A DNA stretch of 64,000 nucleotides, taken from positions 1 through 64,000 of the forward strand of contig JAFUWV010000006.1 in the NCBI GenBank assembly GCA_017477325.1, in the 5' to 3' direction. Below are positions 1 to 64,000 of this stretch, piece after piece. A model generated the notes under the pieces. That model was not told the DNA's origin, ran no database searches, and saw only the letters and a list, made by a program, of their open reading frames with translations. Source of the DNA: Paludibacteraceae bacterium. GTDB lineage: Bacteria > Bacteroidota > Bacteroidia > Bacteroidales > Paludibacteraceae. Both the position numbers and the translations under genes were made by a program. The first letter of the stretch is position 1, and each line of letters starts with the position of its first letter.

Positions 1-141
1 GTCCGAGTCCGAGCGTGTTTAAAAGGCGCGGTTGCAGCGCAAACAATCGAGAGCTCTGCTCGAAGATTGAAAGGAGAAACCGCGAGGACAATAATGACTC
101 TGAAGCAAAGCGAAAGAGTCAGTCCGAGTCCGAGCGTGTTT
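1..141. repeat. Direct repeat pair upstream of tRNA-Pro
   Basis: The 20-mer GTCCGAGTCCGAGCGTGTTT occurs at 1-20 and again, exactly, at 122-141, a period of 121 bp. The stretch between is GC-rich and contains short hairpins, for example GACTCT/AGAGTC at about 96-120. The first copy touches the window edge, so a longer array to the left is possible. No protein is supported here; open frames across it also run through the tRNA. Function is unknown. Confidence 0.7.
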
Positions 142-146
142 CGACG

Positions 147-220
147 CGGGGCGTGGCGCAGTCCGGTAGCGCATCTGGTTTGGGACCAGGAGGTCGAAGG
201 TTCGAATCCTTTCACCCCGA
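147..220 (+). tRNA. tRNA-Pro (anticodon TGG)
   Basis: The cloverleaf can be drawn directly. The acceptor strand CGGGGCG (147-153) pairs with CACCCCG (213-219) with one C-A mismatch. The D stem is GCGC/GCGC, and the anticodon stem TCTGG/CCAGG encloses TTTGGGA with anticodon TGG. The T arm is GAAGG-TTCGAAT-CCTTT. The discriminator is A220 and CCA is not encoded. The first acceptor pair, C1-G72, fits tRNA-Pro. It decodes CCA and, by wobble, other proline codons. The acceptor mismatch and the G-T pair in the T stem are slightly unusual. Confidence 0.95.
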
Positions 221-225
221 CAATT

Positions 226-252
226 TGAGAGAATCACGATTCTCTCATTTTT
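226..252 (+). terminator. Rho-independent terminator after tRNA-Pro
   Basis: TGAGAGAAT and ATTCTCTCA form a perfect 9-bp stem around a CACG loop, followed by a run of T. It starts six bases after the tRNA, so it should end that transcript. Confidence 0.85.
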
Positions 253-454
253 GTCATTTTGACACTGTTTCTTCCAAATACCATACAAAGTGTAAGTTCA
301 CGGGTAGCATACTTTAAGCATACTTCAAGCTCAGTGTTACGAATCTCCTTAATTTGACATTCTGTCACCCATTCTCTCTTTTTGCTTACATTTTGTCAAA
401 CCAGACAACCGCTTGTTGTAAATCTTCATTCTGTGCAATATCATAACAAATAGT
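253..454. other. Intergenic region with palindromes and shuffled repeat modules
   Basis: No gene is seen. It holds a 19-mer at 306-324 and the 12-mer CAAGCTCAGTGT at 326-337; both also occur, in the opposite order, at 24585-24616. It also holds TGACATTCTGTCA at 355-367 and a related TTACATTTTGTCA at 386-398, about 60-100 bp upstream of the DUF4491-glyA promoter. The last two could be operator sites (inference). Confidence 0.5.
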
Positions 455-456
455 GA

Positions 457-487
457 TTGTGCATTTCAATAAAAAGTAGTATCTTTG
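457..487 (+). promoter_or_regulatory. Promoter of DUF4491-glyA-rlmN operon
   Basis: TTG at 457-459 and TATCTTTG at 480-487 are spaced by 20 bp and match the Bacteroidetes -33/-7 consensus. The predicted leader to the ATG at 544 is about 50 nt. Confidence 0.8.
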
Positions 488-543
488 CAACCTGAATAAA
501 CAATTACACACCCGTTTAATTACAAGCATTCATATAAGCACTT

Positions 544-855
544 ATGGAAATCACATTCTCATCATTCGAAGGAATCATCATCGGTTTGGCTACTTTTCTC
601 ATCATTGGAATGTTCCACCCTATTGTTATTAAGGCAGAGTACTATCTCGGAGTACGTTCTTGGTGGTTGTTTGCAATAGCCGGAGTCTTAGGCTCTATGG
701 GCTCTATCTTTGTCACCAACCATATTTTAAGTATCTGCCTCGGTGTGTTTGCCTTCTCATCTTTCTGGGGAATACACGAGCTCTTCCAGCAAAGGGAGCG
801 GGTTAGAAAAGGCTGGTTTCCTGCCAATCCCAAAAGAATCAACACTGAAAAATAA
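544..855 (+). CDS. DUF4491 family small membrane protein
   Basis: A 103-residue protein made almost entirely of three hydrophobic helices (about residues 8-28, 38-58 and 60-78), followed by a basic tail (RERVRKGWFPANPKR). This is the size and layout of the DUF4491 family, found mainly in Bacteroidales and Clostridia, whose function is unknown. The conserved W-G-I-H-E-L-F-Q-Q-x-x-R-V-x-K-G-W-F-P-x-N-P-K-R end is visible. It lies in the inner membrane by prediction. It is first in an operon, eight bases upstream of glyA, so it is probably cotranscribed with serine hydroxymethyltransferase. Start: ATG 544, about 57 nt behind a clear promoter. Confidence 0.85.
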   Translation: MEITFSSFEGIIIGLATFLIIGMFHPIVIKAEYYLGVRSWWLFAIAGVLGSMGSIFVTNHILSICLGVFAFSSFWGIHELFQQRERVRKGWFPANPKRINTEK

Positions 856-863
856 TATAGTTT

Positions 864-2144
864 ATGACACGAGACACTGAAATCTTTGACATTATCCGCC
901 GTGAGCGTGAACGTCAGACACGCGGCATCGAACTGATTGCCAGCGAAAACTATGTGAGCGACCAGGTATTGGAAGCCATGGGCTCTGTCCTCACCAACAA
1001 GTATGCTGAAGGCTACCCCGGCAAACGCTATTATGGTGGTTGTGAAGTGGTCGACCTCAGCGAACGCCTTGCACAAGAGCGCCTTAAGCAACTTTATGGA
1101 GCAGTATGGGTCAACGTCCAGCCGCACTCTGGCGCACAAGCCAATATGGCGGTATTCATGGCTTGCCTCAATGCTGGAGACAAGTTCCTCGGTCTCAACC
1201 TGAGTCATGGAGGGCATCTCAGTCATGGTTCCCCTGTCAACTTTTCAGGTCTCATGTTTCATGCCTTGGAGTATAATGTGCGCGAAGAAGACGGACGCGT
1301 GGATTATGACCAGCTTGAGCAAGTAGCGCGCACTGAACACCCTAAACTCATCATTGCAGGTGCAAGCGCCTACTCTCGCGAGTGGGACTATGAGCGCATT
1401 CGCCGTGTGGCAGACGAGATCGGAGCTATCTTCATGGTTGATATGGCGCACCCTGCAGGACTCATTGCAGCAGGTCTCCTCAAAAACCCTGTTAAATATG
1501 CGCATATTGTCACCTCTACCACGCACAAGACTCTCCGTGGTCCCCGTGGAGGAGTCATCCTTATGGGTGAAGACTTCCCCAACCCATGGGGTAAAACCAC
1601 TCCCAAAGGCGAAGTAAAGATGATGTCTGCTATGCTTGACTCCGCTGTCTTCCCCGGCACACAAGGCGGTCCTCTCGAGCACGTCATTGCAGCTAAAGCC
1701 GTTGCCTTCGGAGAAGCGTTGCAACCGTCATATGTTGACTATCAGAAGCAAGTTCAACTCAATGCTGCCGTTATGGCTGAAGCATTTGTTGACAAAGGCT
1801 ACAAAATCATATCCGGAGGCACCGACAACCACTGCATGCTCGTTGACCTGCGTACTAAGTTCCCCGACCTTACGGGCAAAATAGCTGAGAAAGCACTCGT
1901 CGCTGCCGACATCACTACCAACAAGAACATGGTGCCTTTCGATTCGCGCTCTGCTTTCCAGACCTCAGGTCTCCGCTTCGGCACTCCGGCAATAACCACT
2001 CGTGGACTCAAAGAAGACATGATGCCGTGGATTGTTAACCTCATCGACCGCGTACTCGGCAATCCGGAAGACGAGCAGAATATTCTGAAGGTAAGACAAG
2101 AAGTCAATGCAGAGATGGTGAAATATCCCCTCTTTGCGTGGTGA
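864..2144 (+). CDS. glyA: Serine hydroxymethyltransferase
   Basis: A 426-residue PLP enzyme (fold type I) that interconverts serine plus tetrahydrofolate with glycine plus 5,10-methylene-THF in the cytoplasm. Family marks are [19 protein letters not shown] near the N-terminus, the [13 protein letters not shown] substrate loop, and the [12 protein letters not shown] segment in which K222 forms the Schiff base. Length is normal. It sits eight bases after the DUF4491 gene and is followed by rlmN, so all three are likely one transcript. The glycine cleavage P-protein lies near the other end of the window and completes the same one-carbon cycle. No truncation or odd residues. Confidence 0.98.
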
Positions 2145-2190
2145 TAACTATGTACAACCTCATTTAAATAATGTATCGCCTCTGTCATTA

Positions 2191-3279
2191 ATGGAAACAC
2201 TGCTTGGTAAAACATTGCAAGAACTGCAGCAGGTAGCCCTCTCTGTGGGGCTACCTCGCTTTGCAGGAAAGCAACTTGCAGAGTGGCTTTATCAGAAGCG
2301 GGCAGCCTCTTTCGCTGAGATGACCAATATCTCACTCAAAGGCAGGCAGGCACTCGCAGAGCAATACACTCTTGGACTCACTCCTCCTTCTGCAGAAGCA
2401 GTCTCCACTGACGGCACTAAGAAATATCTGTTCAAGATAGAAAACCAACAGCCTAAACCTGCAACCGACAGCCAAAACATCACAACCGGGATGCCAAACA
2501 TCTCCCACGCCTACATTGAGTCGGTTTATATACCCGAAGACGACCGTGCCACACTCTGTGTCAGCACTCAGGCTGGATGCAAGATGGGATGCCGCTTCTG
2601 CATGACCGGAACTCTCGGATTCCATGGTCAACTCTCAGCTGCCGACATCCTTAACCAGATATTCTCCATACCTGACTCTTCCACACTCACCAACCTTGTA
2701 TATATGGGCGAAGGCGAACCCTGTGACAATATTGATGCTGTACTCCGCTCAATCGAAATACTAACTGCACCTTGGGGTTGCGCATGGTCTCCCAAACGGA
2801 TAACTGTCTCCTCTGTTGGCTATATGCCGGGGCTTCGCCGCCTCCTCGATGAGTGCGACTGCCATGTTGCTATCAGTCTGCATAACCCGTTCGCAGCAGA
2901 GCGTGCCGGCATCATGCCTATTGAGAAAGCATATCCTGTCGAGCAGGTTATCAGTCTGTTAAAGCAGTACGACTGGACGCATCAGCGACGCGTTTCCTTT
3001 GAATACATCTGCTTCGGTGGTAAAAACGACACCATGCGTCATGCTCAAGCGCTTCGCCAACTGCTAAAAGGCCTGCCATGCAGAGTCAACCTCATTCGCT
3101 TTCACGAGTCGCCGGACAATTCCACTCTCTCCGATTTCCATAGTTCTACACAAGAGCAGATGGAGTGGCTCCGTGACTGGCTTACTAACAACTCCGTCAC
3201 CACCACCATCCGACGCTCTCGGGGAGAAGACATACTCGCCGCTTGCGGAATGTTGGTAAACTCACTTAAGGAAAACTGA
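2191..3279 (+). CDS. rlmN: 23S rRNA (adenine-2503-C2)-methyltransferase, RlmN/Cfr family
   Basis: A radical SAM methyltransferase that methylates C2 of A2503 in 23S rRNA (in RlmN also A37 of some tRNAs). The cluster motif is C130-K-M-G-C134-R-F-C137, followed by MTGTLGFHGQL. The second catalytic cysteine, C352, is in the C-terminal ILAACGML segment. MGEGEP and the ISLHNP segment are also typical. I place the start at ATG 2191, giving 362 residues, because the longer frame would need a TTG at 2134 overlapping glyA and its extra residues do not look like the family. RlmN rather than Cfr is inferred from context and general resemblance. Confidence 0.92.
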   Translation: METLLGKTLQELQQVALSVGLPRFAGKQLAEWLYQKRAASFAEMTNISLKGRQALAEQYTLGLTPPSAEAVSTDGTKKYLFKIENQQPKPATDSQNITTGMPNISHAYIESVYIPEDDRATLCVSTQAGCKMGCRFCMTGTLGFHGQLSAADILNQIFSIPDSSTLTNLVYMGEGEPCDNIDAVLRSIEILTAPWGCAWSPKRITVSSVGYMPGLRRLLDECDCHVAISLHNPFAAERAGIMPIEKAYPVEQVISLLKQYDWTHQRRVSFEYICFGGKNDTMRHAQALRQLLKGLPCRVNLIRFHESPDNSTLSDFHSSTQEQMEWLRDWLTNNSVTTTIRRSRGEDILAACGMLVNSLKEN

Positions 3280-3301
3280 TCTATAGCAAAACCTATTCGT
3301 C

Positions 3302-4264
3302 ATGAGAAAGTCCCTGCTCTTCATCTTTCTGCTTGCATCTCTCTCAATGCAGGCACAACTGCGCATTATCAGCTACAATGTTGAAAATCTCTTCGACACC
3401 AAGCATGACTCACTCAAACTCGATGAAGATTTCACTCCTGATGGCAGATACCATTGGACAAAAAACAGATATAACCGCAAACTTGAAAACCTTAGCCGGG
3501 TCATAGTAAGCATCGGAGAGTGGAAAAATGCAGCAGTTGTCGGACTTTGTGAAGTGGAAAACGAACAATGCATCATAGACCTCTTGAACATAGGCAAACT
3601 CAAACATCTTGGCTATGAATACATTCACCAAGACAGTCCCGATGAGCGTGGAATAGACTGCACCCTGCTCTACGACCCCAAGCAACTGACACCTGTCAGC
3701 CATGCTTTTATTCGCGTACCCATGCCTGAGTCGGAACGTCCCACGCGCGATATTATATATATGTGTGCCCAAGTCAAGCAGAAAGGCAAACACCAGCACT
3801 CTCGTCTTGACACTTTGCATATCATGATGTGCCACCTACCCTCACAACTCGGAGGTGCGGAGCAGACAGCTCACAAACGCGCTATTGCACACCGCATACT
3901 GCAACACACTGTTGACAGCATTCTTTTCTCCAGTCACAATGCAAAGATTATCATCATGGGAGACATGAATTCCGCACCTACCGACCACCTCAGAGGAATG
4001 CGCAATCTCATGGTGCCGATTGAAAAAGAACTCCGTAGCGAAGCAGGTACACACAAATGGCAGGGCTATTGGTCATGCCTCGACCAGTTCTATGTATCAA
4101 AATCTCTCTTGGAGGAAGCCCGCGCTCATATCTACAACGAGTCGTGGATACTTGAACGCGATGAGAAATACGGTGGAGAACAACCTATGCGCTGCTACAA
4201 ATACACCACGTGGCAACCCGGCTACTCCGACCATCTGCCAATCTATCTTGATATCACGCACTAA
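3302..4264 (+). CDS. Exported endonuclease/exonuclease/phosphatase family protein
   Basis: A 320-residue protein with a Sec signal peptide (about residues 1-18, cut after QA or AQ), then an EEP-fold domain. Visible catalytic motifs are LRIISYNVENLFD (Asn), GLCEVEN (metal-binding Glu), MMCHLPS (His), IIMGDMNSAP (Asp/Asn) and the terminal YSDHLPI (Asp-His). These match the DNase I/sphingomyelinase/inositol phosphatase superfamily. The substrate cannot be told from sequence: DNA, phosphoesters or lipids are all possible. It is likely periplasmic or secreted. It begins 22 bases after rlmN on the same strand and may be the end of that operon. Confidence 0.88.
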   Translation: MRKSLLFIFLLASLSMQAQLRIISYNVENLFDTKHDSLKLDEDFTPDGRYHWTKNRYNRKLENLSRVIVSIGEWKNAAVVGLCEVENEQCIIDLLNIGKLKHLGYEYIHQDSPDERGIDCTLLYDPKQLTPVSHAFIRVPMPESERPTRDIIYMCAQVKQKGKHQHSRLDTLHIMMCHLPSQLGGAEQTAHKRAIAHRILQHTVDSILFSSHNAKIIIMGDMNSAPTDHLRGMRNLMVPIEKELRSEAGTHKWQGYWSCLDQFYVSKSLLEEARAHIYNESWILERDEKYGGEQPMRCYKYTTWQPGYSDHLPIYLDITH

Positions 4265-4281
4265 GATAAGACCCGCAGACC

Positions 4282-4761
4282 TTATCTCAGCCTGTCAGCA
4301 GCACGCACAAGAGCTTCGTCTTTCAGTATTGCACGAGTTGCCATCAGTGTGAGCACCATATTCACAAGAGGTATGGCTGCCCATGGAGTGATGTACCATT
4401 CCACATAGAAGTTCTTTGTTGCAAACCATACATATACTGCCAGTATCGCATACCAGCCAAGGCACAATATTACGTTCACCACATTGATGCGCGCCTGCAG
4501 TATCCTGCGCTTGAAAAGGAATATCACCATGAATGCCACAGCAGGAATCACTATCGAGATAATAGATAGCGACACCGTATTCATCAATCTGACAGGTATC
4601 TCCGGGTTAGTCACGTCATATATTCCCGTAAACGTCATCGAGAGTTCTCTGTAGTTCTCCGCCGTCTCAGGTGAAATAAAATCTACCGGAGAGAAGAAGC
4701 ACAGCAATGTGCCAAGTATAACTACAAGAAATAAATAAAGTGTTTGTATTCTTTGTATCAT
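4282..4761 (-). CDS. DUF4293 family membrane protein
   Basis: A 159-residue protein with four predicted transmembrane helices (about residues 6-26, 61-85, 92-113 and 124-145). The start MIQRIQTLYLFL and the end RAADRLR are characteristic of the DUF4293 family of Bacteroidetes; function is unknown. It has its own promoter on the minus strand, divergent from valS and convergent with the phosphohydrolase gene, from which its stop is 17 bases away. The two genes on either side of 4270 therefore face each other with almost no spacer. Confidence 0.85.
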   Translation of the reverse strand: MIQRIQTLYLFLVVILGTLLCFFSPVDFISPETAENYRELSMTFTGIYDVTNPEIPVRLMNTVSLSIISIVIPAVAFMVIFLFKRRILQARINVVNVILCLGWYAILAVYVWFATKNFYVEWYITPWAAIPLVNMVLTLMATRAILKDEALVRAADRLR

Positions 4762-4792
4762 AGCATTATGTTATTTAGTCTTATTCTTTCTG

Positions 4793-4824
4793 CAAAGATA
4801 CGACAATATTCCCGAATCTGCAAA
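4793..4824 (-). promoter_or_regulatory. Promoter of DUF4293 gene
   Basis: Read on the minus strand: TTTG (4821-4824), 20 bp, TATCTTTG (4793-4800). It is back to back with the valS promoter, with only six bases between the two -33 boxes, so the polymerases may compete. Confidence 0.8.
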
Positions 4825-4829
4825 TTATA

Positions 4830-4861
4830 TTTGCTTATTCAGAAAAGTTGCAGTATCTTTG
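4830..4861 (+). promoter_or_regulatory. Promoter of valS
   Basis: TTTG (4830-4833), 20 bp, TATCTTTG (4854-4861). It predicts a transcript start near 4868 and a leader of about 85 nt to ATG 4952. Confidence 0.8.
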
Positions 4862-4951
4862 CACGCTTTTTAGCAAGTCTTTGCATACATGGCAAACGTC
4901 TTAAACAACCAACTTAGCAAACTTTACAAAATTAGCAAACCATCATTATAC

Positions 4952-7576
4952 ATGGAGACAAAGTACAATCCGACAGACATTGAGGCCAAATGGTATGAGT
5001 ATTGGCTTCAGCACAAGTTTTTCCACTCTGAACCCGACAATCGTGAACCATATACCATTGTTATTCCACCTCCAAACGTAACCGGTGTGCTTCACATGGG
5101 CCACATGCTCAACAACACCATTCAGGATATTCTTGTCCGTCGTGCACGTCAGGAAGGAAAAAATGCATGTTGGGTACCGGGTACTGACCATGCATCTATA
5201 GCTACTGAGGCAAAGGTTGTTGGAAAACTGGCAGAACAGGGCATACAGAAAACTGATCTCACACGTGAGCAGTTTCTTGAGCATGCATGGGATTGGACTC
5301 GTGAGCATGGAGGTATCATTCTAAAGCAACTTCGCAAACTCGGTGCGTCATGTGATTGGGATCGTACCGGTTTCACCATGGATGAACCTCGCTCTGAGAG
5401 CGTTATAAAAGTATTCTGCGACCTCTATCAGAAAGGACTCATCTACCGTGGCGTGCGTATGGTCAACTGGGACCCGAAAGCACTCACCGCTCTTTCCGAT
5501 GAAGAGGTCATTTTCAAAGAGCATCATGGCAAACTTTATTATCTTAGATATAAAGTAGAAGGTGAAGACAGTTATGCCGTTGTGGCCACCACCCGCCCCG
5601 AGACCATCATGGGAGATACTGCCATGTGTATCAACCCTAATAATCCTAAGACTGCCTGGCTCAAAGGCAAACGCGTGATTGTACCTCTCGTCAATCGGGT
5701 TATTCCTGTCATAGAAGACGATTACGTTGATATGGAGTTTGGTACGGGCTGCCTCAAGGTTACACCGGCACACGATGTCAACGACTATATGCTTGGAGAA
5801 AAATACAACCTGCCAAGCATAGATATTTTCAATGATAACGGAACACTGAGCGAAGCAGCTGGTCTTTATGTCGGCATGGACCGTTTCGACTGCCGCAAGC
5901 AGATTGAGAAAGATCTTGAGGCTGCAGGTCTAATGGAGAAGACAGAAGACTATACCAACAACGTAGGTTTCTCCGAACGCACCAATGTACCTATCGAGCC
6001 TAAACTCTCCATGCAGTGGTTCTTGAAGATGGAGCATCTTGCTAAGATTGCCCTTGAACCCGTCATGAAAGATGATATATGCTTCTACCCGCAGAAGTAT
6101 AAGAACACTTATCGCCACTGGCTTGAGAATATCAAAGACTGGTGTATCTCACGCCAGCTTTGGTGGGGACACCGTATTCCTGCCTACTATCTGCCTGAAG
6201 GTGGATATGTTGTAGCGGAAAATCAGGAAGAAGCATTAAAACTGGCTATCAAGAAAACCGGCAACCAATCTCTTACTATTGACGATCTGAAGCAGGACCC
6301 TGACTGTCTTGACACATGGTTCTCTTCGTGGTTGTGGCCTATCTCGCTTTTCGATGGCATACGCAACCCGGGTAACAAAGAAATCAACTACTACTACCCC
6401 ACCGCTGATCTCGTGACCGGACCTGACATCATTTTCTTCTGGGTGGCACGTATGATTATGGCCGGCTATGAGTATGAAGGCAAGATGCCCTTCCGCAATG
6501 TATATTTCACAGGTATCGTGCGCGACAAACTTGGGCGTAAGATGTCTAAGTCGCTCGGTAATAGTCCTGACCCGCTTGTACTCATTGAGAAATTTGGTGC
6601 CGATGGAGTACGCATGGGAATGATGCTCTCTGCTCCTGCCGGCAACGATATCCTCTTCGATGAGTCTCTCTGCGAGCAAGGACGCAACTTCAATAATAAG
6701 ATATGGAACTGTTTCCGCCTTGTACAGGGGTGGAAGGTGGCTGACATTGAGCAGCCTGCCGAGTGCAAACAAGCTACTGACTGGTTCGAAGCCAAACTGC
6801 GTCAGACTTCACAAGAGATGGACAAACTCTTCAAGAATTACCGTCTCTCAGAGGCACTCATGGCTATCTACAAACTCTTCTGGGACGAGTTCTCATCGTG
6901 GTATCTGGAGATGATCAAACCTGCTTTCGGAGAGCCTATTGATAACACCACCTATTCTCTTACTCTCTCATATTTTGACCGTCTCTTGCGTCTTCTTCAC
7001 CCATTTATGCCATTCATAACCGAAGAACTTTGGCAGAACCTAGATGAACGGCATGATGGTGACACAATAATGTTCGAGCCTATCAACAATCCTCAACTCA
7101 CACCTGCTGACGAGCAGTTAATCGCCCAGACAGAGGATTTAAAACAAATCATCACAGGCATTCGCAACATTCGCCAGCAAAGAGACATCCCACAGAAAGA
7201 GCAACTTCAACTCCAAGTTGTGGGCAAACAGCTTGCTATAGGTACCAGGCTTCTTCTCAAACTCGGCAACCTCAGCCAAATCGATACTGTCGTTCAAAAG
7301 AGTGCCAACGCAGCTTCTTTCCTTGCCGGAGTAACAGAGTATGCTGTTCCTCTCGACGCTTTCGTCAATGTTGATGAGGAAATAAAGAAACTTGAAACTG
7401 AACTGCAGTATCAAGAAGGTTTTCTTCAGAGTGTTATGAAGAAACTTGGCAACGAGCGTTTTGTCCAGAATGCCAAACCGGAGATTGTGGCTAACGAAAG
7501 AAAGAAGCAGGCTGATGCCGAAAGTCGTATCGCAGCACTCAAAGAAAGTATCGCAGCATTAAAAACCAACAAATAA
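4952..7576 (+). CDS. valS: Valyl-tRNA synthetase
   Basis: A class Ia aminoacyl-tRNA synthetase of 874 residues that charges tRNA-Val and edits misacylated threonine. Visible in order: a HIGH motif as HMGH in [15 protein letters not shown], a CP1 editing domain with [12 protein letters not shown], the [10 protein letters not shown] and DVLDTWFSS-type segments (here DCLDTWFSS), the KMSKS loop ([15 protein letters not shown]), an anticodon-binding domain and a C-terminal coiled coil rich in E, K and Q. I chose ATG 4952 ([15 protein letters not shown]) because the family begins there; an upstream ATG at 4889 would add 21 unrelated residues. Confidence 0.97.
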
Positions 7577-7588
7577 AACATCACTACA

Positions 7589-8662
7589 ATGAAAAAACTG
7601 ACTCTTCTCTTTGCCAGCGTTCTGCTCTTGGCTTCGTGTGGCAAAAGTACATTCACCATTAAGGGCGCATTCTCCCCTGAACTCCAAGTACCTGACAGCA
7701 CCGTTATCGGTATTGATATAAAAGCAGGTGACTCTACTGCCACGTACAAAGGCATAGTGAAAGACGACATCTTCAAAATCAGTTTCCCCCTTCCTGAGGA
7801 GCAACTCGTTGTGCTCGATCTCGGTGAACTCGGAGCGACTATGATTGCCGTTGAAGGCGGCAAGACCGGTAACGGAGAAGTCAATATCCAAGTCGGACTC
7901 AATAGTGAAGGCCAACCTGTTATATCAAAAAATGGTACTGTCAACAACGATTTCATTCAGATGTACGATGACTATGAAGCCGAGATATACGATGCTTTCA
8001 ATATTGAAGACGAACAGTTACGCGACAAGACACTGGAGAGCATAATTAATAAGGTTTATCGTACACTTAAAGGTGAAGAAAACGCCCTGACTGATATAAA
8101 TACACTCGCTGGTAACTACGGTTTCCTCAACTACTACTCTGTTTTGGAGCTCGAACAAATTGATACTCTCTGTACACTTATGAACGAGAAATCTCTTTCT
8201 GACAAATACATGAAAGCCGTTTATAAGGCGGTACGTCTTCAGAAGGAGTCGGGCAAAGGTAAGCAATACAAAGATATTTCTGCCTCTACTCCTGACGGAA
8301 AGGCATTGTCTTTATCCCAGTTGATAGGCAAAACCGACTATGTTCTTGTCGACTTCTGGGCATCATGGTGCGGACCATGCCGTCGTGCAATGCCACAAGT
8401 CAAATCACTCTATGACAAGTACAACGGCAAATTACAGATTCTCGGTGTCTCACTCGACAACGATGAAAAAGCTTGGAAAGATGCTATCAAGTCTATGAAT
8501 CTGAATTGGTGCCACATAAGCGATTTGCAGGGGTGGCAAGCAAAAGGGGCACAAGACTATGGTGTTAACAGCATCCCATGTACGGTACTTATTGATAAAG
8601 AAGGAGTTATCGTCGGCAGAAATCTTTCTCATAAAGATATTGAAGCACTGCTTTCCAAGTAA
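7589..8662 (+). CDS. TlpA-like thiol:disulfide oxidoreductase lipoprotein (DUF4369 N-domain)
   Basis: A 357-residue envelope protein. The lipobox is LLASC with lipidated Cys17. Residues about 20-125 form a beta-rich DUF4369-like domain, followed by a helical linker, then a thioredoxin fold (about 228-357) with the active site W260-C-G-P-C264 and a cis-proline loop at SIPCT. Such proteins reduce or shuffle disulfides in the periplasm; the partner is unknown. Twelve bases after valS and reading the same way, it may be cotranscribed with it. An extra Cys near the lipobox is the lipid anchor, not a redox site. Confidence 0.9.
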   Translation: MKKLTLLFASVLLLASCGKSTFTIKGAFSPELQVPDSTVIGIDIKAGDSTATYKGIVKDDIFKISFPLPEEQLVVLDLGELGATMIAVEGGKTGNGEVNIQVGLNSEGQPVISKNGTVNNDFIQMYDDYEAEIYDAFNIEDEQLRDKTLESIINKVYRTLKGEENALTDINTLAGNYGFLNYYSVLELEQIDTLCTLMNEKSLSDKYMKAVYKAVRLQKESGKGKQYKDISASTPDGKALSLSQLIGKTDYVLVDFWASWCGPCRRAMPQVKSLYDKYNGKLQILGVSLDNDEKAWKDAIKSMNLNWCHISDLQGWQAKGAQDYGVNSIPCTVLIDKEGVIVGRNLSHKDIEALLSK

Positions 8663-8699
8663 AACATGTTGTTGGAACAGAAAAAAATCAATAAAAGTT

Positions 8700-8729
8700 T
8701 TTGTAAATCAAAAAGTTTATGTAACTTTG
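8700..8729 (+). promoter_or_regulatory. Promoter of HU gene
   Basis: TTTG (8700-8703), 18 bp, TAACTTTG (8722-8729). The leader to ATG 8801 is about 65 nt. Confidence 0.7.
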
Positions 8730-8800
8730 CACCCGATTTCGCGCTTATTAAAAACGTTGACACAATTTTTATACGTAAAATATACTAAATACTTACAATT

Positions 8801-9073
8801 ATGACTAAAGCAGAACTTGTAAATCAAATCGCAGCACAAACAGGTTATGAAAAATCAACAGTGCTGAACGTTGTAGAAGCTTTCATGGAGAATGTGAAAG
8901 GTTCTATCGTTAACAATGAGAATGTTTATCTCCGTGGTTTCGGTACATTCCAAACCAAGGTTCGCAAGGAGAAAGTAGCTCGCAACATTTCTAAGAACAC
9001 CACTATCGTTGTTCCCGAGCACGTTATACCCGCTTTCAAGCCTTCTAAGGAGTTTGTTAAATCTATCAAATAA
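8801..9073 (+). CDS. HU-family DNA-binding protein
   Basis: A 90-residue nucleoid protein of the HU/IHF fold. It has the helical N-terminus (MTKAELVNQIAAQTGY), the GFGTFQTKVRKEK beta segment, an arm with V-P-E-H-V-I-P-A-F-K-P, and the terminal helix FVKSIK. The HU motif with Pro at the arm tip is replaced by the variant seen in Bacteroidetes HU proteins. It bends and compacts DNA as a dimer. It is expressed from its own promoter and followed eight bases later by a tiny ribosomal protein gene. Length is normal. Confidence 0.95.
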   Translation: MTKAELVNQIAAQTGYEKSTVLNVVEAFMENVKGSIVNNENVYLRGFGTFQTKVRKEKVARNISKNTTIVVPEHVIPAFKPSKEFVKSIK

Positions 9074-9081
9074 TTCCTGCT

Positions 9082-9171
9082 ATGCCTAACGGAAAGAAAC
9101 ATAAGAGACATAAGATGTCAACTCACAAACGTAAAAAACGTTTGCGTAAGAACCGTCATAAGAAGAAGTAA
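9082..9171 (+). CDS. Very small basic ribosomal protein (AURKAIP1/COX24-like, bS22-like)
   Basis: ATG at 9082 and TAA at 9169-9171 give only 29 residues, more than half of them Lys, Arg or His: MPNGKKHKRHKMSTHKRKKR then a second basic run ending in RHKKK. This pattern (K-R-H-K-M-x-T-H-K-R-K-K-R) is that of the AURKAIP1/COX24-domain small-subunit proteins found throughout Bacteroidetes. It is easily missed because of its size. It follows HU by eight bases, so it likely shares the HU transcript. The family assignment is from remembered resemblance. Confidence 0.88.
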   Translation: MPNGKKHKRHKMSTHKRKKRLRKNRHKKK

Positions 9172-9187
9172 GACGGTCGTAACTATG

Positions 9188-9239
9188 CATAATTCATAAT
9201 GCGTTATTCATTCTTAATGATTATGCATTATGAATTATG
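9188..9239. repeat. 15-bp perfect inverted repeat
   Basis: CATAATTCATAATGC (9188-9202) and its exact reverse complement (9225-9239) flank 22 bases. The very AT-rich hairpin has no T-run. It may act as a weak terminator or processing site between the small ribosomal protein gene and rng, or be a dispersed intergenic repeat. Confidence 0.75.
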
Positions 9240-9322
9240 TTTTTATTAACTTGTCTGCCTGCCAACAAGTCGGATTTGGGCGCAAACCGATGACAGACAG
9301 ACTATAACAAATATTTTTTATA

Positions 9323-10930
9323 GTGAAAAGCGAATTAGTAGTAGACGTAAAAAAAGACGAAATCGCGCTGGCACTGACTGAGGACGGAAGACTCATGGAG
9401 GTCAATCGGGAAAAACGAGAAATGACTTTCTGCGTTGGTAATATCTACCTCGGAAAAGTAAAAAAAGTTATGCCCGCGCTCAACGCTGTCTTCGTGGATG
9501 TCGGCTATGAAAAAGATGCTTTTCTTCACTATCTTGACTTAGGCGAGGGATTCCTGCGTATCAATTCCTACACTCAGGCTGCTATTCAGAAACAGAAGAT
9601 TCCTGCTTTGGGGAAAATCTATAATCAACCCGAGCTTGGCAAAGACGGACTTATCTCCGACTATCTTAAAGCAGGCGATATGATTCTCGTGCAGATCGCA
9701 AAAGAGCCTATCAACACCAAAGGGCCGCGACTCACAGCCGAAGTCTCGCTTGCTGGACGAAACATAGTGCTTATTCCATACGGAGACAAGGTTATGGTAA
9801 GCAACAAAATCAAGTCTGAGGCCGAGCGTAGCAGACTTCGGCAATTGGTACAGGCTGTCAAACCACAAGGCTATGGTATCATTGTTCGGACTGTTGCAGA
9901 AGGAAAACGCGTTGCAGAACTTGATGGAGAACTACAGTTGCTTGTCAAACGATGGGAAGACACTATGCAGAAAATCTCACAAATGTCACAACCGCAAGTT
10001 GCACTTGTGACTGAAGAGATTGGCAGAACAATCGGATTGCTTCGCGATATCTTCAACCCAAGTTTCGAAAGCATTCAAGTCAACGACAAAGACGTCTTCA
10101 ATGACATCTGTGCTTATGTCGAGCTCATCGCACCTGATAGCAAGAAGATTGTACATTTCTACAATTCTGATCAACCAATCTTCGACCATTTTCAGATTAC
10201 CAAGCAGATGAAAACAGGTCTTGGCCGCACTGTAGGATTCAAGAATGGCGGCTACCTGATTGTTGAGAAAACAGAGGCTTTATGGTCTATCGATGTCAAT
10301 AGTGGTAGCAAGAAACAAGGTTCTGACCAGGAAGAAAACGCCTTCAATGTCAACATGCTTGCCGCAGATGAGATTGCACACCAACTGCGACTCAGAGATA
10401 TCGGAGGAATCATCATTGTTGATTTTATCGACATGGATTCCACTGAAAACCAGCAAGCATTGTTTGAGCACATGCGTGATCTTCTCACACGCGACCGTGC
10501 AAAGCACAATGTGCTTAAACTGAGCAAATTCGGACTTATGCAGATAACGCGTCAACGAGTGCGCCCCGCTGTTGAAACGGTTACGCAAGAAGTCTGCCCG
10601 ACTTGTAAGGGAAAAGGGAAAGTTGTTTCTTCCATTCTCTTCACAGACACTCTTGAAGAGGAATTGGAGAACTACACACAACAATTCGGAAGGAATCTTC
10701 GTTTGTATGTTCACCCTTATGTGTATGCATACATCAACAAAGGATTCTTATGTTCGACAAGACTGCGTTGGCAGCGACACTATGGAGTTAAAATTCTTGA
10801 AAGTCAGGAACTCGGATTCCTCGAGTATCGCTTTATCGACAAGAATGGCAACCGCCTGTTTGCTGAACACCAACACACAGAAAAGAATGTCAGATTGTCT
10901 GATACTGCCGATAGCAAAGATGAAGATTAA
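9323..10930 (+). CDS. rng: Ribonuclease E/G family protein
   Basis: A 535-residue endoribonuclease of the RNase G type. It has an N-terminal S1 domain (about 35-125; VGNIYLGKVKKVMPALNAVFVDVG), a central catalytic region with DVNSGS and IVDFIDMD carrying the metal-binding aspartates, and the zinc-link CPTCKGKG. It cleaves single-stranded A/U-rich RNA in rRNA maturation and mRNA decay. The start codon is GTG 9323, supported because the following SELVVDVKKDEIALAL matches the family N-terminus. No long C-terminal degradosome scaffold is present. Position after HU is common in Bacteroidales. Confidence 0.93.
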   Translation: MKSELVVDVKKDEIALALTEDGRLMEVNREKREMTFCVGNIYLGKVKKVMPALNAVFVDVGYEKDAFLHYLDLGEGFLRINSYTQAAIQKQKIPALGKIYNQPELGKDGLISDYLKAGDMILVQIAKEPINTKGPRLTAEVSLAGRNIVLIPYGDKVMVSNKIKSEAERSRLRQLVQAVKPQGYGIIVRTVAEGKRVAELDGELQLLVKRWEDTMQKISQMSQPQVALVTEEIGRTIGLLRDIFNPSFESIQVNDKDVFNDICAYVELIAPDSKKIVHFYNSDQPIFDHFQITKQMKTGLGRTVGFKNGGYLIVEKTEALWSIDVNSGSKKQGSDQEENAFNVNMLAADEIAHQLRLRDIGGIIIVDFIDMDSTENQQALFEHMRDLLTRDRAKHNVLKLSKFGLMQITRQRVRPAVETVTQEVCPTCKGKGKVVSSILFTDTLEEELENYTQQFGRNLRLYVHPYVYAYINKGFLCSTRLRWQRHYGVKILESQELGFLEYRFIDKNGNRLFAEHQHTEKNVRLSDTADSKDED

Positions 10931-10996
10931 CATCTTCTCATCTTATTAAGCATTAAAAGAGATAGTGAATCGCATCTTATAGCATTTAGATTCAGA

Positions 10997-11031
10997 AAGA
11001 GAGAGCCTCAATCGAGACTCTCTCTTGTTTT
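10997..11031 (+). terminator. Terminator after rng
   Basis: AAGAGAGAG (10997-11005) pairs with CTCTCTCTT (11018-11026) around a 12-base loop, followed by GTTTTG. Confidence 0.75.
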
Positions 11032-11153
11032 GTCACAAATTACCTCACCACTGTTTGCGCGCTATACCGACCCTAGCCTATGCTCACCTGATGTCATACT
11101 CTGTCAGCGTCTTTATTCGGCATTGGACAAGTGGCAACGGAACTATGGTAATC

Positions 11154-11750
11154 TTACCACACGTTGTAGTGAATATTCTCTGCCTTGTACTTATCTTTCA
11201 CTGCAGGTTCTTCAGCAGGATATCCCACAGGAATAATGCACAGTGGAACTATATTCTCCGGCAATCCGAGCAACTGGGCAGCTTGTTCAGCACGTGCTTT
11301 TATCGGAGTTAAGCCTGTCCATACTGCCCCCAGACCCATGCTGTGTGCTGCAAGCAATATATTCTCAACAGCAGCCGATACATCTTGTACCCAGTATTCT
11401 TGTGCCTCGCCCTCAAGAGCTTTACTCAAATCGCCGCAGGGAACAATTGCCACCTGCGCATTGTTCTGTACCCGTGAATTAGGGAATTGTTCGCCTATCT
11501 TCTTCAGCATCTCTTTGTCATCTACCACAAGAAATCCCCATGGCTGTTTGTTTACTGCCGATGGTGCTGCCATCGCGGCACGAAGAAGTATGTCTATCTG
11601 CTCAGCGGAAGGTTTCTCTTCTGTAAACTGACGAACTGACACACGGGTCATAATACTATTGATTGTCTCGTTTTCTTTCATGTTATTTGTTTTTGTTGCG
11701 CAGGAAGCAAGCATCAGTGCGGCTACTGCAATCAATGTTAAATGTTTCAT
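11154..11750 (-). CDS. Nitroreductase-family flavoprotein with lipoprotein leader
   Basis: A 198-residue protein. Residues 1-17 (MKHLTLIAVAALMLASC) are a lipoprotein signal with lipidated Cys17. After a short linker, TKTNN, an internal Met begins a complete nitroreductase domain: RVSVRQF, RAAMAAPSAVNKQPW (FMN phosphate binding), SAAVENILLAAHSMGLGAVWTG and IPVGYPAEE. Family members use FMN and NAD(P)H to reduce nitro compounds, quinones or flavins and are normally cytoplasmic. Here export and membrane anchoring are predicted, which raises the question of the electron donor. It has its own promoter. Two other genes in the window carry a similar MKH leader. Confidence 0.88.
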   Translation of the reverse strand: MKHLTLIAVAALMLASCATKTNNMKENETINSIMTRVSVRQFTEEKPSAEQIDILLRAAMAAPSAVNKQPWGFLVVDDKEMLKKIGEQFPNSRVQNNAQVAIVPCGDLSKALEGEAQEYWVQDVSAAVENILLAAHSMGLGAVWTGLTPIKARAEQAAQLLGLPENIVPLCIIPVGYPAEEPAVKDKYKAENIHYNVW

Positions 11751-11790
11751 TGTTGATACTATGTTTATTATGAATATTCAGTTTCGACTG

Positions 11791-11821
11791 CAAAGATAAT
11801 ATAAAAATGCAACCGCTGCAA
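11791..11821 (-). promoter_or_regulatory. Promoter of nitroreductase gene
   Basis: On the minus strand: TTG (11819-11821), 20 bp, TATCTTTG (11791-11798). It is divergent from the glycan operon promoter 17 bp away. Confidence 0.75.
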
Positions 11822-11837
11822 GAGGTTTTTCCGAAAG

Positions 11838-11869
11838 TTTGTGTATATGAGAAAAAAGCAGTAACTTTG
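11838..11869 (+). promoter_or_regulatory. Promoter of the glycan operon
   Basis: TTTG (11838-11841), 20 bp, TAACTTTG (11862-11869), followed by a leader of about 28 nt. No other consensus promoter was recognised inside the nine-gene run to 21218. The absence of a long leader argues against the UpxY/UpxZ antitermination seen at capsule loci of Bacteroides. Confidence 0.8.
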
Positions 11870-11903
11870 TAGGCTAATCTTTTGATATAATAATATTCAT
11901 CTC

Positions 11904-13196
11904 ATGGAAAAAGAACATATAATAGCAGTGGTAGGTTTAGGTTATGTAGGTCTGCCTCTTGCAATAGAATATGGAAAGAAATACCGGGTTATAGGTTTCG
12001 ATGTTAACAAAGCACGTGTTGCAGAACTCGAACGTGGTGAAGACCACACACTTGAGGCCGATCTCGTAGGTATGCGTGAAGCATGCGAACTCTTTAAGAC
12101 TACAGGCAAATACGGTCTTAGTTTCTCATCTAATCCGGAAGAGCTTCATCAGGCTAACACTTATATTGTTACCGTCCCTACCCCAATCGACCGATTCAAC
12201 AATCCTGATCTCACCCCGCTTCTGAAGGCAAGCGAAACCATAGGAAAAACCTTGTCTAAAGGTGATATAGTCATTTATGAATCCACCGTTTACCCCGGAT
12301 GCACTGAAGAGGATTGCGTACCTGTCCTTGAGAAATACTCAGGTATGCGTTTCAATGAAGATTTCTTCTGTGGCTATTCTCCGGAACGTATCAATCCGGG
12401 AGACAAAGTCAACACTCTCACAAAGATAAAGAAGATTACATCCGGTTCTACCCCTGAGATAGCCGAGGTTGTTGACCAACTCTACAACTCTATCCTTGAG
12501 AACGGCACCCATAAAGCACCGAACATGAAAGTTGCCGAAGCTGCCAAAGCTGTAGAGAACTCTCAACGTGACGTTAATATCTCGTTCATGAACGAACTTG
12601 CACTTATTTGTGACCGCGTAGGTATTGACACTAACGATGTTATTGAGGCGGCTGGAACTAAATGGAATTTCCTTAAGTATCGCCCCGGACTCGTTGGTGG
12701 ACACTGTATCTCTGTTGATCCGTACTATTTGGCACATAAGGCGAAGTCACTCGGTTACGACCCACAGGTCATTCTCTCCGGCCGTGCCGTCAACAACTCT
12801 ATCGCCAAGTTCATTGCCGACAAGACTCTCAAACTGATGATTCAGAAAGATCATAAGATTAAGGGTGCTCATGTACTCATGCTTGGTGTCACATTCAAAG
12901 AAAATTGCCCCGACTGCCGCAACACTAAGGTTGTGGATATAGCCACTGAGTTGGAGGAGTTTGGCTGCAAAGTGGATATCTACGATCCATGGGCTTCACC
13001 CGAAGTGGTCTTGCATGAATACGGCAAGCAACTTATTCCTGCAATCAACCCCGAACAGAAATACGAAGCCGTAATTGCGTGTGTAAGCCACAATCAGTTC
13101 AAGACTTTCGACTTCAAAAAATATAAGAACGAAGGCGCTGTCATCTTCGATGTAAAGAATTTCGTTGACCGCTCTCTCGTTGATGGCAGATTGTAG
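11904..13196 (+). CDS. Nucleotide-sugar 6-dehydrogenase (UDP-HexNAc type)
   Basis: A 430-residue enzyme with a Rossmann N-domain (VVGLGYVGLPLAIEYG), a central helical domain and a C-terminal UDP-binding domain. The catalytic Cys lies in VGGHCISVDPYYL. The segments PTPID, ESTVYPGCTEE and SPERINPGD match the WecC/TviB/WbpO branch, which oxidises UDP-N-acetylhexosamines to uronic acids with two NAD+. The exact sugar (GlcNAc, GalNAc or ManNAc) cannot be told by eye; the TviB/WbpO branch seems closest. It is the first gene of the glycan operon and would supply a uronic acid building block. Confidence 0.92.
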   Translation: MEKEHIIAVVGLGYVGLPLAIEYGKKYRVIGFDVNKARVAELERGEDHTLEADLVGMREACELFKTTGKYGLSFSSNPEELHQANTYIVTVPTPIDRFNNPDLTPLLKASETIGKTLSKGDIVIYESTVYPGCTEEDCVPVLEKYSGMRFNEDFFCGYSPERINPGDKVNTLTKIKKITSGSTPEIAEVVDQLYNSILENGTHKAPNMKVAEAAKAVENSQRDVNISFMNELALICDRVGIDTNDVIEAAGTKWNFLKYRPGLVGGHCISVDPYYLAHKAKSLGYDPQVILSGRAVNNSIAKFIADKTLKLMIQKDHKIKGAHVLMLGVTFKENCPDCRNTKVVDIATELEEFGCKVDIYDPWASPEVVLHEYGKQLIPAINPEQKYEAVIACVSHNQFKTFDFKKYKNEGAVIFDVKNFVDRSLVDGRL

Positions 13197-13244
13197 ACTA
13201 AAGCCGCTATCGTCATATAAACCTTTCAACTATTTTACATTCGT

Positions 13245-14597
13245 TTGGCAGAAGGCATAGAAAACATAGGAAAAAAAGATGTGGTCTGGAGTTACCTTGC
13301 TACATTTTTCACCGTAGGCGCCGGAGTTATATTACTCCCTTTCATGTCCTATAAGTTCTCATCGGAGATTATGGGTATTTGGGTAATATTCCAAACTATA
13401 AACCAGTTGGTTATACTCCTTGATATGGGTTTTCGCCCTTCCTTTGCAAGAAATATAAGTTACGTATTCTCTGGTGTGAAGCATTTGCAGACAGTAGGTA
13501 TAGAAGATACCGGAGATTACGATGTTGACTATTCACTCTTGAACGGCACGCTCAAAGCTATGCGCCGTTTCTATAGTTGGATGGCATTAGCGACTCTTAT
13601 TCTGCTTGGGATCGTCGGTACAATCTATATTCTGTATGTGCTTGAAAAGTTCAATGGTGACAGGACGGATATAATAATTGCATGGATTCTTCAAATCTGC
13701 ATCAATTGCTATAATCTGTACACTTTATACTATGATGCTTTGTTAACAGGCAAAGGCTACATTAAGCGTGCACAACAAATCAATATTATTGGTCAGAGTC
13801 TGTACCTGCTACTCGCAATCGGACTTGTTTATGCCGGATTGGGTCTGACTGCGATTGTTGCATCTCAACTGCTATCTATAATTCTGCGTCGCATACTTTC
13901 ATACCGTGTATTCTTCACGCATGAGATGAAAGCCAAATTAGCCATAGCTGGTTCCAAGTCTGCCAATGAGATATTGAAAGCTATTTCTCCAAACTCAATA
14001 AAATCTGGCCTCACATCTTTAGGCGGTTTTTTAGTAAACAAATCAGCGGTATTCATAAGTTCTGCTTTTCTGCCTCTTGCAGTAACAGCCAGCTATGGAA
14101 TCACTCTTCAAGTAATAGATATACTTTGCAGATGCAGCACTGTGATGTATGTTGCCCTTTTACCTAAATTAGCACAATACCGTGTTGAGAGAAATACTGA
14201 CAGGCTGAAAAAGGATTATGAGTATTGTGTTATTTCTCTCTTGGTTATTTTTCTTATAGGTGGGGCTGTGTTTGTGACTTTAGGCAATCCTGTATTGGAA
14301 CTCATCAACAGTCAGACCTATTTCCTTCCTGTGCCTATGTTATGTCTGTTGCTATTCTTCTATTGTCTGGAAGAGAACCACATCGTAGCGGCAGGATTCA
14401 TCATGGCGGACAACAAGATTCCTTTCTTCATACCGTCCCTCTTGTCTGGTGCTGCCACTATCATACTGCTTTATCTGTTTGTGGGCGTACTTAACTGGGG
14501 GGTATGGGGAATGATACTGGCTCCCGGATTGGCACAATTGTCTTATCAAAACTGGAAGTGGCCGAGTGTAGTCATCAAAGAGTTCTATAAACAATGA
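13245..14597 (+). CDS. Polysaccharide flippase (Wzx/MATE-like)
   Basis: A 450-residue integral membrane protein with about 12-14 predicted helices, related to the PST/Wzx flippases that move undecaprenyl-linked oligosaccharides across the inner membrane. The start codon is TTG 13245 (MAEGIENIGKKDVVWSYL); the next in-frame ATG lies inside the first helix, so TTG is preferred. It ends four bases into the next gene (ATGA overlap). The long loop after helix 3 (residues about 75-105) is longer than usual. Second in the glycan operon. Confidence 0.85.
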   Translation: MAEGIENIGKKDVVWSYLATFFTVGAGVILLPFMSYKFSSEIMGIWVIFQTINQLVILLDMGFRPSFARNISYVFSGVKHLQTVGIEDTGDYDVDYSLLNGTLKAMRRFYSWMALATLILLGIVGTIYILYVLEKFNGDRTDIIIAWILQICINCYNLYTLYYDALLTGKGYIKRAQQINIIGQSLYLLLAIGLVYAGLGLTAIVASQLLSIILRRILSYRVFFTHEMKAKLAIAGSKSANEILKAISPNSIKSGLTSLGGFLVNKSAVFISSAFLPLAVTASYGITLQVIDILCRCSTVMYVALLPKLAQYRVERNTDRLKKDYEYCVISLLVIFLIGGAVFVTLGNPVLELINSQTYFLPVPMLCLLLFFYCLEENHIVAAGFIMADNKIPFFIPSLLSGAATIILLYLFVGVLNWGVWGMILAPGLAQLSYQNWKWPSVVIKEFYKQ

Positions 14598-15811
14598 CCG
14601 GCGCCCGCAATAAATACGACTATCTGCTTATACTTTTATTAGTTCTAATGGCAGGAGGCACATGGGGAGCATTTTTCCAACCGGTAAGGGTTATGATGCT
14701 TCTTTTATTGCCTGTCATGTTAGTAGAGCAGATTAGAAACAACACTATTGTTGGTCTGAAAAAGTACAATCTCGAACGATTTTTCTTCTTGGTCTGGTTT
14801 GTTTATGCACTTATTAGTCTCCACCAGGCCGTAATAATGGAGAAAAGCGTCAAGTATCTTATACACTTAACTATTTATTTCTTTGGATTTATTGAATTCT
14901 TATGGTTATCCAGTAAGGCAGAGAATCCCAAACGAAGCATTCTTATCGGTTGGATGCTTATGTTTGTTGTCACTTTTCCTGTTGCAATATATGAGCTCAT
15001 CTTCGATCAGCATCTTTCTCTGTCTGTCCAAGAGTCAGACATGTCAATGCGTTTCGGAAGAAATCTAATGGATGATAGACTCTTTGCATCAGTAACATTC
15101 GGCAATCTGAATAGTTATAATACTGTTGTTTGTCTTGCAATGGCAATGATACTGATTTTCTCTCTGAGCGATAATAGAAAAGACCGAGTTGCCGCATACG
15201 TCTTACTTGCCATGGATACTTTTATAATAATAAAGAACAGTTCTCGCGGAGCATTTATCTGCCTGATATTTATATTAGTAGTCTATTTGCTTACGCTTCT
15301 TATTCACAAACGCGGGACACTCTTCATAAGCACTATTCTCATTGCTATCTTAGCTGTAGCAGCCATAAAACTACCGGATATGTATAGTATGATACAGCAA
15401 CGATTTCAATATGAAGGATTCAATGATGAAGGCAGAATAGAATTGATTGTCAATGGAATCAAAGAACTATGGAATAGTCATCTTCTTGGAATTGGTGCAG
15501 GCAATTTCGACCCTGTCATGGAGCAAAAATATGGAATGTGGATAAGTGCACCTCATAACTTATGGTTAGAGGTACTTACACAATTTGGAATCATAATATT
15601 CATCGGATTCATGTCTATGTTTGGCAGAATTATTCACATGGCGCATAAAGGGGACAATGATTGCAAAATGGCATGCATAATAGGTCTTCTGGCATTAATA
15701 CCAATATCCATTATAGATAGCACGTACATCCTCAAATGCACAACATGGTTTTACATTGCATCTCTCTATGTCTTGTGTGATACCGACTATAATTATATAT
15801 TTGAACAATAA
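14594..15811 (+). CDS. O-antigen polymerase/ligase-family membrane protein
   Basis: A 405-residue protein with about 11 predicted helices. The segment SSRGAFICLIFILVVYL, then a periplasmic loop with GIGAGNFDPV and SAPHNLWLEVLTQFGI, is the Wzy_C signature shared by O-antigen ligases (WaaL) and polymerases (Wzy). Whether it polymerises repeat units or ligates glycan to lipid A or protein cannot be decided here. Translation is probably coupled to the flippase by the ATGA overlap. Its presence makes a polymer or transferred glycan, rather than a single sugar, the likely product. Confidence 0.82.
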   Translation: MTGARNKYDYLLILLLVLMAGGTWGAFFQPVRVMMLLLLPVMLVEQIRNNTIVGLKKYNLERFFFLVWFVYALISLHQAVIMEKSVKYLIHLTIYFFGFIEFLWLSSKAENPKRSILIGWMLMFVVTFPVAIYELIFDQHLSLSVQESDMSMRFGRNLMDDRLFASVTFGNLNSYNTVVCLAMAMILIFSLSDNRKDRVAAYVLLAMDTFIIIKNSSRGAFICLIFILVVYLLTLLIHKRGTLFISTILIAILAVAAIKLPDMYSMIQQRFQYEGFNDEGRIELIVNGIKELWNSHLLGIGAGNFDPVMEQKYGMWISAPHNLWLEVLTQFGIIIFIGFMSMFGRIIHMAHKGDNDCKMACIIGLLALIPISIIDSTYILKCTTWFYIASLYVLCDTDYNYIFEQ

Positions 15812-15822
15812 CTTTAACTTTC

Positions 15823-16764
15823 ATGACCGATTTTTTCTGCCACATATACTCATCAATTACTCCGGAACATAAGTTGCTTGAGAAAATCCGTATAAACTCT
15901 CTTCTACGTGTATTAATAAGATATTCTGCCAACTTATTGCTTCCTCTATATTATAGTTTGACGGGTAACAATGAACAATACAAAATTAATCCAAACAACA
16001 CCCGAAAGAAACCACTTGTTGTATCTTTGTCATCATTTCCCAGAAGAATAGACCGTGTATGGCTTGTCATTGAAACTATGCTCAGGCAAACTGTGAAACC
16101 GGATAGAATTATCCTTTGGTTGTCAAAATTGCAATTCTCAAACATTGACCAACTCCCAAACAGCCTTAAGCGATTACAGAAAAGAGGTGTTGAGATCCAA
16201 CTGACAGATGATGATTATCGTTCCCATCGCAAGTACTTCTACGCCATTCAACAGATGCCTGATGCAGACATTTTCACCATTGATGATGACATATTTTATC
16301 CGAGCTTTCTTATTGAAGAAACATTGAATACTGCAAAAACACATCCTTGTTCGGTTATTTGCAATTACTCACATGACATCAGACACGACTCTCAAGGCAA
16401 TCTTCTACCATATAAAGAATGGAATATAAATGTTACACATGGTCATAATCTATTCTTTGGAAGCGGTGGCGGGACACTATTCCCTCCAGGGAGTTTGCAC
16501 AATGACGTAACCGACATTACCACTGCCATGCTTCTTTGCCCTACTGCAGATGACATCTGGCTCAACTGCATGGTTAGAATCAATAACACGCACATCTACA
16601 GAACAAATCTAAAACAAATAGTTCTCCCCATCATCAATTTGAATAACGAAACACTATCTAACGACAATATCGAATATGCAAACGATAAACAAATAGCCAA
16701 TATTCGTAAGTATTGTATTGATAAATACGGTAGAGACCCTTTTAGTACCACCATATATGAATAA
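15823..16764 (+). CDS. Glycosyltransferase with DDD motif
   Basis: A 313-residue protein. Residues 65-85 (KPLVVSLSSFPRRIDRVWLV) start a Rossmann-like GT-A domain; TIDDDIFYP supplies the nucleotide-sugar/metal-binding aspartates; TADDIWLNCMV may carry the catalytic base. No transmembrane segment is apparent, so it should act at the cytoplasmic membrane face. Sugar specificity is unknown. The first about 60 residues are not obviously part of the domain. It overlaps the next gene by eight bases. Base composition is AT-richer than the housekeeping genes, as is usual for glycan loci. Confidence 0.75.
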   Translation: MTDFFCHIYSSITPEHKLLEKIRINSLLRVLIRYSANLLLPLYYSLTGNNEQYKINPNNTRKKPLVVSLSSFPRRIDRVWLVIETMLRQTVKPDRIILWLSKLQFSNIDQLPNSLKRLQKRGVEIQLTDDDYRSHRKYFYAIQQMPDADIFTIDDDIFYPSFLIEETLNTAKTHPCSVICNYSHDIRHDSQGNLLPYKEWNINVTHGHNLFFGSGGGTLFPPGSLHNDVTDITTAMLLCPTADDIWLNCMVRINNTHIYRTNLKQIVLPIINLNNETLSNDNIEYANDKQIANIRKYCIDKYGRDPFSTTIYE

Positions 16765-17302
16765 CAAAACAAGCCTTAGTTTCATACAAGTCATCTGTCT
16801 TTGCTTATATTATAGCATCATTCGTTATTTGCCTGAGAATACTACTCCTCTCGTAGGCAAACTAAACAAGGCATTGCGCAGAGCTATATGCAAACATATC
16901 TTCCTATATTGCGGAAAGAATGTTAACATAGAACGAGGAGCATATTTCGCCTCCGGAAAAAATATTAGAATAGGCAACAATTCTGGTTTGGGAGTTAACT
17001 GTCACATACCTAACAATACCATTATCGGCGACAATGTTATGATGGGACCGAACTGCTATATCATATCTAATAACCACAACTATTCTGATACCTCGAAGCC
17101 CATGATTGAACAAGGATTAGCACATGCTGAACAAACCGTCATTGGCAATGATGTGTGGATTGGAAGAGATGTTCTCATGACTCCTGGACGGCACATTGCT
17201 GATGGTAGCATAATAGCAGCAGGCTGCGTATTGTGCAAAGACTTTCCACCATTCAGCATCATTGGAGGGAATCCTTCCGTTCTGATAAAACAAAGAAAAT
17301 AA
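16757..17302 (+). CDS. Hexapeptide-repeat acyltransferase (WcaF/NodL-like)
   Basis: A 181-residue left-handed beta-helix protein. Hexapeptide turns run from about residue 55 to 165 (IRIGNNSGLGVNCHI, NTIIGDNVMMGPNCYIIS, VIGNDVWIGRDVLMTPG). The NHNYSD segment contains the His expected for catalysis. Family members transfer acetyl from acetyl-CoA to a sugar hydroxyl. ATG 16757 was chosen because it overlaps the upstream stop by eight bases and starts an N-terminal helix; a longer frame from 16718 would lie inside the previous gene. Probably decorates the operon's glycan. Confidence 0.85.
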   Translation: MNNKTSLSFIQVICLCLYYSIIRYLPENTTPLVGKLNKALRRAICKHIFLYCGKNVNIERGAYFASGKNIRIGNNSGLGVNCHIPNNTIIGDNVMMGPNCYIISNNHNYSDTSKPMIEQGLAHAEQTVIGNDVWIGRDVLMTPGRHIADGSIIAAGCVLCKDFPPFSIIGGNPSVLIKQRK

Positions 17303-17325
17303 ACTATCAACACAAATACTGCACT

Positions 17326-18423
17326 ATGATTCTGCAACTTGCACCGGACTATTTCAACACATCTATCTATAGCCTCCTGTTTGATGCACTGAAGGCTTTG
17401 GATGTTGATAGCCATGTATTTGTGTCCGACAACAAACCTCACCCCGAACTGACATCAAGCGACAGACTTACGGTCGTACCCAAATCCTTTAACACCATTC
17501 AGAGGGTTCTATATTTTCCTAAACAAAGATATTTGTTTAACCATATCATTAACAACATAGACATACAAAAAGTTGATATTGTTCACGCACACACCTTATT
17601 TTCAAGCGGATATCTGGCATATCGCCTCAAAAAGAAATATGGCATACCATATATAGTCGCCGTAAGGAATACCGATGTTAATGTGTTCATGCACAATATG
17701 CCCCATCTGCTTCCATTAGGACGTAAAATCGCAGGAGAAGCACAAAAAATAATCTTCCTATCTGACGCTTATAAACACCAGGTCATAGGTCACTACTTTA
17801 GTTCAGACTTGGACCACAAATCCGTTATCATTCCTAATGGAATATCATCTGTCTTTCTCAATGGCAACGCCACACCTCATTCTCTGCCCAATAATCGTCT
17901 CAACCTTATTTTCGTAGGAAGAGTTGAAAAGGCAAAGAACATCGATACGTGCATCGCTGTTGCCGATCGCCTTCACCATGACAATACAAATGTCACCCTT
18001 ACCCTTGTCGGGGAGATGAAAGATAACAGGTTCCTAACTGAAATACAGAAAAGAAATTATGTGAAGTGGATTAACAAGTCCACACAAAAAGACATTATTA
18101 CTTATCTCAATGATAACGACATCTTCATCATGCCTTCATTTAAAGAGACTTTTGGTCTTGCATATGCAGAAGCTATGTCACAAGGTTTGCCTGTTATATA
18201 CACACGTGGACAAGGATTCGATGGACAATATGCTGATGGAGAAGTCGGATATGCTGTCGAACCGGACAATATTGAGGACATAACCAAATGCATACATAAG
18301 ATTGTCAATGATTACCGGAACATTTCTGCCCGATGCATAGACCACTCGAAAAAGTATGATTGGAATATCATTAGCATGCAATATAAACAAATCTACGATT
18401 CAATCCTCACTGCCAATGCCTGA
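17326..18423 (+). CDS. Glycosyltransferase family 4
   Basis: A 365-residue GT-B enzyme. The N-domain has DIVHAHTLFSSGYLAYRL; the C-domain has LIFVGRVEKAKNIDTCIAVA and, near the end, the E-x7-E motif in MPSFKETFGLAYAEAMSQGLPV, typical of retaining GT4 enzymes. It uses a nucleotide-activated sugar on a lipid-linked acceptor at the cytoplasmic membrane face. The start is ATG 17326 (MILQLAPDYF), 23 bases after the acyltransferase; a longer frame from 17233 would overlap it without family support. It overlaps the next gene by eight bases. Confidence 0.88.
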   Translation: MILQLAPDYFNTSIYSLLFDALKALDVDSHVFVSDNKPHPELTSSDRLTVVPKSFNTIQRVLYFPKQRYLFNHIINNIDIQKVDIVHAHTLFSSGYLAYRLKKKYGIPYIVAVRNTDVNVFMHNMPHLLPLGRKIAGEAQKIIFLSDAYKHQVIGHYFSSDLDHKSVIIPNGISSVFLNGNATPHSLPNNRLNLIFVGRVEKAKNIDTCIAVADRLHHDNTNVTLTLVGEMKDNRFLTEIQKRNYVKWINKSTQKDIITYLNDNDIFIMPSFKETFGLAYAEAMSQGLPVIYTRGQGFDGQYADGEVGYAVEPDNIEDITKCIHKIVNDYRNISARCIDHSKKYDWNIISMQYKQIYDSILTANA

Positions 18424-19411
18424 AGTCAGTATTATATGCCCAATATACAATGAAGAACTTTTCATCGAGCAATGCATCAACTCCGTTCTTCAGCAAGACC
18501 TGCCACCTGACAAGTGGGAGTTGCTGCTTGTTGATGGCATGAGTACTGACCTCACACGCCGGCTCATTGAGCCTTATCTAAACAAACACACCAATATCCG
18601 CCTCTTGGATAATCCGCACAAAACAGCGCCTTACGCTATGAATCTTGGTATCAATGCGGCAAGAGGAGAATATATAGTTCGTATTGATGCTCATGCCGAC
18701 TACCCGTGCAACTATGTCTCTACCCTGCTCCATTATCTTCAAACCTTGCCTGATGCTGCCAATGTAGGAGCCGTCTGCCGCACTCTGCCGCGTAACAACA
18801 CCAAGAAGGCACAAGCCATTGCACATGTTATGAGTAGCCGCTTCGGAGTCGGTAATGCAGCCTTTAGAACCGGAGTTTCTGAGATTACAGAGGTTGATAC
18901 AGTCCCCTTCGGCTGCTGGAGAAAATCATTATTCGAAGATATTGGACTCTTTGATGTAGAACTAACAAGAAACCAGGATGACGAGTTTAATGCGAGAACT
19001 ATTCAACATGGTTATAAGATTTATCTGATTCCTGAACTGATAGTAACATATTATTCACGCGATAGTCTCGATAAGGCGTTTCAGATGTACTATCAATACG
19101 GACTGTTCAAACCTTTAGTCAACACTAAACTAAAGCATCCGGCTACACTCCGACAGTTTGTCCCCGTTTTGTTTGTACTAGGACTTATTATCGGATTTAT
19201 ACTATCATTCCTTAATCCTGTTATACTATATGTATATATAGCAATTTTTGCACTATATTTTGCGATTACAAGCTATTATGCCATAATCCATAAAAACCTG
19301 TATATACCGATATCTTATTTTATTGTACATTTTTCATATGGATGCGGATACTTGCACGGATTGCTTAAACTTATACTTAAAAAGAAACCTGATGTTAATT
19401 CTAACCATTAA
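18416..19411 (+). CDS. Glycosyltransferase family 2 with C-terminal membrane helices
   Basis: A 331-residue protein. MPEVSIICPIYNEELFIEQC begins a GT-A domain; DGMSTDLT and VRIDAHADYP carry the aspartates, and ETRNQDDEF-like ELTRNQDDEFNAR supplies the catalytic D-D region. Two or three hydrophobic segments follow (about 255-310), as in ExoA-like succinoglycan enzymes. ATG 18416 is chosen; it overlaps the GT4 stop (ATGCCTGA). It should add a sugar to the lipid-linked chain at the membrane. Specificity unknown. Confidence 0.87.
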   Translation: MPEVSIICPIYNEELFIEQCINSVLQQDLPPDKWELLLVDGMSTDLTRRLIEPYLNKHTNIRLLDNPHKTAPYAMNLGINAARGEYIVRIDAHADYPCNYVSTLLHYLQTLPDAANVGAVCRTLPRNNTKKAQAIAHVMSSRFGVGNAAFRTGVSEITEVDTVPFGCWRKSLFEDIGLFDVELTRNQDDEFNARTIQHGYKIYLIPELIVTYYSRDSLDKAFQMYYQYGLFKPLVNTKLKHPATLRQFVPVLFVLGLIIGFILSFLNPVILYVYIAIFALYFAITSYYAIIHKNLYIPISYFIVHFSYGCGYLHGLLKLILKKKPDVNSNH

Positions 19412-19416
19412 TTATT

Positions 19417-20628
19417 ATGAACCATAAACAACGTGTCATACCATTCTCTCCACCTGATATCACCGAGGCAGAAATTCAAGCCGTTGCCGAAGCCCTGCGC
19501 TCTGGCTGGATTACCACTGGACCAAGAACAAAACTCTTTGAACACAAGATAGCTGAGTTCTGTGGTACACAACATGCAGTATGCCTCAACTCTGCTACAG
19601 CATGTCTGGAAACAGCATTACGTTTGCTTGGAATCAAAGAGGGAGATGAAGTCATTGTACCTGCATATACCTATACTGCAACGGCAAGTGTTGTGGCTCA
19701 TGTGGGAGCAAAAATTGTTATGGTCGATTCACAGATTGACTCAGTCGAGATGGACTATGAGCAATTAGAGAACAATATCAATGAACACACCAAAGTAATC
19801 ATCCCTGTTGACCTTGGCGGTATACCATGCAACTACAATAAAATTTATAGTATTGTAAATAGTAAAAAACATCTCTTTCAGGCAAATAACGATATACAGA
19901 GTGCTTACGGCAGAATCATAGTACTTGCCGATGCTGCACATGCCTTTGGTGCTGCAAGAAACGGAAACATGGTAGGCGCTATAGCAGATTTCACGGCATT
20001 CTCTTTTCATGCTGTCAAAAACCTCACAACTGCAGAAGGAGGAGCACTCACCTGGAAAACTCATACCGATGTTGATGATACTCTGCTTTACAAACATGCA
20101 CAACTGCTTTCTCTACACGGGCAAAACAAAGATGCACTGGCAAAAACTAAGGCGGGTGCTTGGGAATATGATATCATAGCACCATACTATAAATGCAACA
20201 TGACTGATATAATGGCTGCTATTGGACTCGCACAATTTCAGAGATATCCAGGGATTCTAGAAAGAAGAAAACAGATAATTATGATGTATGATGATGCTTT
20301 AAAATCTGAAAATGTATCGCACCTTCAACACTTTACTGATTCATATTCTTCCAGCGGACACCTATATCTACTTAGACTTAATGGTAAAGACTCTGACTAT
20401 AGAAACCGTATTATAGAACTTATGGCTGAACATGGTATTGCATGCAATGTTCATTATAAACCTCTGCCGATGATGACAGCATATCGTAAACTCGGCTTTG
20501 ATATCTCCGACTACCCCAATGCATACCATCTTTATGAAAACGAACTGACCCTGCCTCTGCATACTTTACTCTCTAACGAAGATATCGTATATATCACTAA
20601 TACTCTCAAGCAACTGCTACATCAATGA
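19417..20628 (+). CDS. DegT/DnrJ/EryC1-family sugar aminotransferase
   Basis: A 403-residue PLP enzyme. FSPPDITEAEIQAVAEALRSGWITTGP is the family N-terminus; SATACLETALRLLGI binds the cofactor; the Lys of FHAVKNLTTAEGGAL forms the internal aldimine. These enzymes transaminate keto-sugars bound to UDP, dTDP or GDP. The dehydratase that would make a 4-keto substrate is not in the operon, so it must lie elsewhere. It is directly followed, with a four-base overlap, by a PglC-like phosphoglycosyltransferase, a pairing seen in bacillosamine-type pathways; that parallel is inference. Confidence 0.92.
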   Translation: MNHKQRVIPFSPPDITEAEIQAVAEALRSGWITTGPRTKLFEHKIAEFCGTQHAVCLNSATACLETALRLLGIKEGDEVIVPAYTYTATASVVAHVGAKIVMVDSQIDSVEMDYEQLENNINEHTKVIIPVDLGGIPCNYNKIYSIVNSKKHLFQANNDIQSAYGRIIVLADAAHAFGAARNGNMVGAIADFTAFSFHAVKNLTTAEGGALTWKTHTDVDDTLLYKHAQLLSLHGQNKDALAKTKAGAWEYDIIAPYYKCNMTDIMAAIGLAQFQRYPGILERRKQIIMMYDDALKSENVSHLQHFTDSYSSSGHLYLLRLNGKDSDYRNRIIELMAEHGIACNVHYKPLPMMTAYRKLGFDISDYPNAYHLYENELTLPLHTLLSNEDIVYITNTLKQLLHQ

Positions 20629-21218
20629 AACGTTTGTTTGATATATTATTTTCATTTTGTGCCATCATTCTTCTCATACCTGTTTTCATTATAATCGGTA
20701 TATGGATTATTCTGGATTCTCATGGAGGTATATTCTACTCGCAAATACGAGTTGGTAGAAACAACAGGGACTTTAGGTTATATAAGTTTCGCACTATGTA
20801 TACTGATTCTGACAAACAAGGCCTTATCACAATTGGTGACAATGACTCACGAATAACCAAAGCAGGGCGGATTATTCGTAAATATAAAATCGATGAACTG
20901 CCACAGCTGTTAAACATACTTGTCGGAGATATGTCTTTTGTCGGTCCGAGACCTGAAGTCAGAAAATATGTCAATATGTACAATGCTGAACAACTCCACG
21001 TTCTGGATGTTAGACCGGGTTTGACTGATGCTGCATCCATCAAATATAGGAATGAAAATCAGATTCTTGCTCAACAGACTAATCCGGACCAATATTACAT
21101 CAACGTTATCATGCCCGACAAACTGAATATTAATCTGCAATATGTACATACTCACACACTCTGCAACGATTTACGTCTTATTCTTCTCACTGCTAAAACT
21201 GTTTTTTTCGATAAATAA
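20625..21218 (+). CDS. Undecaprenyl-phosphate sugar phosphotransferase (PglC/WcaJ-like)
   Basis: A 197-residue monotopic phosphoglycosyltransferase. An N-terminal re-entrant helix (residues about 5-30, with the Ser-Pro-like break replaced by LLIPVF) is followed by YKFRTMYTDSD, the ITKAGRIIRKYKIDELPQLL block with its catalytic Asp-Glu, and FVGPRPE. It moves a sugar-1-phosphate from a UDP-sugar to undecaprenyl phosphate, the first membrane step of glycan assembly. It closes the operon. The short length (no extra N-terminal helices) fits the minimal PglC class. Confidence 0.92.
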   Translation: MKRLFDILFSFCAIILLIPVFIIIGIWIILDSHGGIFYSQIRVGRNNRDFRLYKFRTMYTDSDKQGLITIGDNDSRITKAGRIIRKYKIDELPQLLNILVGDMSFVGPRPEVRKYVNMYNAEQLHVLDVRPGLTDAASIKYRNENQILAQQTNPDQYYINVIMPDKLNINLQYVHTHTLCNDLRLILLTAKTVFFDK

Positions 21219-21221
21219 GTC

Positions 21222-21252
21222 TTGCAAATACAGAATATAATCAATACCTTTG
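21222..21252 (+). promoter_or_regulatory. Promoter of aminotransferase gene
   Basis: TTG (21222-21224), 20 bp, TACCTTTG (21245-21252). It lies three bases past the glycan operon stop, so this gene has its own control. Confidence 0.75.
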
Positions 21253-21275
21253 CACACTGAAAATACTATACAACT

Positions 21276-22469
21276 ATGAATATCTCTCTCCGGGCACAAA
21301 ACATGCCACAGTCGCCTATACGCAAACTGGCTAAATATGCCGATGCTGCAAAACGCAACGGCATACATGTCTATCATCTCAACATCGGCCAGCCAGATAT
21401 CAAGACGCCGCAATGCGCAATTGAGGCTGTGCGCAACATGTCGCACGACATTCTCGAATATAGCCCTTCCCAAGGTACCAAGTCACTTAGAACCAAGATG
21501 GTAGGATACTATGCAGAGTATGGCATCGACCTCTCGCCTGACGAGATTATTGTCACCACTGGCGGCTCCGAAGCTGTCATGTTTGCTTATATGGCTTGCC
21601 TCAATCCGGGGGACGAAATCATTGTTACTGACCCTTCCTATGCCAACTATATGGCGTTTGCCATTAGCTGCGGAGCTGTGGTCAAGTCTGTCAAGACAAG
21701 CATTGAAGATGGCTTCCGCCTGCCTCCTATTGAGCGCTTCGAAGAGCAGATAACACCTAAAACCAAGGCTATACTGATCTGCAATCCGAACAACCCGACC
21801 GGCTATCTTTACACCAAGCAGGAGATGTTTCAGATTCGTGATCTCGTCAAGAAATACAATCTATACCTCTTCTCAGATGAGGTCTATCGCGAGTTTATCT
21901 ACACCAAACGGCCATATATCTCCGCTTGCCACCTCGAGGGGATAGAAGACAATGTCGTTCTTATCGACTCTGTATCTAAGCGTTACAGCGAGTGCGGTAT
22001 CCGTATCGGTGCACTCATCACCAAGAATAAAGAGATACGTAAAGCCGTAATGAAGTTCTGCCAGGCACGCCTTTCGCCACCACTCATCGGGCAGATTATT
22101 GCAGAAGCCAGTCTCTCCACACCAGAGGAATATATGGAGGAGGTTTACGATGAATACCTCTCACGACGCAATTTCCTTATCGACGGACTCAACCAGATTC
22201 CCGGAGTCTATTCCCCAACTCCCATGGGAGCCTTCTACACCATGGCTAAACTGCCTGTTGATGACGCAGAGAAGTTCTGCATCTGGTGTCTGAGCGATTT
22301 CTCCTATGAGGGGCAGACCATCATGATGGCGCCGGGCAACGGTTTCTACTCTACTCCCGATGCAGGCAAGCAGGAAGTGCGTCTGGCATACGTCTTGAAC
22401 AAAGATGACCTCGCAAAAGCACTTATCGTGCTCCGCAAGGCGCTCGAAACATACAACAGCAAACAATAA
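21276..22469 (+). CDS. Pyridoxal-phosphate aminotransferase, class I/II
   Basis: A 397-residue fold-type I PLP enzyme like the aspartate/aromatic aminotransferases: LNIGQPDIKTP, TTGGSEAVMFAYMACLNPGDEI, NPNNPTGYLYT, SDEVYREFIY and SVSKRYSECGIRIG, where the Lys binds PLP, plus the terminal R-L-A-Y pair of the substrate-carboxylate Arg. The amino-acid substrate is not decided by sequence alone. It has its own promoter and about a 15-nt leader. ftsY follows after 50 bases and may be cotranscribed. Confidence 0.9.
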   Translation: MNISLRAQNMPQSPIRKLAKYADAAKRNGIHVYHLNIGQPDIKTPQCAIEAVRNMSHDILEYSPSQGTKSLRTKMVGYYAEYGIDLSPDEIIVTTGGSEAVMFAYMACLNPGDEIIVTDPSYANYMAFAISCGAVVKSVKTSIEDGFRLPPIERFEEQITPKTKAILICNPNNPTGYLYTKQEMFQIRDLVKKYNLYLFSDEVYREFIYTKRPYISACHLEGIEDNVVLIDSVSKRYSECGIRIGALITKNKEIRKAVMKFCQARLSPPLIGQIIAEASLSTPEEYMEEVYDEYLSRRNFLIDGLNQIPGVYSPTPMGAFYTMAKLPVDDAEKFCIWCLSDFSYEGQTIMMAPGNGFYSTPDAGKQEVRLAYVLNKDDLAKALIVLRKALETYNSKQ

Positions 22470-22519
22470 TGAATAACTCCATTAAACTTTAAACATTCAA
22501 CTTCTAACAAACATCTATC

Positions 22520-23476
22520 ATGGCATTTTTCGGATTATTCTCAAAGGAAAAGAAAGAGACTCTTGACAAGGGTCTTGAAAAAAGCAAAGAAAGTGTACTC
22601 AGCAAAATCTCACGTGCCATTGTTGGCAAATCCACTGTTGATGACGAGGTGCTCGACAATCTTGAAGAGGCACTCATCACGTCCGATGTCGGTGTGGATA
22701 CCACTCTGCGTATCATCGAGCGCATACAAGAGCGTGTCGCACGCGATAAGTATCTTGGCACAAGCGAACTGAATAAAATCCTCACCGAAGAGACTGCTGC
22801 GCTCTTGCAGGAAAACAATACCGACGATGTGCTCGATTTCGACGCCCCACTGCCTCATAAACCATACGTCATCATGGTCGTGGGGGTCAATGGTGTTGGC
22901 AAAACCACTACCATCGGCAAACTCGCATATCAGTACAAGCAAGCGGGAAAACGGGTTATGCTTGGTGCTGCCGATACCTTCCGAGCAGCTGCTGTTGAGC
23001 AGCTCTGCATCTGGGGAGAGCGTGTTGGTGTGCCTGTTGTCAAGCAGCAGATGGGCTCCGACCCGGCTTCTGTGGCCTTCGATACACTCCAGTCTGCTGT
23101 TGCCAACGATATTGACGTCGTTCTCATCGACACTGCCGGACGTCTGCATAACAAAATCAACCTCATGAACGAACTGACAAAGATTCGTAATGTCATGCAG
23201 AAAGTAGTGCCTGATGCACCTCACGATGTCATGCTTGTTCTTGACGGGTCAACCGGGCAGAATGCCTTCGAACAGGCTAAGCAGTTTACCAAGGCCACTA
23301 AAGTAACGTCACTCGCCGTGACCAAACTTGATGGCACAGCCAAAGGAGGAGTGGTTATCGGCATAAGTGACCAATTCAAAATACCCGTTAAATATATAGG
23401 TTTAGGAGAGAAAATGACTGACTTGCAGGTCTTCAACCGCGAAGAATTCGTATCCTCGCTATTGACATTGAAGTAA
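22520..23476 (+). CDS. ftsY: Signal recognition particle receptor FtsY
   Basis: A 318-residue SRP GTPase. A short N-terminal stretch and an NG domain are present: helical N domain (about 15-95), P-loop GVNGVGKTTTIGKLA, ADTFRAAAVEQL, DTAGRLHNK (G3) and TKLDGTAKGG (G4). It docks SRP-ribosome complexes at the inner membrane. The long acidic A domain of enterobacterial FtsY is missing, as is normal for Bacteroidetes. No unusual residues. Confidence 0.97.
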   Translation: MAFFGLFSKEKKETLDKGLEKSKESVLSKISRAIVGKSTVDDEVLDNLEEALITSDVGVDTTLRIIERIQERVARDKYLGTSELNKILTEETAALLQENNTDDVLDFDAPLPHKPYVIMVVGVNGVGKTTTIGKLAYQYKQAGKRVMLGAADTFRAAAVEQLCIWGERVGVPVVKQQMGSDPASVAFDTLQSAVANDIDVVLIDTAGRLHNKINLMNELTKIRNVMQKVVPDAPHDVMLVLDGSTGQNAFEQAKQFTKATKVTSLAVTKLDGTAKGGVVIGISDQFKIPVKYIGLGEKMTDLQVFNREEFVSSLLTLK

Positions 23477-23537
23477 AATCATCTTAACTGTTAACTCATC
23501 GCTGTTCATTATTAACTATTTACTATTATAGAATCAC

Positions 23538-24470
23538 ATGTATTCCGCAAACGACAAGATGGCAGAGTTGCTGAGCAATGAACCTCAGGTATTGCAACTC
23601 GTTGCGCGTTTCCGTCTGCCTCTGGGTGTAGGCGACAAAACCATTCAGGAGGTATGCCTCGAAAACCAGGTGCATACAGCCACTTTCCTCACCTTGGTTA
23701 ACTACAAAATCGGAGAAGCTGATAATATCAATCTCGACAATCTATCCTTGCCTACTCTAATGGACTACCTGCGCCAGGCGCATGAGCACTTCTTCGAGTT
23801 CTCTCTGCCTATGCTTAGGCGCAAACTCATAGAGGCTATCAACTACTCTGTCAGCGACTCCAAGATTCCCATGCTCATCATTCGCTTCTTCGACGAATAT
23901 GTCAACGAAATATCGCTCCACATGCAGCATGAGAACGAGCAACTCTTCCCGTACGTTGAGAAACTGCTCGAAGGAGAGCACTCCGACGGATTCGATATCG
24001 AGATTTTCGCTCACCAGCATCGGGCTGTTGACGACCAGCATATTGCCGACAAACTCTCCGAATTGAAGAATCTCATCATACGCTATTACCCTCAGCAAGG
24101 CGAGAACGATTTGCTTGTTTCAGCACTTAGCGACCTCTTCCGTTTCGAACATGAGTTGAATCTCCACTGCGCATTCGAAGAAGAAATCCTCCTGCCCGCT
24201 GTCAGACGACTTGTAGCACAACAAAAGCAGAATCCCGTGCGCAAACACCGGCAACTGCCTCAGGAAGAACTCTCTGATCGCGAGAAAGATGTCCTCATCG
24301 AAGTGGTCAAAGGCCTTAGCAACAAGGAGATTGCCGATGTGCTCTGCATCTCCATCCACACCGTCATCTCGCACCGCAAAAACATATCACGAAAACTCAA
24401 CATACACTCACCCGCTGGTCTCACCATCTATGCTATCGTCAATAACCTCGTCGATATAAACAATATGTAA
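23538..24470 (+). CDS. RIC/hemerythrin-like regulator fused to LuxR-type HTH
   Basis: A 310-residue fusion. Residues 1-55 resemble the ScdA/RIC N-domain, but its usual Cys pair is absent. Residues about 70-215 form a hemerythrin-like four-helix bundle with the His/Glu ligand set of a di-iron site (AHEHFFEF, HMQHENEQLFP, AHQHRAVD, HELNLHCAFEEE). Residues about 245-305 are a GerE/LuxR helix-turn-helix (LSDREKDVLIEVVKGLSNKEIADVL). RIC (YtfE) proteins repair Fe-S clusters after NO stress, so this one probably senses O2, NO or iron and controls transcription (inference). Targets are unknown; no matching operator was recognised. Confidence 0.85.
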   Translation: MYSANDKMAELLSNEPQVLQLVARFRLPLGVGDKTIQEVCLENQVHTATFLTLVNYKIGEADNINLDNLSLPTLMDYLRQAHEHFFEFSLPMLRRKLIEAINYSVSDSKIPMLIIRFFDEYVNEISLHMQHENEQLFPYVEKLLEGEHSDGFDIEIFAHQHRAVDDQHIADKLSELKNLIIRYYPQQGENDLLVSALSDLFRFEHELNLHCAFEEEILLPAVRRLVAQQKQNPVRKHRQLPQEELSDREKDVLIEVVKGLSNKEIADVLCISIHTVISHRKNISRKLNIHSPAGLTIYAIVNNLVDINNM

Positions 24471-24584
24471 ACCTCCGGAACCACAGCTCGGAAACAATCA
24501 CTCACCTCAGGTGAATAACCCGAATTGTTAAAATATTTTAACACAAAACACCCCTGAATGCTAAAGCTCGCCCGAAGCAATCAC

Positions 24585-24616
24585 CAAGCTCAGTGTAAGC
24601 ATACTTTAAGCATACT
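24585..24616. repeat. Shuffled short repeat modules upstream of tilS
   Basis: CAAGCTCAGTGT (24585-24596) and a 19-mer with an internal AGCATACT duplication (24598-24616) are exact copies of the modules at 326-337 and 306-324, in reversed order. Part of the motif also appears, inverted, at 42541-42570. The surrounding 24471-24683 has no gene. Confidence 0.65.
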
Positions 24617-24683
24617 CCTTTTTAACATTTCAGTCTCCGAACCATATTAAAAAGCATTAACATTTCACACTTTCCCATATCTC

Positions 24684-26003
24684 ATGCTGCGCAGAGTAAA
24701 AGCCTACATACAGAAGCATAAACTCCTCAACCAGGGCGATAAAGTGCTTGTCGCTCTCAGTGGGGGAGCCGATTCCGTAGCCCTGCTTGACATCTTGCTC
24801 CGCCTCGGCTATAATTGTCTTGCCGTCCATTGCAACTTCCACTTGCGCGGTGAAGAGTCCGACAGAGATGAGAACTTTGTCCGCCAACTCTGCACGCAAC
24901 TCTCGGTTCCTCTGATAGCTCAAGACTTCCAAACGGCCGACTATGCCAAGCAGCACTCTGTCTCAATCGAGATGGCTGCCCGTGAACTCCGCTACAATCT
25001 CTTTGAACAACTCCGCTGTGAGCACCAATGCACTGTCGTAGCAGTGGCTCATCACCAAAACGACCAGGCGGAAACACTCCTATTAAATCTCATCCGTGGC
25101 ACTGGCATTCGTGGACTTGCAGGTATGAAACCACGCAACTCAGACATCATACGGCCTCTGCTTTGCACCACACACCAGGACATTCTCTCATACCTCACTC
25201 TCCGCCAATTGCCTCATGTCGAGGACTCTACCAATACCGATACCAACATTCAGCGTAACCTCATCCGCCACCATCTCTCCCTGTATCCCGAGTCTGCTGT
25301 CACCAATATGGCTGCCACGGCCGACATCATTCAAGGCTATTCCAGAATAATAGATGCCTATATCAGTTCCATAAAGAGCAATATCCTTACAACCGCTGCC
25401 GGCAATCCGCTTGATAGCAATCCCGATTCACTCTCTGAGGACGAAGTACGCATCAACATTCCTTCACTCCTTCTCACACCTGCACCTCCAATCATTCTCT
25501 ACGAACTCCTCCGTCCCTACTCTTTCCCTCAGACAGATGAGATCTATTCCGCACTGCTCTCGCCCGACTCAGGCATGTATTTCTACTCCCCCACTCACAC
25601 TGCTCTTAAAGACAGGCAAACACTTATTGTTTACCCGACGATAGCCTGCGAAAACATACCTCCGAGAGCAAACATCTTCATTCGCACCAAAAACAAGCAG
25701 GAAACATACCCTAAGCAAGAAGAATTAAGAATAATAGTGGATAGTAAAATTACTGAAAAACCTATCACATTCCGCCATTACCTGCCTGGAGACCGTTTCT
25801 CACCTATAGGTATGCATAGCAGAAAAAAACTACAGGACTTCCTTACCGATCTCCATCTCTCTCGCAAGCAGAAACAAGAACTATGGCTCATGCTATCGGG
25901 AGACGAGATTGCCTGGGTCGTAGGATACCGCATCAGTGAACATTTTAAAGTCACATCTCAAACAAAACAAATAGCAGAAATAACAATAGCAACAATAGAG
26001 TAA
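24684..26003 (+). CDS. tilS: tRNA(Ile)-lysidine synthetase
   Basis: A 439-residue N-type ATP pyrophosphatase that converts C34 of tRNA-Ile(CAU) to lysidine, allowing it to read AUA. The PP-loop is ALSGGADSVALLDIL (SGGxDS); CNFHLRGEESDRDENFV and the VAVAHHQNDQAETLLLNLIRGTG segment are family marks, and PLLCTTHQDILSYL follows. The C-terminal TilS_C domain (RHYLPGDRFSPIGMHSRKKLQDFLTDL) is present. Length is typical for Bacteroidales. No clear promoter is seen; it follows a 213-bp gap. Confidence 0.96.
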   Translation: MLRRVKAYIQKHKLLNQGDKVLVALSGGADSVALLDILLRLGYNCLAVHCNFHLRGEESDRDENFVRQLCTQLSVPLIAQDFQTADYAKQHSVSIEMAARELRYNLFEQLRCEHQCTVVAVAHHQNDQAETLLLNLIRGTGIRGLAGMKPRNSDIIRPLLCTTHQDILSYLTLRQLPHVEDSTNTDTNIQRNLIRHHLSLYPESAVTNMAATADIIQGYSRIIDAYISSIKSNILTTAAGNPLDSNPDSLSEDEVRINIPSLLLTPAPPIILYELLRPYSFPQTDEIYSALLSPDSGMYFYSPTHTALKDRQTLIVYPTIACENIPPRANIFIRTKNKQETYPKQEELRIIVDSKITEKPITFRHYLPGDRFSPIGMHSRKKLQDFLTDLHLSRKQKQELWLMLSGDEIAWVVGYRISEHFKVTSQTKQIAEITIATIE

Positions 26004-26090
26004 TTAATAAGTTCTATATGCCCGGCTATTTAAATATAATTAGATAATAACATAAACACCAATAACTCTAAACTCTAAACTATCCAGCTT

Positions 26091-26120
26091 CTCTCAACTC
26101 TCAACTCTCAACTCTCAACT
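26091..26120. repeat. Heptanucleotide tandem repeat (TCTCAAC)n
   Basis: About four tandem copies of a 7-mer end three bases before the aroE start codon. The same 7-mer, partly inverted, recurs around 35367-35470 and 51530. Confidence 0.8.
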
Positions 26121-26123
26121 AAA

Positions 26124-26849
26124 ATGACTCACTTCGGAATAATAGGCAATCCACTCAAGCAGTCCTTCTCTGCAAGCTACTTCACAGAGAAGTTTCTCCG
26201 TGAGAATATCAATGCTGAATATACGCTCTACCCACTTGACAATATTGAGCAGTTCCCCGGGTTAATAAAACAGCACAACTTTCGTGGACTCAATGTCACT
26301 ATTCCATACAAACAGGCAGTGATGCCGTATCTTGACAGCCTTGACGACACTGCCAAAGCCATTGGAGCTGTCAACGTAATTCTCTTTAAAGACAACTCTC
26401 TCATAGGCTATAATACAGACACATTGGGCTTTATTGAGGACATCAAACCACTTATACACCCCCATCATACTAAAGCACTTGTTCTGGGCACAGGAGGAGC
26501 TGCCAAAGCAGTCAGATATGCACTGACACGTCTCAACATCGAAGTTCACCTTGTATCGCGTTCAACCGGCTACGACTATACTTATTCTTCTATAGACAAA
26601 CAGACTCTGCAGGAGCATCTTCTTATAGTCAACTGCACTCCTCTCGGTATGTATCCTGATACAGACTCTTGCCCCGACCTGCCTTACCAATATCTCACTC
26701 CGCAGCATCTGTGCTACGATGTTATTTACAATCCTGCCCCTACTCTCTTTCTCAGAAAAGCAGCCGCTAAAGGAGCTGTAATACAAAGTGGTATTGGTAT
26801 GCTTCATGGTCAAGCCGAAGAAGCTTGGAAGATTTGGAACAATATTTAA
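26124..26849 (+). CDS. aroE: Shikimate dehydrogenase
   Basis: A 241-residue NADP-dependent enzyme reducing 3-dehydroshikimate to shikimate. FGIIGNPLKQSFSASYF, LNVTIPYKQAVMPYLD (catalytic Lys in the NVTxPxK motif), GYNTDTLGF and VLGTGGAAKAV (Rossmann) are all visible, ending in GIGMLHGQAEEAWKIW. Slightly shorter than the E. coli enzyme (272). It follows a heptanucleotide repeat array that reaches its start codon. No promoter was recognised between tilS and aroE. Confidence 0.95.
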   Translation: MTHFGIIGNPLKQSFSASYFTEKFLRENINAEYTLYPLDNIEQFPGLIKQHNFRGLNVTIPYKQAVMPYLDSLDDTAKAIGAVNVILFKDNSLIGYNTDTLGFIEDIKPLIHPHHTKALVLGTGGAAKAVRYALTRLNIEVHLVSRSTGYDYTYSSIDKQTLQEHLLIVNCTPLGMYPDTDSCPDLPYQYLTPQHLCYDVIYNPAPTLFLRKAAAKGAVIQSGIGMLHGQAEEAWKIWNNI

Positions 26850-26943
26850 CTATCTAGTCTGTTAAGGATTTATATCCTGATAAATACTCCTATTCATACA
26901 AAGAAGAAAATCCCGTTCATCTATCGAAGAATAACATTTCCAC

Positions 26944-26974
26944 TTGCCTAATAGAAGAAAAAGCGCTACCTTTG
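26944..26974 (+). promoter_or_regulatory. Promoter of antiporter gene
   Basis: TTG (26944-26946), 20 bp, TACCTTTG (26967-26974). Confidence 0.75.
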
Positions 26975-27004
26975 CACTCGGTATTAGTGTAAGATTTATT
27001 GTTT

Positions 27005-28672
27005 ATGGATTACCTTCGTTCTCTCTTTCTTGAGCCTGGCATCACTCAATCTCTTATGGTGCTTGTACTTACTGTTGCTGCAGGTCTGTTTCTTGCAGAG
27101 AAACTCAAAATCAAGAAATTCTCACTCGGTGTAACGTGGATTCTTTTCTGCGGCATTATCTTCTCCCATTTTGGTCTTCGTATTGACCCTGCAGTCAGTC
27201 ATTTTGCTAAAGACTTCGGTCTTATTCTCTTTGTATATTCTATTGGCTTGCAAGTAGGTCCGTCTTTCTTCTCTTCATTTGGCAAAGGAGGACTACGTCT
27301 AAATGGTTTTGCCGCATTGATAGTTGTGCTTGCATGTGTCACTACTTTCGCTATTGCCAAACTCAGTGGGGAAGACATGGCAACCATGGTAGGTGTCATG
27401 TCGGGTGCTGTAACCAACACACCCTCACTTGGTGCAGCCGAGCAAGCCTTTGCAGATGCTACGGGTGAGGCCAATCCCACTATAGCCACAGGTTATGCTG
27501 TAGCCTACCCCCTTGGTGTATTGGGAATTATTTTCTCCATGCTGCTGCTCAAATGGATGTTTCGTGTCAATCTGCGTACAGAAGAAGACAAACTGCATTC
27601 TGCCGAAGGCAAACATAAAGAACCCATACTTGTGGATATTCTTATGTCCAACCCGCAGATATCAAGTATCACTATCCGCAGTCTGCACCACATGATAAAC
27701 ATTCCTATGGTAATCTCACGCATCATTCATGAGGACAAGACCGAGACAGTGCCTCAGGCAGAAACTGAGATTCACAACGGAGACACTCTGCGCATATTGG
27801 CTGACCGCGAACATCTCGACATGCTCTCACTGCTTGGTCCTATCGAAGAAAAGAAAAAGACTGAGAAGATAAATGCCAATAGCAAACTCGTCTCACGCCG
27901 CATTGTGGTGACTAAGCCTGAGTGGAATGGCAAACAGATACGCCATCTCGGAGTAAACGACCGCTATCACGTTACTGTCACCAGAATCAATCGTGCAGGT
28001 ATCGACCTTATAGCTACACCTGAGTTGCATCTCCAACTTGGTGACCGTATTATTGTTGTAGGAAGCACAGAAGACGTTCAGAAAGTGGCAGATATCTTCG
28101 GAAACGAACTCAAGCGGCTTGATATTCCCAATCTGCTGCCTATATTTGTCGGAATAGTGCTCGGCGTCATTGTCGGCACATTGCCTATTGCTATCCCCGG
28201 ACTCTCACAACCGTTCAAACTCGGACTTGCAGGCGGTTCACTCATTGTTGCCATTCTGATTGGTCGCTTTGGTCCTTACTATCACATGGTCACTTTCTCC
28301 ACCACCAGTGCCAACATGATGATTCGCGAGATTGGCATCACACTCTTCCTCGCCTCGGTCGGTCTGGGTGCAGGAGAGAGTTTTGTGCCTACCATTGCTT
28401 CAGGTGGATGGATCTGGATTATCTACGGAGCTATCATCACTCTCTTGCCATTGCTTATTGTAGGCTTTTGCGCACGCAAGTGGGGCAAACTCAACTACTT
28501 CACTCTCATGGGACTTATCGCAGGCTCTACCACCGACCCGCCCGCTCTCGCTTATGCCGTAGGCAACAGTTCTACCACCGACCAAGCCTCTGTAGCCTAC
28601 GCCACGGTCTATCCTCTTACTATGTTCCTGCGCGTCATGCTCGCACAGATAATGATTCTGACACTCATATAA
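27005..28672 (+). CDS. AspT/YidE-type transporter with RCK_C domains
   Basis: A 555-residue inner-membrane protein with two halves of about five helices (N-terminal about 15-185, C-terminal about 375-555), each holding a GAVTNTPSLGAA / GSTTDPPALAYA motif typical of the aspartate:alanine exchanger family. Two TrkA_C (RCK_C) domains lie between them (about 205-285 and 295-370). Relatives exchange small carboxylates or amino acids; the substrate here is unknown. ATG 27005 is preferred to a TTG at 26999. It has its own promoter and a perfect bidirectional terminator. Confidence 0.9.
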   Translation: MDYLRSLFLEPGITQSLMVLVLTVAAGLFLAEKLKIKKFSLGVTWILFCGIIFSHFGLRIDPAVSHFAKDFGLILFVYSIGLQVGPSFFSSFGKGGLRLNGFAALIVVLACVTTFAIAKLSGEDMATMVGVMSGAVTNTPSLGAAEQAFADATGEANPTIATGYAVAYPLGVLGIIFSMLLLKWMFRVNLRTEEDKLHSAEGKHKEPILVDILMSNPQISSITIRSLHHMINIPMVISRIIHEDKTETVPQAETEIHNGDTLRILADREHLDMLSLLGPIEEKKKTEKINANSKLVSRRIVVTKPEWNGKQIRHLGVNDRYHVTVTRINRAGIDLIATPELHLQLGDRIIVVGSTEDVQKVADIFGNELKRLDIPNLLPIFVGIVLGVIVGTLPIAIPGLSQPFKLGLAGGSLIVAILIGRFGPYYHMVTFSTTSANMMIREIGITLFLASVGLGAGESFVPTIASGGWIWIIYGAIITLLPLLIVGFCARKWGKLNYFTLMGLIAGSTTDPPALAYAVGNSSTTDQASVAYATVYPLTMFLRVMLAQIMILTLI

Positions 28673-28712
28673 GTGTCACCCGCCAATTAAATACAAAATA
28701 AGAAAATATACA

Positions 28713-28748
28713 AAAAATAGAGACTGAATCGATTCAGTCTCTATTTTT
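28713..28748. terminator. Bidirectional terminator
   Basis: A perfect 36-bp palindrome: an A-run, TAGAGACTGAATC, its exact complement, and a T-run. It lies between the convergent antiporter and lipoprotein genes and serves both. Confidence 0.9.
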
Positions 28749-28786
28749 TAATGTGGCAAACTTCACATGCCCTGCAACCACTTTAT

Positions 28787-30133
28787 TTAATTTATGTCCC
28801 TCGCTAAACGCACTGATCTCCCATAGTATGGACGATAAGTTTTCATACCTGCTGATTTTGAACTGAACCCGAAACCCAAACCATCTCCATCCTGTCCTCT
28901 CTCAGTATTACCATTACGAGGAGTGGAATCATAATAGTGGCCCTCTGTGCCAACACCACTCACGGTCGTACCATTGCGGAAGCCCGCTGCAGGCAAGAAC
29001 ACAGCACCGTTCTTTTTCATCAAGCGATATTCACCTACATCATATTTGTTGGTAGTAAAGTTGTTCGGATCAGGAGTAAAACTAATACCTGAAGGTAGTT
29101 CCCATTCATCAGGCAGAAACATATAACCTGGTACGTTATTTACTGTTGCCTGACCGCGAAGTTTGTCTGCATTTGGTCGTTCCTGAAACATATACCGCCA
29201 TTCATCATCACTTAAAGTCCTCCATACATTTGGTTTACTTTCCTCAGCATCAGCGTCCCAATCAAAACACCCTATAGCATTTATTCCCCAATCAGTGAAA
29301 GTGGCATAATCCGACACCTCTGTAGATGCCAGCGTGGGATTATTGCCTGTTCCCCAACCGAAAAGGTCTATCCAAGCTGAATTTGTAGGAGATATCTTGC
29401 TATTATCTTCCCCCAACTTAACATAATGCTCTCTTTGAAATTCCCATGTCTTGGTTGACGCCCTGTACTGAAGGTTTCCCGGGGCGAACACCACCATTTT
29501 TGATGCACTTACAGAAAAACCCTCTATATATGCATCACGTGTGACAGGAATCGTGTATGTTTTCCCACTGCAAGTGAACGTAATATCTGCTATCGCCTCT
29601 TTCTTTTCCTTGGTAGGTTCTACTGTAACCGTTACGTCCATACTACCGCTGCCCTCTGTTGTAGAAACCTGTACCCACGATTCTGAAGACTCCACTGTCC
29701 ATTCTGCTGCATCTTCAGTAGTGACCGAGATAGTGAATGTACCGCCTGCATACGAACAGTCAATACTTGTAGGAGAAATGGTTAATGAATAAACAGGGGC
29801 TGGTATTACTTCTACTTCACATTCGGCAGTGAACTTTCCGCAAGTTGCCGTGATAATGGTCGTACCTTCTTCTTTTGCCTCTACTTTACCACTTGAACTG
29901 ACCGACGCAACCTTTTCCTTCGATGACTCCCAAATAACCTCCGGAGCCAGGTCCTCGGCTTCTTCAGGTTCGTACCATACACGGAGTTGAAAACTCTCGC
30001 CTACTTCTATTCCGATACTCTTCTTGTTAATACCGAAACCTGTCATTTCTTGAGGTGTGCTGTTCCCGGACGGGGTGCATGCAGCAAGAGTAAGTGTCAT
30101 TGCTGCAAGCAGGAATAAATAAGTTTTCTTCAT
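28787..30133 (-). CDS. Surface-type lipoprotein with BIG2, BACON and FISUMP-like domains
   Basis: A 448-residue lipoprotein (lipobox TLAAC, Cys19). Residues about 30-110 form a BIG2 Ig-like domain (VASVSSSGKVEAKEEGTTIITAT); about 115-200 a BACON-type domain (SAGGTFTISVTTEDAAEWTV-like, with ESSESWVQVS); about 205-448 a C-lectin-like module of the Fibrobacter major paralogous (FISUMP) type (FSVSASKMVVFAPGNLQYRA, WRTLSDDEWRYMF, FLPAAGFRNG, GRSVRLAR). Likely carbohydrate or surface binding; enzymatic activity is not indicated. Monocistronic, with its own promoter and terminator. Confidence 0.85.
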   Translation of the reverse strand: MKKTYLFLLAAMTLTLAACTPSGNSTPQEMTGFGINKKSIGIEVGESFQLRVWYEPEEAEDLAPEVIWESSKEKVASVSSSGKVEAKEEGTTIITATCGKFTAECEVEVIPAPVYSLTISPTSIDCSYAGGTFTISVTTEDAAEWTVESSESWVQVSTTEGSGSMDVTVTVEPTKEKKEAIADITFTCSGKTYTIPVTRDAYIEGFSVSASKMVVFAPGNLQYRASTKTWEFQREHYVKLGEDNSKISPTNSAWIDLFGWGTGNNPTLASTEVSDYATFTDWGINAIGCFDWDADAEESKPNVWRTLSDDEWRYMFQERPNADKLRGQATVNNVPGYMFLPDEWELPSGISFTPDPNNFTTNKYDVGEYRLMKKNGAVFLPAAGFRNGTTVSGVGTEGHYYDSTPRNGNTERGQDGDGLGFGFSSKSAGMKTYRPYYGRSVRLARDIN

Positions 30134-30164
30134 TATTGTTTATGTTTATTGGTTGATTGATATG

Positions 30165-30196
30165 CAAAAGTACTATTAAAAATTTACATACACAAA
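30165..30196 (-). promoter_or_regulatory. Promoter of BIG2/BACON lipoprotein gene
   Basis: On the minus strand: TTTG (30193-30196), 20 bp, TACTTTTG (30165-30172). The leader is about 25 nt. It begins at the end of nrdG, so it lies just past that gene's stop. Confidence 0.75.
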
Positions 30197-30214
30197 TATT
30201 GCTGCTAACGACTA

Positions 30215-30673
30215 TCACTTTTTATGCATCCTCTCCGTGATATCAACAAGTTGATTGTTCTCTATTCTGTATAGTCGCTGATTGGTGGTAGCATGGTCCA
30301 GGCCGCCGAGTGACTCTATGTACGGACCTACTTTAACATAGTCGAAATGCTCCGGCATAAATTTCTGTGGCAACTGCCGTCTGCCTGAGTACCATGCCGC
30401 TTTATAGCCCTTACTCTGTACGTACTGAGCCAGTCGGTCAACTTCTTCGGTGTCATTGTCTCCCCCCATAAAACTGACGCAGGTAATGGCAGAGCCATAT
30501 CTTTCAAGCAGAGCATCAAGTGCCGCCTCATCAAGCACTTCGCCTATGTCTTCCCACAATTGGGGGCTATGGCAACCCGGACAACGGTTGGGACAAAGGC
30601 TTAGATTCACTGCGAGAGTGGTCTCGTCAGGAATCTCTTGAAACACAATATCGTAATCAGTATATTTAAGCAT
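30215..30673 (-). CDS. nrdG: Anaerobic ribonucleotide reductase activating protein
   Basis: A 152-residue radical SAM activase. The cluster motif is C-P-N-R-C-P-G-C (CX3CX2C), with SFMGGDND as the GGE-like SAM-binding segment. NrdG cleaves SAM to install the glycyl radical on NrdD under anaerobic conditions. The reductase NrdD is not in the window, which is unusual because the pair is commonly adjacent. The start at 30673 (MLKYTDYD) is preferred over 30682. It follows relA by 43 bases on the same strand and may be cotranscribed with it. Confidence 0.9.
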   Translation of the reverse strand: MLKYTDYDIVFQEIPDETTLAVNLSLCPNRCPGCHSPQLWEDIGEVLDEAALDALLERYGSAITCVSFMGGDNDTEEVDRLAQYVQSKGYKAAWYSGRRQLPQKFMPEHFDYVKVGPYIESLGGLDHATTNQRLYRIENNQLVDITERMHKK

Positions 30674-30716
30674 ATCTAACATCCAACATCTAACATCTAA
30701 CTTCCAATATCTATCC

Positions 30717-32825
30717 TCACATTTGTCTTGTACATGACTTCACACCACGTACTGTGGCAATCTTTTTCCTGATTTGCTCCAATTGATTTATGTCATCTAC
30801 AAGTAGCGTCAGGTGTCCCTCAAACAAACCGTCGTGACTATCTATAGAGATTGTTCTTAGAAGCACTCCGCTCTCCTTGTTTATAAGAGATGTGATGTTG
30901 GTAACTATTCCGATGTCATCGTTACCAACCACGCGCAGAGTTATCGGATACTGTTGGCCTACGGCTTTGCCGCTCCATCGTGCAGGAATAATTCTGTATG
31001 GGAATCTTTCCTTCATCTGCGCTGCATTCGGACAGGTCTCTCTGTGAATACTGATACCTTTGGTCACACTCACAAAACCAAACACAGGGTCACCATATAT
31101 AGGATTGCAGCATTTAGCCAGACGGTAATCCACCTTGCTCAGGTTTCGGTCTATCACGAGCACATCCTGATGACTGCGAGGAGCATCTTGAGCAGGCTGC
31201 TGAACAAACTCCGAAGCCGATATGATAGGCACCTCTTTCTGAGTAGGTTCGGTCATTTCAACATATTTGTCTCGCAATGCAAGTATGTCTTCTCTGCCTT
31301 GTGCCAGAGCTTGATAAAGGTCGCTCACAGCCTTGTAGCCCAGTTTCTTTGCCAGCTTCGACACCTGACCTTCCTCATACTCAATTTTCCAGTTCTTGAA
31401 CCTGCGTTCAAGCATCTCACGTCCTTCTGCAGCATCTTTGTACTCTTTCTCCTTCAGCGCCTGACGTATCTTGTTTCTCGCCTTTGACGTACAAACAAAG
31501 CCAAGCCATGCTTGAGTTGGTTTTTGCTGAGGCGAGGTAAGTATCTCTACCTGGTCACCATTGTGCAGCACATGCTTTATCGGCACTTGCCTGCCACCAA
31601 TTTTACCCCCTACACAACGGCACCCGAGACCGGTATGTATAGCAAAAGCAAAATCAAGTACAGTAGCCCCCTTCGGCAGTTTATGCAAGTCACCGTTTGG
31701 AGTAAACACAAACACTTCCTCATCGTAGAAGTTAAGTCGGAAATCCTGCAAAGCCTCTTTTGTCTGCACGTCCTCACTCTCAAGCATTTCGCGAACGCTC
31801 TTTAGAAATTCATCCATGCCGCCTTCGCTCTTGCCTCCCTTGTATTTCCAGTGTGCTGCCACACCTTTCTCTGCAATCTCATCCATACGGCGGGTACGTA
31901 TCTGTACCTCGACCCATTTCTGCTCAGGCCCGAGCACTGTTGTGTGCAGACTCTCATATCCGTTCGACTTGGGTATTGTCAACCAGTCTCTCAGTCGCTT
32001 GGGATTAGGCTGGTACATGTCAGCTATCACAGAATAAACCTGCCAGCACTCTGCTTTCTCTTTCTCGGGCTCGGAGTCAAGTATGATGCGTATTGCAAAC
32101 AAGTCGTATATGTGATCCACTCCCACATTCTGCTTGAGCATCTTCTTGTATATACTGTGTATTGACTTCGTCCTGCCTTTTATTGTAAAGCGGAAACCCA
32201 TATCCTCCAGTTTCTTCTTTAGAGGGGTAATGAAGGCATCTATGTATGCGTCTCTGTGCTTCTTTGTCTCATTCAGCGTGTGAGCGATTTCTTTATATAC
32301 GTCATACTCCGTGAATTTGAGCGACAAATCCTCCAGTTCGGTTTTTATCGTATATAATCCCAAGCGGTGAGCAAGCGGCGCATACAGAAACGATGTCTCC
32401 TGCGCTATTGCTCTGCGTTTGTCAGAGTCAGGCTCTGTATTCAACTGCCGCATCAATGCAGCACGCTCGGCTATAATGATTAGCACCACACGCACGTCCT
32501 CTGCCAGTGAAAGCAGCAACTTGCGGAAGTTCTCGGTCTCAAGCGAGGTGTTTACCTTGTACAGGTCTGCCACACGTTTCAACCCTTCTACTATCACACG
32601 CACTTGCTCGTCGTTCCACTGTCGCAACACCGTTTCATCAGCATCTCTTAGGAGTATGGCAGCTACAGCTGTCTTGCCTAATCCCACTTCGGTCACAGCC
32701 ACATCAATCACTGATGCCCTGAACCTTACTTCATCATCTGTCAGCAACAGACTGCCAAGCAGTTGCTCCTCCTCGGCAGTAAATCCGATGTTATATTTCC
32801 TACTTATTGTTTCCACATTTTTCAT
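30717..32825 (-). CDS. relA: RelA-type (p)ppGpp synthetase with degenerate hydrolase domain
   Basis: A 702-residue RSH-family alarmone enzyme. The N-terminal HD hydrolase region lacks its catalytic residues: the usual LLHDVVED is LLRDADE (R60-D61), and the later LADR-type block reads IIIAERAAL. The synthetase domain (about 190-330) is intact-looking, with KGRTKSIHSIYKKM, DLFAIRII, NGYESLHT and EVQIRT. TGS (about 370-435) and C-terminal ACT (about 630-702) domains follow. I infer a synthetase-only enzyme, so a separate hydrolase must exist elsewhere. The promoter lies so close to the ATG that the transcript may be leaderless. Confidence 0.9.
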   Translation of the reverse strand: MKNVETISRKYNIGFTAEEEQLLGSLLLTDDEVRFRASVIDVAVTEVGLGKTAVAAILLRDADETVLRQWNDEQVRVIVEGLKRVADLYKVNTSLETENFRKLLLSLAEDVRVVLIIIAERAALMRQLNTEPDSDKRRAIAQETSFLYAPLAHRLGLYTIKTELEDLSLKFTEYDVYKEIAHTLNETKKHRDAYIDAFITPLKKKLEDMGFRFTIKGRTKSIHSIYKKMLKQNVGVDHIYDLFAIRIILDSEPEKEKAECWQVYSVIADMYQPNPKRLRDWLTIPKSNGYESLHTTVLGPEQKWVEVQIRTRRMDEIAEKGVAAHWKYKGGKSEGGMDEFLKSVREMLESEDVQTKEALQDFRLNFYDEEVFVFTPNGDLHKLPKGATVLDFAFAIHTGLGCRCVGGKIGGRQVPIKHVLHNGDQVEILTSPQQKPTQAWLGFVCTSKARNKIRQALKEKEYKDAAEGREMLERRFKNWKIEYEEGQVSKLAKKLGYKAVSDLYQALAQGREDILALRDKYVEMTEPTQKEVPIISASEFVQQPAQDAPRSHQDVLVIDRNLSKVDYRLAKCCNPIYGDPVFGFVSVTKGISIHRETCPNAAQMKERFPYRIIPARWSGKAVGQQYPITLRVVGNDDIGIVTNITSLINKESGVLLRTISIDSHDGLFEGHLTLLVDDINQLEQIRKKIATVRGVKSCTRQM

Positions 32826-32829
32826 GCTG

Positions 32830-32860
32830 CAAAGTTATAAATATTTTCGTAAACTACAAA
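32830..32860 (-). promoter_or_regulatory. Promoter of relA
   Basis: On the minus strand: TTTG (32857-32860), 19 bp, TAACTTTG (32830-32837). The box ends only four bases from the ATG (32825), implying little or no 5' leader. Confidence 0.7.
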
Positions 32861-33036
32861 CAATATTTATCGGGCATTCAGGTTTACTACTTACCAAGTC
32901 TTTCCATTCCACACTAAGGCAAATTGCGTGAGGGATTTGAACATAGAGTGATTAAAGTCTCTTGCTTATGTAATTGGACAATCGTCGTAAATAACTCTTG
33001 GATATGAAGATAGAAGGTAATATTTTTTATCTTTGA

Positions 33037-33068
33037 TTTGTGTATTTTAAGAAAAAGCAGTACCTTTA
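33037..33068 (+). promoter_or_regulatory. Promoter of DUF2147-SDR operon
   Basis: TTTG (33037-33040), 20 bp, TACCTTTA (33061-33068). The leader is very short (about 2-10 nt) before ATG 33077. Confidence 0.6.
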
Positions 33069-33076
33069 CCGACGAT

Positions 33077-33517
33077 ATGAAAACAAGATTTATGGCAATC
33101 GTGTGCATGACCATTATGGTAGTATGCACACAGGCACAAGAAGCACTGCTCGGCGACTGGTGCACAGTTGATGATCAGACCGGAGAACGCCTCTCAGTTA
33201 TGAATTTCTTCAAAGGTACCGACGGCAAATACCATGGCAAAGTAGTGGAATTGTGCAAACCCGAAGATAAAGACAAGAGAATCAGACACGGTGAGCACAA
33301 AGGTGAACCTGTGGTAGGATTCGTGGTTTTCAGCGGGTTTGAATTCAAAGACGGCAAGTTAGTCGGAGGTAAGGCATTCAATCCTGACGATGGCAACTGG
33401 TATCATGCAAAAATCTGGCTGTCGGACGACGGCTGCCTTATGCTTAGAGGCGGACTCGACAAAAGACTTATCTTAGGACGTACTCAAAAATGGATAAAAA
33501 AACAACATACTACCTGA
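33077..33517 (+). CDS. DUF2147 family exported protein
   Basis: A 146-residue protein with a signal peptide (MKTRFMAIVCMTIMVVCTQA) and then a compact DUF2147 beta-barrel-like domain: LLGDWCTVDDQTGERLSVMNF, KYHGKVVEL, GKAFNPDDGNWYHAKIWL and LMLRGGLDKRLILGRTQKW. The family is periplasmic and of unknown function. ATG 33077 is the sensible start because it opens the signal peptide. It overlaps the following SDR gene by 28 bases in another frame, so the two are translationally linked. Confidence 0.88.
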   Translation: MKTRFMAIVCMTIMVVCTQAQEALLGDWCTVDDQTGERLSVMNFFKGTDGKYHGKVVELCKPEDKDKRIRHGEHKGEPVVGFVVFSGFEFKDGKLVGGKAFNPDDGNWYHAKIWLSDDGCLMLRGGLDKRLILGRTQKWIKKQHTT

Positions 33518-34506
33518 TTACAGGTGCTGCCGGCTACTTAGGACTCACAGTATCCAGACAACTTATTGCTGACGGAGCCAGAGTAAGAGCTTTTATCCTG
33601 CCGGGTGACCCGGCACGCAAATATCTTCCTTCTGAAGTGGAGATATTCGAAGGTGACCTGACAAAAAAGGACAGCATGCTTGCTTTTTTCAGTCTGCCTG
33701 AAGGCAGTGAGGCCTACGTTCTGCATATTGCAAGTATTGTCACAAGCAATCCGGAGTGGAGCAAGAAAGTGATAGATGTTAATGTTGGAGGCACGAAAAA
33801 CGTTATTGACCTTTGCCTCTCCACACCTGCAGTAAAAAGAATGGTCTATTGCTCCAGCACAGGCGCTATTCCCGACCAACCCCGCGGAACTATGATTAAG
33901 GAAGTGCACCATTTCGAACCTTCACTGGTGCCCGGGTGCTATTCACAAAGCAAGGCCATGGCTTCGCAAGTGGTGCTTGATGCCTGCCACAACAAAGGTC
34001 TGCATGCCTGCATAGTGCATCCAAGTGGAATCATGGGGCCGGGCGATTATGCCCGAGGTGAACTCACGCAGACCCTTGCACGTATTGCGAAGGGAGAACT
34101 TCGCATCGGACTCGATTGCGACTTCAACCTTTGTGATGTACGCGACTTGGCTGACGGCATTATAAAGGCTGCTCAACGAGGGCGTGACTCCGAATGCTAT
34201 ATCCTCGCCAACAAACCTGTCACTTTCAAAGAGTTTAGTGATATGGCGATTGGTGCGATGGGAGGCAGGCGTATACGTATATTCTTGCCTATTCCTGTTG
34301 TTATGTTCGCCGTCAAAATACTCGAGAGACTTGCCAAGATAACAGGGAAAAAGCCTATTCTTACCACTTTCTACCTTGTCAACGTAGCACGTAACAACTG
34401 TTTCGACCCTACAAAAGCGCAAACAGAACTTGGCTATCACACCAGGCCATACAGCGAAACTGTCACCGATCATATCCGTTGGATGCAGACAGAAGGCATT
34501 GTATAG
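33490..34506 (+). CDS. NAD-dependent epimerase/dehydratase (extended SDR)
   Basis: A 338-residue extended short-chain dehydrogenase. LITGAAGYLGLTVSRQLI is the Rossmann GxxGxxG; CSSTGAIPD supplies the catalytic Ser, and Y-S-Q-S-K (CYSQSKAMA) the Tyr-x-x-x-Lys. The closest general group is the 3-beta-HSD/dihydroflavonol-reductase-like SDRs; substrate unknown. The overlapping arrangement with the exported DUF2147 gene is unusual because the two products act in different compartments. Confidence 0.85.
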   Translation: MDKKTTYYLITGAAGYLGLTVSRQLIADGARVRAFILPGDPARKYLPSEVEIFEGDLTKKDSMLAFFSLPEGSEAYVLHIASIVTSNPEWSKKVIDVNVGGTKNVIDLCLSTPAVKRMVYCSSTGAIPDQPRGTMIKEVHHFEPSLVPGCYSQSKAMASQVVLDACHNKGLHACIVHPSGIMGPGDYARGELTQTLARIAKGELRIGLDCDFNLCDVRDLADGIIKAAQRGRDSECYILANKPVTFKEFSDMAIGAMGGRRIRIFLPIPVVMFAVKILERLAKITGKKPILTTFYLVNVARNNCFDPTKAQTELGYHTRPYSETVTDHIRWMQTEGIV

Positions 34507-34594
34507 CACCTTTGATAACTCATATACGTACACCGGTACACAGAAAATTTTTGTTTTTTTTCTTGCATTAGTAGGATATTCCAGTTTTTCTTTG

Positions 34595-34602
34595 TAACTT
34601 TG
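34595..34602 (+). promoter_or_regulatory. Probable -7 box for the membrane-anchored protein gene
   Basis: TAACTTTG at 34595-34602 matches the -7 consensus; no TTG is at the expected 20-bp spacing, so this is less sure. The leader would be about 70 nt. Confidence 0.45.
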
Positions 34603-34677
34603 CACTCTGAAATAGTGAGTATTGTCTTTATAGAGATGCTTACGTATTAAGAATAAACTAATTAAATACACAATACA

Positions 34678-35361
34678 ATGAAAACTACAATTCGTATTCT
34701 ACTCGGTCTGGCTATCTGCTTTCTGACCTACATCTGCGTCATGAGCGTAGTGACGCCTATCCGTTTCGAAGAAAAACGTACCCAGCGTGAAGTCGCTGTC
34801 GTTAAGAATCTTGTAAGCCTGCGTACTGCAGAGGTTGAGTTTAAAGCACAGAAAGGATACTTCACTGCCGACCTCGACTCACTTATCACTTTCCTCAAAA
34901 CTGCAAAGAAAAAAGAGGTTTTGAAAGAGGGTGCACTTACTGATGCACAACTCGAAGCAGGTCTGACTGAAGCAAAAGCTGTGAAGATTATTAAAAAAGG
35001 CAATCTGCGTGAGATACAGAAAAACGGTCTGGAAGGATTCAAGCGTGATACTATCTACACCAATCTTATTCAGTCGCTCTACAAAGGCGAATATACAGAG
35101 GACAACATCGGTGAGATTATCTACATTCCTTATACCGACAAGGTTCGCTACGAAGTGAAGGTAGACAACCAATACACTACCGACAAGGGTATCAAGGTGC
35201 CTCTGGTAGAAGTTAGTGCCCACTTCAACACCTATCTTGGTGACCTCAACAAGCAGGAACTTGTTAACCTCATTGACAAAGAGCAGAAACTTGAGCATTA
35301 TCCTGGTCTTAAATTCGGATCTATTGATGCTCCTAACAACAACGCCGGTAACTGGGAATAA
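34678..35361 (+). CDS. Membrane-anchored conserved hypothetical protein
   Basis: A 227-residue protein of unknown function. One N-terminal transmembrane helix (about residues 6-26) is followed by a helical region (EKRTQREVAVVKNLVSLRTAEVEFKAQKGYFTADLDSLITFL) that resembles the N-terminal half of type IV pseudopilins, in which such a helix feeds into a globular domain. The rest is a mixed, charged domain with no motif I recognise. It probably faces the periplasm. It has a -7 box and no neighbour in tight linkage. Confidence 0.7.
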   Translation: MKTTIRILLGLAICFLTYICVMSVVTPIRFEEKRTQREVAVVKNLVSLRTAEVEFKAQKGYFTADLDSLITFLKTAKKKEVLKEGALTDAQLEAGLTEAKAVKIIKKGNLREIQKNGLEGFKRDTIYTNLIQSLYKGEYTEDNIGEIIYIPYTDKVRYEVKVDNQYTTDKGIKVPLVEVSAHFNTYLGDLNKQELVNLIDKEQKLEHYPGLKFGSIDAPNNNAGNWE

Positions 35362-35366
35362 TTATA

Positions 35367-35647
35367 GTTGAGAGTTTAAAGTTGAGAGTTTAAAGAAGTT
35401 AATTAGTATATAGTTTTCAGTTCGAAATATAAACGAGCATGACTATAACTAACAAACTTCCTTCAACTCTCAACTTGTTTATAAACAACTTTCAACTAAA
35501 CTACTTCTCTCCACTCTTAACTTTTATTTCGAATAACCAGTAACCACTAACCAGTAACCAGTAACCCATTTATCGTCCGGTGGACGATGATGGTTGCGGC
35601 ACAATTGCGAGGCTCCAGTAACCAGTAACCACTAACCACTAACCACT
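35367..35647. repeat. Intergenic heptanucleotide repeat tract
   Basis: The 294-bp gap holds no gene. It begins with two copies of GTTGAGAGTTTAAA (35367-35395), continues with degenerate CTCAACT-type 7-mers, and ends with (CAGTAAC)n and (CACTAAC)n arrays running up to the rsmD start. A 48-bp non-repetitive insert (about 35568-35615) interrupts the last array and is present identically at 49714-49761. Confidence 0.8.
35554..35630 (+). repeat. 77-bp dispersed repeat, copy A
   Basis: Identical over 77 bases to 49700-49776, same strand. Core: GTCCGGTGGACGATGATGG and a small palindrome CGTCC-GGT-GGACG, bounded on both sides by CAGTAAC heptamers. Not coding. It lies just upstream of rsmD. Confidence 0.95.
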
Positions 35648-35655
35648 ACCCCCCC

Positions 35656-36198
35656 ATGCGCATCATCTCCGGCACATATAGAGGAAGGCGACTCAATCCG
35701 CCAAAGAACATTACGGCTCGTCCTACCACCGACTTTGCAAAAGAGAGTCTGTTCAATCTGCTGCAAAACCGTATGGATTTTGAGGGTATCTCTATGCTTG
35801 ACCTCTTTGCCGGAACAGGCTCCATCAGTTTCGAGTTTGTCTCGCGTGGTGCTGCCTATGTCACTGCTGTTGAACTTGCACATGTTCAGCAGAACTTTAT
35901 CATTCAGACCAGCAAACAACTTGGCATTCAGAACCTGCAAGTGGTCAGAGGAGATGTGTTCAAATACCTCAATAGCTGCCGCTTGCAGTTTGATTTTATA
36001 TACGCAGACCCGCCGTATGCTCTGCCCGAACTGCCTACCCTGCCCGACATAATCTTCCGGAATGACCTGCTGAAGAAAGACGGCTGGTTTGTTCTTGAGC
36101 ACTCCGACAGCAACGATTTCTCTGCTCATCCTTATTTCTGCGAGACACGCCACTACGGCAGCGTCAACTTCTCATTCTTTCACAAAGCTGACAATTAA
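35656..36198 (+). CDS. rsmD: 16S rRNA (guanine-966-N2)-methyltransferase
   Basis: A 180-residue SAM-dependent methyltransferase. The start MRIISGTYRGRRL and ARPTTDFAKESLFNLL are family signatures; LDLFAGTGSISFEFVSRGA binds SAM; IYADPPYALP is the catalytic (D/N)PPY motif. It methylates G966 of 16S rRNA during 30S assembly. Heptanucleotide repeats extend to nine bases before the ATG, leaving little room for a normal translation signal. Confidence 0.95.
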   Translation: MRIISGTYRGRRLNPPKNITARPTTDFAKESLFNLLQNRMDFEGISMLDLFAGTGSISFEFVSRGAAYVTAVELAHVQQNFIIQTSKQLGIQNLQVVRGDVFKYLNSCRLQFDFIYADPPYALPELPTLPDIIFRNDLLKKDGWFVLEHSDSNDFSAHPYFCETRHYGSVNFSFFHKADN

Positions 36199-36347
36199 TT
36201 AAGGTGCAACAGGCAAAAAAAATGCACTTTTAAGCAACAAAATATTGTCAGTTATTAAGATTATCATGATAAATAAGACTAAATACAAAATATTTGCACC
36301 ATAATAAGAGAAAAGAATAAATACTAACAACTAAAATATATACGCTT

Positions 36348-37958
36348 ATGAAAAGAACAATTACCCTTTTGTTGGTGATGACTGCTATCTGCAGTCTACA
36401 CATCCAAGCACAATTCACCATCACTTATCAAGACCCCACCACAGGTCTCGTGTTTGCGCTGCAGGACAGCAAGGCACAAACCGACAAACAAGTGGCAATG
36501 ATTGTAGATGATGAATCCTACAGTGGCATGACCGATCTCGTTATCCCGGCATCAGTTAAGCGACTGGTAGGCAAGACTACCTTTGAAGAATACCGTGTGG
36601 TTGGTATTGCTGCCAATGCCTTCAAAGGCCACAAGACACTGAAGAAAGTGACGCTTGGCGAGAATGCCGTCATTCAGATGGGCAAGTCGGCTTTCCAAGA
36701 ATGCACTGCGTTGGAAGAAGTTGACCTCGCTATCCATTGGTCTTCATCAGTAAGTACCTCAACGAAAGCTGCGCTCCTTATTGACTTTGTTAAAGAGATT
36801 ACAGTTGGAAAAACTGTAATGTACGAATTACTTCCCTCTGTCTTTGAAGGCTGTACCTCACTCAAGACAGTCAAACTCTCAGGCTTCCACACCAAGATAG
36901 GTAAAAACGCATTTAAAGATTGCAGCGCTTTGGAGAGCATCAATCTTGATGGTCTGGTTTCACTCAACACGTTCGATGACTATGCTTTTGCAGGTTGTTC
37001 CTCTTTAGAGAACATCTTTATCGGCACGAACGTGGAGACATTCGGCCTACATGTCTTTGAGGGTTGCACCGCCCTGAGTTATGTGGAATGGGAGGCCTCT
37101 TCTGTTGCAGATTTCACTGCTCCTGACGGCACCAACCCCTCACCATTCTACGATCTTAGAGACAATGAATCTTTGGAGATTGAAAACCTCGGTACTATGA
37201 CGCGCGTACCGGCATATTTCTGCTATGGGGTTAAGAATATTTTGGGCGCTTGTGCTCTTGAAGAGATTGGTGCTCATGCTTACGAAGGATGTACCAACAT
37301 GCAGATCAAAACCATTGCACTTAATAACGTAAAAAAGATTGAAGAAGCTGCATTCAATGGTCCTGAATTCATCAGAGTGGAGCTTCCTGCTACCCCGCCT
37401 GTTATCTTCGACGAGAATGTGTTTGGCGATGCAAGAAACACAGCCCAGTTCTATATCAATAATATTGACTGCGATGCCAATGCTGCCTATCTTGCCGATG
37501 CTAACTGGAGTAAGTTCAATATCGAAGTGTTAGGTGGTATGGGTACACCTAAAACAGAGATAGTCGTTCTCGATGAGCATCCTACCGGCGCAGGTACATC
37601 CATGAGTACTCCAGGCCCCGGCTTCACCGTATATGCTACTTGCACCAGACCCGAGTTTACTGCTGTGATGAGAGAAGGAAATGACGTTGCAACATGCTGG
37701 GATGCAGATGACACTGAGACCAAGATTCCTTTCGGATACTTCGAATACAAAGGTGAGAAATACTACACCCACACTATAACTCTTACTATGACCAATCCTG
37801 CAGATGTGCTCAAGATAGTTTATACCGCTGATGTGCCTGACGCACTCGATAATATGAAAGCAGGCAAGGCCGAATATAAGAAGGTCATCCGCAATGGCCA
37901 GCTCCTCATCCTCCGCAATGGAAAGACCTATAATATACTCGGAGCCGAGACGGAATAA
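36348..37958 (+). CDS. Secreted BspA-like leucine-rich repeat protein
   Basis: A 536-residue protein with a signal peptide (about 1-21), then LRR_5/BspA-type repeats from about 60 to 350 (patterns such as NAFKGHKTLKKVTLGENA, SAFQECTALEEVDL, FEGCTSLKTVKL, YAFAGCSSLENIFIG). The last part (about 400-536) is beta-rich and ends with VIRNGQLLILRNGKTYNI, a C-terminal signature also seen on the large LamG protein at the window's right end. Such proteins bind host or microbial surfaces; export route beyond Sec is inferred. Confidence 0.88.
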   Translation: MKRTITLLLVMTAICSLHIQAQFTITYQDPTTGLVFALQDSKAQTDKQVAMIVDDESYSGMTDLVIPASVKRLVGKTTFEEYRVVGIAANAFKGHKTLKKVTLGENAVIQMGKSAFQECTALEEVDLAIHWSSSVSTSTKAALLIDFVKEITVGKTVMYELLPSVFEGCTSLKTVKLSGFHTKIGKNAFKDCSALESINLDGLVSLNTFDDYAFAGCSSLENIFIGTNVETFGLHVFEGCTALSYVEWEASSVADFTAPDGTNPSPFYDLRDNESLEIENLGTMTRVPAYFCYGVKNILGACALEEIGAHAYEGCTNMQIKTIALNNVKKIEEAAFNGPEFIRVELPATPPVIFDENVFGDARNTAQFYINNIDCDANAAYLADANWSKFNIEVLGGMGTPKTEIVVLDEHPTGAGTSMSTPGPGFTVYATCTRPEFTAVMREGNDVATCWDADDTETKIPFGYFEYKGEKYYTHTITLTMTNPADVLKIVYTADVPDALDNMKAGKAEYKKVIRNGQLLILRNGKTYNILGAETE

Positions 37959-38040
37959 GCAGTGCATTTATATATTCATAAAAAACATAAGCTCCTTAAG
38001 AAACTTAGACAACTTAAGAAACTTAAGAATCCATTATAAT

Positions 38041-38066
38041 AAAAGGCGGTCTTCTGACCGCCTTTT
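38041..38066. terminator. Bidirectional terminator
   Basis: AAAAGGCGGTC and GACCGCCTTTT form a perfect 11-bp stem around TTCT between the convergent LRR gene and manA. Confidence 0.9.
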
Positions 38067-38068
38067 AT

Positions 38069-38992
38069 TTATGGTACATACACCTCCAACAGTTTCGCCG
38101 AGCCATGTGGGCGCAGCATCACCTCATCCAGACTGGCAGGAATAAGCACCGTATCTCCAGTCTCAAGAACTACCGTCTCCCCCTCAGCACTGACATCCGC
38201 CCCACCCTCTACACACATATATGCCACGAACGAGTCAAGTGGTGCATAGTCGCGCCCTATCTCACGGTTGAAACTAAGCAGATTGCTGACAAAATACTCG
38301 TTGCTTGCAATGTTCACTGCCCCGTTCTCCACAATCTGAGGCTTTGAGACAGGTTCCTGCAAGCACTTGAAGTCAAGCACTCGCAGCGCTTCTTCCACAT
38401 GCAAAGGTCTCACAATTCCGTTTGTGGGCTTACGGTTGTAGTCGAACAGGCGGTAAGTGATATCAGAGTTCTGCTGGATTTCTGCAACAGAGATGTTTTT
38501 TCTCAAAGCATGCACTCTGCCATGAGGCAATGCCACCACATCTCCATGCTGCACTCGCACCACATTCAAGTAATTCAGCAGGTTGCCCTCTGCAAGTGAA
38601 GTGCGGACAGAGTCGGCATCGGTGTCCTGGTTGAAACCTGAAATAAGCGTCGTATCAGACTTTGCATCAAGCACATACCACATTTCAGATTTTCCATAAC
38701 ACTGATGATTCTGCAATGCCACCTCATTGTCAGGATGAACCTGGATGCTTAGGTCATCGGTAGTATTGATTATCTTCAGCAGCAGAGGAAAATAGTTGCC
38801 GAAGCGCTCATATACATGATCTCCTACCAACTCGCCCATATACACCTCAAGCAGATCGGTGAGGTCGTTCTCTGCCAGATATCCGTTTTCCACCACCGAC
38901 AGACGGTCACCCATCTGCACCATGTGCCAAATCTCCTCTCCCCATATCTTGGGAATAGTGATTCTGCTCAGTTTCAACGGATAAAGGTTCAT
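38069..38992 (-). CDS. manA: Mannose-6-phosphate isomerase, class I
   Basis: A 307-residue zinc enzyme interconverting fructose-6-P and mannose-6-P. LSIQVHPDNEVA, GKSEMWYVLDA and the later LPHGRVHAL contain the expected metal His/Glu residues. It is a type I cupin of the short Bacteroidetes form. ATG at 38992 (MNLYPLKLSRIT) fits the family better than 38999-39001. It is last in the operon NTase-galE-manA and would supply mannose units for glycan synthesis. Confidence 0.9.
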   Translation of the reverse strand: MNLYPLKLSRITIPKIWGEEIWHMVQMGDRLSVVENGYLAENDLTDLLEVYMGELVGDHVYERFGNYFPLLLKIINTTDDLSIQVHPDNEVALQNHQCYGKSEMWYVLDAKSDTTLISGFNQDTDADSVRTSLAEGNLLNYLNVVRVQHGDVVALPHGRVHALRKNISVAEIQQNSDITYRLFDYNRKPTNGIVRPLHVEEALRVLDFKCLQEPVSKPQIVENGAVNIASNEYFVSNLLSFNREIGRDYAPLDSFVAYMCVEGGADVSAEGETVVLETGDTVLIPASLDEVMLRPHGSAKLLEVYVP

Positions 38993-39028
38993 ACTTTCCA
39001 ACCGCTTATATCTATTAACTATTATCTG

Positions 39029-40048
39029 TTAATTTTTACCAAGTTTCTCTTGCCAGTGCCATGCTGAGAGCAATGTGTCTTCCACTGTCTCCTGAGCTTT
39101 CCAGCCAAGCACGTTGTTGGCCTTGTCAGGATTAGCCCACACTTTCTCTATGTCTCCCTCTCGGCGGCCGACAATCTGGTAAGGAACATTCACTCCTGTC
39201 ACCTTTATGAATGTGCGCAGTATCTCCAACACACTCAGTCCTCTGCCTGTTCCAAGGTTGAACACTTCCACTTGCTCTGTAGCTTTCTTCTCAAGCATTC
39301 GACGCACAGCTATCACGTGAGCCTTAGCGAGGTCCACCACGTTGATATAGTCACGGATGCACGAGCCGTCAGGTGTGTTATAGTCATCGCCAAACACTTT
39401 CAGTTCTTTTCTCAGGCCTGCTGCAGTCTGAGTTACAAATGGCAGCAGGTTCTGGGGAACTCCGTTAGGCAGTTCGCCTATCTCTGCAGATGGGTGGGCA
39501 CCTATCGGGTTGAAGTATCTGAGCAAAATAGCATGCAGGTTACTGTCAGAGTGGGCAGTGTCACGGATTATCTCTTCGTTAATCTGCTTGGTGTTGCCGT
39601 AGGGCGAGAGAGCGGGTTTGATAGGTGCCGTCTCGTCAACAGGCAGAATATCGGGCTGGCCGTACACTGTGCACGATGATGAGAACACTATGTTCTGAAC
39701 ACCATGTATCTTCATCAACTCCAACAGAGTAATGAGCGAACCTATATTGTTTCTGTAGTACATCAGCGGTTTCTCCACCGACTCACCGACCGCCTTGCTG
39801 GCTGCGAAATGTATAACTGCCACTATGTCCTGATATTTCCGGAACAGCTTGTCCATATTCTGATAGTCATTGCAGTCGATATTCTCAAACGGAGGACGAA
39901 CTCCGCATATTTTCTCAATGCCTTTCAGCACACCTACGTTGCTGTTCGACAGATTGTCAACTATCACCACATCGAACCCTGCTTCTATCAGTTCGACCAC
40001 TGTATGTGAACCTATATATCCGGTACCACCGGTTACTAATACTCGCAT
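39029..40048 (-). CDS. galE: UDP-glucose 4-epimerase
   Basis: A 339-residue extended SDR that interconverts UDP-glucose and UDP-galactose. VLVTGGTGYIGSHTVVELIEAG (NAD binding), HFAASKAVGESVEKPL, SSSCTVYG (Ser) and YGNTKQINE (Tyr-x-x-x-Lys) are canonical, as is RYFNPIGAHPSAEIGE. Length is normal. It lies in the middle of the NTase-galE-manA operon. Confidence 0.95.
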   Translation of the reverse strand: MRVLVTGGTGYIGSHTVVELIEAGFDVVIVDNLSNSNVGVLKGIEKICGVRPPFENIDCNDYQNMDKLFRKYQDIVAVIHFAASKAVGESVEKPLMYYRNNIGSLITLLELMKIHGVQNIVFSSSCTVYGQPDILPVDETAPIKPALSPYGNTKQINEEIIRDTAHSDSNLHAILLRYFNPIGAHPSAEIGELPNGVPQNLLPFVTQTAAGLRKELKVFGDDYNTPDGSCIRDYINVVDLAKAHVIAVRRMLEKKATEQVEVFNLGTGRGLSVLEILRTFIKVTGVNVPYQIVGRREGDIEKVWANPDKANNVLGWKAQETVEDTLLSAWHWQEKLGKN

Positions 40049-40103
40049 ATCAACAATGAATTTATAGATTTAAAGATTTGACTAATCAAACTAAGCGAAC
40101 TTC

Positions 40104-41006
40104 TCAGAAGAGTTTCTGCGGATATACCCCTTTCTTGATAAGTTCGTTCAGTTTCATCACCACTGACGGTCTGTCCTGGGCATAGGTCACTCCGAACCAC
40201 TTCGAGGGTGTGTCAAGCACTTTGCATGTCACCTTGCCGGCTACTATCAGGTCGTTAACCACAGTCGGAATATATAGTTCTGACTTCAACTCCTGACCGT
40301 GTTCCTTCAGGAACTTGTCAAATGCCTCGACAGAATACCGGAAATACTCAGGAGTAAATCCCCACATATTCATACTTACTGGCACGTCAGGCTCCAGTAT
40401 GACATCCTTACCTTCTGCATCTTTATATGTGATCTTGCCGCCTATCTCTTCTATATTGGTTGCTTCTACCACATCTGTCAGATACCCGTTCTCGTCTGTC
40501 TGGCATATACCACGGTTTACGCTTCCGTTCTCTGACAGGGTATTGCCGATTCTGTATCCAGCCATGCAGTACTCATTCTGCTTGCCTGCAACTGAATTAA
40601 GGAACTTAGCCAGCACCTCAAACGACTCTTTGCCATAGAAGTCATCCGCATTGATCACTGCGAAAGGCTCGTCAATAACCTCTTTACCCATCAGCACTGC
40701 ATGATTTGTTCCCCAAGGTTTCTTTCTTTCAGGATTAGCAGTGAACCAGGCAGGCACTTTGTCTATCGACTGGAAGCATACCTTGCACTCCACTTTGTCC
40801 TCGTACTTCTTCAGCACTACCTTCTTGAAGTCCTCGGCAAAGTCCTCTCTTATCACGAAAACTATCTTACCGAATCCGGCGCGCAAGGCGTCATAAACAG
40901 AATAGTCCATTATGGTCTCACCGTTGGGTCCCAGACCGTCAAGTTGTTTCAGACCACCATAGCGACTGCCCATTCCCGCAGCCAATACAAATAATGTAGG
41001 TTTCAT
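40104..41006 (-). CDS. NDP-sugar nucleotidyltransferase family protein
   Basis: A 300-residue protein with a GT-A nucleotidyltransferase fold: LFVLAAGMGSRYGGLKQLDGLGPNGETIMDYS is a variant of the GxGxRxxP-K pyrophosphorylase signature, and FAVINADDFYGKESF carries the metal-binding aspartates. Relatives activate sugar-1-phosphates with UTP, dTTP or GTP; the specific nucleotide and sugar are not clear. It is first in the operon with galE and manA, consistent with sugar-nucleotide supply. Confidence 0.85.
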   Translation of the reverse strand: MKPTLFVLAAGMGSRYGGLKQLDGLGPNGETIMDYSVYDALRAGFGKIVFVIREDFAEDFKKVVLKKYEDKVECKVCFQSIDKVPAWFTANPERKKPWGTNHAVLMGKEVIDEPFAVINADDFYGKESFEVLAKFLNSVAGKQNEYCMAGYRIGNTLSENGSVNRGICQTDENGYLTDVVEATNIEEIGGKITYKDAEGKDVILEPDVPVSMNMWGFTPEYFRYSVEAFDKFLKEHGQELKSELYIPTVVNDLIVAGKVTCKVLDTPSKWFGVTYAQDRPSVVMKLNELIKKGVYPQKLF

Positions 41007-41094
41007 ATCGTAATATATATATAATGTATTGTTAATTTATCTATATTCTATTCACATACCTGCGCACAACAGACTGCGTTATCAAACGCAACCG

Positions 41095-41126
41095 CAAAGT
41101 TACAACTAAAATCTCGAATAGGCAAA
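41095..41126 (-). promoter_or_regulatory. Promoter of NTase-galE-manA operon
   Basis: On the minus strand: TTTG (41123-41126), 20 bp, TAACTTTG (41095-41102). The leader is about 85 nt. Confidence 0.8.
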
Positions 41127-41207
41127 CTAAAAAAGAGTATATTTTGCCACATTTACTTGCACAATCTACCACTAACCAGTCACCGGCAACCAGTAAAACA
41201 GTAACCA

Positions 41208-42470
41208 CTATTCCTTAATGACATATCTTGCGGTCCGTCTGGTGGTCTGCGAGAGCAGTATGGTCTTTCCTTCTGTATGTTGGGCAATGATCTCAGGTGT
41301 TGTTCCGCGTATTGTAAGCAGCGACAACCCCTCGTTGAATGTCACTCTGTAGTCTTCCGAGAGTTCTTTCAGCGCTGCTTCCAGATATCGCGACTTGTCC
41401 ACACATACCGACACCGTTATCGCACTGCTCTGTATCATTGACACTTTCAGTCTGTGGCGGTATATTGTTTCAAACAATCTGTTCAGGCTGTCCTCCAGAA
41501 CAAACGAGAAGTCTTTAGCTCGCAGCGTCACCAATACCTGATTCTTCCGCCAGATGAACACGGGCACATCTATCGGTCTTGCAGTTGTGTCCTTTATCAC
41601 ACTTCCCTCAGCCTCCGGATTCATGAACGGTTTCACATATAGCGGTATATGTTTGTTTTCCAGAGGTCTGATAGTCTTCGGGTGTATCACCTGCGCCCCA
41701 CTGTATGCCAGTTCCACTGCATCGAAGTAAGTCAGCTCATGAATCAGTGTTGTCTCGTTTATCAGTCTTGGGTCTGCATTAAGTATTCCGGGCACATCTT
41801 TCCATATCGTTACCGATTCGGCATCCAGCATATTGGCTATCAATGCCGCACTGTAGTCGCTTCCTTCCCTACCCAGTGTCGTTCTTCTGCCCGACTCTGT
41901 ACCTCCTATAAATCCTTGCGCCACATACACTCTCGCAGGATTACTTTCCATGAAGCTCTTGAGCGAATGCTGCGATTTCTTCATCTCAGGCCGTGCTTCG
42001 CGATAGGTGTCGTCCGTCACGAGCAACTTTGTCATATCAAGACAGATATTCTGAGTGCCTTCTCTGTCAAGCACATACGAGACTATCCTTGTTGACATCA
42101 GTTCGCCAAAGGACACCACGCTGTCATAGAACTCGTCATACTCAGGTTTCTCCACTAATGCAGCCTTGCAGCACGCCAGTATCTGCCCGAGCATTGCCTC
42201 CAGTTTGTTTTCTATAAACGTGTGACCTGTGGGAAACAATTCGCTCACTATGCCGAAATGATAGTCTCTGATATCGCTCAGCTGGCGCAACATCAGCTCT
42301 TCTTCTCCACTCAGCGAAAGCGACACCAAGCGTTCCAAAGCGTTTGTAGTCTTGCCCATTGCCGATACTACAACTACCAGCTCGCCCTTTTCACGAGCAA
42401 CTATCTGAGCCAGATTCCTGACTCCTGCTGCATTCTTGACCGATGCACCGCCAAACTTATATACTTTCAT
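41208..42470 (-). CDS. lysC: Aspartate kinase (monofunctional)
   Basis: A 420-residue kinase phosphorylating aspartate, the entry to lysine, threonine and methionine synthesis. MKVYKFGGASVKNAAGVRN is the KFGGxS motif; FIGGTESGRRTTLGREGSDYSAAL binds substrate; the C-terminal region has ACT-type regulatory sequences (RLFETIYRHRLKVSMIQSS). No homoserine dehydrogenase domain is fused, although Bacteroidetes often have a separate fused enzyme. No consensus promoter was seen upstream; no lysine riboswitch-like structure was recognised. Confidence 0.94.
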   Translation of the reverse strand: MKVYKFGGASVKNAAGVRNLAQIVAREKGELVVVVSAMGKTTNALERLVSLSLSGEEELMLRQLSDIRDYHFGIVSELFPTGHTFIENKLEAMLGQILACCKAALVEKPEYDEFYDSVVSFGELMSTRIVSYVLDREGTQNICLDMTKLLVTDDTYREARPEMKKSQHSLKSFMESNPARVYVAQGFIGGTESGRRTTLGREGSDYSAALIANMLDAESVTIWKDVPGILNADPRLINETTLIHELTYFDAVELAYSGAQVIHPKTIRPLENKHIPLYVKPFMNPEAEGSVIKDTTARPIDVPVFIWRKNQVLVTLRAKDFSFVLEDSLNRLFETIYRHRLKVSMIQSSAITVSVCVDKSRYLEAALKELSEDYRVTFNEGLSLLTIRGTTPEIIAQHTEGKTILLSQTTRRTARYVIKE

Positions 42471-42492
42471 ATCAGCAATGAATAATTATACA

Positions 42493-42608
42493 ATATTTAT
42501 GCATGAATCTTAAAAAAACGCATTTTTGTCTGAGAGAAGAGATTGCTTACACTTTGCTTGGAGTATGCTTGACGCTTGCTTGCATATTTATGCACGAATC
42601 TTAAAAAA
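42493..42608. repeat. 25-bp direct repeats upstream of lysC
   Basis: A 25-mer at 42493-42517 recurs at 42584-42608 with one mismatch. Between them, 42541-42583 carries inverted pieces of the module at 24593-24618, including GGAGTATGCTT. The 42471-42787 gap has no gene; from about 42690 it contains degenerate AACTTGTCA-like 9-mers. Confidence 0.7.
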
Positions 42609-42750
42609 TGACACCTTTTCCAGCTCCGCCCTGCACATCTCATCAACTCACATGTTTGTTTTTTTCAGCGTGTTTGGTTCATTCAGTTTCCATAGCGAAC
42701 TTACCTGACTGAACAGACTATCCAAACCGAACAAACTTGTCAGACTTACC

Positions 42751-42782
42751 AATAAGAGACGAGCAGTCACTCGTCTCTTATT
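42751..42782 (-). terminator. Terminator of tRNA-Tyr
   Basis: AATAAGAGACGAG (42751-42763) and its exact complement (42770-42782) make a 13-bp stem with a 6-base loop. It is five bases beyond the tRNA 3' end on the minus strand, with A/T-rich stem ends acting as the U-tract. Confidence 0.85.
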
Positions 42783-42787
42783 GTATG

Positions 42788-42870
42788 TGGGCGCGGATGG
42801 ATTCGAACCACCGAAGCGATTACGCAGCAGATTTACAGTCTGCCCCATTTGGCCACTCTGGAACACGCCC
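42788..42870 (-). tRNA. tRNA-Tyr (anticodon GTA)
   Basis: On the minus strand the RNA starts GGGCGTG (42864-42870) and ends CGCGCCC plus discriminator A (42788). The anticodon stem CAGAC-TGTAAA type loop reads CTGTAAA with GTA. A long variable arm (CTGCGTAATCGCTTCG) makes it class II as expected for bacterial tRNA-Tyr; the T loop is TTCGAAT. CCA is not encoded. It has its own promoter and terminator. Confidence 0.96.
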
Positions 42871-42881
42871 GAAAACGCCTG

Positions 42882-42912
42882 CAAAAGTACTACTAAATTC
42901 TGACATGAGCAA
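42882..42912 (-). promoter_or_regulatory. Promoter of tRNA-Tyr
   Basis: On the minus strand: TTG (42910-42912), 20 bp, TACTTTTG (42882-42889), eleven bases before the mature 5' end. Confidence 0.8.
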
Positions 42913-42945
42913 CACCTTGCAGCAGTTTTCCTGTCATTCGCCTGT

Positions 42946-43545
42946 TTATTCTATCTTATCCGACACGAGATACTGATTCTGCTCATGTGTGATGTTTGCC
43001 ATGCGCATAGCCGTATATGCCCCTTCGACACCCTTGTTGCCCAGTCTGCCTCCTGCTCTGTCCAGCGCTTGCTGTTTGTCAAGCGTGGTAAGGACGGAGA
43101 AGATGACAGGTGTATCGCCCATAGCATTCAGATATGCCACACCTTGGGTCACGCTCTGGCACACATAGTCGAAATGCGGAGTATCGCCCTTTATGACGCA
43201 GCCAATCACGATTACTGCACTCACTCTGTAGCTACTCTGTGTCTTGTTCGATCGCACTGAATGGTTAATATGTGCATCAAATTCTCCGGATAATCCTCTG
43301 AACCTGTCAACATATCGTGCTGCAGCATACGTCAGTTCCACAGTTCCGGGTACATGAGTAATCTCAATATTCTCAGCACGCACACCTGCATCCAAGAGAG
43401 TCTTCACAGCCCCTTCCATCATCGGATAGGTCACATCACTGTTCCAGTCTGCGACAACAATAGAGTAAGCCTGCTTTTTCAGCACGTCAGCGGAAGGCAG
43501 TTGTTGCGGGTCAAACTCAGACAGATTATGCAATGCAGTAGCCAT
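42946..43545 (-). CDS. ribH: 6,7-dimethyl-8-ribityllumazine synthase, with an insertion
   Basis: A 199-residue protein; the family is usually about 155-165. It condenses 5-amino-6-ribitylaminouracil and 3,4-dihydroxy-2-butanone-4-P in riboflavin synthesis. ADWNSDVTYPMMEGA, THVPGTVELTYAA and IGCVIKGDTPHFDYVCQSVTQG (catalytic His) are intact. Residues about 82-105, rich in polar and basic residues (HINHSVRSNKTQSS), sit where most relatives have only a few residues. It follows the TPR gene by 23 bases, probably in one operon, and precedes tRNA-Tyr. Confidence 0.93.
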   Translation of the reverse strand: MATALHNLSEFDPQQLPSADVLKKQAYSIVVADWNSDVTYPMMEGAVKTLLDAGVRAENIEITHVPGTVELTYAAARYVDRFRGLSGEFDAHINHSVRSNKTQSSYRVSAVIVIGCVIKGDTPHFDYVCQSVTQGVAYLNAMGDTPVIFSVLTTLDKQQALDRAGGRLGNKGVEGAYTAMRMANITHEQNQYLVSDKIE

Positions 43546-43568
43546 GTTGATACTTGAAACCTGAAACT

Positions 43569-44240
43569 TTATTTCTCCACAAGAGAAATGAATTTGTCAA
43601 TATCCTGTGCCTCTGACGATTGAGGATACTTCTCCTTGATCTCGGTGAAAGCCTTCTTTGCAGCTTTCTTGTTGTCAAGACTCATATATGCCACACCTGC
43701 TTTCTTGAGTGCGATAGGAGCGATAACCTCATTGCCTGACTTGGCAGCCTTGAGGAAAGCCTTGGCTGCTTTCTCAGTCTCATCGAGTTGAGCATAAGCG
43801 TCACCGAGTTTCATTGCAGCAGCAGGAGCCACGTTGAGGTCGTCAGCACTGTACTTCTTCAGGTATTTGACAGCTTGCTCGTAGTCACCGGTGTTATAGT
43901 AGCAGATACCTGCATACAGAGCAGCCAGCTTGCCCGGGCGAGTGATGCTGTACTTGTCTGCAATAGCCTCAAAACCGATGCAGTCAGCCTCATCACCATT
44001 GAGTGCGGTCTCGTAATTGTCCTGAGCGAAATAGACCACAGCCTTAGCTATCTCGTCGCTTGCCTCAGCGGATTTGGGTTTAAGATAGTAGTTATTGAAC
44101 ATCATGATGCCCACAATAACAGCCAATATGCCGACAAGGCACCACATAAGAATGTTTTGGTTACGGATAATCCATTGACCTGTAGTAGAAATGACTTCCT
44201 GTACTTCAGTAGCCTCTTCTTTTTTAACTTCTTTTGCCAT
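43569..44240 (-). CDS. Membrane-anchored tetratricopeptide repeat protein (YfgM-like)
   Basis: A 223-residue protein. Residues 1-28 are charged and cytoplasmic; a single transmembrane helix (about 31-52) follows; then TPR units from about 60 to 215 (AALYAGICYYNTGDYEQAVKYLKKY, AAAMKLGDAYAQLDETEKAAKAFLKA, ALKKAGVAYMSLDNKKAAKKAF). This layout is that of YfgM-type proteins, which associate with SecYEG and periplasmic chaperones; that role here is inference. It has its own promoter and probably heads an operon with ribH. Confidence 0.87.
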   Translation of the reverse strand: MAKEVKKEEATEVQEVISTTGQWIIRNQNILMWCLVGILAVIVGIMMFNNYYLKPKSAEASDEIAKAVVYFAQDNYETALNGDEADCIGFEAIADKYSITRPGKLAALYAGICYYNTGDYEQAVKYLKKYSADDLNVAPAAAMKLGDAYAQLDETEKAAKAFLKAAKSGNEVIAPIALKKAGVAYMSLDNKKAAKKAFTEIKEKYPQSSEAQDIDKFISLVEK

Positions 44241-44342
44241 AATATTTAGTTTTATTAGTTTACAATTATTAAGTTTGACAAGTTTGTAAAGCTTGTTTGG
44301 TTTGAAAGTTTATCGTTCCTTCGGATTTGCCCAAATAGCGTG

Positions 44343-44374
44343 CAAAGATACTACTTTATTTTTATATGCTCAAA
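44343..44374 (-). promoter_or_regulatory. Promoter of TPR-ribH operon
   Basis: On the minus strand: TTTG (44371-44374), 20 bp, TATCTTTG (44343-44350). The leader is about 95 nt, with degenerate 9-mer repeats near 44265-44310. Confidence 0.8.
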
Positions 44375-44431
44375 TCTTAGCGGCATTTTTATGGAAAAAG
44401 TTGATAGTTGTACTTATTCTGCTTGCAATTG

Positions 44432-44462
44432 TTGCTTATTCTGCCGGAAAAACCTAACTTTG
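44432..44462 (+). promoter_or_regulatory. Promoter of structured RNA candidate
   Basis: TTG (44432-44434), 20 bp, TAACTTTG (44455-44462). It points into a region with no credible protein gene. Confidence 0.8.
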
Positions 44463-44466
44463 CATT

Positions 44467-44681
44467 GTGGTTAGTAAGCGAACTACCACTATACAGACAT
44501 ACTGGAGGCTTCAAGTCGAGAACCGGAAAACTCAACACACAATTTATCCCGGGGCAATTTGCCGGCCAATGGCGTGCTGCTATCAGGCAACTGATCGGGC
44601 AGATTACAAAAGCCGGTAAAACCTCAAATCCTATTTATTAGGAGTTTTCTCTGAGAAAGTACTTGCAGCCTCCTTTTTTTT
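44467..44681 (+). ncRNA. Structured RNA candidate, 6S-RNA-like rod
   Basis: About 215 nt from a strong promoter to a T8 run (44674-44681). Nested pairings fold it into a rod. P1 is GGAGGCTTCAAG (44504-44515) with CTTGCAGCCTCC (44662-44673), one mismatch. P2 is GAAAACTC (44526-44533) with GAGTTTTC (44642-44649). A large central bubble follows (about 27 and 24 nt). P3 is GCCGGC (44561-44566) with GCCGGT (44612-44617). The tip is ATCAG-GCAA-CTGAT (44582-44595), a GNRA tetraloop. A 5' hairpin lies at 44467-44491. A long rod with a central bubble is the 6S RNA architecture, in which the bubble mimics an open promoter for RNA polymerase; the identification is inference. The T-run after P1 makes the closing stem a terminator too. 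Confidence 0.6.
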
Positions 44682-44709
44682 GTGTTGGTAGGTTGATAGG
44701 TTATATATA

Positions 44710-44747
44710 AACTGTCGGTATTCTACGGGAGCAGGATACCGACAGTT
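44710..44747 (-). terminator. Terminator of the flavin reductase gene
   Basis: AACTGTCGGTAT (44710-44721) pairs perfectly with ATACCGACAGTT (44736-44747). It lies about 30 bases past the stop of the minus-strand gene and is followed by TTATATATAA. Confidence 0.75.
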
Positions 44748-44778
44748 GTATGAAAGATGTATTATTTATGATGTGCTC

Positions 44779-45471
44779 TTATTTAATCAGCACTTTTCCG
44801 CTACCCCATGCTTTGCCGACCTCTTCACCTACCACATGATAGGTATTGTTGGCAGAGTTATATATAATAGGTTGCAGTTTCATTATATCAATAGTGCCGT
44901 CCTCGGTAAGAATCTTCTCGTCCGCACTCCAGTTGACCACCTGACCAATGACTCTTGCTCCCCCGTCTTCGTTCTCCTGAATCTCCACTGCAACGCACTC
45001 CAGCGTCAGAGGGTATTCATTGATAATAGGTGCATTGACATTGGGTGAAGGAGTAACAGTAAATCCTGCATGAGCCACCTTGTCGGGCACTTTGTTAGCA
45101 CTGACAGTACCAAAATAGTCGCTCTCCACCACAGTGTTTTTGTCTGCGAAACTGATTGTGAAAGCCTTGTTAAGACGGATGTTGTCTGTAGTCTTGTGCG
45201 CCGAGAGTTCAAACTGAATCTGATTCATGTCGCACTGACCGCCCCACGCTGCCATCATTACGTCAGGGTTCTTCTGCTCGTCCCATGTAGCAATCATAAT
45301 GCATGGCAACGGAGTAATAACCGGATGTTTGCTGCCGAAGTTCTTGCGTCCTGCAACTTCTGTTATCTGCTGTTTCATATTGTTATTAGTATTAATGTTG
45401 TTTGTGTTCTGCTGTTTGGTGCATCCTGCCATAACTATCAGCAGTGCTGCCGTGTAAAGGAGATGTTTCAT
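44779..45471 (-). CDS. Flavin reductase-like (FMN-binding split barrel) lipoprotein
   Basis: A 230-residue protein. The lipoprotein leader MKHLLYTAALLIVMAGC gives lipidated Cys17, followed by an Asn/Thr-rich linker and an internal Met32 (MKQQITEVAGRKNFG) that begins a complete flavin-reductase-like domain: PLPCIMIATWDEQKNPDVMMAAWGG, DNIRLNKAFTISFADK, EYPLTLECVAVEI and VIGQVVNW. Relatives bind FMN in the cytoplasm. Here a membrane-anchored, extracytoplasmic location is predicted. An FMN reductase gene lies 93 bases upstream on the same strand. Confidence 0.87.
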   Translation of the reverse strand: MKHLLYTAALLIVMAGCTKQQNTNNINTNNNMKQQITEVAGRKNFGSKHPVITPLPCIMIATWDEQKNPDVMMAAWGGQCDMNQIQFELSAHKTTDNIRLNKAFTISFADKNTVVESDYFGTVSANKVPDKVAHAGFTVTPSPNVNAPIINEYPLTLECVAVEIQENEDGGARVIGQVVNWSADEKILTEDGTIDIMKLQPIIYNSANNTYHVVGEEVGKAWGSGKVLIK

Positions 45472-45480
45472 AAGTTTGAG

Positions 45481-45561
45481 AAGTTTTGTTATGTTTGTAA
45501 AGTTTGATATGTTTGTAAAGTTTGTAAAGTTTGTTGAGTTTGTAAAGTTTGTAGAGTTTGA
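45481..45561. repeat. Intergenic 9-mer repeat (GTTTGTAAA)n
   Basis: About eight imperfect copies of a 9-mer fill the gap between the two flavoprotein genes. The reverse complement family (CTTTACAAA) fills 54850-54961. Both are between genes on related strands. Confidence 0.8.
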
Positions 45562-45564
45562 GCG

Positions 45565-46203
45565 TTATCTAATGAAATTCATCGGTTGCCACTCTTCTCT
45601 TTCCGGCACTGCAGGTGCATTCTCTGCCTTAAGTCCCCGCAGCATCCATGCCATGTTGTGCGCCAGCGTTCTCATGGTCTGCATGCCTTCTTTGTCCAAT
45701 GCCGCCTGACCTTCTTCCCTGCCATAGGCAATATTCCAATACTGCGAACTTACTACAGGCATATTCATCATCTGCAACGGCATATTCATGCACTGGAAAG
45801 CCGCTGTAGCCCCTCCCCTACGACATATCGCAACCACTGCTGCAGGTTTGTTCTGCACTGCAGCCCCGTTGCTAAAAAACGAGCGTTGCATTATGCTCAG
45901 CAGAGCACCGTTAGGCTGGCCATAGTACACCGGTGACCCGAATACGAAACCGTCTGCCTCCTGATATTTCTCCGCTATGCGGTTACAGATATCATCATTG
46001 AAGACGCAACCCACATGACCATCTGCATATTTCTCACCTGTCTTGCATCTGCCGCATGCTATGCATCCTCTGACAGGCTTATTGCCTATCCATACAATCT
46101 CGGTCTCCACTCCTTCCTGCCGGAGAGTCTTTGCCACTTCTTCAAGAGCAACACTTGTATTGCCGCTCTTTCGAGGACTGCCGTTAATAAGTAATACTTT
46201 CAT
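45565..46203 (-). CDS. NADPH-dependent FMN reductase/flavodoxin-fold protein
   Basis: A 212-residue flavodoxin-fold protein. MKVLLINGSPRKSGNTSVALEEV is the FMN phosphate-binding start; RGCIACGRCKTGE contributes a Cys pair as in iron-sulfur flavoproteins; FGSPVYYGQPNGALLSIMQR is the second flavin loop. No leader, so it is cytoplasmic. The start at 46203 is chosen because the reading frame further upstream is hydrophobic and lacks family resemblance, and because a promoter lies just behind it. Likely cotranscribed with the flavin reductase-like lipoprotein. Confidence 0.9.
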   Translation of the reverse strand: MKVLLINGSPRKSGNTSVALEEVAKTLRQEGVETEIVWIGNKPVRGCIACGRCKTGEKYADGHVGCVFNDDICNRIAEKYQEADGFVFGSPVYYGQPNGALLSIMQRSFFSNGAAVQNKPAAVVAICRRGGATAAFQCMNMPLQMMNMPVVSSQYWNIAYGREEGQAALDKEGMQTMRTLAHNMAWMLRGLKAENAPAVPEREEWQPMNFIR

Positions 46204-46229
46204 AAGATTTCTGTCTATGTTTGTGCATG

Positions 46230-46260
46230 CAAAGTTAGTACAAATATTTGAATATGACAA
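46230..46260 (-). promoter_or_regulatory. Promoter of FMN reductase gene
   Basis: On the minus strand: TTG (46258-46260), 20 bp, TAACTTTG (46230-46237); leader about 20 nt. Divergent from the TonB-dependent receptor promoter, 57 bp away. Confidence 0.75.
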
Positions 46261-46317
46261 TATCAAAAACAGATAAAGGAACAGAAATCCCCTTATATTA
46301 TGATTTACAAAATATAC

Positions 46318-46348
46318 TTGTATATTATATATAAATATTGTACCTTTG
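46318..46348 (+). promoter_or_regulatory. Promoter of TonB-dependent receptor gene
   Basis: TTG (46318-46320), 20 bp, TACCTTTG (46341-46348). A short leader precedes ATG 46367. The A/T-rich divergent space could hold a regulator site, but no palindrome was recognised. Confidence 0.75.
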
Positions 46349-46366
46349 CACAAAAAAAATATTAAA

Positions 46367-48253
46367 ATGAAAAGAAGCCTCTGTTCAGTTCTCATACTGG
46401 TTTCGTTCAGTATAATATTATATGGTCAGCAAGATCGCATACAGGCTGACAGTGTTGTAAGCAAGACCATAGAAGAGGTTGTTGCCACCGGCACCCGCAC
46501 CATGGAAGACAGCCGTCTGTTGCCGCTCACTGTCAACATAGTAACAGAAGAAAAACTCAATGAGACTCATACTCCCAACATACTCCCCACCCTGATAGAA
46601 CAAGTGCCGGGTATGTTTGTCACTTCCCGCGGAGTGCTGGGCTATGGCGTCAGCACAGGCGGTTCAGGCGGAATAAAGATTCGCGGTATAGGCAGCAGTC
46701 CCAACACCGACGTGCTTGTGCTTATCGATGGCCTGCCCCAGTATGCCGGCCTGTACGGTCACCCTATCAGTGACGCTTACCAGACTTACATGGCAGAGCG
46801 CGTGGAAGTAGTGCGCGGACCCGGAACGATGTTGTATGGCAGCAATGCGATGGGTGGCGTGATAAACATCACTACCCGCAACCTGCGGAAAGATACCCTC
46901 ATGAGCAATGTGCATCTGCGCGGAGGCAGCTACTACACTCTCGATGCCGGTCTGGGCACAGAGTTCCGCAAAGGGAAATTCAGCACTGCAATAGGCGCTA
47001 ACTACTCTCGCACCAATGGTCATCGCGACAACATGCGCTTCAGCGAGACCAATGCTTTTGTCCGTCTCGGATACGACTTCACGCCGAACTGGTCAGTCAA
47101 CCTGACCGGCAACTATGTGTATTTCAACTCGCAGAACCCCGGCACAGTTACGGCTCCTATCCTTGAAAGCGACTTCAAGATAACACGTGGCATGGCTGCA
47201 CTCTCTCTTGTAAACAACTATGACAAGGTCAATGGTGCCATACGCGTATATTACAACGGCGGCAACCACCACATCAACGAAGGACATCAGGCAGAAGCCG
47301 TCGCACCCCTGACCGAATATCACCACAAAGACTTCATGATGGGCGTATCGGCCTATGAGACAGTCAAGTTCTTCCGTGGCAACAACACCACTTTCGGTTT
47401 CGACTATCAGCACTTCGGAGGTCATGCGTGGAATCAGGCTATTGCCGATGGCACTCAGACTGACTTAGCCAACAAGAAAGAATACGAATTGGCAGCATAC
47501 TTCGATTTCCGCCAGCGTGTCACTTCCTGGTTTTCTCTTGACGCAGGCGTGCGTTTTGACTGGCATTCGCGCTGCGGCTTTGAATATGCCCCTCAAGGAG
47601 GCTTCTCGTTCATGTTGCCATACGACATACAACTCAAGCTGCTTGCCAGTCGCGGCTTCCGCAATCCCACCATTCGCGAGATGTATATGTACAAACCGCA
47701 GAATGCAGAACTTAAGGCCGTCAGCATGTGGAACTACGAGTTCTCCTATCGTCAGCATTTTTCCGAGAACAACATCACTCTCGGTCTGAATGCATTCTAT
47801 CTTCACGCACAGAACAACATAGAGACACGTATGATAGACGGCTCTCCCAAGAACGTCAACACAGGCGAGATGAAGAATGCAGGAGCAGAAGCAGAATTCA
47901 TGGTAGAGATAGTCAAAGGCCTTAATCTCAATGCCAACTACAGCTATCTCTTCATGAAATTTCCCACCATTGCGGCTCCCGAGCACAAACTCAATCTCTC
48001 ACTCAACTACCACCACGAGAGGTTCGCAGTGGGCACTTCCATACAAGCCATTTTCGGACTGTACAAACAAGTGGGAGAAAACCCGCTGAAAGAAGACTTC
48101 GTTCTGTGGAATGCCCATGCATCATACAGGATATGGAAAGGGCTGTGGGCACAATTGCGTGCAGAGAACCTTCTGGCACAAGAGTACGAAATCAACCTCG
48201 GTTTCCCGCTGCCTAAGACCACCATCATTGGCGGACTCGAATGGAAATTCTGA
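46367..48253 (+). CDS. TonB-dependent outer-membrane receptor
   Basis: A 628-residue protein with a signal peptide (about 1-22), a TonB box-like TIEEVVATGTR, a plug domain (about 35-150: PNILPTLIEQVPGMFV, IKIRGIGSSPNTDVLVLIDGLPQ, ERVEVVRGPGTMLYGSNAMGGVINITT) and a 22-strand barrel ending in TTIIGGLEWKF with the terminal Phe. No carboxypeptidase-like domain precedes the plug, so it is not SusC-type; the substrate may be a metal chelate, heme or cobalamin (inference). Neighbouring flavoproteins might process the cargo. ATG 46367 is preferred to a TTG at 46346, which overlaps the promoter. Confidence 0.93.
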   Translation: MKRSLCSVLILVSFSIILYGQQDRIQADSVVSKTIEEVVATGTRTMEDSRLLPLTVNIVTEEKLNETHTPNILPTLIEQVPGMFVTSRGVLGYGVSTGGSGGIKIRGIGSSPNTDVLVLIDGLPQYAGLYGHPISDAYQTYMAERVEVVRGPGTMLYGSNAMGGVINITTRNLRKDTLMSNVHLRGGSYYTLDAGLGTEFRKGKFSTAIGANYSRTNGHRDNMRFSETNAFVRLGYDFTPNWSVNLTGNYVYFNSQNPGTVTAPILESDFKITRGMAALSLVNNYDKVNGAIRVYYNGGNHHINEGHQAEAVAPLTEYHHKDFMMGVSAYETVKFFRGNNTTFGFDYQHFGGHAWNQAIADGTQTDLANKKEYELAAYFDFRQRVTSWFSLDAGVRFDWHSRCGFEYAPQGGFSFMLPYDIQLKLLASRGFRNPTIREMYMYKPQNAELKAVSMWNYEFSYRQHFSENNITLGLNAFYLHAQNNIETRMIDGSPKNVNTGEMKNAGAEAEFMVEIVKGLNLNANYSYLFMKFPTIAAPEHKLNLSLNYHHERFAVGTSIQAIFGLYKQVGENPLKEDFVLWNAHASYRIWKGLWAQLRAENLLAQEYEINLGFPLPKTTIIGGLEWKF

Positions 48254-48294
48254 TGAGAAAAGATTCAGAATAAGATATATAAACCCAAAAGAAT

Positions 48295-49689
48295 ATGAAA
48301 CACAAACTGATTATCGCAGCAGCAATGCTAATGGCATTGGCTGCATGCACAAGAAACAATTCCACTAATCAACAATCACCAGCGTACACTATGCAATCTA
48401 CCGACACATCCGTAGTCTATATGACTCAAGAGATTTCGCCAGCTTCACTTGTAAGAATCTATGAGGCACTCAATGTAAAGCCGGAAGGCAAAGTAGCAGT
48501 GAAAATCTCCACCGGCGAAGCAGGAGGACACAACTTTCTGCAACCCAGACTTATTCAGCAATTGGTAAGTTCGGTTGATGGCACCATCGTTGAATGTAAT
48601 ACCGCCTATCCGGGCAAACGCAATTCCACCGAAGAGCACTGGCAGACAATCCGTGACCACGGTTTTCTCGACATTGCTCCGGTTGACCTGATGGACGAAG
48701 AAGGCGACTTCCGCATTCCCGTAAAAGACACTACGTGGATTAAATACGACCGCGTCGGCACACACATGAAGAACTACAACTTCATGATCAATCTTGCCCA
48801 CTTCAAGGGTCATGCCATGGGTGGTTTCGGCGGAGTGCTGAAAAACCAGTCGATAGGTGTGGCTTCCGCCCAAGGCAAGGCATATATTCACTCTGCAGGT
48901 GTAACGGAAGATGTCAATCTATGCTGGCTTCACACCGGCAACCAAGACGGATTCCTTGAGTCGATGGCCGCTGCCGCACAGGCTGTTCACATGTATTTCG
49001 GCAATGGAGAACGCATTGTCTACATCAATGTTGTCAACAACCTATCGATTGATTGCGACTGCGACTCCCACCCTGCCAAACCCGAGATGGCTGACATCGG
49101 GATACTCGCTTCCACCGACCCTGTGGCTCTCGACCAGGCATGCGTTGACCTTGTGTTCAACTATCCCTCAAAGAAGGGCGATGACGCCAAGGCTCTGATA
49201 AAACGAATCAACTCGCGTCATGGCATTCACATCCTTGAACACGCCGCCGCTATCGGACTCGGCAGCAGAGCATATACCATTAAAAGCATCGACGGCGAAG
49301 ACATGCTCAGCCTGCTCAACGAGAACAGTCTCAGTCTGCTTGTCCGCAACAAAGGTATCACCACCCAACATACCAATCATGGGGTTAAGGATCTTCTGGA
49401 GTTGATACAGAACAGCCCTGAAAGACTGCAAGGAGCGGTCGTAGCCGACAAACTGATAGGCAAGGCAGCAGCCGCTATCATGGCAGCAGGAGGAGTGAAA
49501 CAAGTATATACCAACATCATCTGCACTCCGGCAAAAGAGCTTCTTGACAAAGAAGGAATAAAAGTGTGCGCCAAAGAAGAAGTCGAGATGATTATGAACA
49601 AAGACTGGACAGGTCAGTGTCCGATCGACTCACAACTAAACGATGCTGAAACAGTGGAACAATGTATGGAAATACTGAAGAAACTGTAA
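48295..49689 (+). CDS. DUF362-DUF1893 lipoprotein
   Basis: A 464-residue protein. MKHKLIIAAAMLMALAAC is a lipoprotein leader (Cys18). A linker ends at an internal Met33. The DUF362 domain (about 60-330) includes VAVKISTGEAGGHNF, NLAHFKGHAMGGFGGVLKN and the D-C-D-C segment before the substrate-like PVALDQACVDL. The C-terminal DUF1893 domain (about 350-450) starts at SLLVRNKGITT. DUF362 proteins are usually cytoplasmic Fe-S-linked proteins of unknown activity; a membrane-anchored version is unusual. It follows the TonB receptor by 41 bases and is probably its operon partner. Confidence 0.87.
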   Translation: MKHKLIIAAAMLMALAACTRNNSTNQQSPAYTMQSTDTSVVYMTQEISPASLVRIYEALNVKPEGKVAVKISTGEAGGHNFLQPRLIQQLVSSVDGTIVECNTAYPGKRNSTEEHWQTIRDHGFLDIAPVDLMDEEGDFRIPVKDTTWIKYDRVGTHMKNYNFMINLAHFKGHAMGGFGGVLKNQSIGVASAQGKAYIHSAGVTEDVNLCWLHTGNQDGFLESMAAAAQAVHMYFGNGERIVYINVVNNLSIDCDCDSHPAKPEMADIGILASTDPVALDQACVDLVFNYPSKKGDDAKALIKRINSRHGIHILEHAAAIGLGSRAYTIKSIDGEDMLSLLNENSLSLLVRNKGITTQHTNHGVKDLLELIQNSPERLQGAVVADKLIGKAAAAIMAAGGVKQVYTNIICTPAKELLDKEGIKVCAKEEVEMIMNKDWTGQCPIDSQLNDAETVEQCMEILKKL

Positions 49690-49699
49690 CCGGTAACCT

Positions 49700-49776
49700 G
49701 TAACCAGTAACCCATTTATCGTCCGGTGGACGATGATGGTTGCGGCACAATTGCGAGGCTCCAGTAACCAGTAACC
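49700..49776 (+). repeat. 77-bp dispersed repeat, copy B
   Basis: Exact copy of 35554-35630, again embedded in CAGTAAC heptamers (array from about 49687 to 49815). It lies between the convergent DUF362 and porin genes, so it is not tied to one kind of gene context. Confidence 0.95.
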
Positions 49777-49822
49777 CGTAACCAGTAACCAGTAACCAGT
49801 AACCAGTAACCACTTAACCAAC

Positions 49823-51277
49823 TCACCGTCTCATAGTCCAAGCGAGCGTAAGGACAAGGCGGTGAGTCATTGTATAAGTATCATAACTCATACTCTGCCA
49901 AGTGTTATTTGCATAACGGGAGAAAGCATACTGCCGACTCTTGTCATACCCGAACTGGTAAGCAGCTTCTGCAACAATAAACCTGTTGCGGAAACCTACT
50001 CCGAATGAGGCATAATGAATGCCAAGCAATTGTCGGAAGTCCGTGTCTGCACGCCAGTCGGTTGCATCGGGAGTAAACAGAATCTCGTTCTTCAGGAATG
50101 GTGACTGATAGGCATACCCTGCCCTCAGGAATACATTGTTACTGACAACCGCCTCACCACCTACTTTAAACCTGTGAATATCTTCTATCGAATTCTTTGC
50201 CTGATGCTGCCAGTCATATTCAAACGACAGTAATCCTCTGGAGAATTGCAAAGCAGCACCCGCAGTCAGGCGCATAGGCAGACGGTATGAGTTGTCGGTA
50301 TAACTGTCGTCTGTTGCAGGAAACGATGCCTCAGAATAAATATTGCTGTTTCCACGTACCGACGAACGAGTCTTCATTGTCATCCACACCGGAGTCTGAT
50401 ATGAGAATCCTATACGCAACATGTCTGTCGGACGCGCAATCAGGCCCAGCGTAGCATCGAATCCGAATCCATTCTGCACAACTGAAGAATGAGTGGTGAA
50501 AGTGCCTCCCTTGAAGAAATTCTCCGTATAATCCGCTTCTCTGCTGTAGCTGACAGAACGCAGGTTGGCACCCAGACCTATATACACGCGGTTGCTGATG
50601 TTTCCTCCCCATGAAAGCGAATATTCGTTCGTACTACCCCGCTCCGTCAGTTGAAGCGTATTGCTCACCGTCTCTCCTTCATTGAGAACAGAGTGCCACT
50701 GCTTAGGATCACCTGTATCAGGGTAGATTAGATACAACTCATATCCAAGTTTTGAAAGAGTCCCTATATCCGGGTTTGTTGCCCAATTCTCACTCTTCAA
50801 AGTACTCTCATCAAGACCATTAGTCATGTCAGCCATCAGGTCTGTGAGCGAAACAGGTGCAGCACTTGCCTGCATCGTACTGTTTCTGTTAAACTGTTTT
50901 AGTCTGTGATACTGAAGCATCAAACTGCTCTGTAGCATGCCCTTCTGCCTGTCAGAGTGGTTGAAATGAATAACCCACGCTATCTGAGGTACACTCACGC
51001 GGCGGGCATCATCCACAAGTCCGGTTGCCTTGACCCGGCTGAAATAAAACCCGCCGGTCAGCGACAGCTCTCCATGACGGAACACACCCAATGCCGCAGG
51101 ATTGTCCACCGCTGCCGACACATCTCCTCCCAATGCGGTAAAGGCTCCCGCCATCGACACATATCTGGCCGTGCCTTGTATGTCGGTCTCGGCAAGTATC
51201 TGTTTGTCAAAGTCCTGTGCAGTAAGGAATGGCACTGGCAGCAAAGACATTAATAATATTCCGATTGTTCGCTTCAT
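49823..51277 (-). CDS. OmpP1/FadL-type outer-membrane protein
   Basis: A 484-residue beta-barrel protein with a signal peptide (about 1-20, cut near TAQD). The N-terminal segment TARYVSMAGAFTALGGDVSAAVDNPAALGVF is the FadL/OmpP1 hatch-type sequence (G-G-D-x-x-A-x-x-x-N-P-A). Barrel strands alternate to the C-terminal HRLVLTLAWTMRR. FadL relatives import hydrophobic compounds; the substrate is unknown. Its start overlaps the preceding small gene by four bases. Confidence 0.88.
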   Translation of the reverse strand: MKRTIGILLMSLLPVPFLTAQDFDKQILAETDIQGTARYVSMAGAFTALGGDVSAAVDNPAALGVFRHGELSLTGGFYFSRVKATGLVDDARRVSVPQIAWVIHFNHSDRQKGMLQSSLMLQYHRLKQFNRNSTMQASAAPVSLTDLMADMTNGLDESTLKSENWATNPDIGTLSKLGYELYLIYPDTGDPKQWHSVLNEGETVSNTLQLTERGSTNEYSLSWGGNISNRVYIGLGANLRSVSYSREADYTENFFKGGTFTTHSSVVQNGFGFDATLGLIARPTDMLRIGFSYQTPVWMTMKTRSSVRGNSNIYSEASFPATDDSYTDNSYRLPMRLTAGAALQFSRGLLSFEYDWQHQAKNSIEDIHRFKVGGEAVVSNNVFLRAGYAYQSPFLKNEILFTPDATDWRADTDFRQLLGIHYASFGVGFRNRFIVAEAAYQFGYDKSRQYAFSRYANNTWQSMSYDTYTMTHRLVLTLAWTMRR

Positions 51278-51522
51278 TGCTTTTGTTCGGTGTATCTTAT
51301 GATGGCACGAACTGTGTCAGGATGTTGGTTCTGAGTTGTATCGTCAAGAAATATTATCTCTTTCACGTTTTTGTTATAATAAGGCTTCAGCGGCTTGTTG
51401 CTACTCAGTTTCTGACGCAAATCTTTCTTAGGTTGATAATACAAATCATCAACAAAGTCGTCAGCCACATTCACTGTAGCCACACTCAGCAGTAAAAACA
51501 ATATGAACGTCTTATTTTTCAT
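51274..51522 (-). CDS. Small exported hypothetical protein
   Basis: An 82-residue protein with a signal peptide (MKNKTFILFLLLSVATVNVA), followed by an acidic then basic region (DDFVDDLYYQPKKDLRQKL) and TVRAIIRYTEQKQ. No domain is recognised. It overlaps the porin gene by four bases (ATGA), so the two are translationally coupled and may act together in the envelope. Upstream is a dense repeat tract, with no promoter found. Confidence 0.7.
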   Translation of the reverse strand: MKNKTFILFLLLSVATVNVADDFVDDLYYQPKKDLRQKLSSNKPLKPYYNKNVKEIIFLDDTTQNQHPDTVRAIIRYTEQKQ

Positions 51523-51526
51523 TCAA

Positions 51527-51708
51527 AACTCTCAACTTAAACTTGAAACCTGAAACTTGAAACTTGGAACTTGCACAGCGCAGCAGATCGTTCCGTAAGG
51601 ATAAGCACAGCGCAGCCGATCGTTCCCGAAGGGATAAGAAACTTGGAACTTGAAACTTGGAACTAATAAACTTCTCTAAACTTTAAACTTTAAACTTTAA
51701 ACTATTTA
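51527..51708. repeat. Heptanucleotide arrays with a duplicated 32-bp insert
   Basis: (GAAACTT)n and (ACTTTAA)n 7-mer arrays surround two near-identical 32-33 bp units, 51573-51604 and 51605-51637, each beginning GCACAGCGCAGC and ending GGATAA. The layout, 7-mers flanking a unique insert, mirrors the tracts at 35.5 and 49.7 kb with a different insert. No gene is seen. Confidence 0.85.
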
Positions 51709-52478
51709 TATATCTCATTCAAAAGTTGTGCCAATTTCACACTTGATGAATACAGACATATGTCAAGCATCGGGCGGAACTGGTATGCATAGTGGTAGTT
51801 GGAGTTGTCTCCGCGCTCCTGATACTGATAGACTGCTTTCTGACGCTCGTATGTGAGCATGATGCACTCCAGCATACTCAGTTGCTCTATCTGCTTCTTG
51901 CTGTCAGAGTATTTGTCCTCGAGATAGCGGACAAACTCCGTCTGTGACATCTGAGTATAGTCTATCAGCCATCTGTCCCACACTGCATGCAGATTGGTGC
52001 CGTGACCGAACCAGCGCATCTGAATTCTGTTGCCTCCCTTGTCTTCGGGTCTGCCAAGATGCATCGGCTGAAACAGGTCGCCCATGATGTGCACCGTAAA
52101 CTTCAGCGCATCCTCGTTCTTCTTGTCATGCCGGAGCAGATTGACCAGACTGTCAATAGCATAGAAAGCATGCAGACCTTCCGACTTGTTGTTAAGCCAC
52201 AGATACTCTATGTCTTCGGGCGTCATCCCGTCGCGCAAGTTTTGATAGTGTGTGATATGCGACTTCTTATATATGGTGTCCGACTTTATCTCGTCCGCCC
52301 ACGAAGCAGTATATATCATACCGCGCTTGCCAAGCACTTCGTCAACCTGTTTGCGAGCTTTCTTCGTCAGTTGGTTGTATGCCAACTCTGCAATCACCCT
52401 GTGTCCCAAGGCATCCCAGGCAACAGAATTGACACAAGTCAGCGCACACAACAGAATCAGTAAAACAACTTTCTTCAT
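51702..52478 (-). CDS. S1/P1 nuclease family protein
   Basis: A 258-residue exported zinc nuclease. The signal peptide ends so that Trp is the mature N-terminus (VNSVA-WDALGH), as required because its backbone amine binds zinc in the family. Further metal ligands: ASWAD, HITHY, HIMGDLFQPMHLG and GTNLHAVWD. It degrades single-stranded nucleic acids or removes 3' phosphates in the periplasm. It begins seven bases after trpS and so is probably cotranscribed with it. Confidence 0.92.
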   Translation of the reverse strand: MKKVVLLILLCALTCVNSVAWDALGHRVIAELAYNQLTKKARKQVDEVLGKRGMIYTASWADEIKSDTIYKKSHITHYQNLRDGMTPEDIEYLWLNNKSEGLHAFYAIDSLVNLLRHDKKNEDALKFTVHIMGDLFQPMHLGRPEDKGGNRIQMRWFGHGTNLHAVWDRWLIDYTQMSQTEFVRYLEDKYSDSKKQIEQLSMLECIMLTYERQKAVYQYQERGDNSNYHYAYQFRPMLDICLYSSSVKLAQLLNEIYK

Positions 52479-52485
52479 AACAGTA

Positions 52486-53472
52486 TTATACTCTGAAACC
52501 TATTATCTGACGCACTTCGCGCAGAGTCTTCTCTGCACTTGCCTCGGCTTTCTCTGCTCCCAGTTTGGCCACTTTCAGCAGATAATCATCGTCGCCCTGT
52601 ATTGCCAGGATGCGCTCGCGTATCGGTGCACAGAATGCATTGATGTCTTGTGCCAACTGCTTCTTCATGTCACCATAGCGTATCTCGCAGGCATTGTATT
52701 TGTCGTTGAAATAGTTGTATGTATCCGGAGTCGAAACAAGTTCCATAAGAGTGAACAGATTCTGTATCGGGTCAGGCTTCTCCTGATTGGGAACGGTGGG
52801 ACCCGAGTCTGTCACAGCCCGCATCACTTTCTTCTGTATTGTCTTCTCATCGTCAACCAGATATATAGCGTTTCCTTCCGATTTGCCCATCTTTCCCGAG
52901 CCGTCCAGACCGGGCACTTTCACGGCTTTGTGGTTGAAGTGGAACGACTCCGGCTCTTTGAAGTACTCCACTTCGTATATACGGTTGAAGCGGCGGGCAA
53001 ACAGTCGTGCCATCTCCATATTCTGCTCCTGGTCTTTTCCTACAGGCACCTTGTCGGCACGATGAATCAATATGTCGGCAGCCATAAGCGTAGGATAAGT
53101 CAAGAGGCCTGCATTCACATTGTCCGGTTGTTTTCTCACTTTCTCTTTGAAAGAGGTAACGCGCTCCAATTCGCCAAGATATGCATTCATGTTGAAATAC
53201 AGATATAGTTCAAGAACCTGCTTCAAATCTGATTGCACATATATTGCGGCTTTCTCGGGGTCGATACCGCAAGCCAGGTATTCTGCAAGTATAGTACGGG
53301 TAGATTGACGTATGTTCTCCGGCTTGGGGTGAGTGGTCAGACTATGCCAGTCTGCAATGAAAAAATAGCAGTTGTATTCATCCTGCATCTTCACAAAACT
53401 CTTCACTGCGCCGAAGTAGTTTCCAAGGTGCAAGTTTCCGGTAGGACGGATGCCACTAAGTACGGTCTCCAT
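52486..53472 (-). CDS. trpS: Tryptophanyl-tRNA synthetase
   Basis: A 328-residue class Ic synthetase. SGIRPTGNLHLGNYFGA is the HIGH region (HLGN); PTLMAADILIH and VPVGKDQEQNMEMAR bind tryptophan and ATP; GKMGKSEGN is the KMSKS-like loop. Length is normal. It lies downstream of an Lrp-type regulator and directly upstream of the nuclease gene. No T-box is expected or seen. Confidence 0.96.
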   Translation of the reverse strand: METVLSGIRPTGNLHLGNYFGAVKSFVKMQDEYNCYFFIADWHSLTTHPKPENIRQSTRTILAEYLACGIDPEKAAIYVQSDLKQVLELYLYFNMNAYLGELERVTSFKEKVRKQPDNVNAGLLTYPTLMAADILIHRADKVPVGKDQEQNMEMARLFARRFNRIYEVEYFKEPESFHFNHKAVKVPGLDGSGKMGKSEGNAIYLVDDEKTIQKKVMRAVTDSGPTVPNQEKPDPIQNLFTLMELVSTPDTYNYFNDKYNACEIRYGDMKKQLAQDINAFCAPIRERILAIQGDDDYLLKVAKLGAEKAEASAEKTLREVRQIIGFRV

Positions 53473-53539
53473 TTATTCAATTTTCAATATTCAAATTCCG
53501 GTTACCGGTTATCAGTAACAGGTAACCGATATACGGTAA

Positions 53540-53992
53540 TCATTCGATTGGTAACGAGCGTTTGATGCGTTGGTCAAGAGCTGTAAGAGTTTCTGTCTGG
53601 GCAATGCCGGGTATCTCTTGCAGTTTGCTCAGCAGACTCATCAGATGTATATCATCACGCGCATATAGTTTTATCAGTATAGAATACGAACCCAAAGTAT
53701 AGTGACTCTCGACTACTTCAGGAATCTTCTCTATCTCGGCAACAGCGCTGTTGTACATATTGCCTTTTTCAAGTATCACTCCTACATAAGCACACAGATG
53801 ATAGCCGAGCGACTTCGGATTCACCAGATATCCCGAGCCGGTAATTACACCCAAATCATACATTCTCTGAACACGCTGATGTACGGCAGCACGACTTACA
53901 CCACATTGTTCTGCCACGTCTTTGAAAGGAATACGAGCATTTTGGGTGATAATTTTTAAGATTTTGCGATCAAGTTCGTCAATCTTCTCCAT
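53540..53992 (-). CDS. Lrp/AsnC family transcriptional regulator
   Basis: A 150-residue regulator: winged HTH (about 5-60: LDRKILKIITQNARIPFKDVAEQCGVSRAAVHQRVQRM) and an AsnC ligand-binding (RAM) domain (about 65-145: YVGVILEKGNMYNSAVAEI, GSYSILIKLYARD). It senses an amino acid, unknown here. ATG at 53992 (MEKIDELDRK) is preferred to an upstream Met at 54034, which would fall inside the promoter. Divergent from the O-methyltransferase gene and upstream of trpS. Confidence 0.93.
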   Translation of the reverse strand: MEKIDELDRKILKIITQNARIPFKDVAEQCGVSRAAVHQRVQRMYDLGVITGSGYLVNPKSLGYHLCAYVGVILEKGNMYNSAVAEIEKIPEVVESHYTLGSYSILIKLYARDDIHLMSLLSKLQEIPGIAQTETLTALDQRIKRSLPIE

Positions 53993-54031
53993 AGTTTTAA
54001 CTAAAATTAATAATGTTATACATTTTGCCGA

Positions 54032-54062
54032 CAAAGTTACACAAAATAAAGCATATACACAA
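54032..54062 (-). promoter_or_regulatory. Promoter of Lrp-type regulator gene
   Basis: On the minus strand: TTG (54060-54062), 20 bp, TAACTTTG (54032-54039). Upstream at 54091-54103 lies TAACATTTTGTCA, a weak match to the TGACA-N3-TGTCA motif found elsewhere. Confidence 0.75.
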
Positions 54063-54206
54063 CTCTTATAAAGAAAAATAGCAAAAATAATAACATTTTG
54101 TCAGATTCAGGCAGTTTTATTTGTACTCAGCACTAAAATATCAGATTTAATGCTTACTTTTGCGCTATAGAACACAATGAAATCTATTCAGTCAACAACA
54201 CACGCC

Positions 54207-54845
54207 ATGACTATCGAAGAATATATAGAGCAACATAGCAGCGCCGAGTCGGAAGCTCTGAGACAAATCACACACGACACCAATGTCTATCAACTCAACC
54301 CGCACATGCTCTCCGGCCACGTGCAAGGCAGATTGCTCAGTATGCTCTCAAAGATGATTCGGCCGAAACGGATACTCGAACTCGGCACCTTCACCGGTTA
54401 TTCAGCCCTGTGTCTGGCAGAAGGTCTGAGCGATGACGGCATACTGCATACCATTGAGCATAATGACGAACTCGAGGACACTATTCGCCACAATTTCAAT
54501 CTATCACCATTGTCCGGGAAAATAATTCTTCATATCGGTGACGCCATCGAACTGCTTGGCAGCGACTCTGCTCTTGTAAGTGAGCGCTATGACCTCGTCT
54601 TCATTGATGCCGACAAGCGGGAATACGTTGAGTATTACAACCTCGTCTTCCCCCTTTTGAATAAGGGGGGATTCATCTTGGCAGATAACACACTCTGGGA
54701 CGGACATATCATTGAGGCACAATACGACAAAGACAAACAGACACAAGGTCTGCGCCGCTTCAACGATATGATAAAAGAAGACCGCCGCGTAGAGAAAGTC
54801 ATTCTCCCCATACGCGACGGACTGACCATTATCCGGAAAGTTTGA
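54207..54845 (+). CDS. SAM-dependent O-methyltransferase (COMT-like)
   Basis: A 212-residue class I methyltransferase of the bacterial catechol O-methyltransferase family. RPKRILELGTFTGYSALCLAEGL binds SAM; LVFIDADKREYVEYY contributes metal-binding Asp, and GGFILADNTLWDG the second Asp-Asn pair. The substrate (a catechol or quinol-like compound) is unknown. ATG 54207 (MTIEEYIEQH) matches the family start; an ATG at 54177 is only about 15 bases from the -7-like box TACTTTTG (54155-54162). Confidence 0.88.
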   Translation: MTIEEYIEQHSSAESEALRQITHDTNVYQLNPHMLSGHVQGRLLSMLSKMIRPKRILELGTFTGYSALCLAEGLSDDGILHTIEHNDELEDTIRHNFNLSPLSGKIILHIGDAIELLGSDSALVSERYDLVFIDADKREYVEYYNLVFPLLNKGGFILADNTLWDGHIIEAQYDKDKQTQGLRRFNDMIKEDRRVEKVILPIRDGLTIIRKV

Positions 54846-54849
54846 GAGC

Positions 54850-54961
54850 AAACTCTACAAACTTTACGAACTCTACAAACTTTACGAACTTTACAAACTT
54901 TACAAACTCTACAAACTCTACAAACTCTACAAACTTTACAAACTCTACAAACTTTACAAAC
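54850..54961. repeat. Intergenic 9-mer repeat (CTTTACAAA)n
   Basis: About 12 tandem, slightly varied 9-mers (ACAAACTCT, ACGAACTTT and similar) fill the gap between convergent genes. The frame through it reads as repeated N-S-T/N-F-T, clearly not a real protein. Reverse-complement relatives are at 45481-45561. Confidence 0.85.
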
Positions 54962-54980
54962 GTATCCCCCCCCTTCAACC

Positions 54981-55892
54981 CTACTTCTCTATCGGGTCAA
55001 AACCTTGACCGAACACACCTATCGTTTCCGACTGCGAAACAAAGGCATTGGGATCTATCTCATGCACAAGCCGGAATATGCGGTTCGACTCGTTTTTCTT
55101 TGCAAGCACTGTGATAACGTGCATGGGCTGCTTGCTGTACCAGCCTTCACCGTCAAGAATCGTGACTCCGCGGGGAATCTTGGTATTGATAGCATCGGCT
55201 ATCTCTGCATACTTGCTCGAGAAGATAAAGAACTGGACAGACTGACGCAACTGGCGCATAATCCAGTCTACAGCCGTTGAGCACATGAAAGTGAAGCACA
55301 AACCGAACATCAGTTTTTCTACGCTGTGCACATTGGGAAGAAAATACGCACTGCTGATTATCACAAGGTCACAATAGAACAACACACGCCCCATCGACAC
55401 ATGCCGGTATTTGTTAACTATCGTTGCCACTATGTCTGTGCCTCCGCTGCTGCCATTGTTCAGGAACAATATTCCCAGACCCACTCCGCACAACAAACCG
55501 CCTATCACCACTGCCATAAAGGGGTCGCTTATATCAGGCTGCTCTGCCATCGGAATAACCTTAAGCCAAATGGAAAGCCACAGTACTCCGTACAGCGTAC
55601 GCAGACAAAAACGCCAACCCACTATTCTCCACGCTATCAACAGCAATACTGAGTTGATGGCCAGTGTAGAAAGCCATATGGGTATGTACGTATTGGTAGC
55701 AAAATAAATAATTTCGCACAAACCTGTCAGTCCGCCACTGACAATATTGTGGGGGACAAGAAGCCGGTTGATAGCAATGCCGTAAGGAATAAGTCCCAAT
55801 GCTATCAATATAAACTCCTTCGTTAGTACGAATGGTCTTTGCTTGGTGACTCTGTCTATATGAGACTTTACGTCTGACATCTGTCTGGACAT
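54981..55892 (-). CDS. YitT family membrane protein (DUF2179)
   Basis: A 303-residue protein: five or six transmembrane helices (about 25-200; LLVPHNIVSGGLTGLCEIIYF, GVGLGILFLNNGSSGGTDIVATIV) followed by a cytoplasmic DUF2179 domain (about 215-300; FSSKYAEIADAINTKIPRGVTILDGEGWYSKQPMHVI). Family members are inner-membrane proteins of unknown transport role. It follows gcvP by 30 bases on the same strand and may share its transcript. Confidence 0.9.
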   Translation of the reverse strand: MSRQMSDVKSHIDRVTKQRPFVLTKEFILIALGLIPYGIAINRLLVPHNIVSGGLTGLCEIIYFATNTYIPIWLSTLAINSVLLLIAWRIVGWRFCLRTLYGVLWLSIWLKVIPMAEQPDISDPFMAVVIGGLLCGVGLGILFLNNGSSGGTDIVATIVNKYRHVSMGRVLFYCDLVIISSAYFLPNVHSVEKLMFGLCFTFMCSTAVDWIMRQLRQSVQFFIFSSKYAEIADAINTKIPRGVTILDGEGWYSKQPMHVITVLAKKNESNRIFRLVHEIDPNAFVSQSETIGVFGQGFDPIEK

Positions 55893-55922
55893 GGATATTT
55901 CGAGCTAATAGTTAATATATTA

Positions 55923-58757
55923 TCAAAAACGTGCTACTAAATTTCTGTCTCCCCAGCCGTTATCCACACGTGCTACCGGCAACCAGAATTTGTTCTCGTG
56001 CAACCACTCGGCAGGATATGCCGCTTTCTTGCGCGAATATGCGTGATTCCACTCGTCGGCGGTCACTTCGTATTCCGCATGGGGAGCATTCAGCAGTACA
56101 TTGTCCTGCTTGTCAGCCTTACCTGTAATTATCTCTTCTATCTCCTCGCGTATGATAAGCATCACCTCGATGAAGCGGTCCAATTCAGCCTTGCTTTCGC
56201 TCTCTGTCGGCTCTATCATCAGTGTGCCATGCACGGGGAATGAGAGTGTCGGAGCATGATAACCGAAGTCCATCAGACGTTTGGCTATATCGCCTTCTGT
56301 CACTCCGGCCTGGTGGAACTGACGGCAGTCCAGTATAAGTTCGTGCCCTACTCTGCCATTCTGGCCCGTATATACTATTCCGTATGCGCCGCGCAGTTTC
56401 TCTGCCATATAGTTAGCCGAGAGTATGGCTGCTGCTGTCGCCTCTTTCAGACCTTCTGTACCCATCATGCGGATATAGCCATACGATATCAGAGCCATAT
56501 TGGCATTGCCGTAAAGGGCTGACGACACTCTGTTCAAATCATCCGTAGGCATACAGTCTTTCAGCTTCTCGTTGGCACATATAGCGCCTACACCGGGACC
56601 GCCTCCGCCATGAGGCGAAGCAAACGACTTATGCAGATTCAGATGGCACACGTCGGCTCCTATCTCTCCCGGATTGGTGTAACCTATCTGCGCATTCATG
56701 TTGGCACCGTCCATATAGACCAGTCCTCCGTTCTCGTGTATGATGTCGCACATCTCGCGTATGGCTGTCTCAAAGATTCCGTGAGTCGAAGGATATGTTA
56801 TCATACAGCCTGCCAGTGTATCGCCGCACTCTTCGGCTTTCTGACGCCAATCCTCAATATCGGTATTGCCAAACTCGTCACATTTCACTATCACCGGCAC
56901 AAAACCAGCCTGAGCACACGATGCCGGATTGGTGCCATGAGCCGAAGCGGGTATCAGCAGTTTCTGTCGCTCGGTCCCCGAGTTTCGCCTCAAATACTCG
57001 CGTATCGTCACCAGACCCGTATATTCTCCTGCCGCGCCGGATGTGGGCTGCAGGTTGCAAGCGGCAAGACCTGTGATGACGCATAGTTGGTGCTCCAGCT
57101 CCTCAAGCAGTTCCTTGTAGCCTCTCGCCTGCTCCTCCGGCACCATCGGATGAATGCCGGTAAAGCCAAGCATCGTGATTGGTATCATGGCCGATGCCGG
57201 ATTGAGTTTCATAGTGCAGGAGCCGAGTGGTATCATCGAGTGAGTGAGCGAGATGTCTTTCCTCTCCAGACGCTTCAGATAGCGCATCATCTCTGTCTCG
57301 GTATGATACAGGCGGAATACATCTTCCTGCAGATAATCCACTTCACGCACCTGGCTTTCGTCAAGTGCCCAGATGTCGTTGAATGCATCTTCCGAGTCTT
57401 CAAACTGGGCAAGGTCATATTGCGCTTCGGCAAACAACTCGATCAGCATATTCATGTCTTCCACGTCGGTGGTCTCGTTGATGCTCAGCGAGACTGTGCC
57501 GTCCTCCGCATAATAGAGGTTAATCTGAAGCTCCTCTGCCTGACTCTTCAACGACTCAGGTGTCATATCGTCTGGAAGAACTATCTTCAGCGTGTCGAAA
57601 AACACGGAATTGAGTTGCTTATATCCGTATGCTTGCAGCATCTCGTTCAGATAGGCTGCCTTGTGGTGGATATTCTCCGCTATCTTTCGTATGCCTTCTG
57701 CACCGTGATACACGGCATAGAACCCCGCCATCATTGCTGACAAAGCTTCTGCCGTGCAAATATTGGAAGTGGCTTTCTCGCGCTTTATATGTTGCTCACG
57801 CGTCTGTAGTGCCAAACGATAAGCAGGCTTGCCATAAGCGTCTTTACTCAGGCCGATGATTCTGCCAGGCATATCGCGCTTGAACTCGTCACGGGTTGAC
57901 ATATATCCGGCAGTAGGACCGCCAAAACCCATAGGCAGACCGAAACGCTGGGCTGTACCGCAGACGATGTCTGCCCCCCACGAACCCGGACTCTTCAGCA
58001 GTGCCAGAGCCATCAGGTCTGCTATTACGGTCACATGCATACCGCACTCATGCGCCTTCTCGACTATATAGCTGTAATCTTCCACACTGCCGTCTGCATT
58101 CGGATACTGCAGTACTATGCCAAAATACTGTGCAGAAGTCGTCAACTTATCTATATTTGCCGCATCATCCACAACCAGTTCTATACCCTGCCCTGCTGCT
58201 CTCGTGCGGAGCACTGACAATGTGTTGGGGAAGAGGTTCTTGTCCACCAGCACTTTCTGAACCCCTTGTTTCACTTGCTCACGCGTACGCAGGTTGCGCA
58301 TCATCGTCACCGCCTCCGCTGCGGCCGTAGCCTCGTCAAGCAGTGAGCAGTTGGCGAGAGGAAGCCCCGTCAGGTCGCTTATCATTGTCTGAAAGACAAA
58401 CAACGCCTCCAGTCGGCCCTGACTCACTTCCGCCTGATACGGGGTGTAAGAGGTGTACCATACAGGGTTTTCAAGCACGTTACGCTGAATCACAGCCGGC
58501 ATGGCTGTATCGTACCAACCGCGACCTATATACGTCTTCCACAGTTCATTGCGGCTTGCCAATGAGTTCATATCACGCAAATGCTGCTGCTCTGATACCG
58601 CTTCGTCCAACTGCAAGTCCTGCTTCAGACGTATCTGGGCAGGAATAACCTGATTGATAAGTTCATCAACTGATTTTACACCAAGCGCTTCTGCCATTTG
58701 GGCCTTGTCTGATTGAGATAGGCCGATGTGACGGGGAGAAAGTGAGTTTGTCAACAT
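55923..58757 (-). CDS. gcvP: Glycine dehydrogenase (decarboxylating), P-protein
   Basis: A 944-residue PLP enzyme, the fused full-length form. It decarboxylates glycine and hands the aminomethyl group to lipoyl H-protein in the glycine cleavage system. RHIGLSQSDKAQM, the YTPYQAEVSQGRLEALF block, and the C-half NLHKSFASPHGGGGPGVGAI (PLP Lys, about residue 709) are canonical; MIPLGSCTMKLNP is also intact. GcvT and GcvH are not in the window, and no glycine riboswitch was recognised upstream. Own promoter; YitT gene follows. Confidence 0.96.
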   Translation of the reverse strand: MLTNSLSPRHIGLSQSDKAQMAEALGVKSVDELINQVIPAQIRLKQDLQLDEAVSEQQHLRDMNSLASRNELWKTYIGRGWYDTAMPAVIQRNVLENPVWYTSYTPYQAEVSQGRLEALFVFQTMISDLTGLPLANCSLLDEATAAAEAVTMMRNLRTREQVKQGVQKVLVDKNLFPNTLSVLRTRAAGQGIELVVDDAANIDKLTTSAQYFGIVLQYPNADGSVEDYSYIVEKAHECGMHVTVIADLMALALLKSPGSWGADIVCGTAQRFGLPMGFGGPTAGYMSTRDEFKRDMPGRIIGLSKDAYGKPAYRLALQTREQHIKREKATSNICTAEALSAMMAGFYAVYHGAEGIRKIAENIHHKAAYLNEMLQAYGYKQLNSVFFDTLKIVLPDDMTPESLKSQAEELQINLYYAEDGTVSLSINETTDVEDMNMLIELFAEAQYDLAQFEDSEDAFNDIWALDESQVREVDYLQEDVFRLYHTETEMMRYLKRLERKDISLTHSMIPLGSCTMKLNPASAMIPITMLGFTGIHPMVPEEQARGYKELLEELEHQLCVITGLAACNLQPTSGAAGEYTGLVTIREYLRRNSGTERQKLLIPASAHGTNPASCAQAGFVPVIVKCDEFGNTDIEDWRQKAEECGDTLAGCMITYPSTHGIFETAIREMCDIIHENGGLVYMDGANMNAQIGYTNPGEIGADVCHLNLHKSFASPHGGGGPGVGAICANEKLKDCMPTDDLNRVSSALYGNANMALISYGYIRMMGTEGLKEATAAAILSANYMAEKLRGAYGIVYTGQNGRVGHELILDCRQFHQAGVTEGDIAKRLMDFGYHAPTLSFPVHGTLMIEPTESESKAELDRFIEVMLIIREEIEEIITGKADKQDNVLLNAPHAEYEVTADEWNHAYSRKKAAYPAEWLHENKFWLPVARVDNGWGDRNLVARF

Positions 58758-58838
58758 GAATTTATATGTTTTTGTTAGAATTATTCCGTGGTTCTGTACT
58801 GCACCCTGACTATATTCGGGTCATACTTTTGTAGTGTG

Positions 58839-58869
58839 CAAAATTACGCATTTATTTTCAATCGCACAA
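58839..58869 (-). promoter_or_regulatory. Promoter of gcvP
   Basis: On the minus strand: TTG (58867-58869), 20 bp, TAATTTTG (58839-58846). The leader is about 75 nt. It overlaps the end of the small frame at 58844-58987. Confidence 0.6.
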
Positions 58870-58987
58870 CACCTTCTGCAAATACTTTCTCAAATATGGG
58901 CAAAGTCTTCTTGTCAATATCAGCACATTCATTTCTTATCACTGAACGGGATTTTGGCAATCCCGCAAACATTAAAAGTTTTAACAT
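58844..58987 (-). CDS. Possible 47-residue small protein upstream of gcvP
   Basis: ATG at 58987 and TAA at 58844-58846 encode 47 residues (start MLKLLMFAGLPKSRSVIRNE, end VFAEGVVRLKINA). The amino-acid composition looks protein-like, but there is no recognised family, no promoter of its own, and its end overlaps the gcvP promoter. It could be a small gene, a remnant, or chance. An overlapping plus-strand frame of 95 residues is equally unsupported. Confidence 0.25.
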   Translation of the reverse strand: MLKLLMFAGLPKSRSVIRNECADIDKKTLPIFEKVFAEGVVRLKINA

Positions 58988-59086
58988 TCCAATAATTCTA
59001 AATTTCAGATTTCGGCATCACAGTAATGAAATTATAAAAGCATCTATTTTATTATTATATTATATATATTTATAAATAAGGTGTCA

Positions 59087-59134
59087 TGACATTTTGTCAC
59101 TGACATTTTGTCAGTTTTAAGTGACATTTTGTCA
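59087..59134. promoter_or_regulatory. Three copies of palindrome TGACATTTTGTCA
   Basis: Identical 13-mers at 59087-59099, 59101-59113 and 59122-59134, starting 14 and 21 bases apart. TGACA-TTT-TGTCA is a near-perfect dyad, the form expected of a dimeric regulator's operator. The nearest promoter is that of gcvP, about 220 bases away; no nearer gene is evident. The rest of 58990-59390 shows no gene. Confidence 0.55.
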
Positions 59135-59337
59135 CTGAATCTATGTCCATAAATCAGTATTTTTCCTGTCTGGAACCCCATACCTTGTTTTATACATTTT
59201 AACATTATACCACCCTTTTTACGTCTATTTAACTTCTTACTTACCCTTTATGCTTCACATCTTCCCTAAATATATTCACTGACTATATTCACTAATTCCA
59301 TTATACCGTCATTATACCATCAGGCCAACATACCCGC

Positions 59338-59372
59338 AACCTGTAACCTGTAACCAGTAACCTGTAACCATT
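59338..59372. repeat. Heptanucleotide array (CTGTAAC/CAGTAAC)n
   Basis: About five tandem 7-mers of the same CAGTAAC family that flanks the 77-bp repeats, without the insert. Confidence 0.8.
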
Positions 59373-59390
59373 TAGCGCTGCAAATATAAT

Positions 59391-59624
59391 TCATTTTACC
59401 GGTTTTCCATTCCGCCATTTTGCGGAATATCCACCCTCAATATTATAATACATTTTGCCATTCACAAAAATCATTGTGTCTTCGCATAACAATATGCACT
59501 GCTCGTTCAAAAGCAGCGCCAACTGATAGAAGATGCAGACACTATGACTTTCGGCTCTCATCGCCAATCTGACATTTGGGGAAGAGAAATACGCACGCCC
59601 CATGCGGAGCATATTCTCCGACAC
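59391..59624 (-). CDS. Hypothetical 77-residue frame
   Basis: An open frame of 77 residues on the minus strand with a protein-like end (MIFVNGKMYYNIEGGYSAKW...). No family is recognised and no promoter seen; it sits between the terminator of the LamG gene and a repeat array. It may be a remnant. Confidence 0.25.
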   Translation of the reverse strand: MSENMLRMGRAYFSSPNVRLAMRAESHSVCIFYQLALLLNEQCILLCEDTMIFVNGKMYYNIEGGYSAKWRNGKPVK

Positions 59625-59652
59625 ATTACAACTCCACTAACGCCACAACAAC

Positions 59653-59678
59653 AGCGGCATCGGTGCACCGATGCCGCT
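59653..59678. terminator. Terminator-like hairpin after LamG gene
   Basis: AGCGGCATCGG and CCGATGCCGCT form a perfect 11-bp stem around TGCA. It lies 40 bases past the stop of the minus-strand LamG gene; a T-rich tail (GTTGTTGTTG) is weak on that strand, so termination efficiency is unclear. Confidence 0.7.
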
Positions 59679-59718
59679 TTCTGGGTAGATTAAATAATTC
59701 TACTTTTTTGCGCTCAGT

Positions 59719-62700
59719 CTATTTATTCAATTTCTTTCCTGTGGCGTCATAGCGTTCACCTTGACGAATAATAATCACATGGTCATCTTCTATAATCTTA
59801 TAGACCCGGTCTGTCGGCTCATCGGTAGCTACCAATCGTGCCGGTGACCGAAGCGAACCATAGTGAGTATCAGGGCAGTTTCTAAGGCTGATTATCTGCA
59901 AAGTATTGTCGTCCAACAGTCTGAGTTCTCTGCCGTCTTCCGTCTCAAAGCGGAGTTGTGCATCCATATTGTCAGATTGAATCGTGAGGAAATAATATGT
60001 CTCACCATCAATCTGCTGCGGTTGAGCGACTGCCGCAAGTTCACCATCTGCATAAACACGTATTGAAGTGTCCTCCTCCTTATATGACTGATGCTCAATC
60101 GTGGCTATCATCGTCATGTTAGTAGCTGCATTAGGATTGTGGAATACAGCCGTTTCCGTATCACTGTATGCAGGCATATAGTTTTTCCGGGAAACCGAGT
60201 TACCTTTGTTTGGTCTGTTCTTGTCGTAGAAATTAATTACCACATCGCCTTCACCCGTTCGGCGGAAGAAATAGCCTTCACCCGGACGCAAAGCAGTAAG
60301 GTTACCTTCCCATTTCTTGTCTTCTGAGAAGTATGCAAATCTGTCGTGAGACTTAACCATGTCGCCTGCAGTAGCATTGTCAAAGTAGTCGGCAAGAGCC
60401 TCCGATATAGATGTTGATTCTGAGAAGAGGCATGGTAGAGGGCTCCACTGACCTTTGCCGCGCAGCGTAACACGCATCGAATCTGCAGGCAGAATCCTAC
60501 CGCTGACACGCATAATGTTTTTGTTTGCGCTATATACCATGTGGCTGTAGATATAGCGGAAATGGTAGAGCGAGCCGACAAATCTGCCAAGTGAATCGCT
60601 ATATACGCAGAAGTTGCGTGTAACGGGGTTCTTGATGAGGTCGCCTTCTGTCCATGGTTGGGAAGCAGTCATGACGTTATTGATGACGCCGGTCTGATTG
60701 GCATAGACGCCGATATTGAACGAGGTCCAGTTCCAACCGGGCTGCAGGGTTATGTTCTGCTCCTCGCCTCCTCCGGCTGTGAAGATAACAAGCTGTTCGT
60801 TACCGCAACCATAGACAGCACCATGAGCGAAAGTGATGTCAACCGAAGGAGTCAGGGTCAGCACCTTACCTGTGGACGCTTGCCAGAGCTGGAAGCGGAT
60901 AGCTTTCTTGTTCATCTGCTCGTTGCCATAGACGGTGAGGAAGACACGCGAGCGATTGGTGAGGTTATCGAAGTCGACATTTGCCATACCGACGCACTCA
61001 TTGCGATAGAGGGCAATGACCTTGTCGTTAGGGTTGGTGAGTATCTCACCATCGAGTTGCACTTGTCCGCAAACAGACATGTTGAGTGGATAGTCGGTTG
61101 TTGACGGTTCATCCCATGGGCATTTAGCTTGCACCTCATAGTTGACACGGAGCGGCTCGGTGAGTCCGTTCTCGTCGGTGAGATAGACGAGGTCGGTATA
61201 TTTCCCGACAGGCATTGAGATGTCGAAGAAAAAGCGCTGCTGCTTAAATTCGGTTGGAGCAATCGAGCCTGACGTCTCGTCCACAGTAAGCCATGCAGGC
61301 AGTGACTCGATAGTGTATTGGTGGCGCCGTCCGCTATGGTTGGTGAAGGAGATATCCATATGATTCGTGTCATCGTAGGTGCTGTTGTACTCATGGCTGA
61401 ACTCCACTTGTCGGTAGTCCCATTTGAGGGCGTTGCGGTCAACGTAGGCTGTCCACATGACAGGCGACGGCATAGGGTTGCCGTTGAGGTCTTCTACATC
61501 GCGCACGGTGATGTAGAGTGTCTGCTTGTTGATTTCGTAGTCTGCCATCTTGAGGTTGATGAGCAGCTCGTCTTGGTTGAAAGCCCAGTCGAAGTTGAGT
61601 TTAGTGAGCAGACCTAAGCCGGTTACGGGGGCGAAGATGGTTTTGTCGGCATGAGAACTGATATCAGCCATGTATGGCTGATCTTCGTCCAGCAGCGGTA
61701 CGGCCTTGTCCACCACGTTGCCGTATACATCGCGGAACTGGCGCTGGTCGTTGACGGAGAAGACGAGTTCGAGAACGCCGTTGTCGTTCTGCTTTAGTTG
61801 TTCAAAAGGCAGATATGCCATGAGTCCCATCTCGTCGCCTGCCGGCGTGCGGTTGCCATAATCCTCAATAAGGGTCTTAGGCAGGGCTTGTTCGAAGACG
61901 ACGAACTCATCGATATTACCCTCGAAGCCATCGCCGCCGAAGAACATATCGCCCGTCATACCTGTCATTTGTGTGGCAGAATATGAAGCCTTCATTTTGC
62001 CATCGACATATAGAGCCACATTGTTGTAGGTATGGTTGATAGCCAGCACGAGGTGGTGCCACTCGTCGGTGTTGACAGTGCCTAACGGATAGGAGGTGCT
62101 GTCGTTTAGTTGCCATTGCAGTTGGCTGTCGGCAAGTGTGAAGTGTTTGTCGCCAGCCGTGAAGATAGTGCCACCGGTGCTCGTTGGACGGAACCAGAGC
62201 ATATAGGTGGCGTCATATACTGCCGAACGCGAGAGCTTGTTATGTGCAAGTGCTACTCTCTCGCCGTTCTTGAGCGCGAGCGATATGCCTTTAGGCAGGT
62301 TCCATGAAGTGCCGTGCAAAGTCAGGGTAGCACCGGTAGCCTTATCGCTGACGGTGTTGCCTGCGGCTTCGTTCATCGGATAATATGCTACCAGTTCCTG
62401 CTCGAAGCCGGTGAGATAACGCATGTTAGTTGCGGATATTTCTTCTTGAGTGAGCGGCTTAGTCCAGAGTCGCACTTCGAGCATGTTTCCGTCCATGCCG
62501 CGTCCGAACATGAGTGGAGCGTTCAGTGTGTATGGAATATCCGGGACCGGTCTTGCCACAGAATCGGTTATGTCTAATGTTCCTGCATAGAAGCGCAGGG
62601 TATTATTGCTATAGTTGTATGTAGCAATAACCCTTGTAAAGTCAGTCATCGGTTTTGGCAATGGTTGGGAGACAATCGTATATGTACCAAACTGCAGATA

Positions 62701-64000
62701 CAAACGGTCGTCGGCTGTCTTGCCGAACACTACTCCTTCGCGTTCAAGTCCATGTTCGAAGAACACACATTCACTTGTAGGCGTTGTTGGTTTAACAACC
62801 ATATCTATTGTATACGAGCGTGCTTCTAATGTTCTACTTACTTGGGTAGCAGCATACGAGTTGGGGGTGCCGTCGAAATGGACGGAGGCGTTGGTGGTGA
62901 TACCGGTCTCGTTGGTATAGCCGACAAGTTGGAAGTTGTTGTCCTCGTCGAGGTAGTTACCGGCAATAGGTTCGTTGAAGCGAAGGCGGAGATTATCGCC
63001 CACGCCGAGGATGGCGTTGACTGGTTCTGGCTCGCCGAAGACGCGTGGCGGACGGGTGTCTTTCGTGCCGCTGATGACAGGTGAGGACTTGGTTACGAAG
63101 CCTGAGCCGAAACGACAGAAGGTGACGGCACGCAGGTCGTATTTCTGCTCCATCGGGTCACGCTCGCCATAGAAGCGGAATGGCACTATGCGACCGTTCT
63201 GTATCATGGCTTTGTTGCCTGTGGCAAGCCCATAAAGCGAATCGGAAGCATAGAACGAACATTGGTTCACCCACATCTCTTCACTTTCTGTAGAGAGTTT
63301 GTATTGGAACTCAATATGGTCGAAGTTCTTATGGTGGATATCAAATCCATCTATTTCCACAGGCAGGTAATAGCCTACAGAATCGTGCTGCGACAGTGTG
63401 TTCATTATCCAGTTCTGTCGCGGCATGGATATAGACACATCTGACGAAACCGGTAAGAAGTGTACTGAGAAACTGAGTTTGGAATTAGTCTTTGGACAGT
63501 CGGCAAGCGATAGTCCAAGTGTAAGATTATTATAGTCATCTACCGTTCCGCGCTCTACCTCAATGGTCTTTACTACCGGCTGCCCGGGTACTAAGAACAC
63601 AGGGATAGCCGTTATTAGCGGTGCACCATCTACATACACTTTTGCTCCGTCGGGGTTAGAGTCCGCCCACAACGAAAGGTTAAACAACGTACCGTTGGCA
63701 CCCAAGCCGGTCTGCACTTGTCCGTTGTTCATAAGCGTTACACGGAATGTGGCGCGTTTGTCAGGATGTACGCCGGTCTGCTCATGGGTGTCGATTGACA
63801 TTTCCGGTTTGTCAACCCACTGTGTCTCGTTGTTGAGAATCATGCCCTTGTTGTAGAACAGCGTCTTTTCCTCTTCTTCGTGCGGGCAATAACTGCTTCC
63901 TGCCACTGTATAGAACACATACGAGCCATAGAGATAGTCGGTATAGCCGTTTTGATTCACTTTATCACGGATAGGCTTTGTCCGATTTTTCCAAACGCTG
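59719..64000 (-). CDS. Giant LamG-domain surface protein (partial, 5' end beyond window)
   Basis: At least 1427 residues; the frame stays open to the window edge, so the true start and export signal lie outside. Visible modules are an unknown beta-rich N-part, a LamG/concanavalin-like jellyroll (about 380-520; SYTIDMVVKPTTPT, FGRGMDGNMLEVRLW), a second LamG (about 565-690; ATYMLWFRPTSTGGTIFTAG, WHHLVLAINHTYNNVALYVDG), an Ig-like part (LPAWLTVDETSGSIAP) and a long C-part. It ends in DDHVIIIRQGERYDATGKKL, the same kind of tail as the LRR protein at 36.3 kb. Likely a secreted, surface-attached binding protein; ligand unknown. Confidence 0.85.
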   Translation of the reverse strand, partial: SVWKNRTKPIRDKVNQNGYTDYLYGSYVFYTVAGSSYCPHEEEEKTLFYNKGMILNNETQWVDKPEMSIDTHEQTGVHPDKRATFRVTLMNNGQVQTGLGANGTLFNLSLWADSNPDGAKVYVDGAPLITAIPVFLVPGQPVVKTIEVERGTVDDYNNLTLGLSLADCPKTNSKLSFSVHFLPVSSDVSISMPRQNWIMNTLSQHDSVGYYLPVEIDGFDIHHKNFDHIEFQYKLSTESEEMWVNQCSFYASDSLYGLATGNKAMIQNGRIVPFRFYGERDPMEQKYDLRAVTFCRFGSGFVTKSSPVISGTKDTRPPRVFGEPEPVNAILGVGDNLRLRFNEPIAGNYLDEDNNFQLVGYTNETGITTNASVHFDGTPNSYAATQVSRTLEARSYTIDMVVKPTTPTSECVFFEHGLEREGVVFGKTADDRLYLQFGTYTIVSQPLPKPMTDFTRVIATYNYSNNTLRFYAGTLDITDSVARPVPDIPYTLNAPLMFGRGMDGNMLEVRLWTKPLTQEEISATNMRYLTGFEQELVAYYPMNEAAGNTVSDKATGATLTLHGTSWNLPKGISLALKNGERVALAHNKLSRSAVYDATYMLWFRPTSTGGTIFTAGDKHFTLADSQLQWQLNDSTSYPLGTVNTDEWHHLVLAINHTYNNVALYVDGKMKASYSATQMTGMTGDMFFGGDGFEGNIDEFVVFEQALPKTLIEDYGNRTPAGDEMGLMAYLPFEQLKQNDNGVLELVFSVNDQRQFRDVYGNVVDKAVPLLDEDQPYMADISSHADKTIFAPVTGLGLLTKLNFDWAFNQDELLINLKMADYEINKQTLYITVRDVEDLNGNPMPSPVMWTAYVDRNALKWDYRQVEFSHEYNSTYDDTNHMDISFTNHSGRRHQYTIESLPAWLTVDETSGSIAPTEFKQQRFFFDISMPVGKYTDLVYLTDENGLTEPLRVNYEVQAKCPWDEPSTTDYPLNMSVCGQVQLDGEILTNPNDKVIALYRNECVGMANVDFDNLTNRSRVFLTVYGNEQMNKKAIRFQLWQASTGKVLTLTPSVDITFAHGAVYGCGNEQLVIFTAGGGEEQNITLQPGWNWTSFNIGVYANQTGVINNVMTASQPWTEGDLIKNPVTRNFCVYSDSLGRFVGSLYHFRYIYSHMVYSANKNIMRVSGRILPADSMRVTLRGKGQWSPLPCLFSESTSISEALADYFDNATAGDMVKSHDRFAYFSEDKKWEGNLTALRPGEGYFFRRTGEGDVVINFYDKNRPNKGNSVSRKNYMPAYSDTETAVFHNPNAATNMTMIATIEHQSYKEEDTSIRVYADGELAAVAQPQQIDGETYYFLTIQSDNMDAQLRFETEDGRELRLLDDNTLQIISLRNCPDTHYGSLRSPARLVATDEPTDRVYKIIEDDHVIIIRQGERYDATGKKLNK

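Follow-up and report, generated by a model that had tools for sequence, protein, structure and literature searches.

The window, a 64,000-nt stretch of DNA, very probably encodes the 6S RNA of its source organism, a Paludibacteraceae bacterium of the gut Bacteroidales, between positions 44432 and 44681, as judged from family assignment, structure and covariation. A gut lineage that has received little study would thereby gain a 6S RNA, in DNA that carries no annotation for it. The 6S RNA of the window is itself an ordinary member of an already known kind of RNA; the only surprising part appears to be a flip of the gene within the genus. A preliminary description had read the locus as possibly 6S RNA and had named an Rfam comparison and a covariation test as checks, and both came out in its favour: Bacteroidales-1 matches above its curated cut-off with 6S-Flavo co-located below its own, and the proposed helices covary.

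The Rfam scan of the window gave three matches only, two tRNAs and Bacteroidales-1 (RF01693), the latter at 44507..44676 on the forward strand over the full model (1-179) with 63 bits, the cut-off being 60. The region 44300-44850, scanned permissively, returned the same family (E 7.2e-10) and, at the same place, 6S-Flavo (RF01685; E 1.6e-05), whose 43.6 bits do not reach that family's cut-off of 85 bits; the next best match had an E of 1.1. The organism's own assembly, rated 71% complete, holds a single RF01693 copy. The family was found in 47/61 genomes of a genus sample (10 over the cut-off), 178/200 of a family sample (143 over) and 48/198 of an order sample (36 over), the own genome being part of each; RF01685 was found in 7/61 genus genomes, always below its cut-off. 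The canonical 6S profile (RF00013) matched none of 41 genomes (the own genome and 40 relatives) and 5 of 14 controls, 4 of them over the cut-off; by the RF00013 profile there is therefore no rival 6S gene in this group.

The structure line of RF01693 leaves unpaired the closing stem that covaries strongly in our alignment (A1, below). A covariance model built from A1 with this stem included (R1) finds the RNA in 58/61 genus genomes (25/26 of the good ones) versus 47/61 with the Rfam model, a recovery that contains the 25 A1 loci of the genus, whose match is built in. Most of the phylum lies beyond the reach of R1: in the phylum sample it finds 10/198 genomes, the own genome among them, under the strict filters that are applied above 40 genomes and that lose weak matches. 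Its nine hits in other lineages coincide with RF01685 in eight cases (E at most 4e-05, two over the cut-off; L184 has no match), so that Bacteroidales-1 and 6S-Flavo, separate in Rfam, appear to be models of the same RNA.

Table 1. Features of the putative 6S RNA gene in the window.
Feature	Position	Strand	Basis or remark
-33-type TTG element	44432..44434	+	sequence
-7 box TAACTTTG	44455..44462	+	exact fit to TAnnTTTG
Predicted transcript start and 5' leader hairpin	44467..44489	+	fold; start from -7 box spacing
Closing stem P1, 5' arm	44504..44515	+	covariation, duplex test
P2, 5' arm GGAAAACTC	44525..44533	+	covariation count
Central bubble, 5' strand; conserved AACA beside P2	44534..44550	+	conservation
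Apical arm: P3, P4, P5, tip	44551..44625	+	alignment, RNAalifold, covariation, fold
P3	44551-44554/44622-44625	+	GGGG with CCTC
P4	44561-44566/44612-44617	+	6/6 paired, one G-U included
P5	44577-44580/44599-44602	+	apical arm
Tip	44582-44595	+	5 bp closed by GCAA loop
Central bubble, 3' strand AAATCCTATTTATTAG, with small hairpin 44631-44641	44626..44641	+	conservation
P2, 3' arm GAGTTTTCTC	44642..44651	+	alignment, covariation count
Closing stem P1, 3' arm	44662..44673	+	covariation, duplex test
T8 tail	44674..44681	+	sequence

The architecture given in the preliminary description holds up (Table 1). Its nested helices all exist, the closing stem with one mismatch (11/12 paired, T44511 standing opposite C44666) and P2 with 8/8 over 44526-44533/44642-44649, and the long rod with a large central bubble is backed by fold and covariation alike. 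The promoter that it had placed ahead of the RNA is present as a good sequence of the Bacteroidetes type, the closing stem runs into a T8 as it had stated, and its transcript of about 215 nt agrees with the 215 nt (44467-44681) now predicted from the promoter and T8 sequences. Absent from it were the P3 pairing, the hairpin in the 3' bubble strand and the 5' leader hairpin. For the entire transcript the folding energy is -68.6 kcal/mol (z -4.50, 1/200 shuffles equally good), and 44470-44681 has a z of -3.75, with 0/200 shuffles equally good. The apical arm, which contains invariant ATGGCG and GATTACA, varies in length: matches span 168-173 nt in the window, L061, L063, L074, L080 and L081, and 187-206 nt in the remaining loci listed for the genus (30 and the window), the surplus bases lying in this arm. 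At position 44511 the window has T, and the five other sequences of alignment A2 have G. Whether the 3' bubble strand CAAATCCTA copies the -7 box in reverse complement (CAAAnnTA) was also considered; its spacing is off by one base, and nothing is claimed.

Covariation was counted on loci thinned at 85% identity, which reduced 88 (L001-L088) to 65. A1 is a sequence-only alignment of 41 of these, 25 from the genus (window included) and 16 from the family outside it; the remaining 24 come from other parts of the order and were excluded from the count. The consensus holds 39 pairs in 6 helices, with 94.3% of 1583 cells paired versus 79.7% in shuffled alignments and 38.5 to 50.4% for slid versions of the structure, a comparison in which the consensus is favoured over its slid versions by being derived from A1 itself (by RNAalifold) and in which the shuffles ignore relatedness. 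Changes on both sides occur in 26 of the 39 pairs (shuffled mean 20.4), double-change cells number 272 (shuffled mean 87.9), the covariation score is 0.471 (shuffled 0.196), and 0/500 shuffles reach the observed value on any of five measures. Because the gap is large and double changes are many, the RNAalifold bias and relatedness are poor explanations of this result.

In the closing stem, all 10 A1 pairs have changed on both sides, and the duplex of this stem beats shuffled arms (p<=0.05, 200 mononucleotide shuffles) in 86/87 loci, the miss being L066 (p 0.06); L004 stands outside this test since its 3' arm could not be located by motif. P1 and much of the apical arm vary in sequence yet stay paired. 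Conservation (35 invariant columns in the 41 sequences) is focused on the two strands of the bubble, on P2 and on the internal loops of the apical arm: P2 has 99.0% of its cells paired and 5/10 pairs invariant, and in the 3' bubble strand AAA and CCT are invariant and helix 6 is 93.5% paired. Together, conservation and covariation exclude chance.

The transcript ends are predicted from motifs. The sigma-ABfr consensus is given as TTTG near -33 and TAnnTTTG near -7 (Ryan et al., 2020; PMC7366714); in the window, 20 nt separate the TTG from the -7 box. As this box occupies -12 to -5 in one studied member of the phylum, according to PMC9723704, +1 is predicted near 44467. At the other end, P1 and the T8 probably act as an intrinsic terminator, and T5 or longer lies close to the RNA 3' end in 55/58 genus loci. 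A generic sigma-70 and intrinsic-terminator scan of 43800-45300 gave one site each, neither at the RNA and both within chance; such scans miss the two signals because their patterns suit neither a Bacteroidetes-type promoter nor a terminator whose stem runs the length of the RNA. The predicted leader (37 nt) is longer than that of most relatives that retain the -7 box, and carries, ahead of the closing stem, an extra hairpin (-7.9 kcal/mol, z -1.96, 9/200 shuffles equally good), whose counterpart in the nearest relative, L063, is partly N. Both flanking genes lie on the opposite strand: a tetratricopeptide protein gene (tpr) adjoining ribH (lumazine synthase) on one side and a flavin-reductase-like gene on the other. 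Among 80 ribH relatives retained from named records, out of at least 583 confirmed, the best is 76% identical and comes from a reindeer Paludibacteraceae MAG. A perfect 12-bp inverted repeat at 44710-44747, between the RNA and the convergent flavin-reductase gene, is perhaps the transcription end of the latter.

Compared with known systems, the RNA shares with canonical 6S RNA (ssrS in E. coli, bsrA in B. subtilis) the familiar rod, closing stem, central bubble and apical arm; unlike it, the RF00013 profile matches none of the 41 genomes of the group. With Bacteroidales-1 it shares the blocks ACTCA, AATGGCG, GATTACAAA, CTCAAATC and GGAGTTT, the one copy found, the promoter motif and the T tail; it differs in scoring 63 bits where the order reaches up to 184, and in the predicted leader with its own hairpin. 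The 6S-Flavo family differs in having been described from other Bacteroidetes, according to Weinberg et al. (2010; PMC2864571), who class 6S-flavo among the RNAs without a cis-regulatory role. A 6S RNA is not unprecedented in the phylum: Ryan et al. (2020; PMC7366714) report its detection by dRNA-seq in Bacteroides thetaiotaomicron with evidence for two pRNA classes, and cite pRNAs predicted in the phylum by Wehner et al. (2014); in F. psychrophilum a known 6S RNA is expressed, according to PMC9723704. Because our control genome Bacteroides ihuae matches RF01693 and neither RF00013 nor RF01685, we infer that the 6S RNA reported by Ryan et al. (PMC7366714) corresponds to RF01693.

By analogy, transcription, polymerase binding, pRNA synthesis and growth-phase control of the window RNA would follow the known 6S cycle. 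The housekeeping sigma factor would start transcription at about 44467, as the promoter sequence implies, and the transcript, about 215 nt long, would end past the closing stem, in the T8. The RNA would then fold as a single long rod, opened in its middle by a large bubble, a shape that covariation supports. In studied 6S RNAs, RNA polymerase takes the bubble for an open promoter and is sequestered, and pRNA synthesis releases the enzyme. Here too the bubble may pose as an open promoter and hold the RNA polymerase-sigma holoenzyme off DNA promoters. When nucleotides rise, the 5' bubble strand and the 5' arm of P2 (about 44525-44538) would serve the enzyme as template for a short pRNA; the probable pRNA template starts in that strand (44534-44550) and extends into P2. 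This synthesis would open the rod and free the enzyme. The conservation of P2 and of the 3' bubble strand fits such a mechanism.

Several observations count against the 6S identity: RF01693 lies only 3 bits above its cut-off in the window, 51/61 genus genomes are not over it, RF00013 has no match, the leader is long, P1 has its mismatch, and the reach of both models is limited (RF01693 in 48/198 order genomes, R1 in 10/198 phylum genomes). A rival reading is an RNA of conserved structure that only resembles 6S and has another function, as a base-pairing sRNA or by sequestering a protein, and the names given to the family leave room for this: its Rfam label is only "6S-Bacteroidales RNA suggested", and Weinberg et al. 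(2010; PMC2864571) list Bacteroidales-1 as an RNA whose cis-regulation is undecided. We nevertheless consider such a function improbable, given the overlap with 6S-Flavo at eight of nine loci in other lineages, the focus of conservation on bubble strands, P2 and apical internal loops, the presence of the RNA in 178/200 family genomes, and the pRNA evidence in print for the Bacteroides 6S RNA (Ryan et al., 2020; PMC7366714).

It is very improbable that the RNA belongs to a neighbouring gene, as its cis-regulatory leader or its 3' tail. This reading draws on the genus, where the RNA lies behind a same-strand protein gene in 48/58 loci, of the same family in 44; in the window, however, the RNA comes with promoter and terminator motifs of its own and neither neighbour shares its strand, and across loci it is conserved where the neighbours differ, ribH/tpr being adjacent in only 29/88. 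A small protein gene has hardly any chance of being the answer either: a TTG-start frame of 77 aa is open at 44408-44641, but it begins upstream of the predicted transcript start, and the covarying helices and length changes among aligned relatives suit RNA, not codons; on alignment A1 the protein-coding reading was rejected.

With the 6S identity as the preferred reading, the genus stands out by its promoters. The box TAnnTTTG lies within 75 nt upstream of 55/58 loci outside the genus versus 12/30 within it, on a background of 134/3126 windows (4.3%) and of 8/88 (9%) when the same stretches are read on the opposite strand. In an enlarged genus set of 58 loci from 57 genomes (G403 twice; the hits G441:C51 and G417:C32 left out), 14 have the box and 48 follow a same-strand gene, which in 44 belongs to one outer-membrane-protein-like (OMP) family; the gene of L067, the one scanned, matches OMPP1/FadL only below the cut-off. 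Among these 44 OMP-linked loci 40 are without a box within 75 nt and four have one (L060, L064, L196, L210), somewhat above the roughly 1.4 expected from the background of the same genus loci (56/1763 windows, 3.2%) and equal to the opposite-strand rate of 9%. Loci that are not behind the OMP gene have it in 10/14 cases, and one more of them, L065, has it at -80. A missing box need not mean a missing promoter, since 26/28 visible starts of the upstream genes are also without it.

Gene order offers an explanation: the box would be scarce behind the OMP gene because the 6S gene has flipped. Five genus loci have the layout ribH(-) tpr(-) 6S(+) OMP(-), nine have OMP(+) 6S(+) tpr(+) ribH(+), and in another 35, OMP(+) 6S(+), tpr-ribH was not seen within the stretch examined; the window has ribH(-) tpr(-) 6S(+), with the flavin reductase gene replacing OMP. 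As ribH, tpr and OMP retain their mutual direction, only the 6S RNA gene has turned, and in the OMP-linked loci it lies 5-145 nt behind the OMP gene on the same strand. In a tree built from the RNA (57 genus rows and 6 outgroup rows), the OMP-linked label changes 3 times (shuffled mean 17.2) and the box label 6 times; L211, a partial match with a misplaced start, was dropped from the tree and is still counted among the 44 and the 58. A branch of 46 rows, 43 of them OMP-linked, has an SH-aLRT of 91 (not starred) in a tree where 32/59 inner branches are weak, and its other three rows (L082, L084, L085) sit behind a same-strand gene, without the box. Our reading is that a single local inversion came first and that the promoter box was lost after it, and the window's layout looks like the ancestral one.

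The position of the flipped loci behind the OMP gene and a box at about background (4/44) suggest that their 6S RNA is made from an mRNA tail. Put in full, in most sampled species of the genus the 6S RNA may no longer be an independent gene: an inversion of the RNA gene only, between the OMP gene and tpr-ribH, would have placed it 5-145 nt behind the OMP stop codon (behind other genes in a few), the sigma-A -7 box would have decayed, and the upstream mRNA would now supply the 6S RNA, by cleavage or by read-through. The ancestral antiparallel layout, driven by a promoter, would persist in the window's species and those closest to it. We hold this tentatively, at slightly short of an even chance, on what gene order and motifs can tell. 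Alternatively, a non-standard promoter inside the upstream gene might drive the flipped 6S RNA. The genus is a testable case of a local inversion after which a 6S gene seems to have lost the promoter box that it usually has; if the mRNA-tail reading is true, the supply of a global transcription regulator would have passed to a neighbouring protein gene and a global polymerase brake would be tied to the expression of a particular operon. The open literature that we searched yielded no report of a 6S RNA cotranscribed with an upstream gene, or of a 6S RNA of Paludibacter. Examples of the flipped arrangement are L067, L069, L083, L087, L187, L198 and L212, and contrasting ones are L061, L065, L070, L074, L086 and the window.
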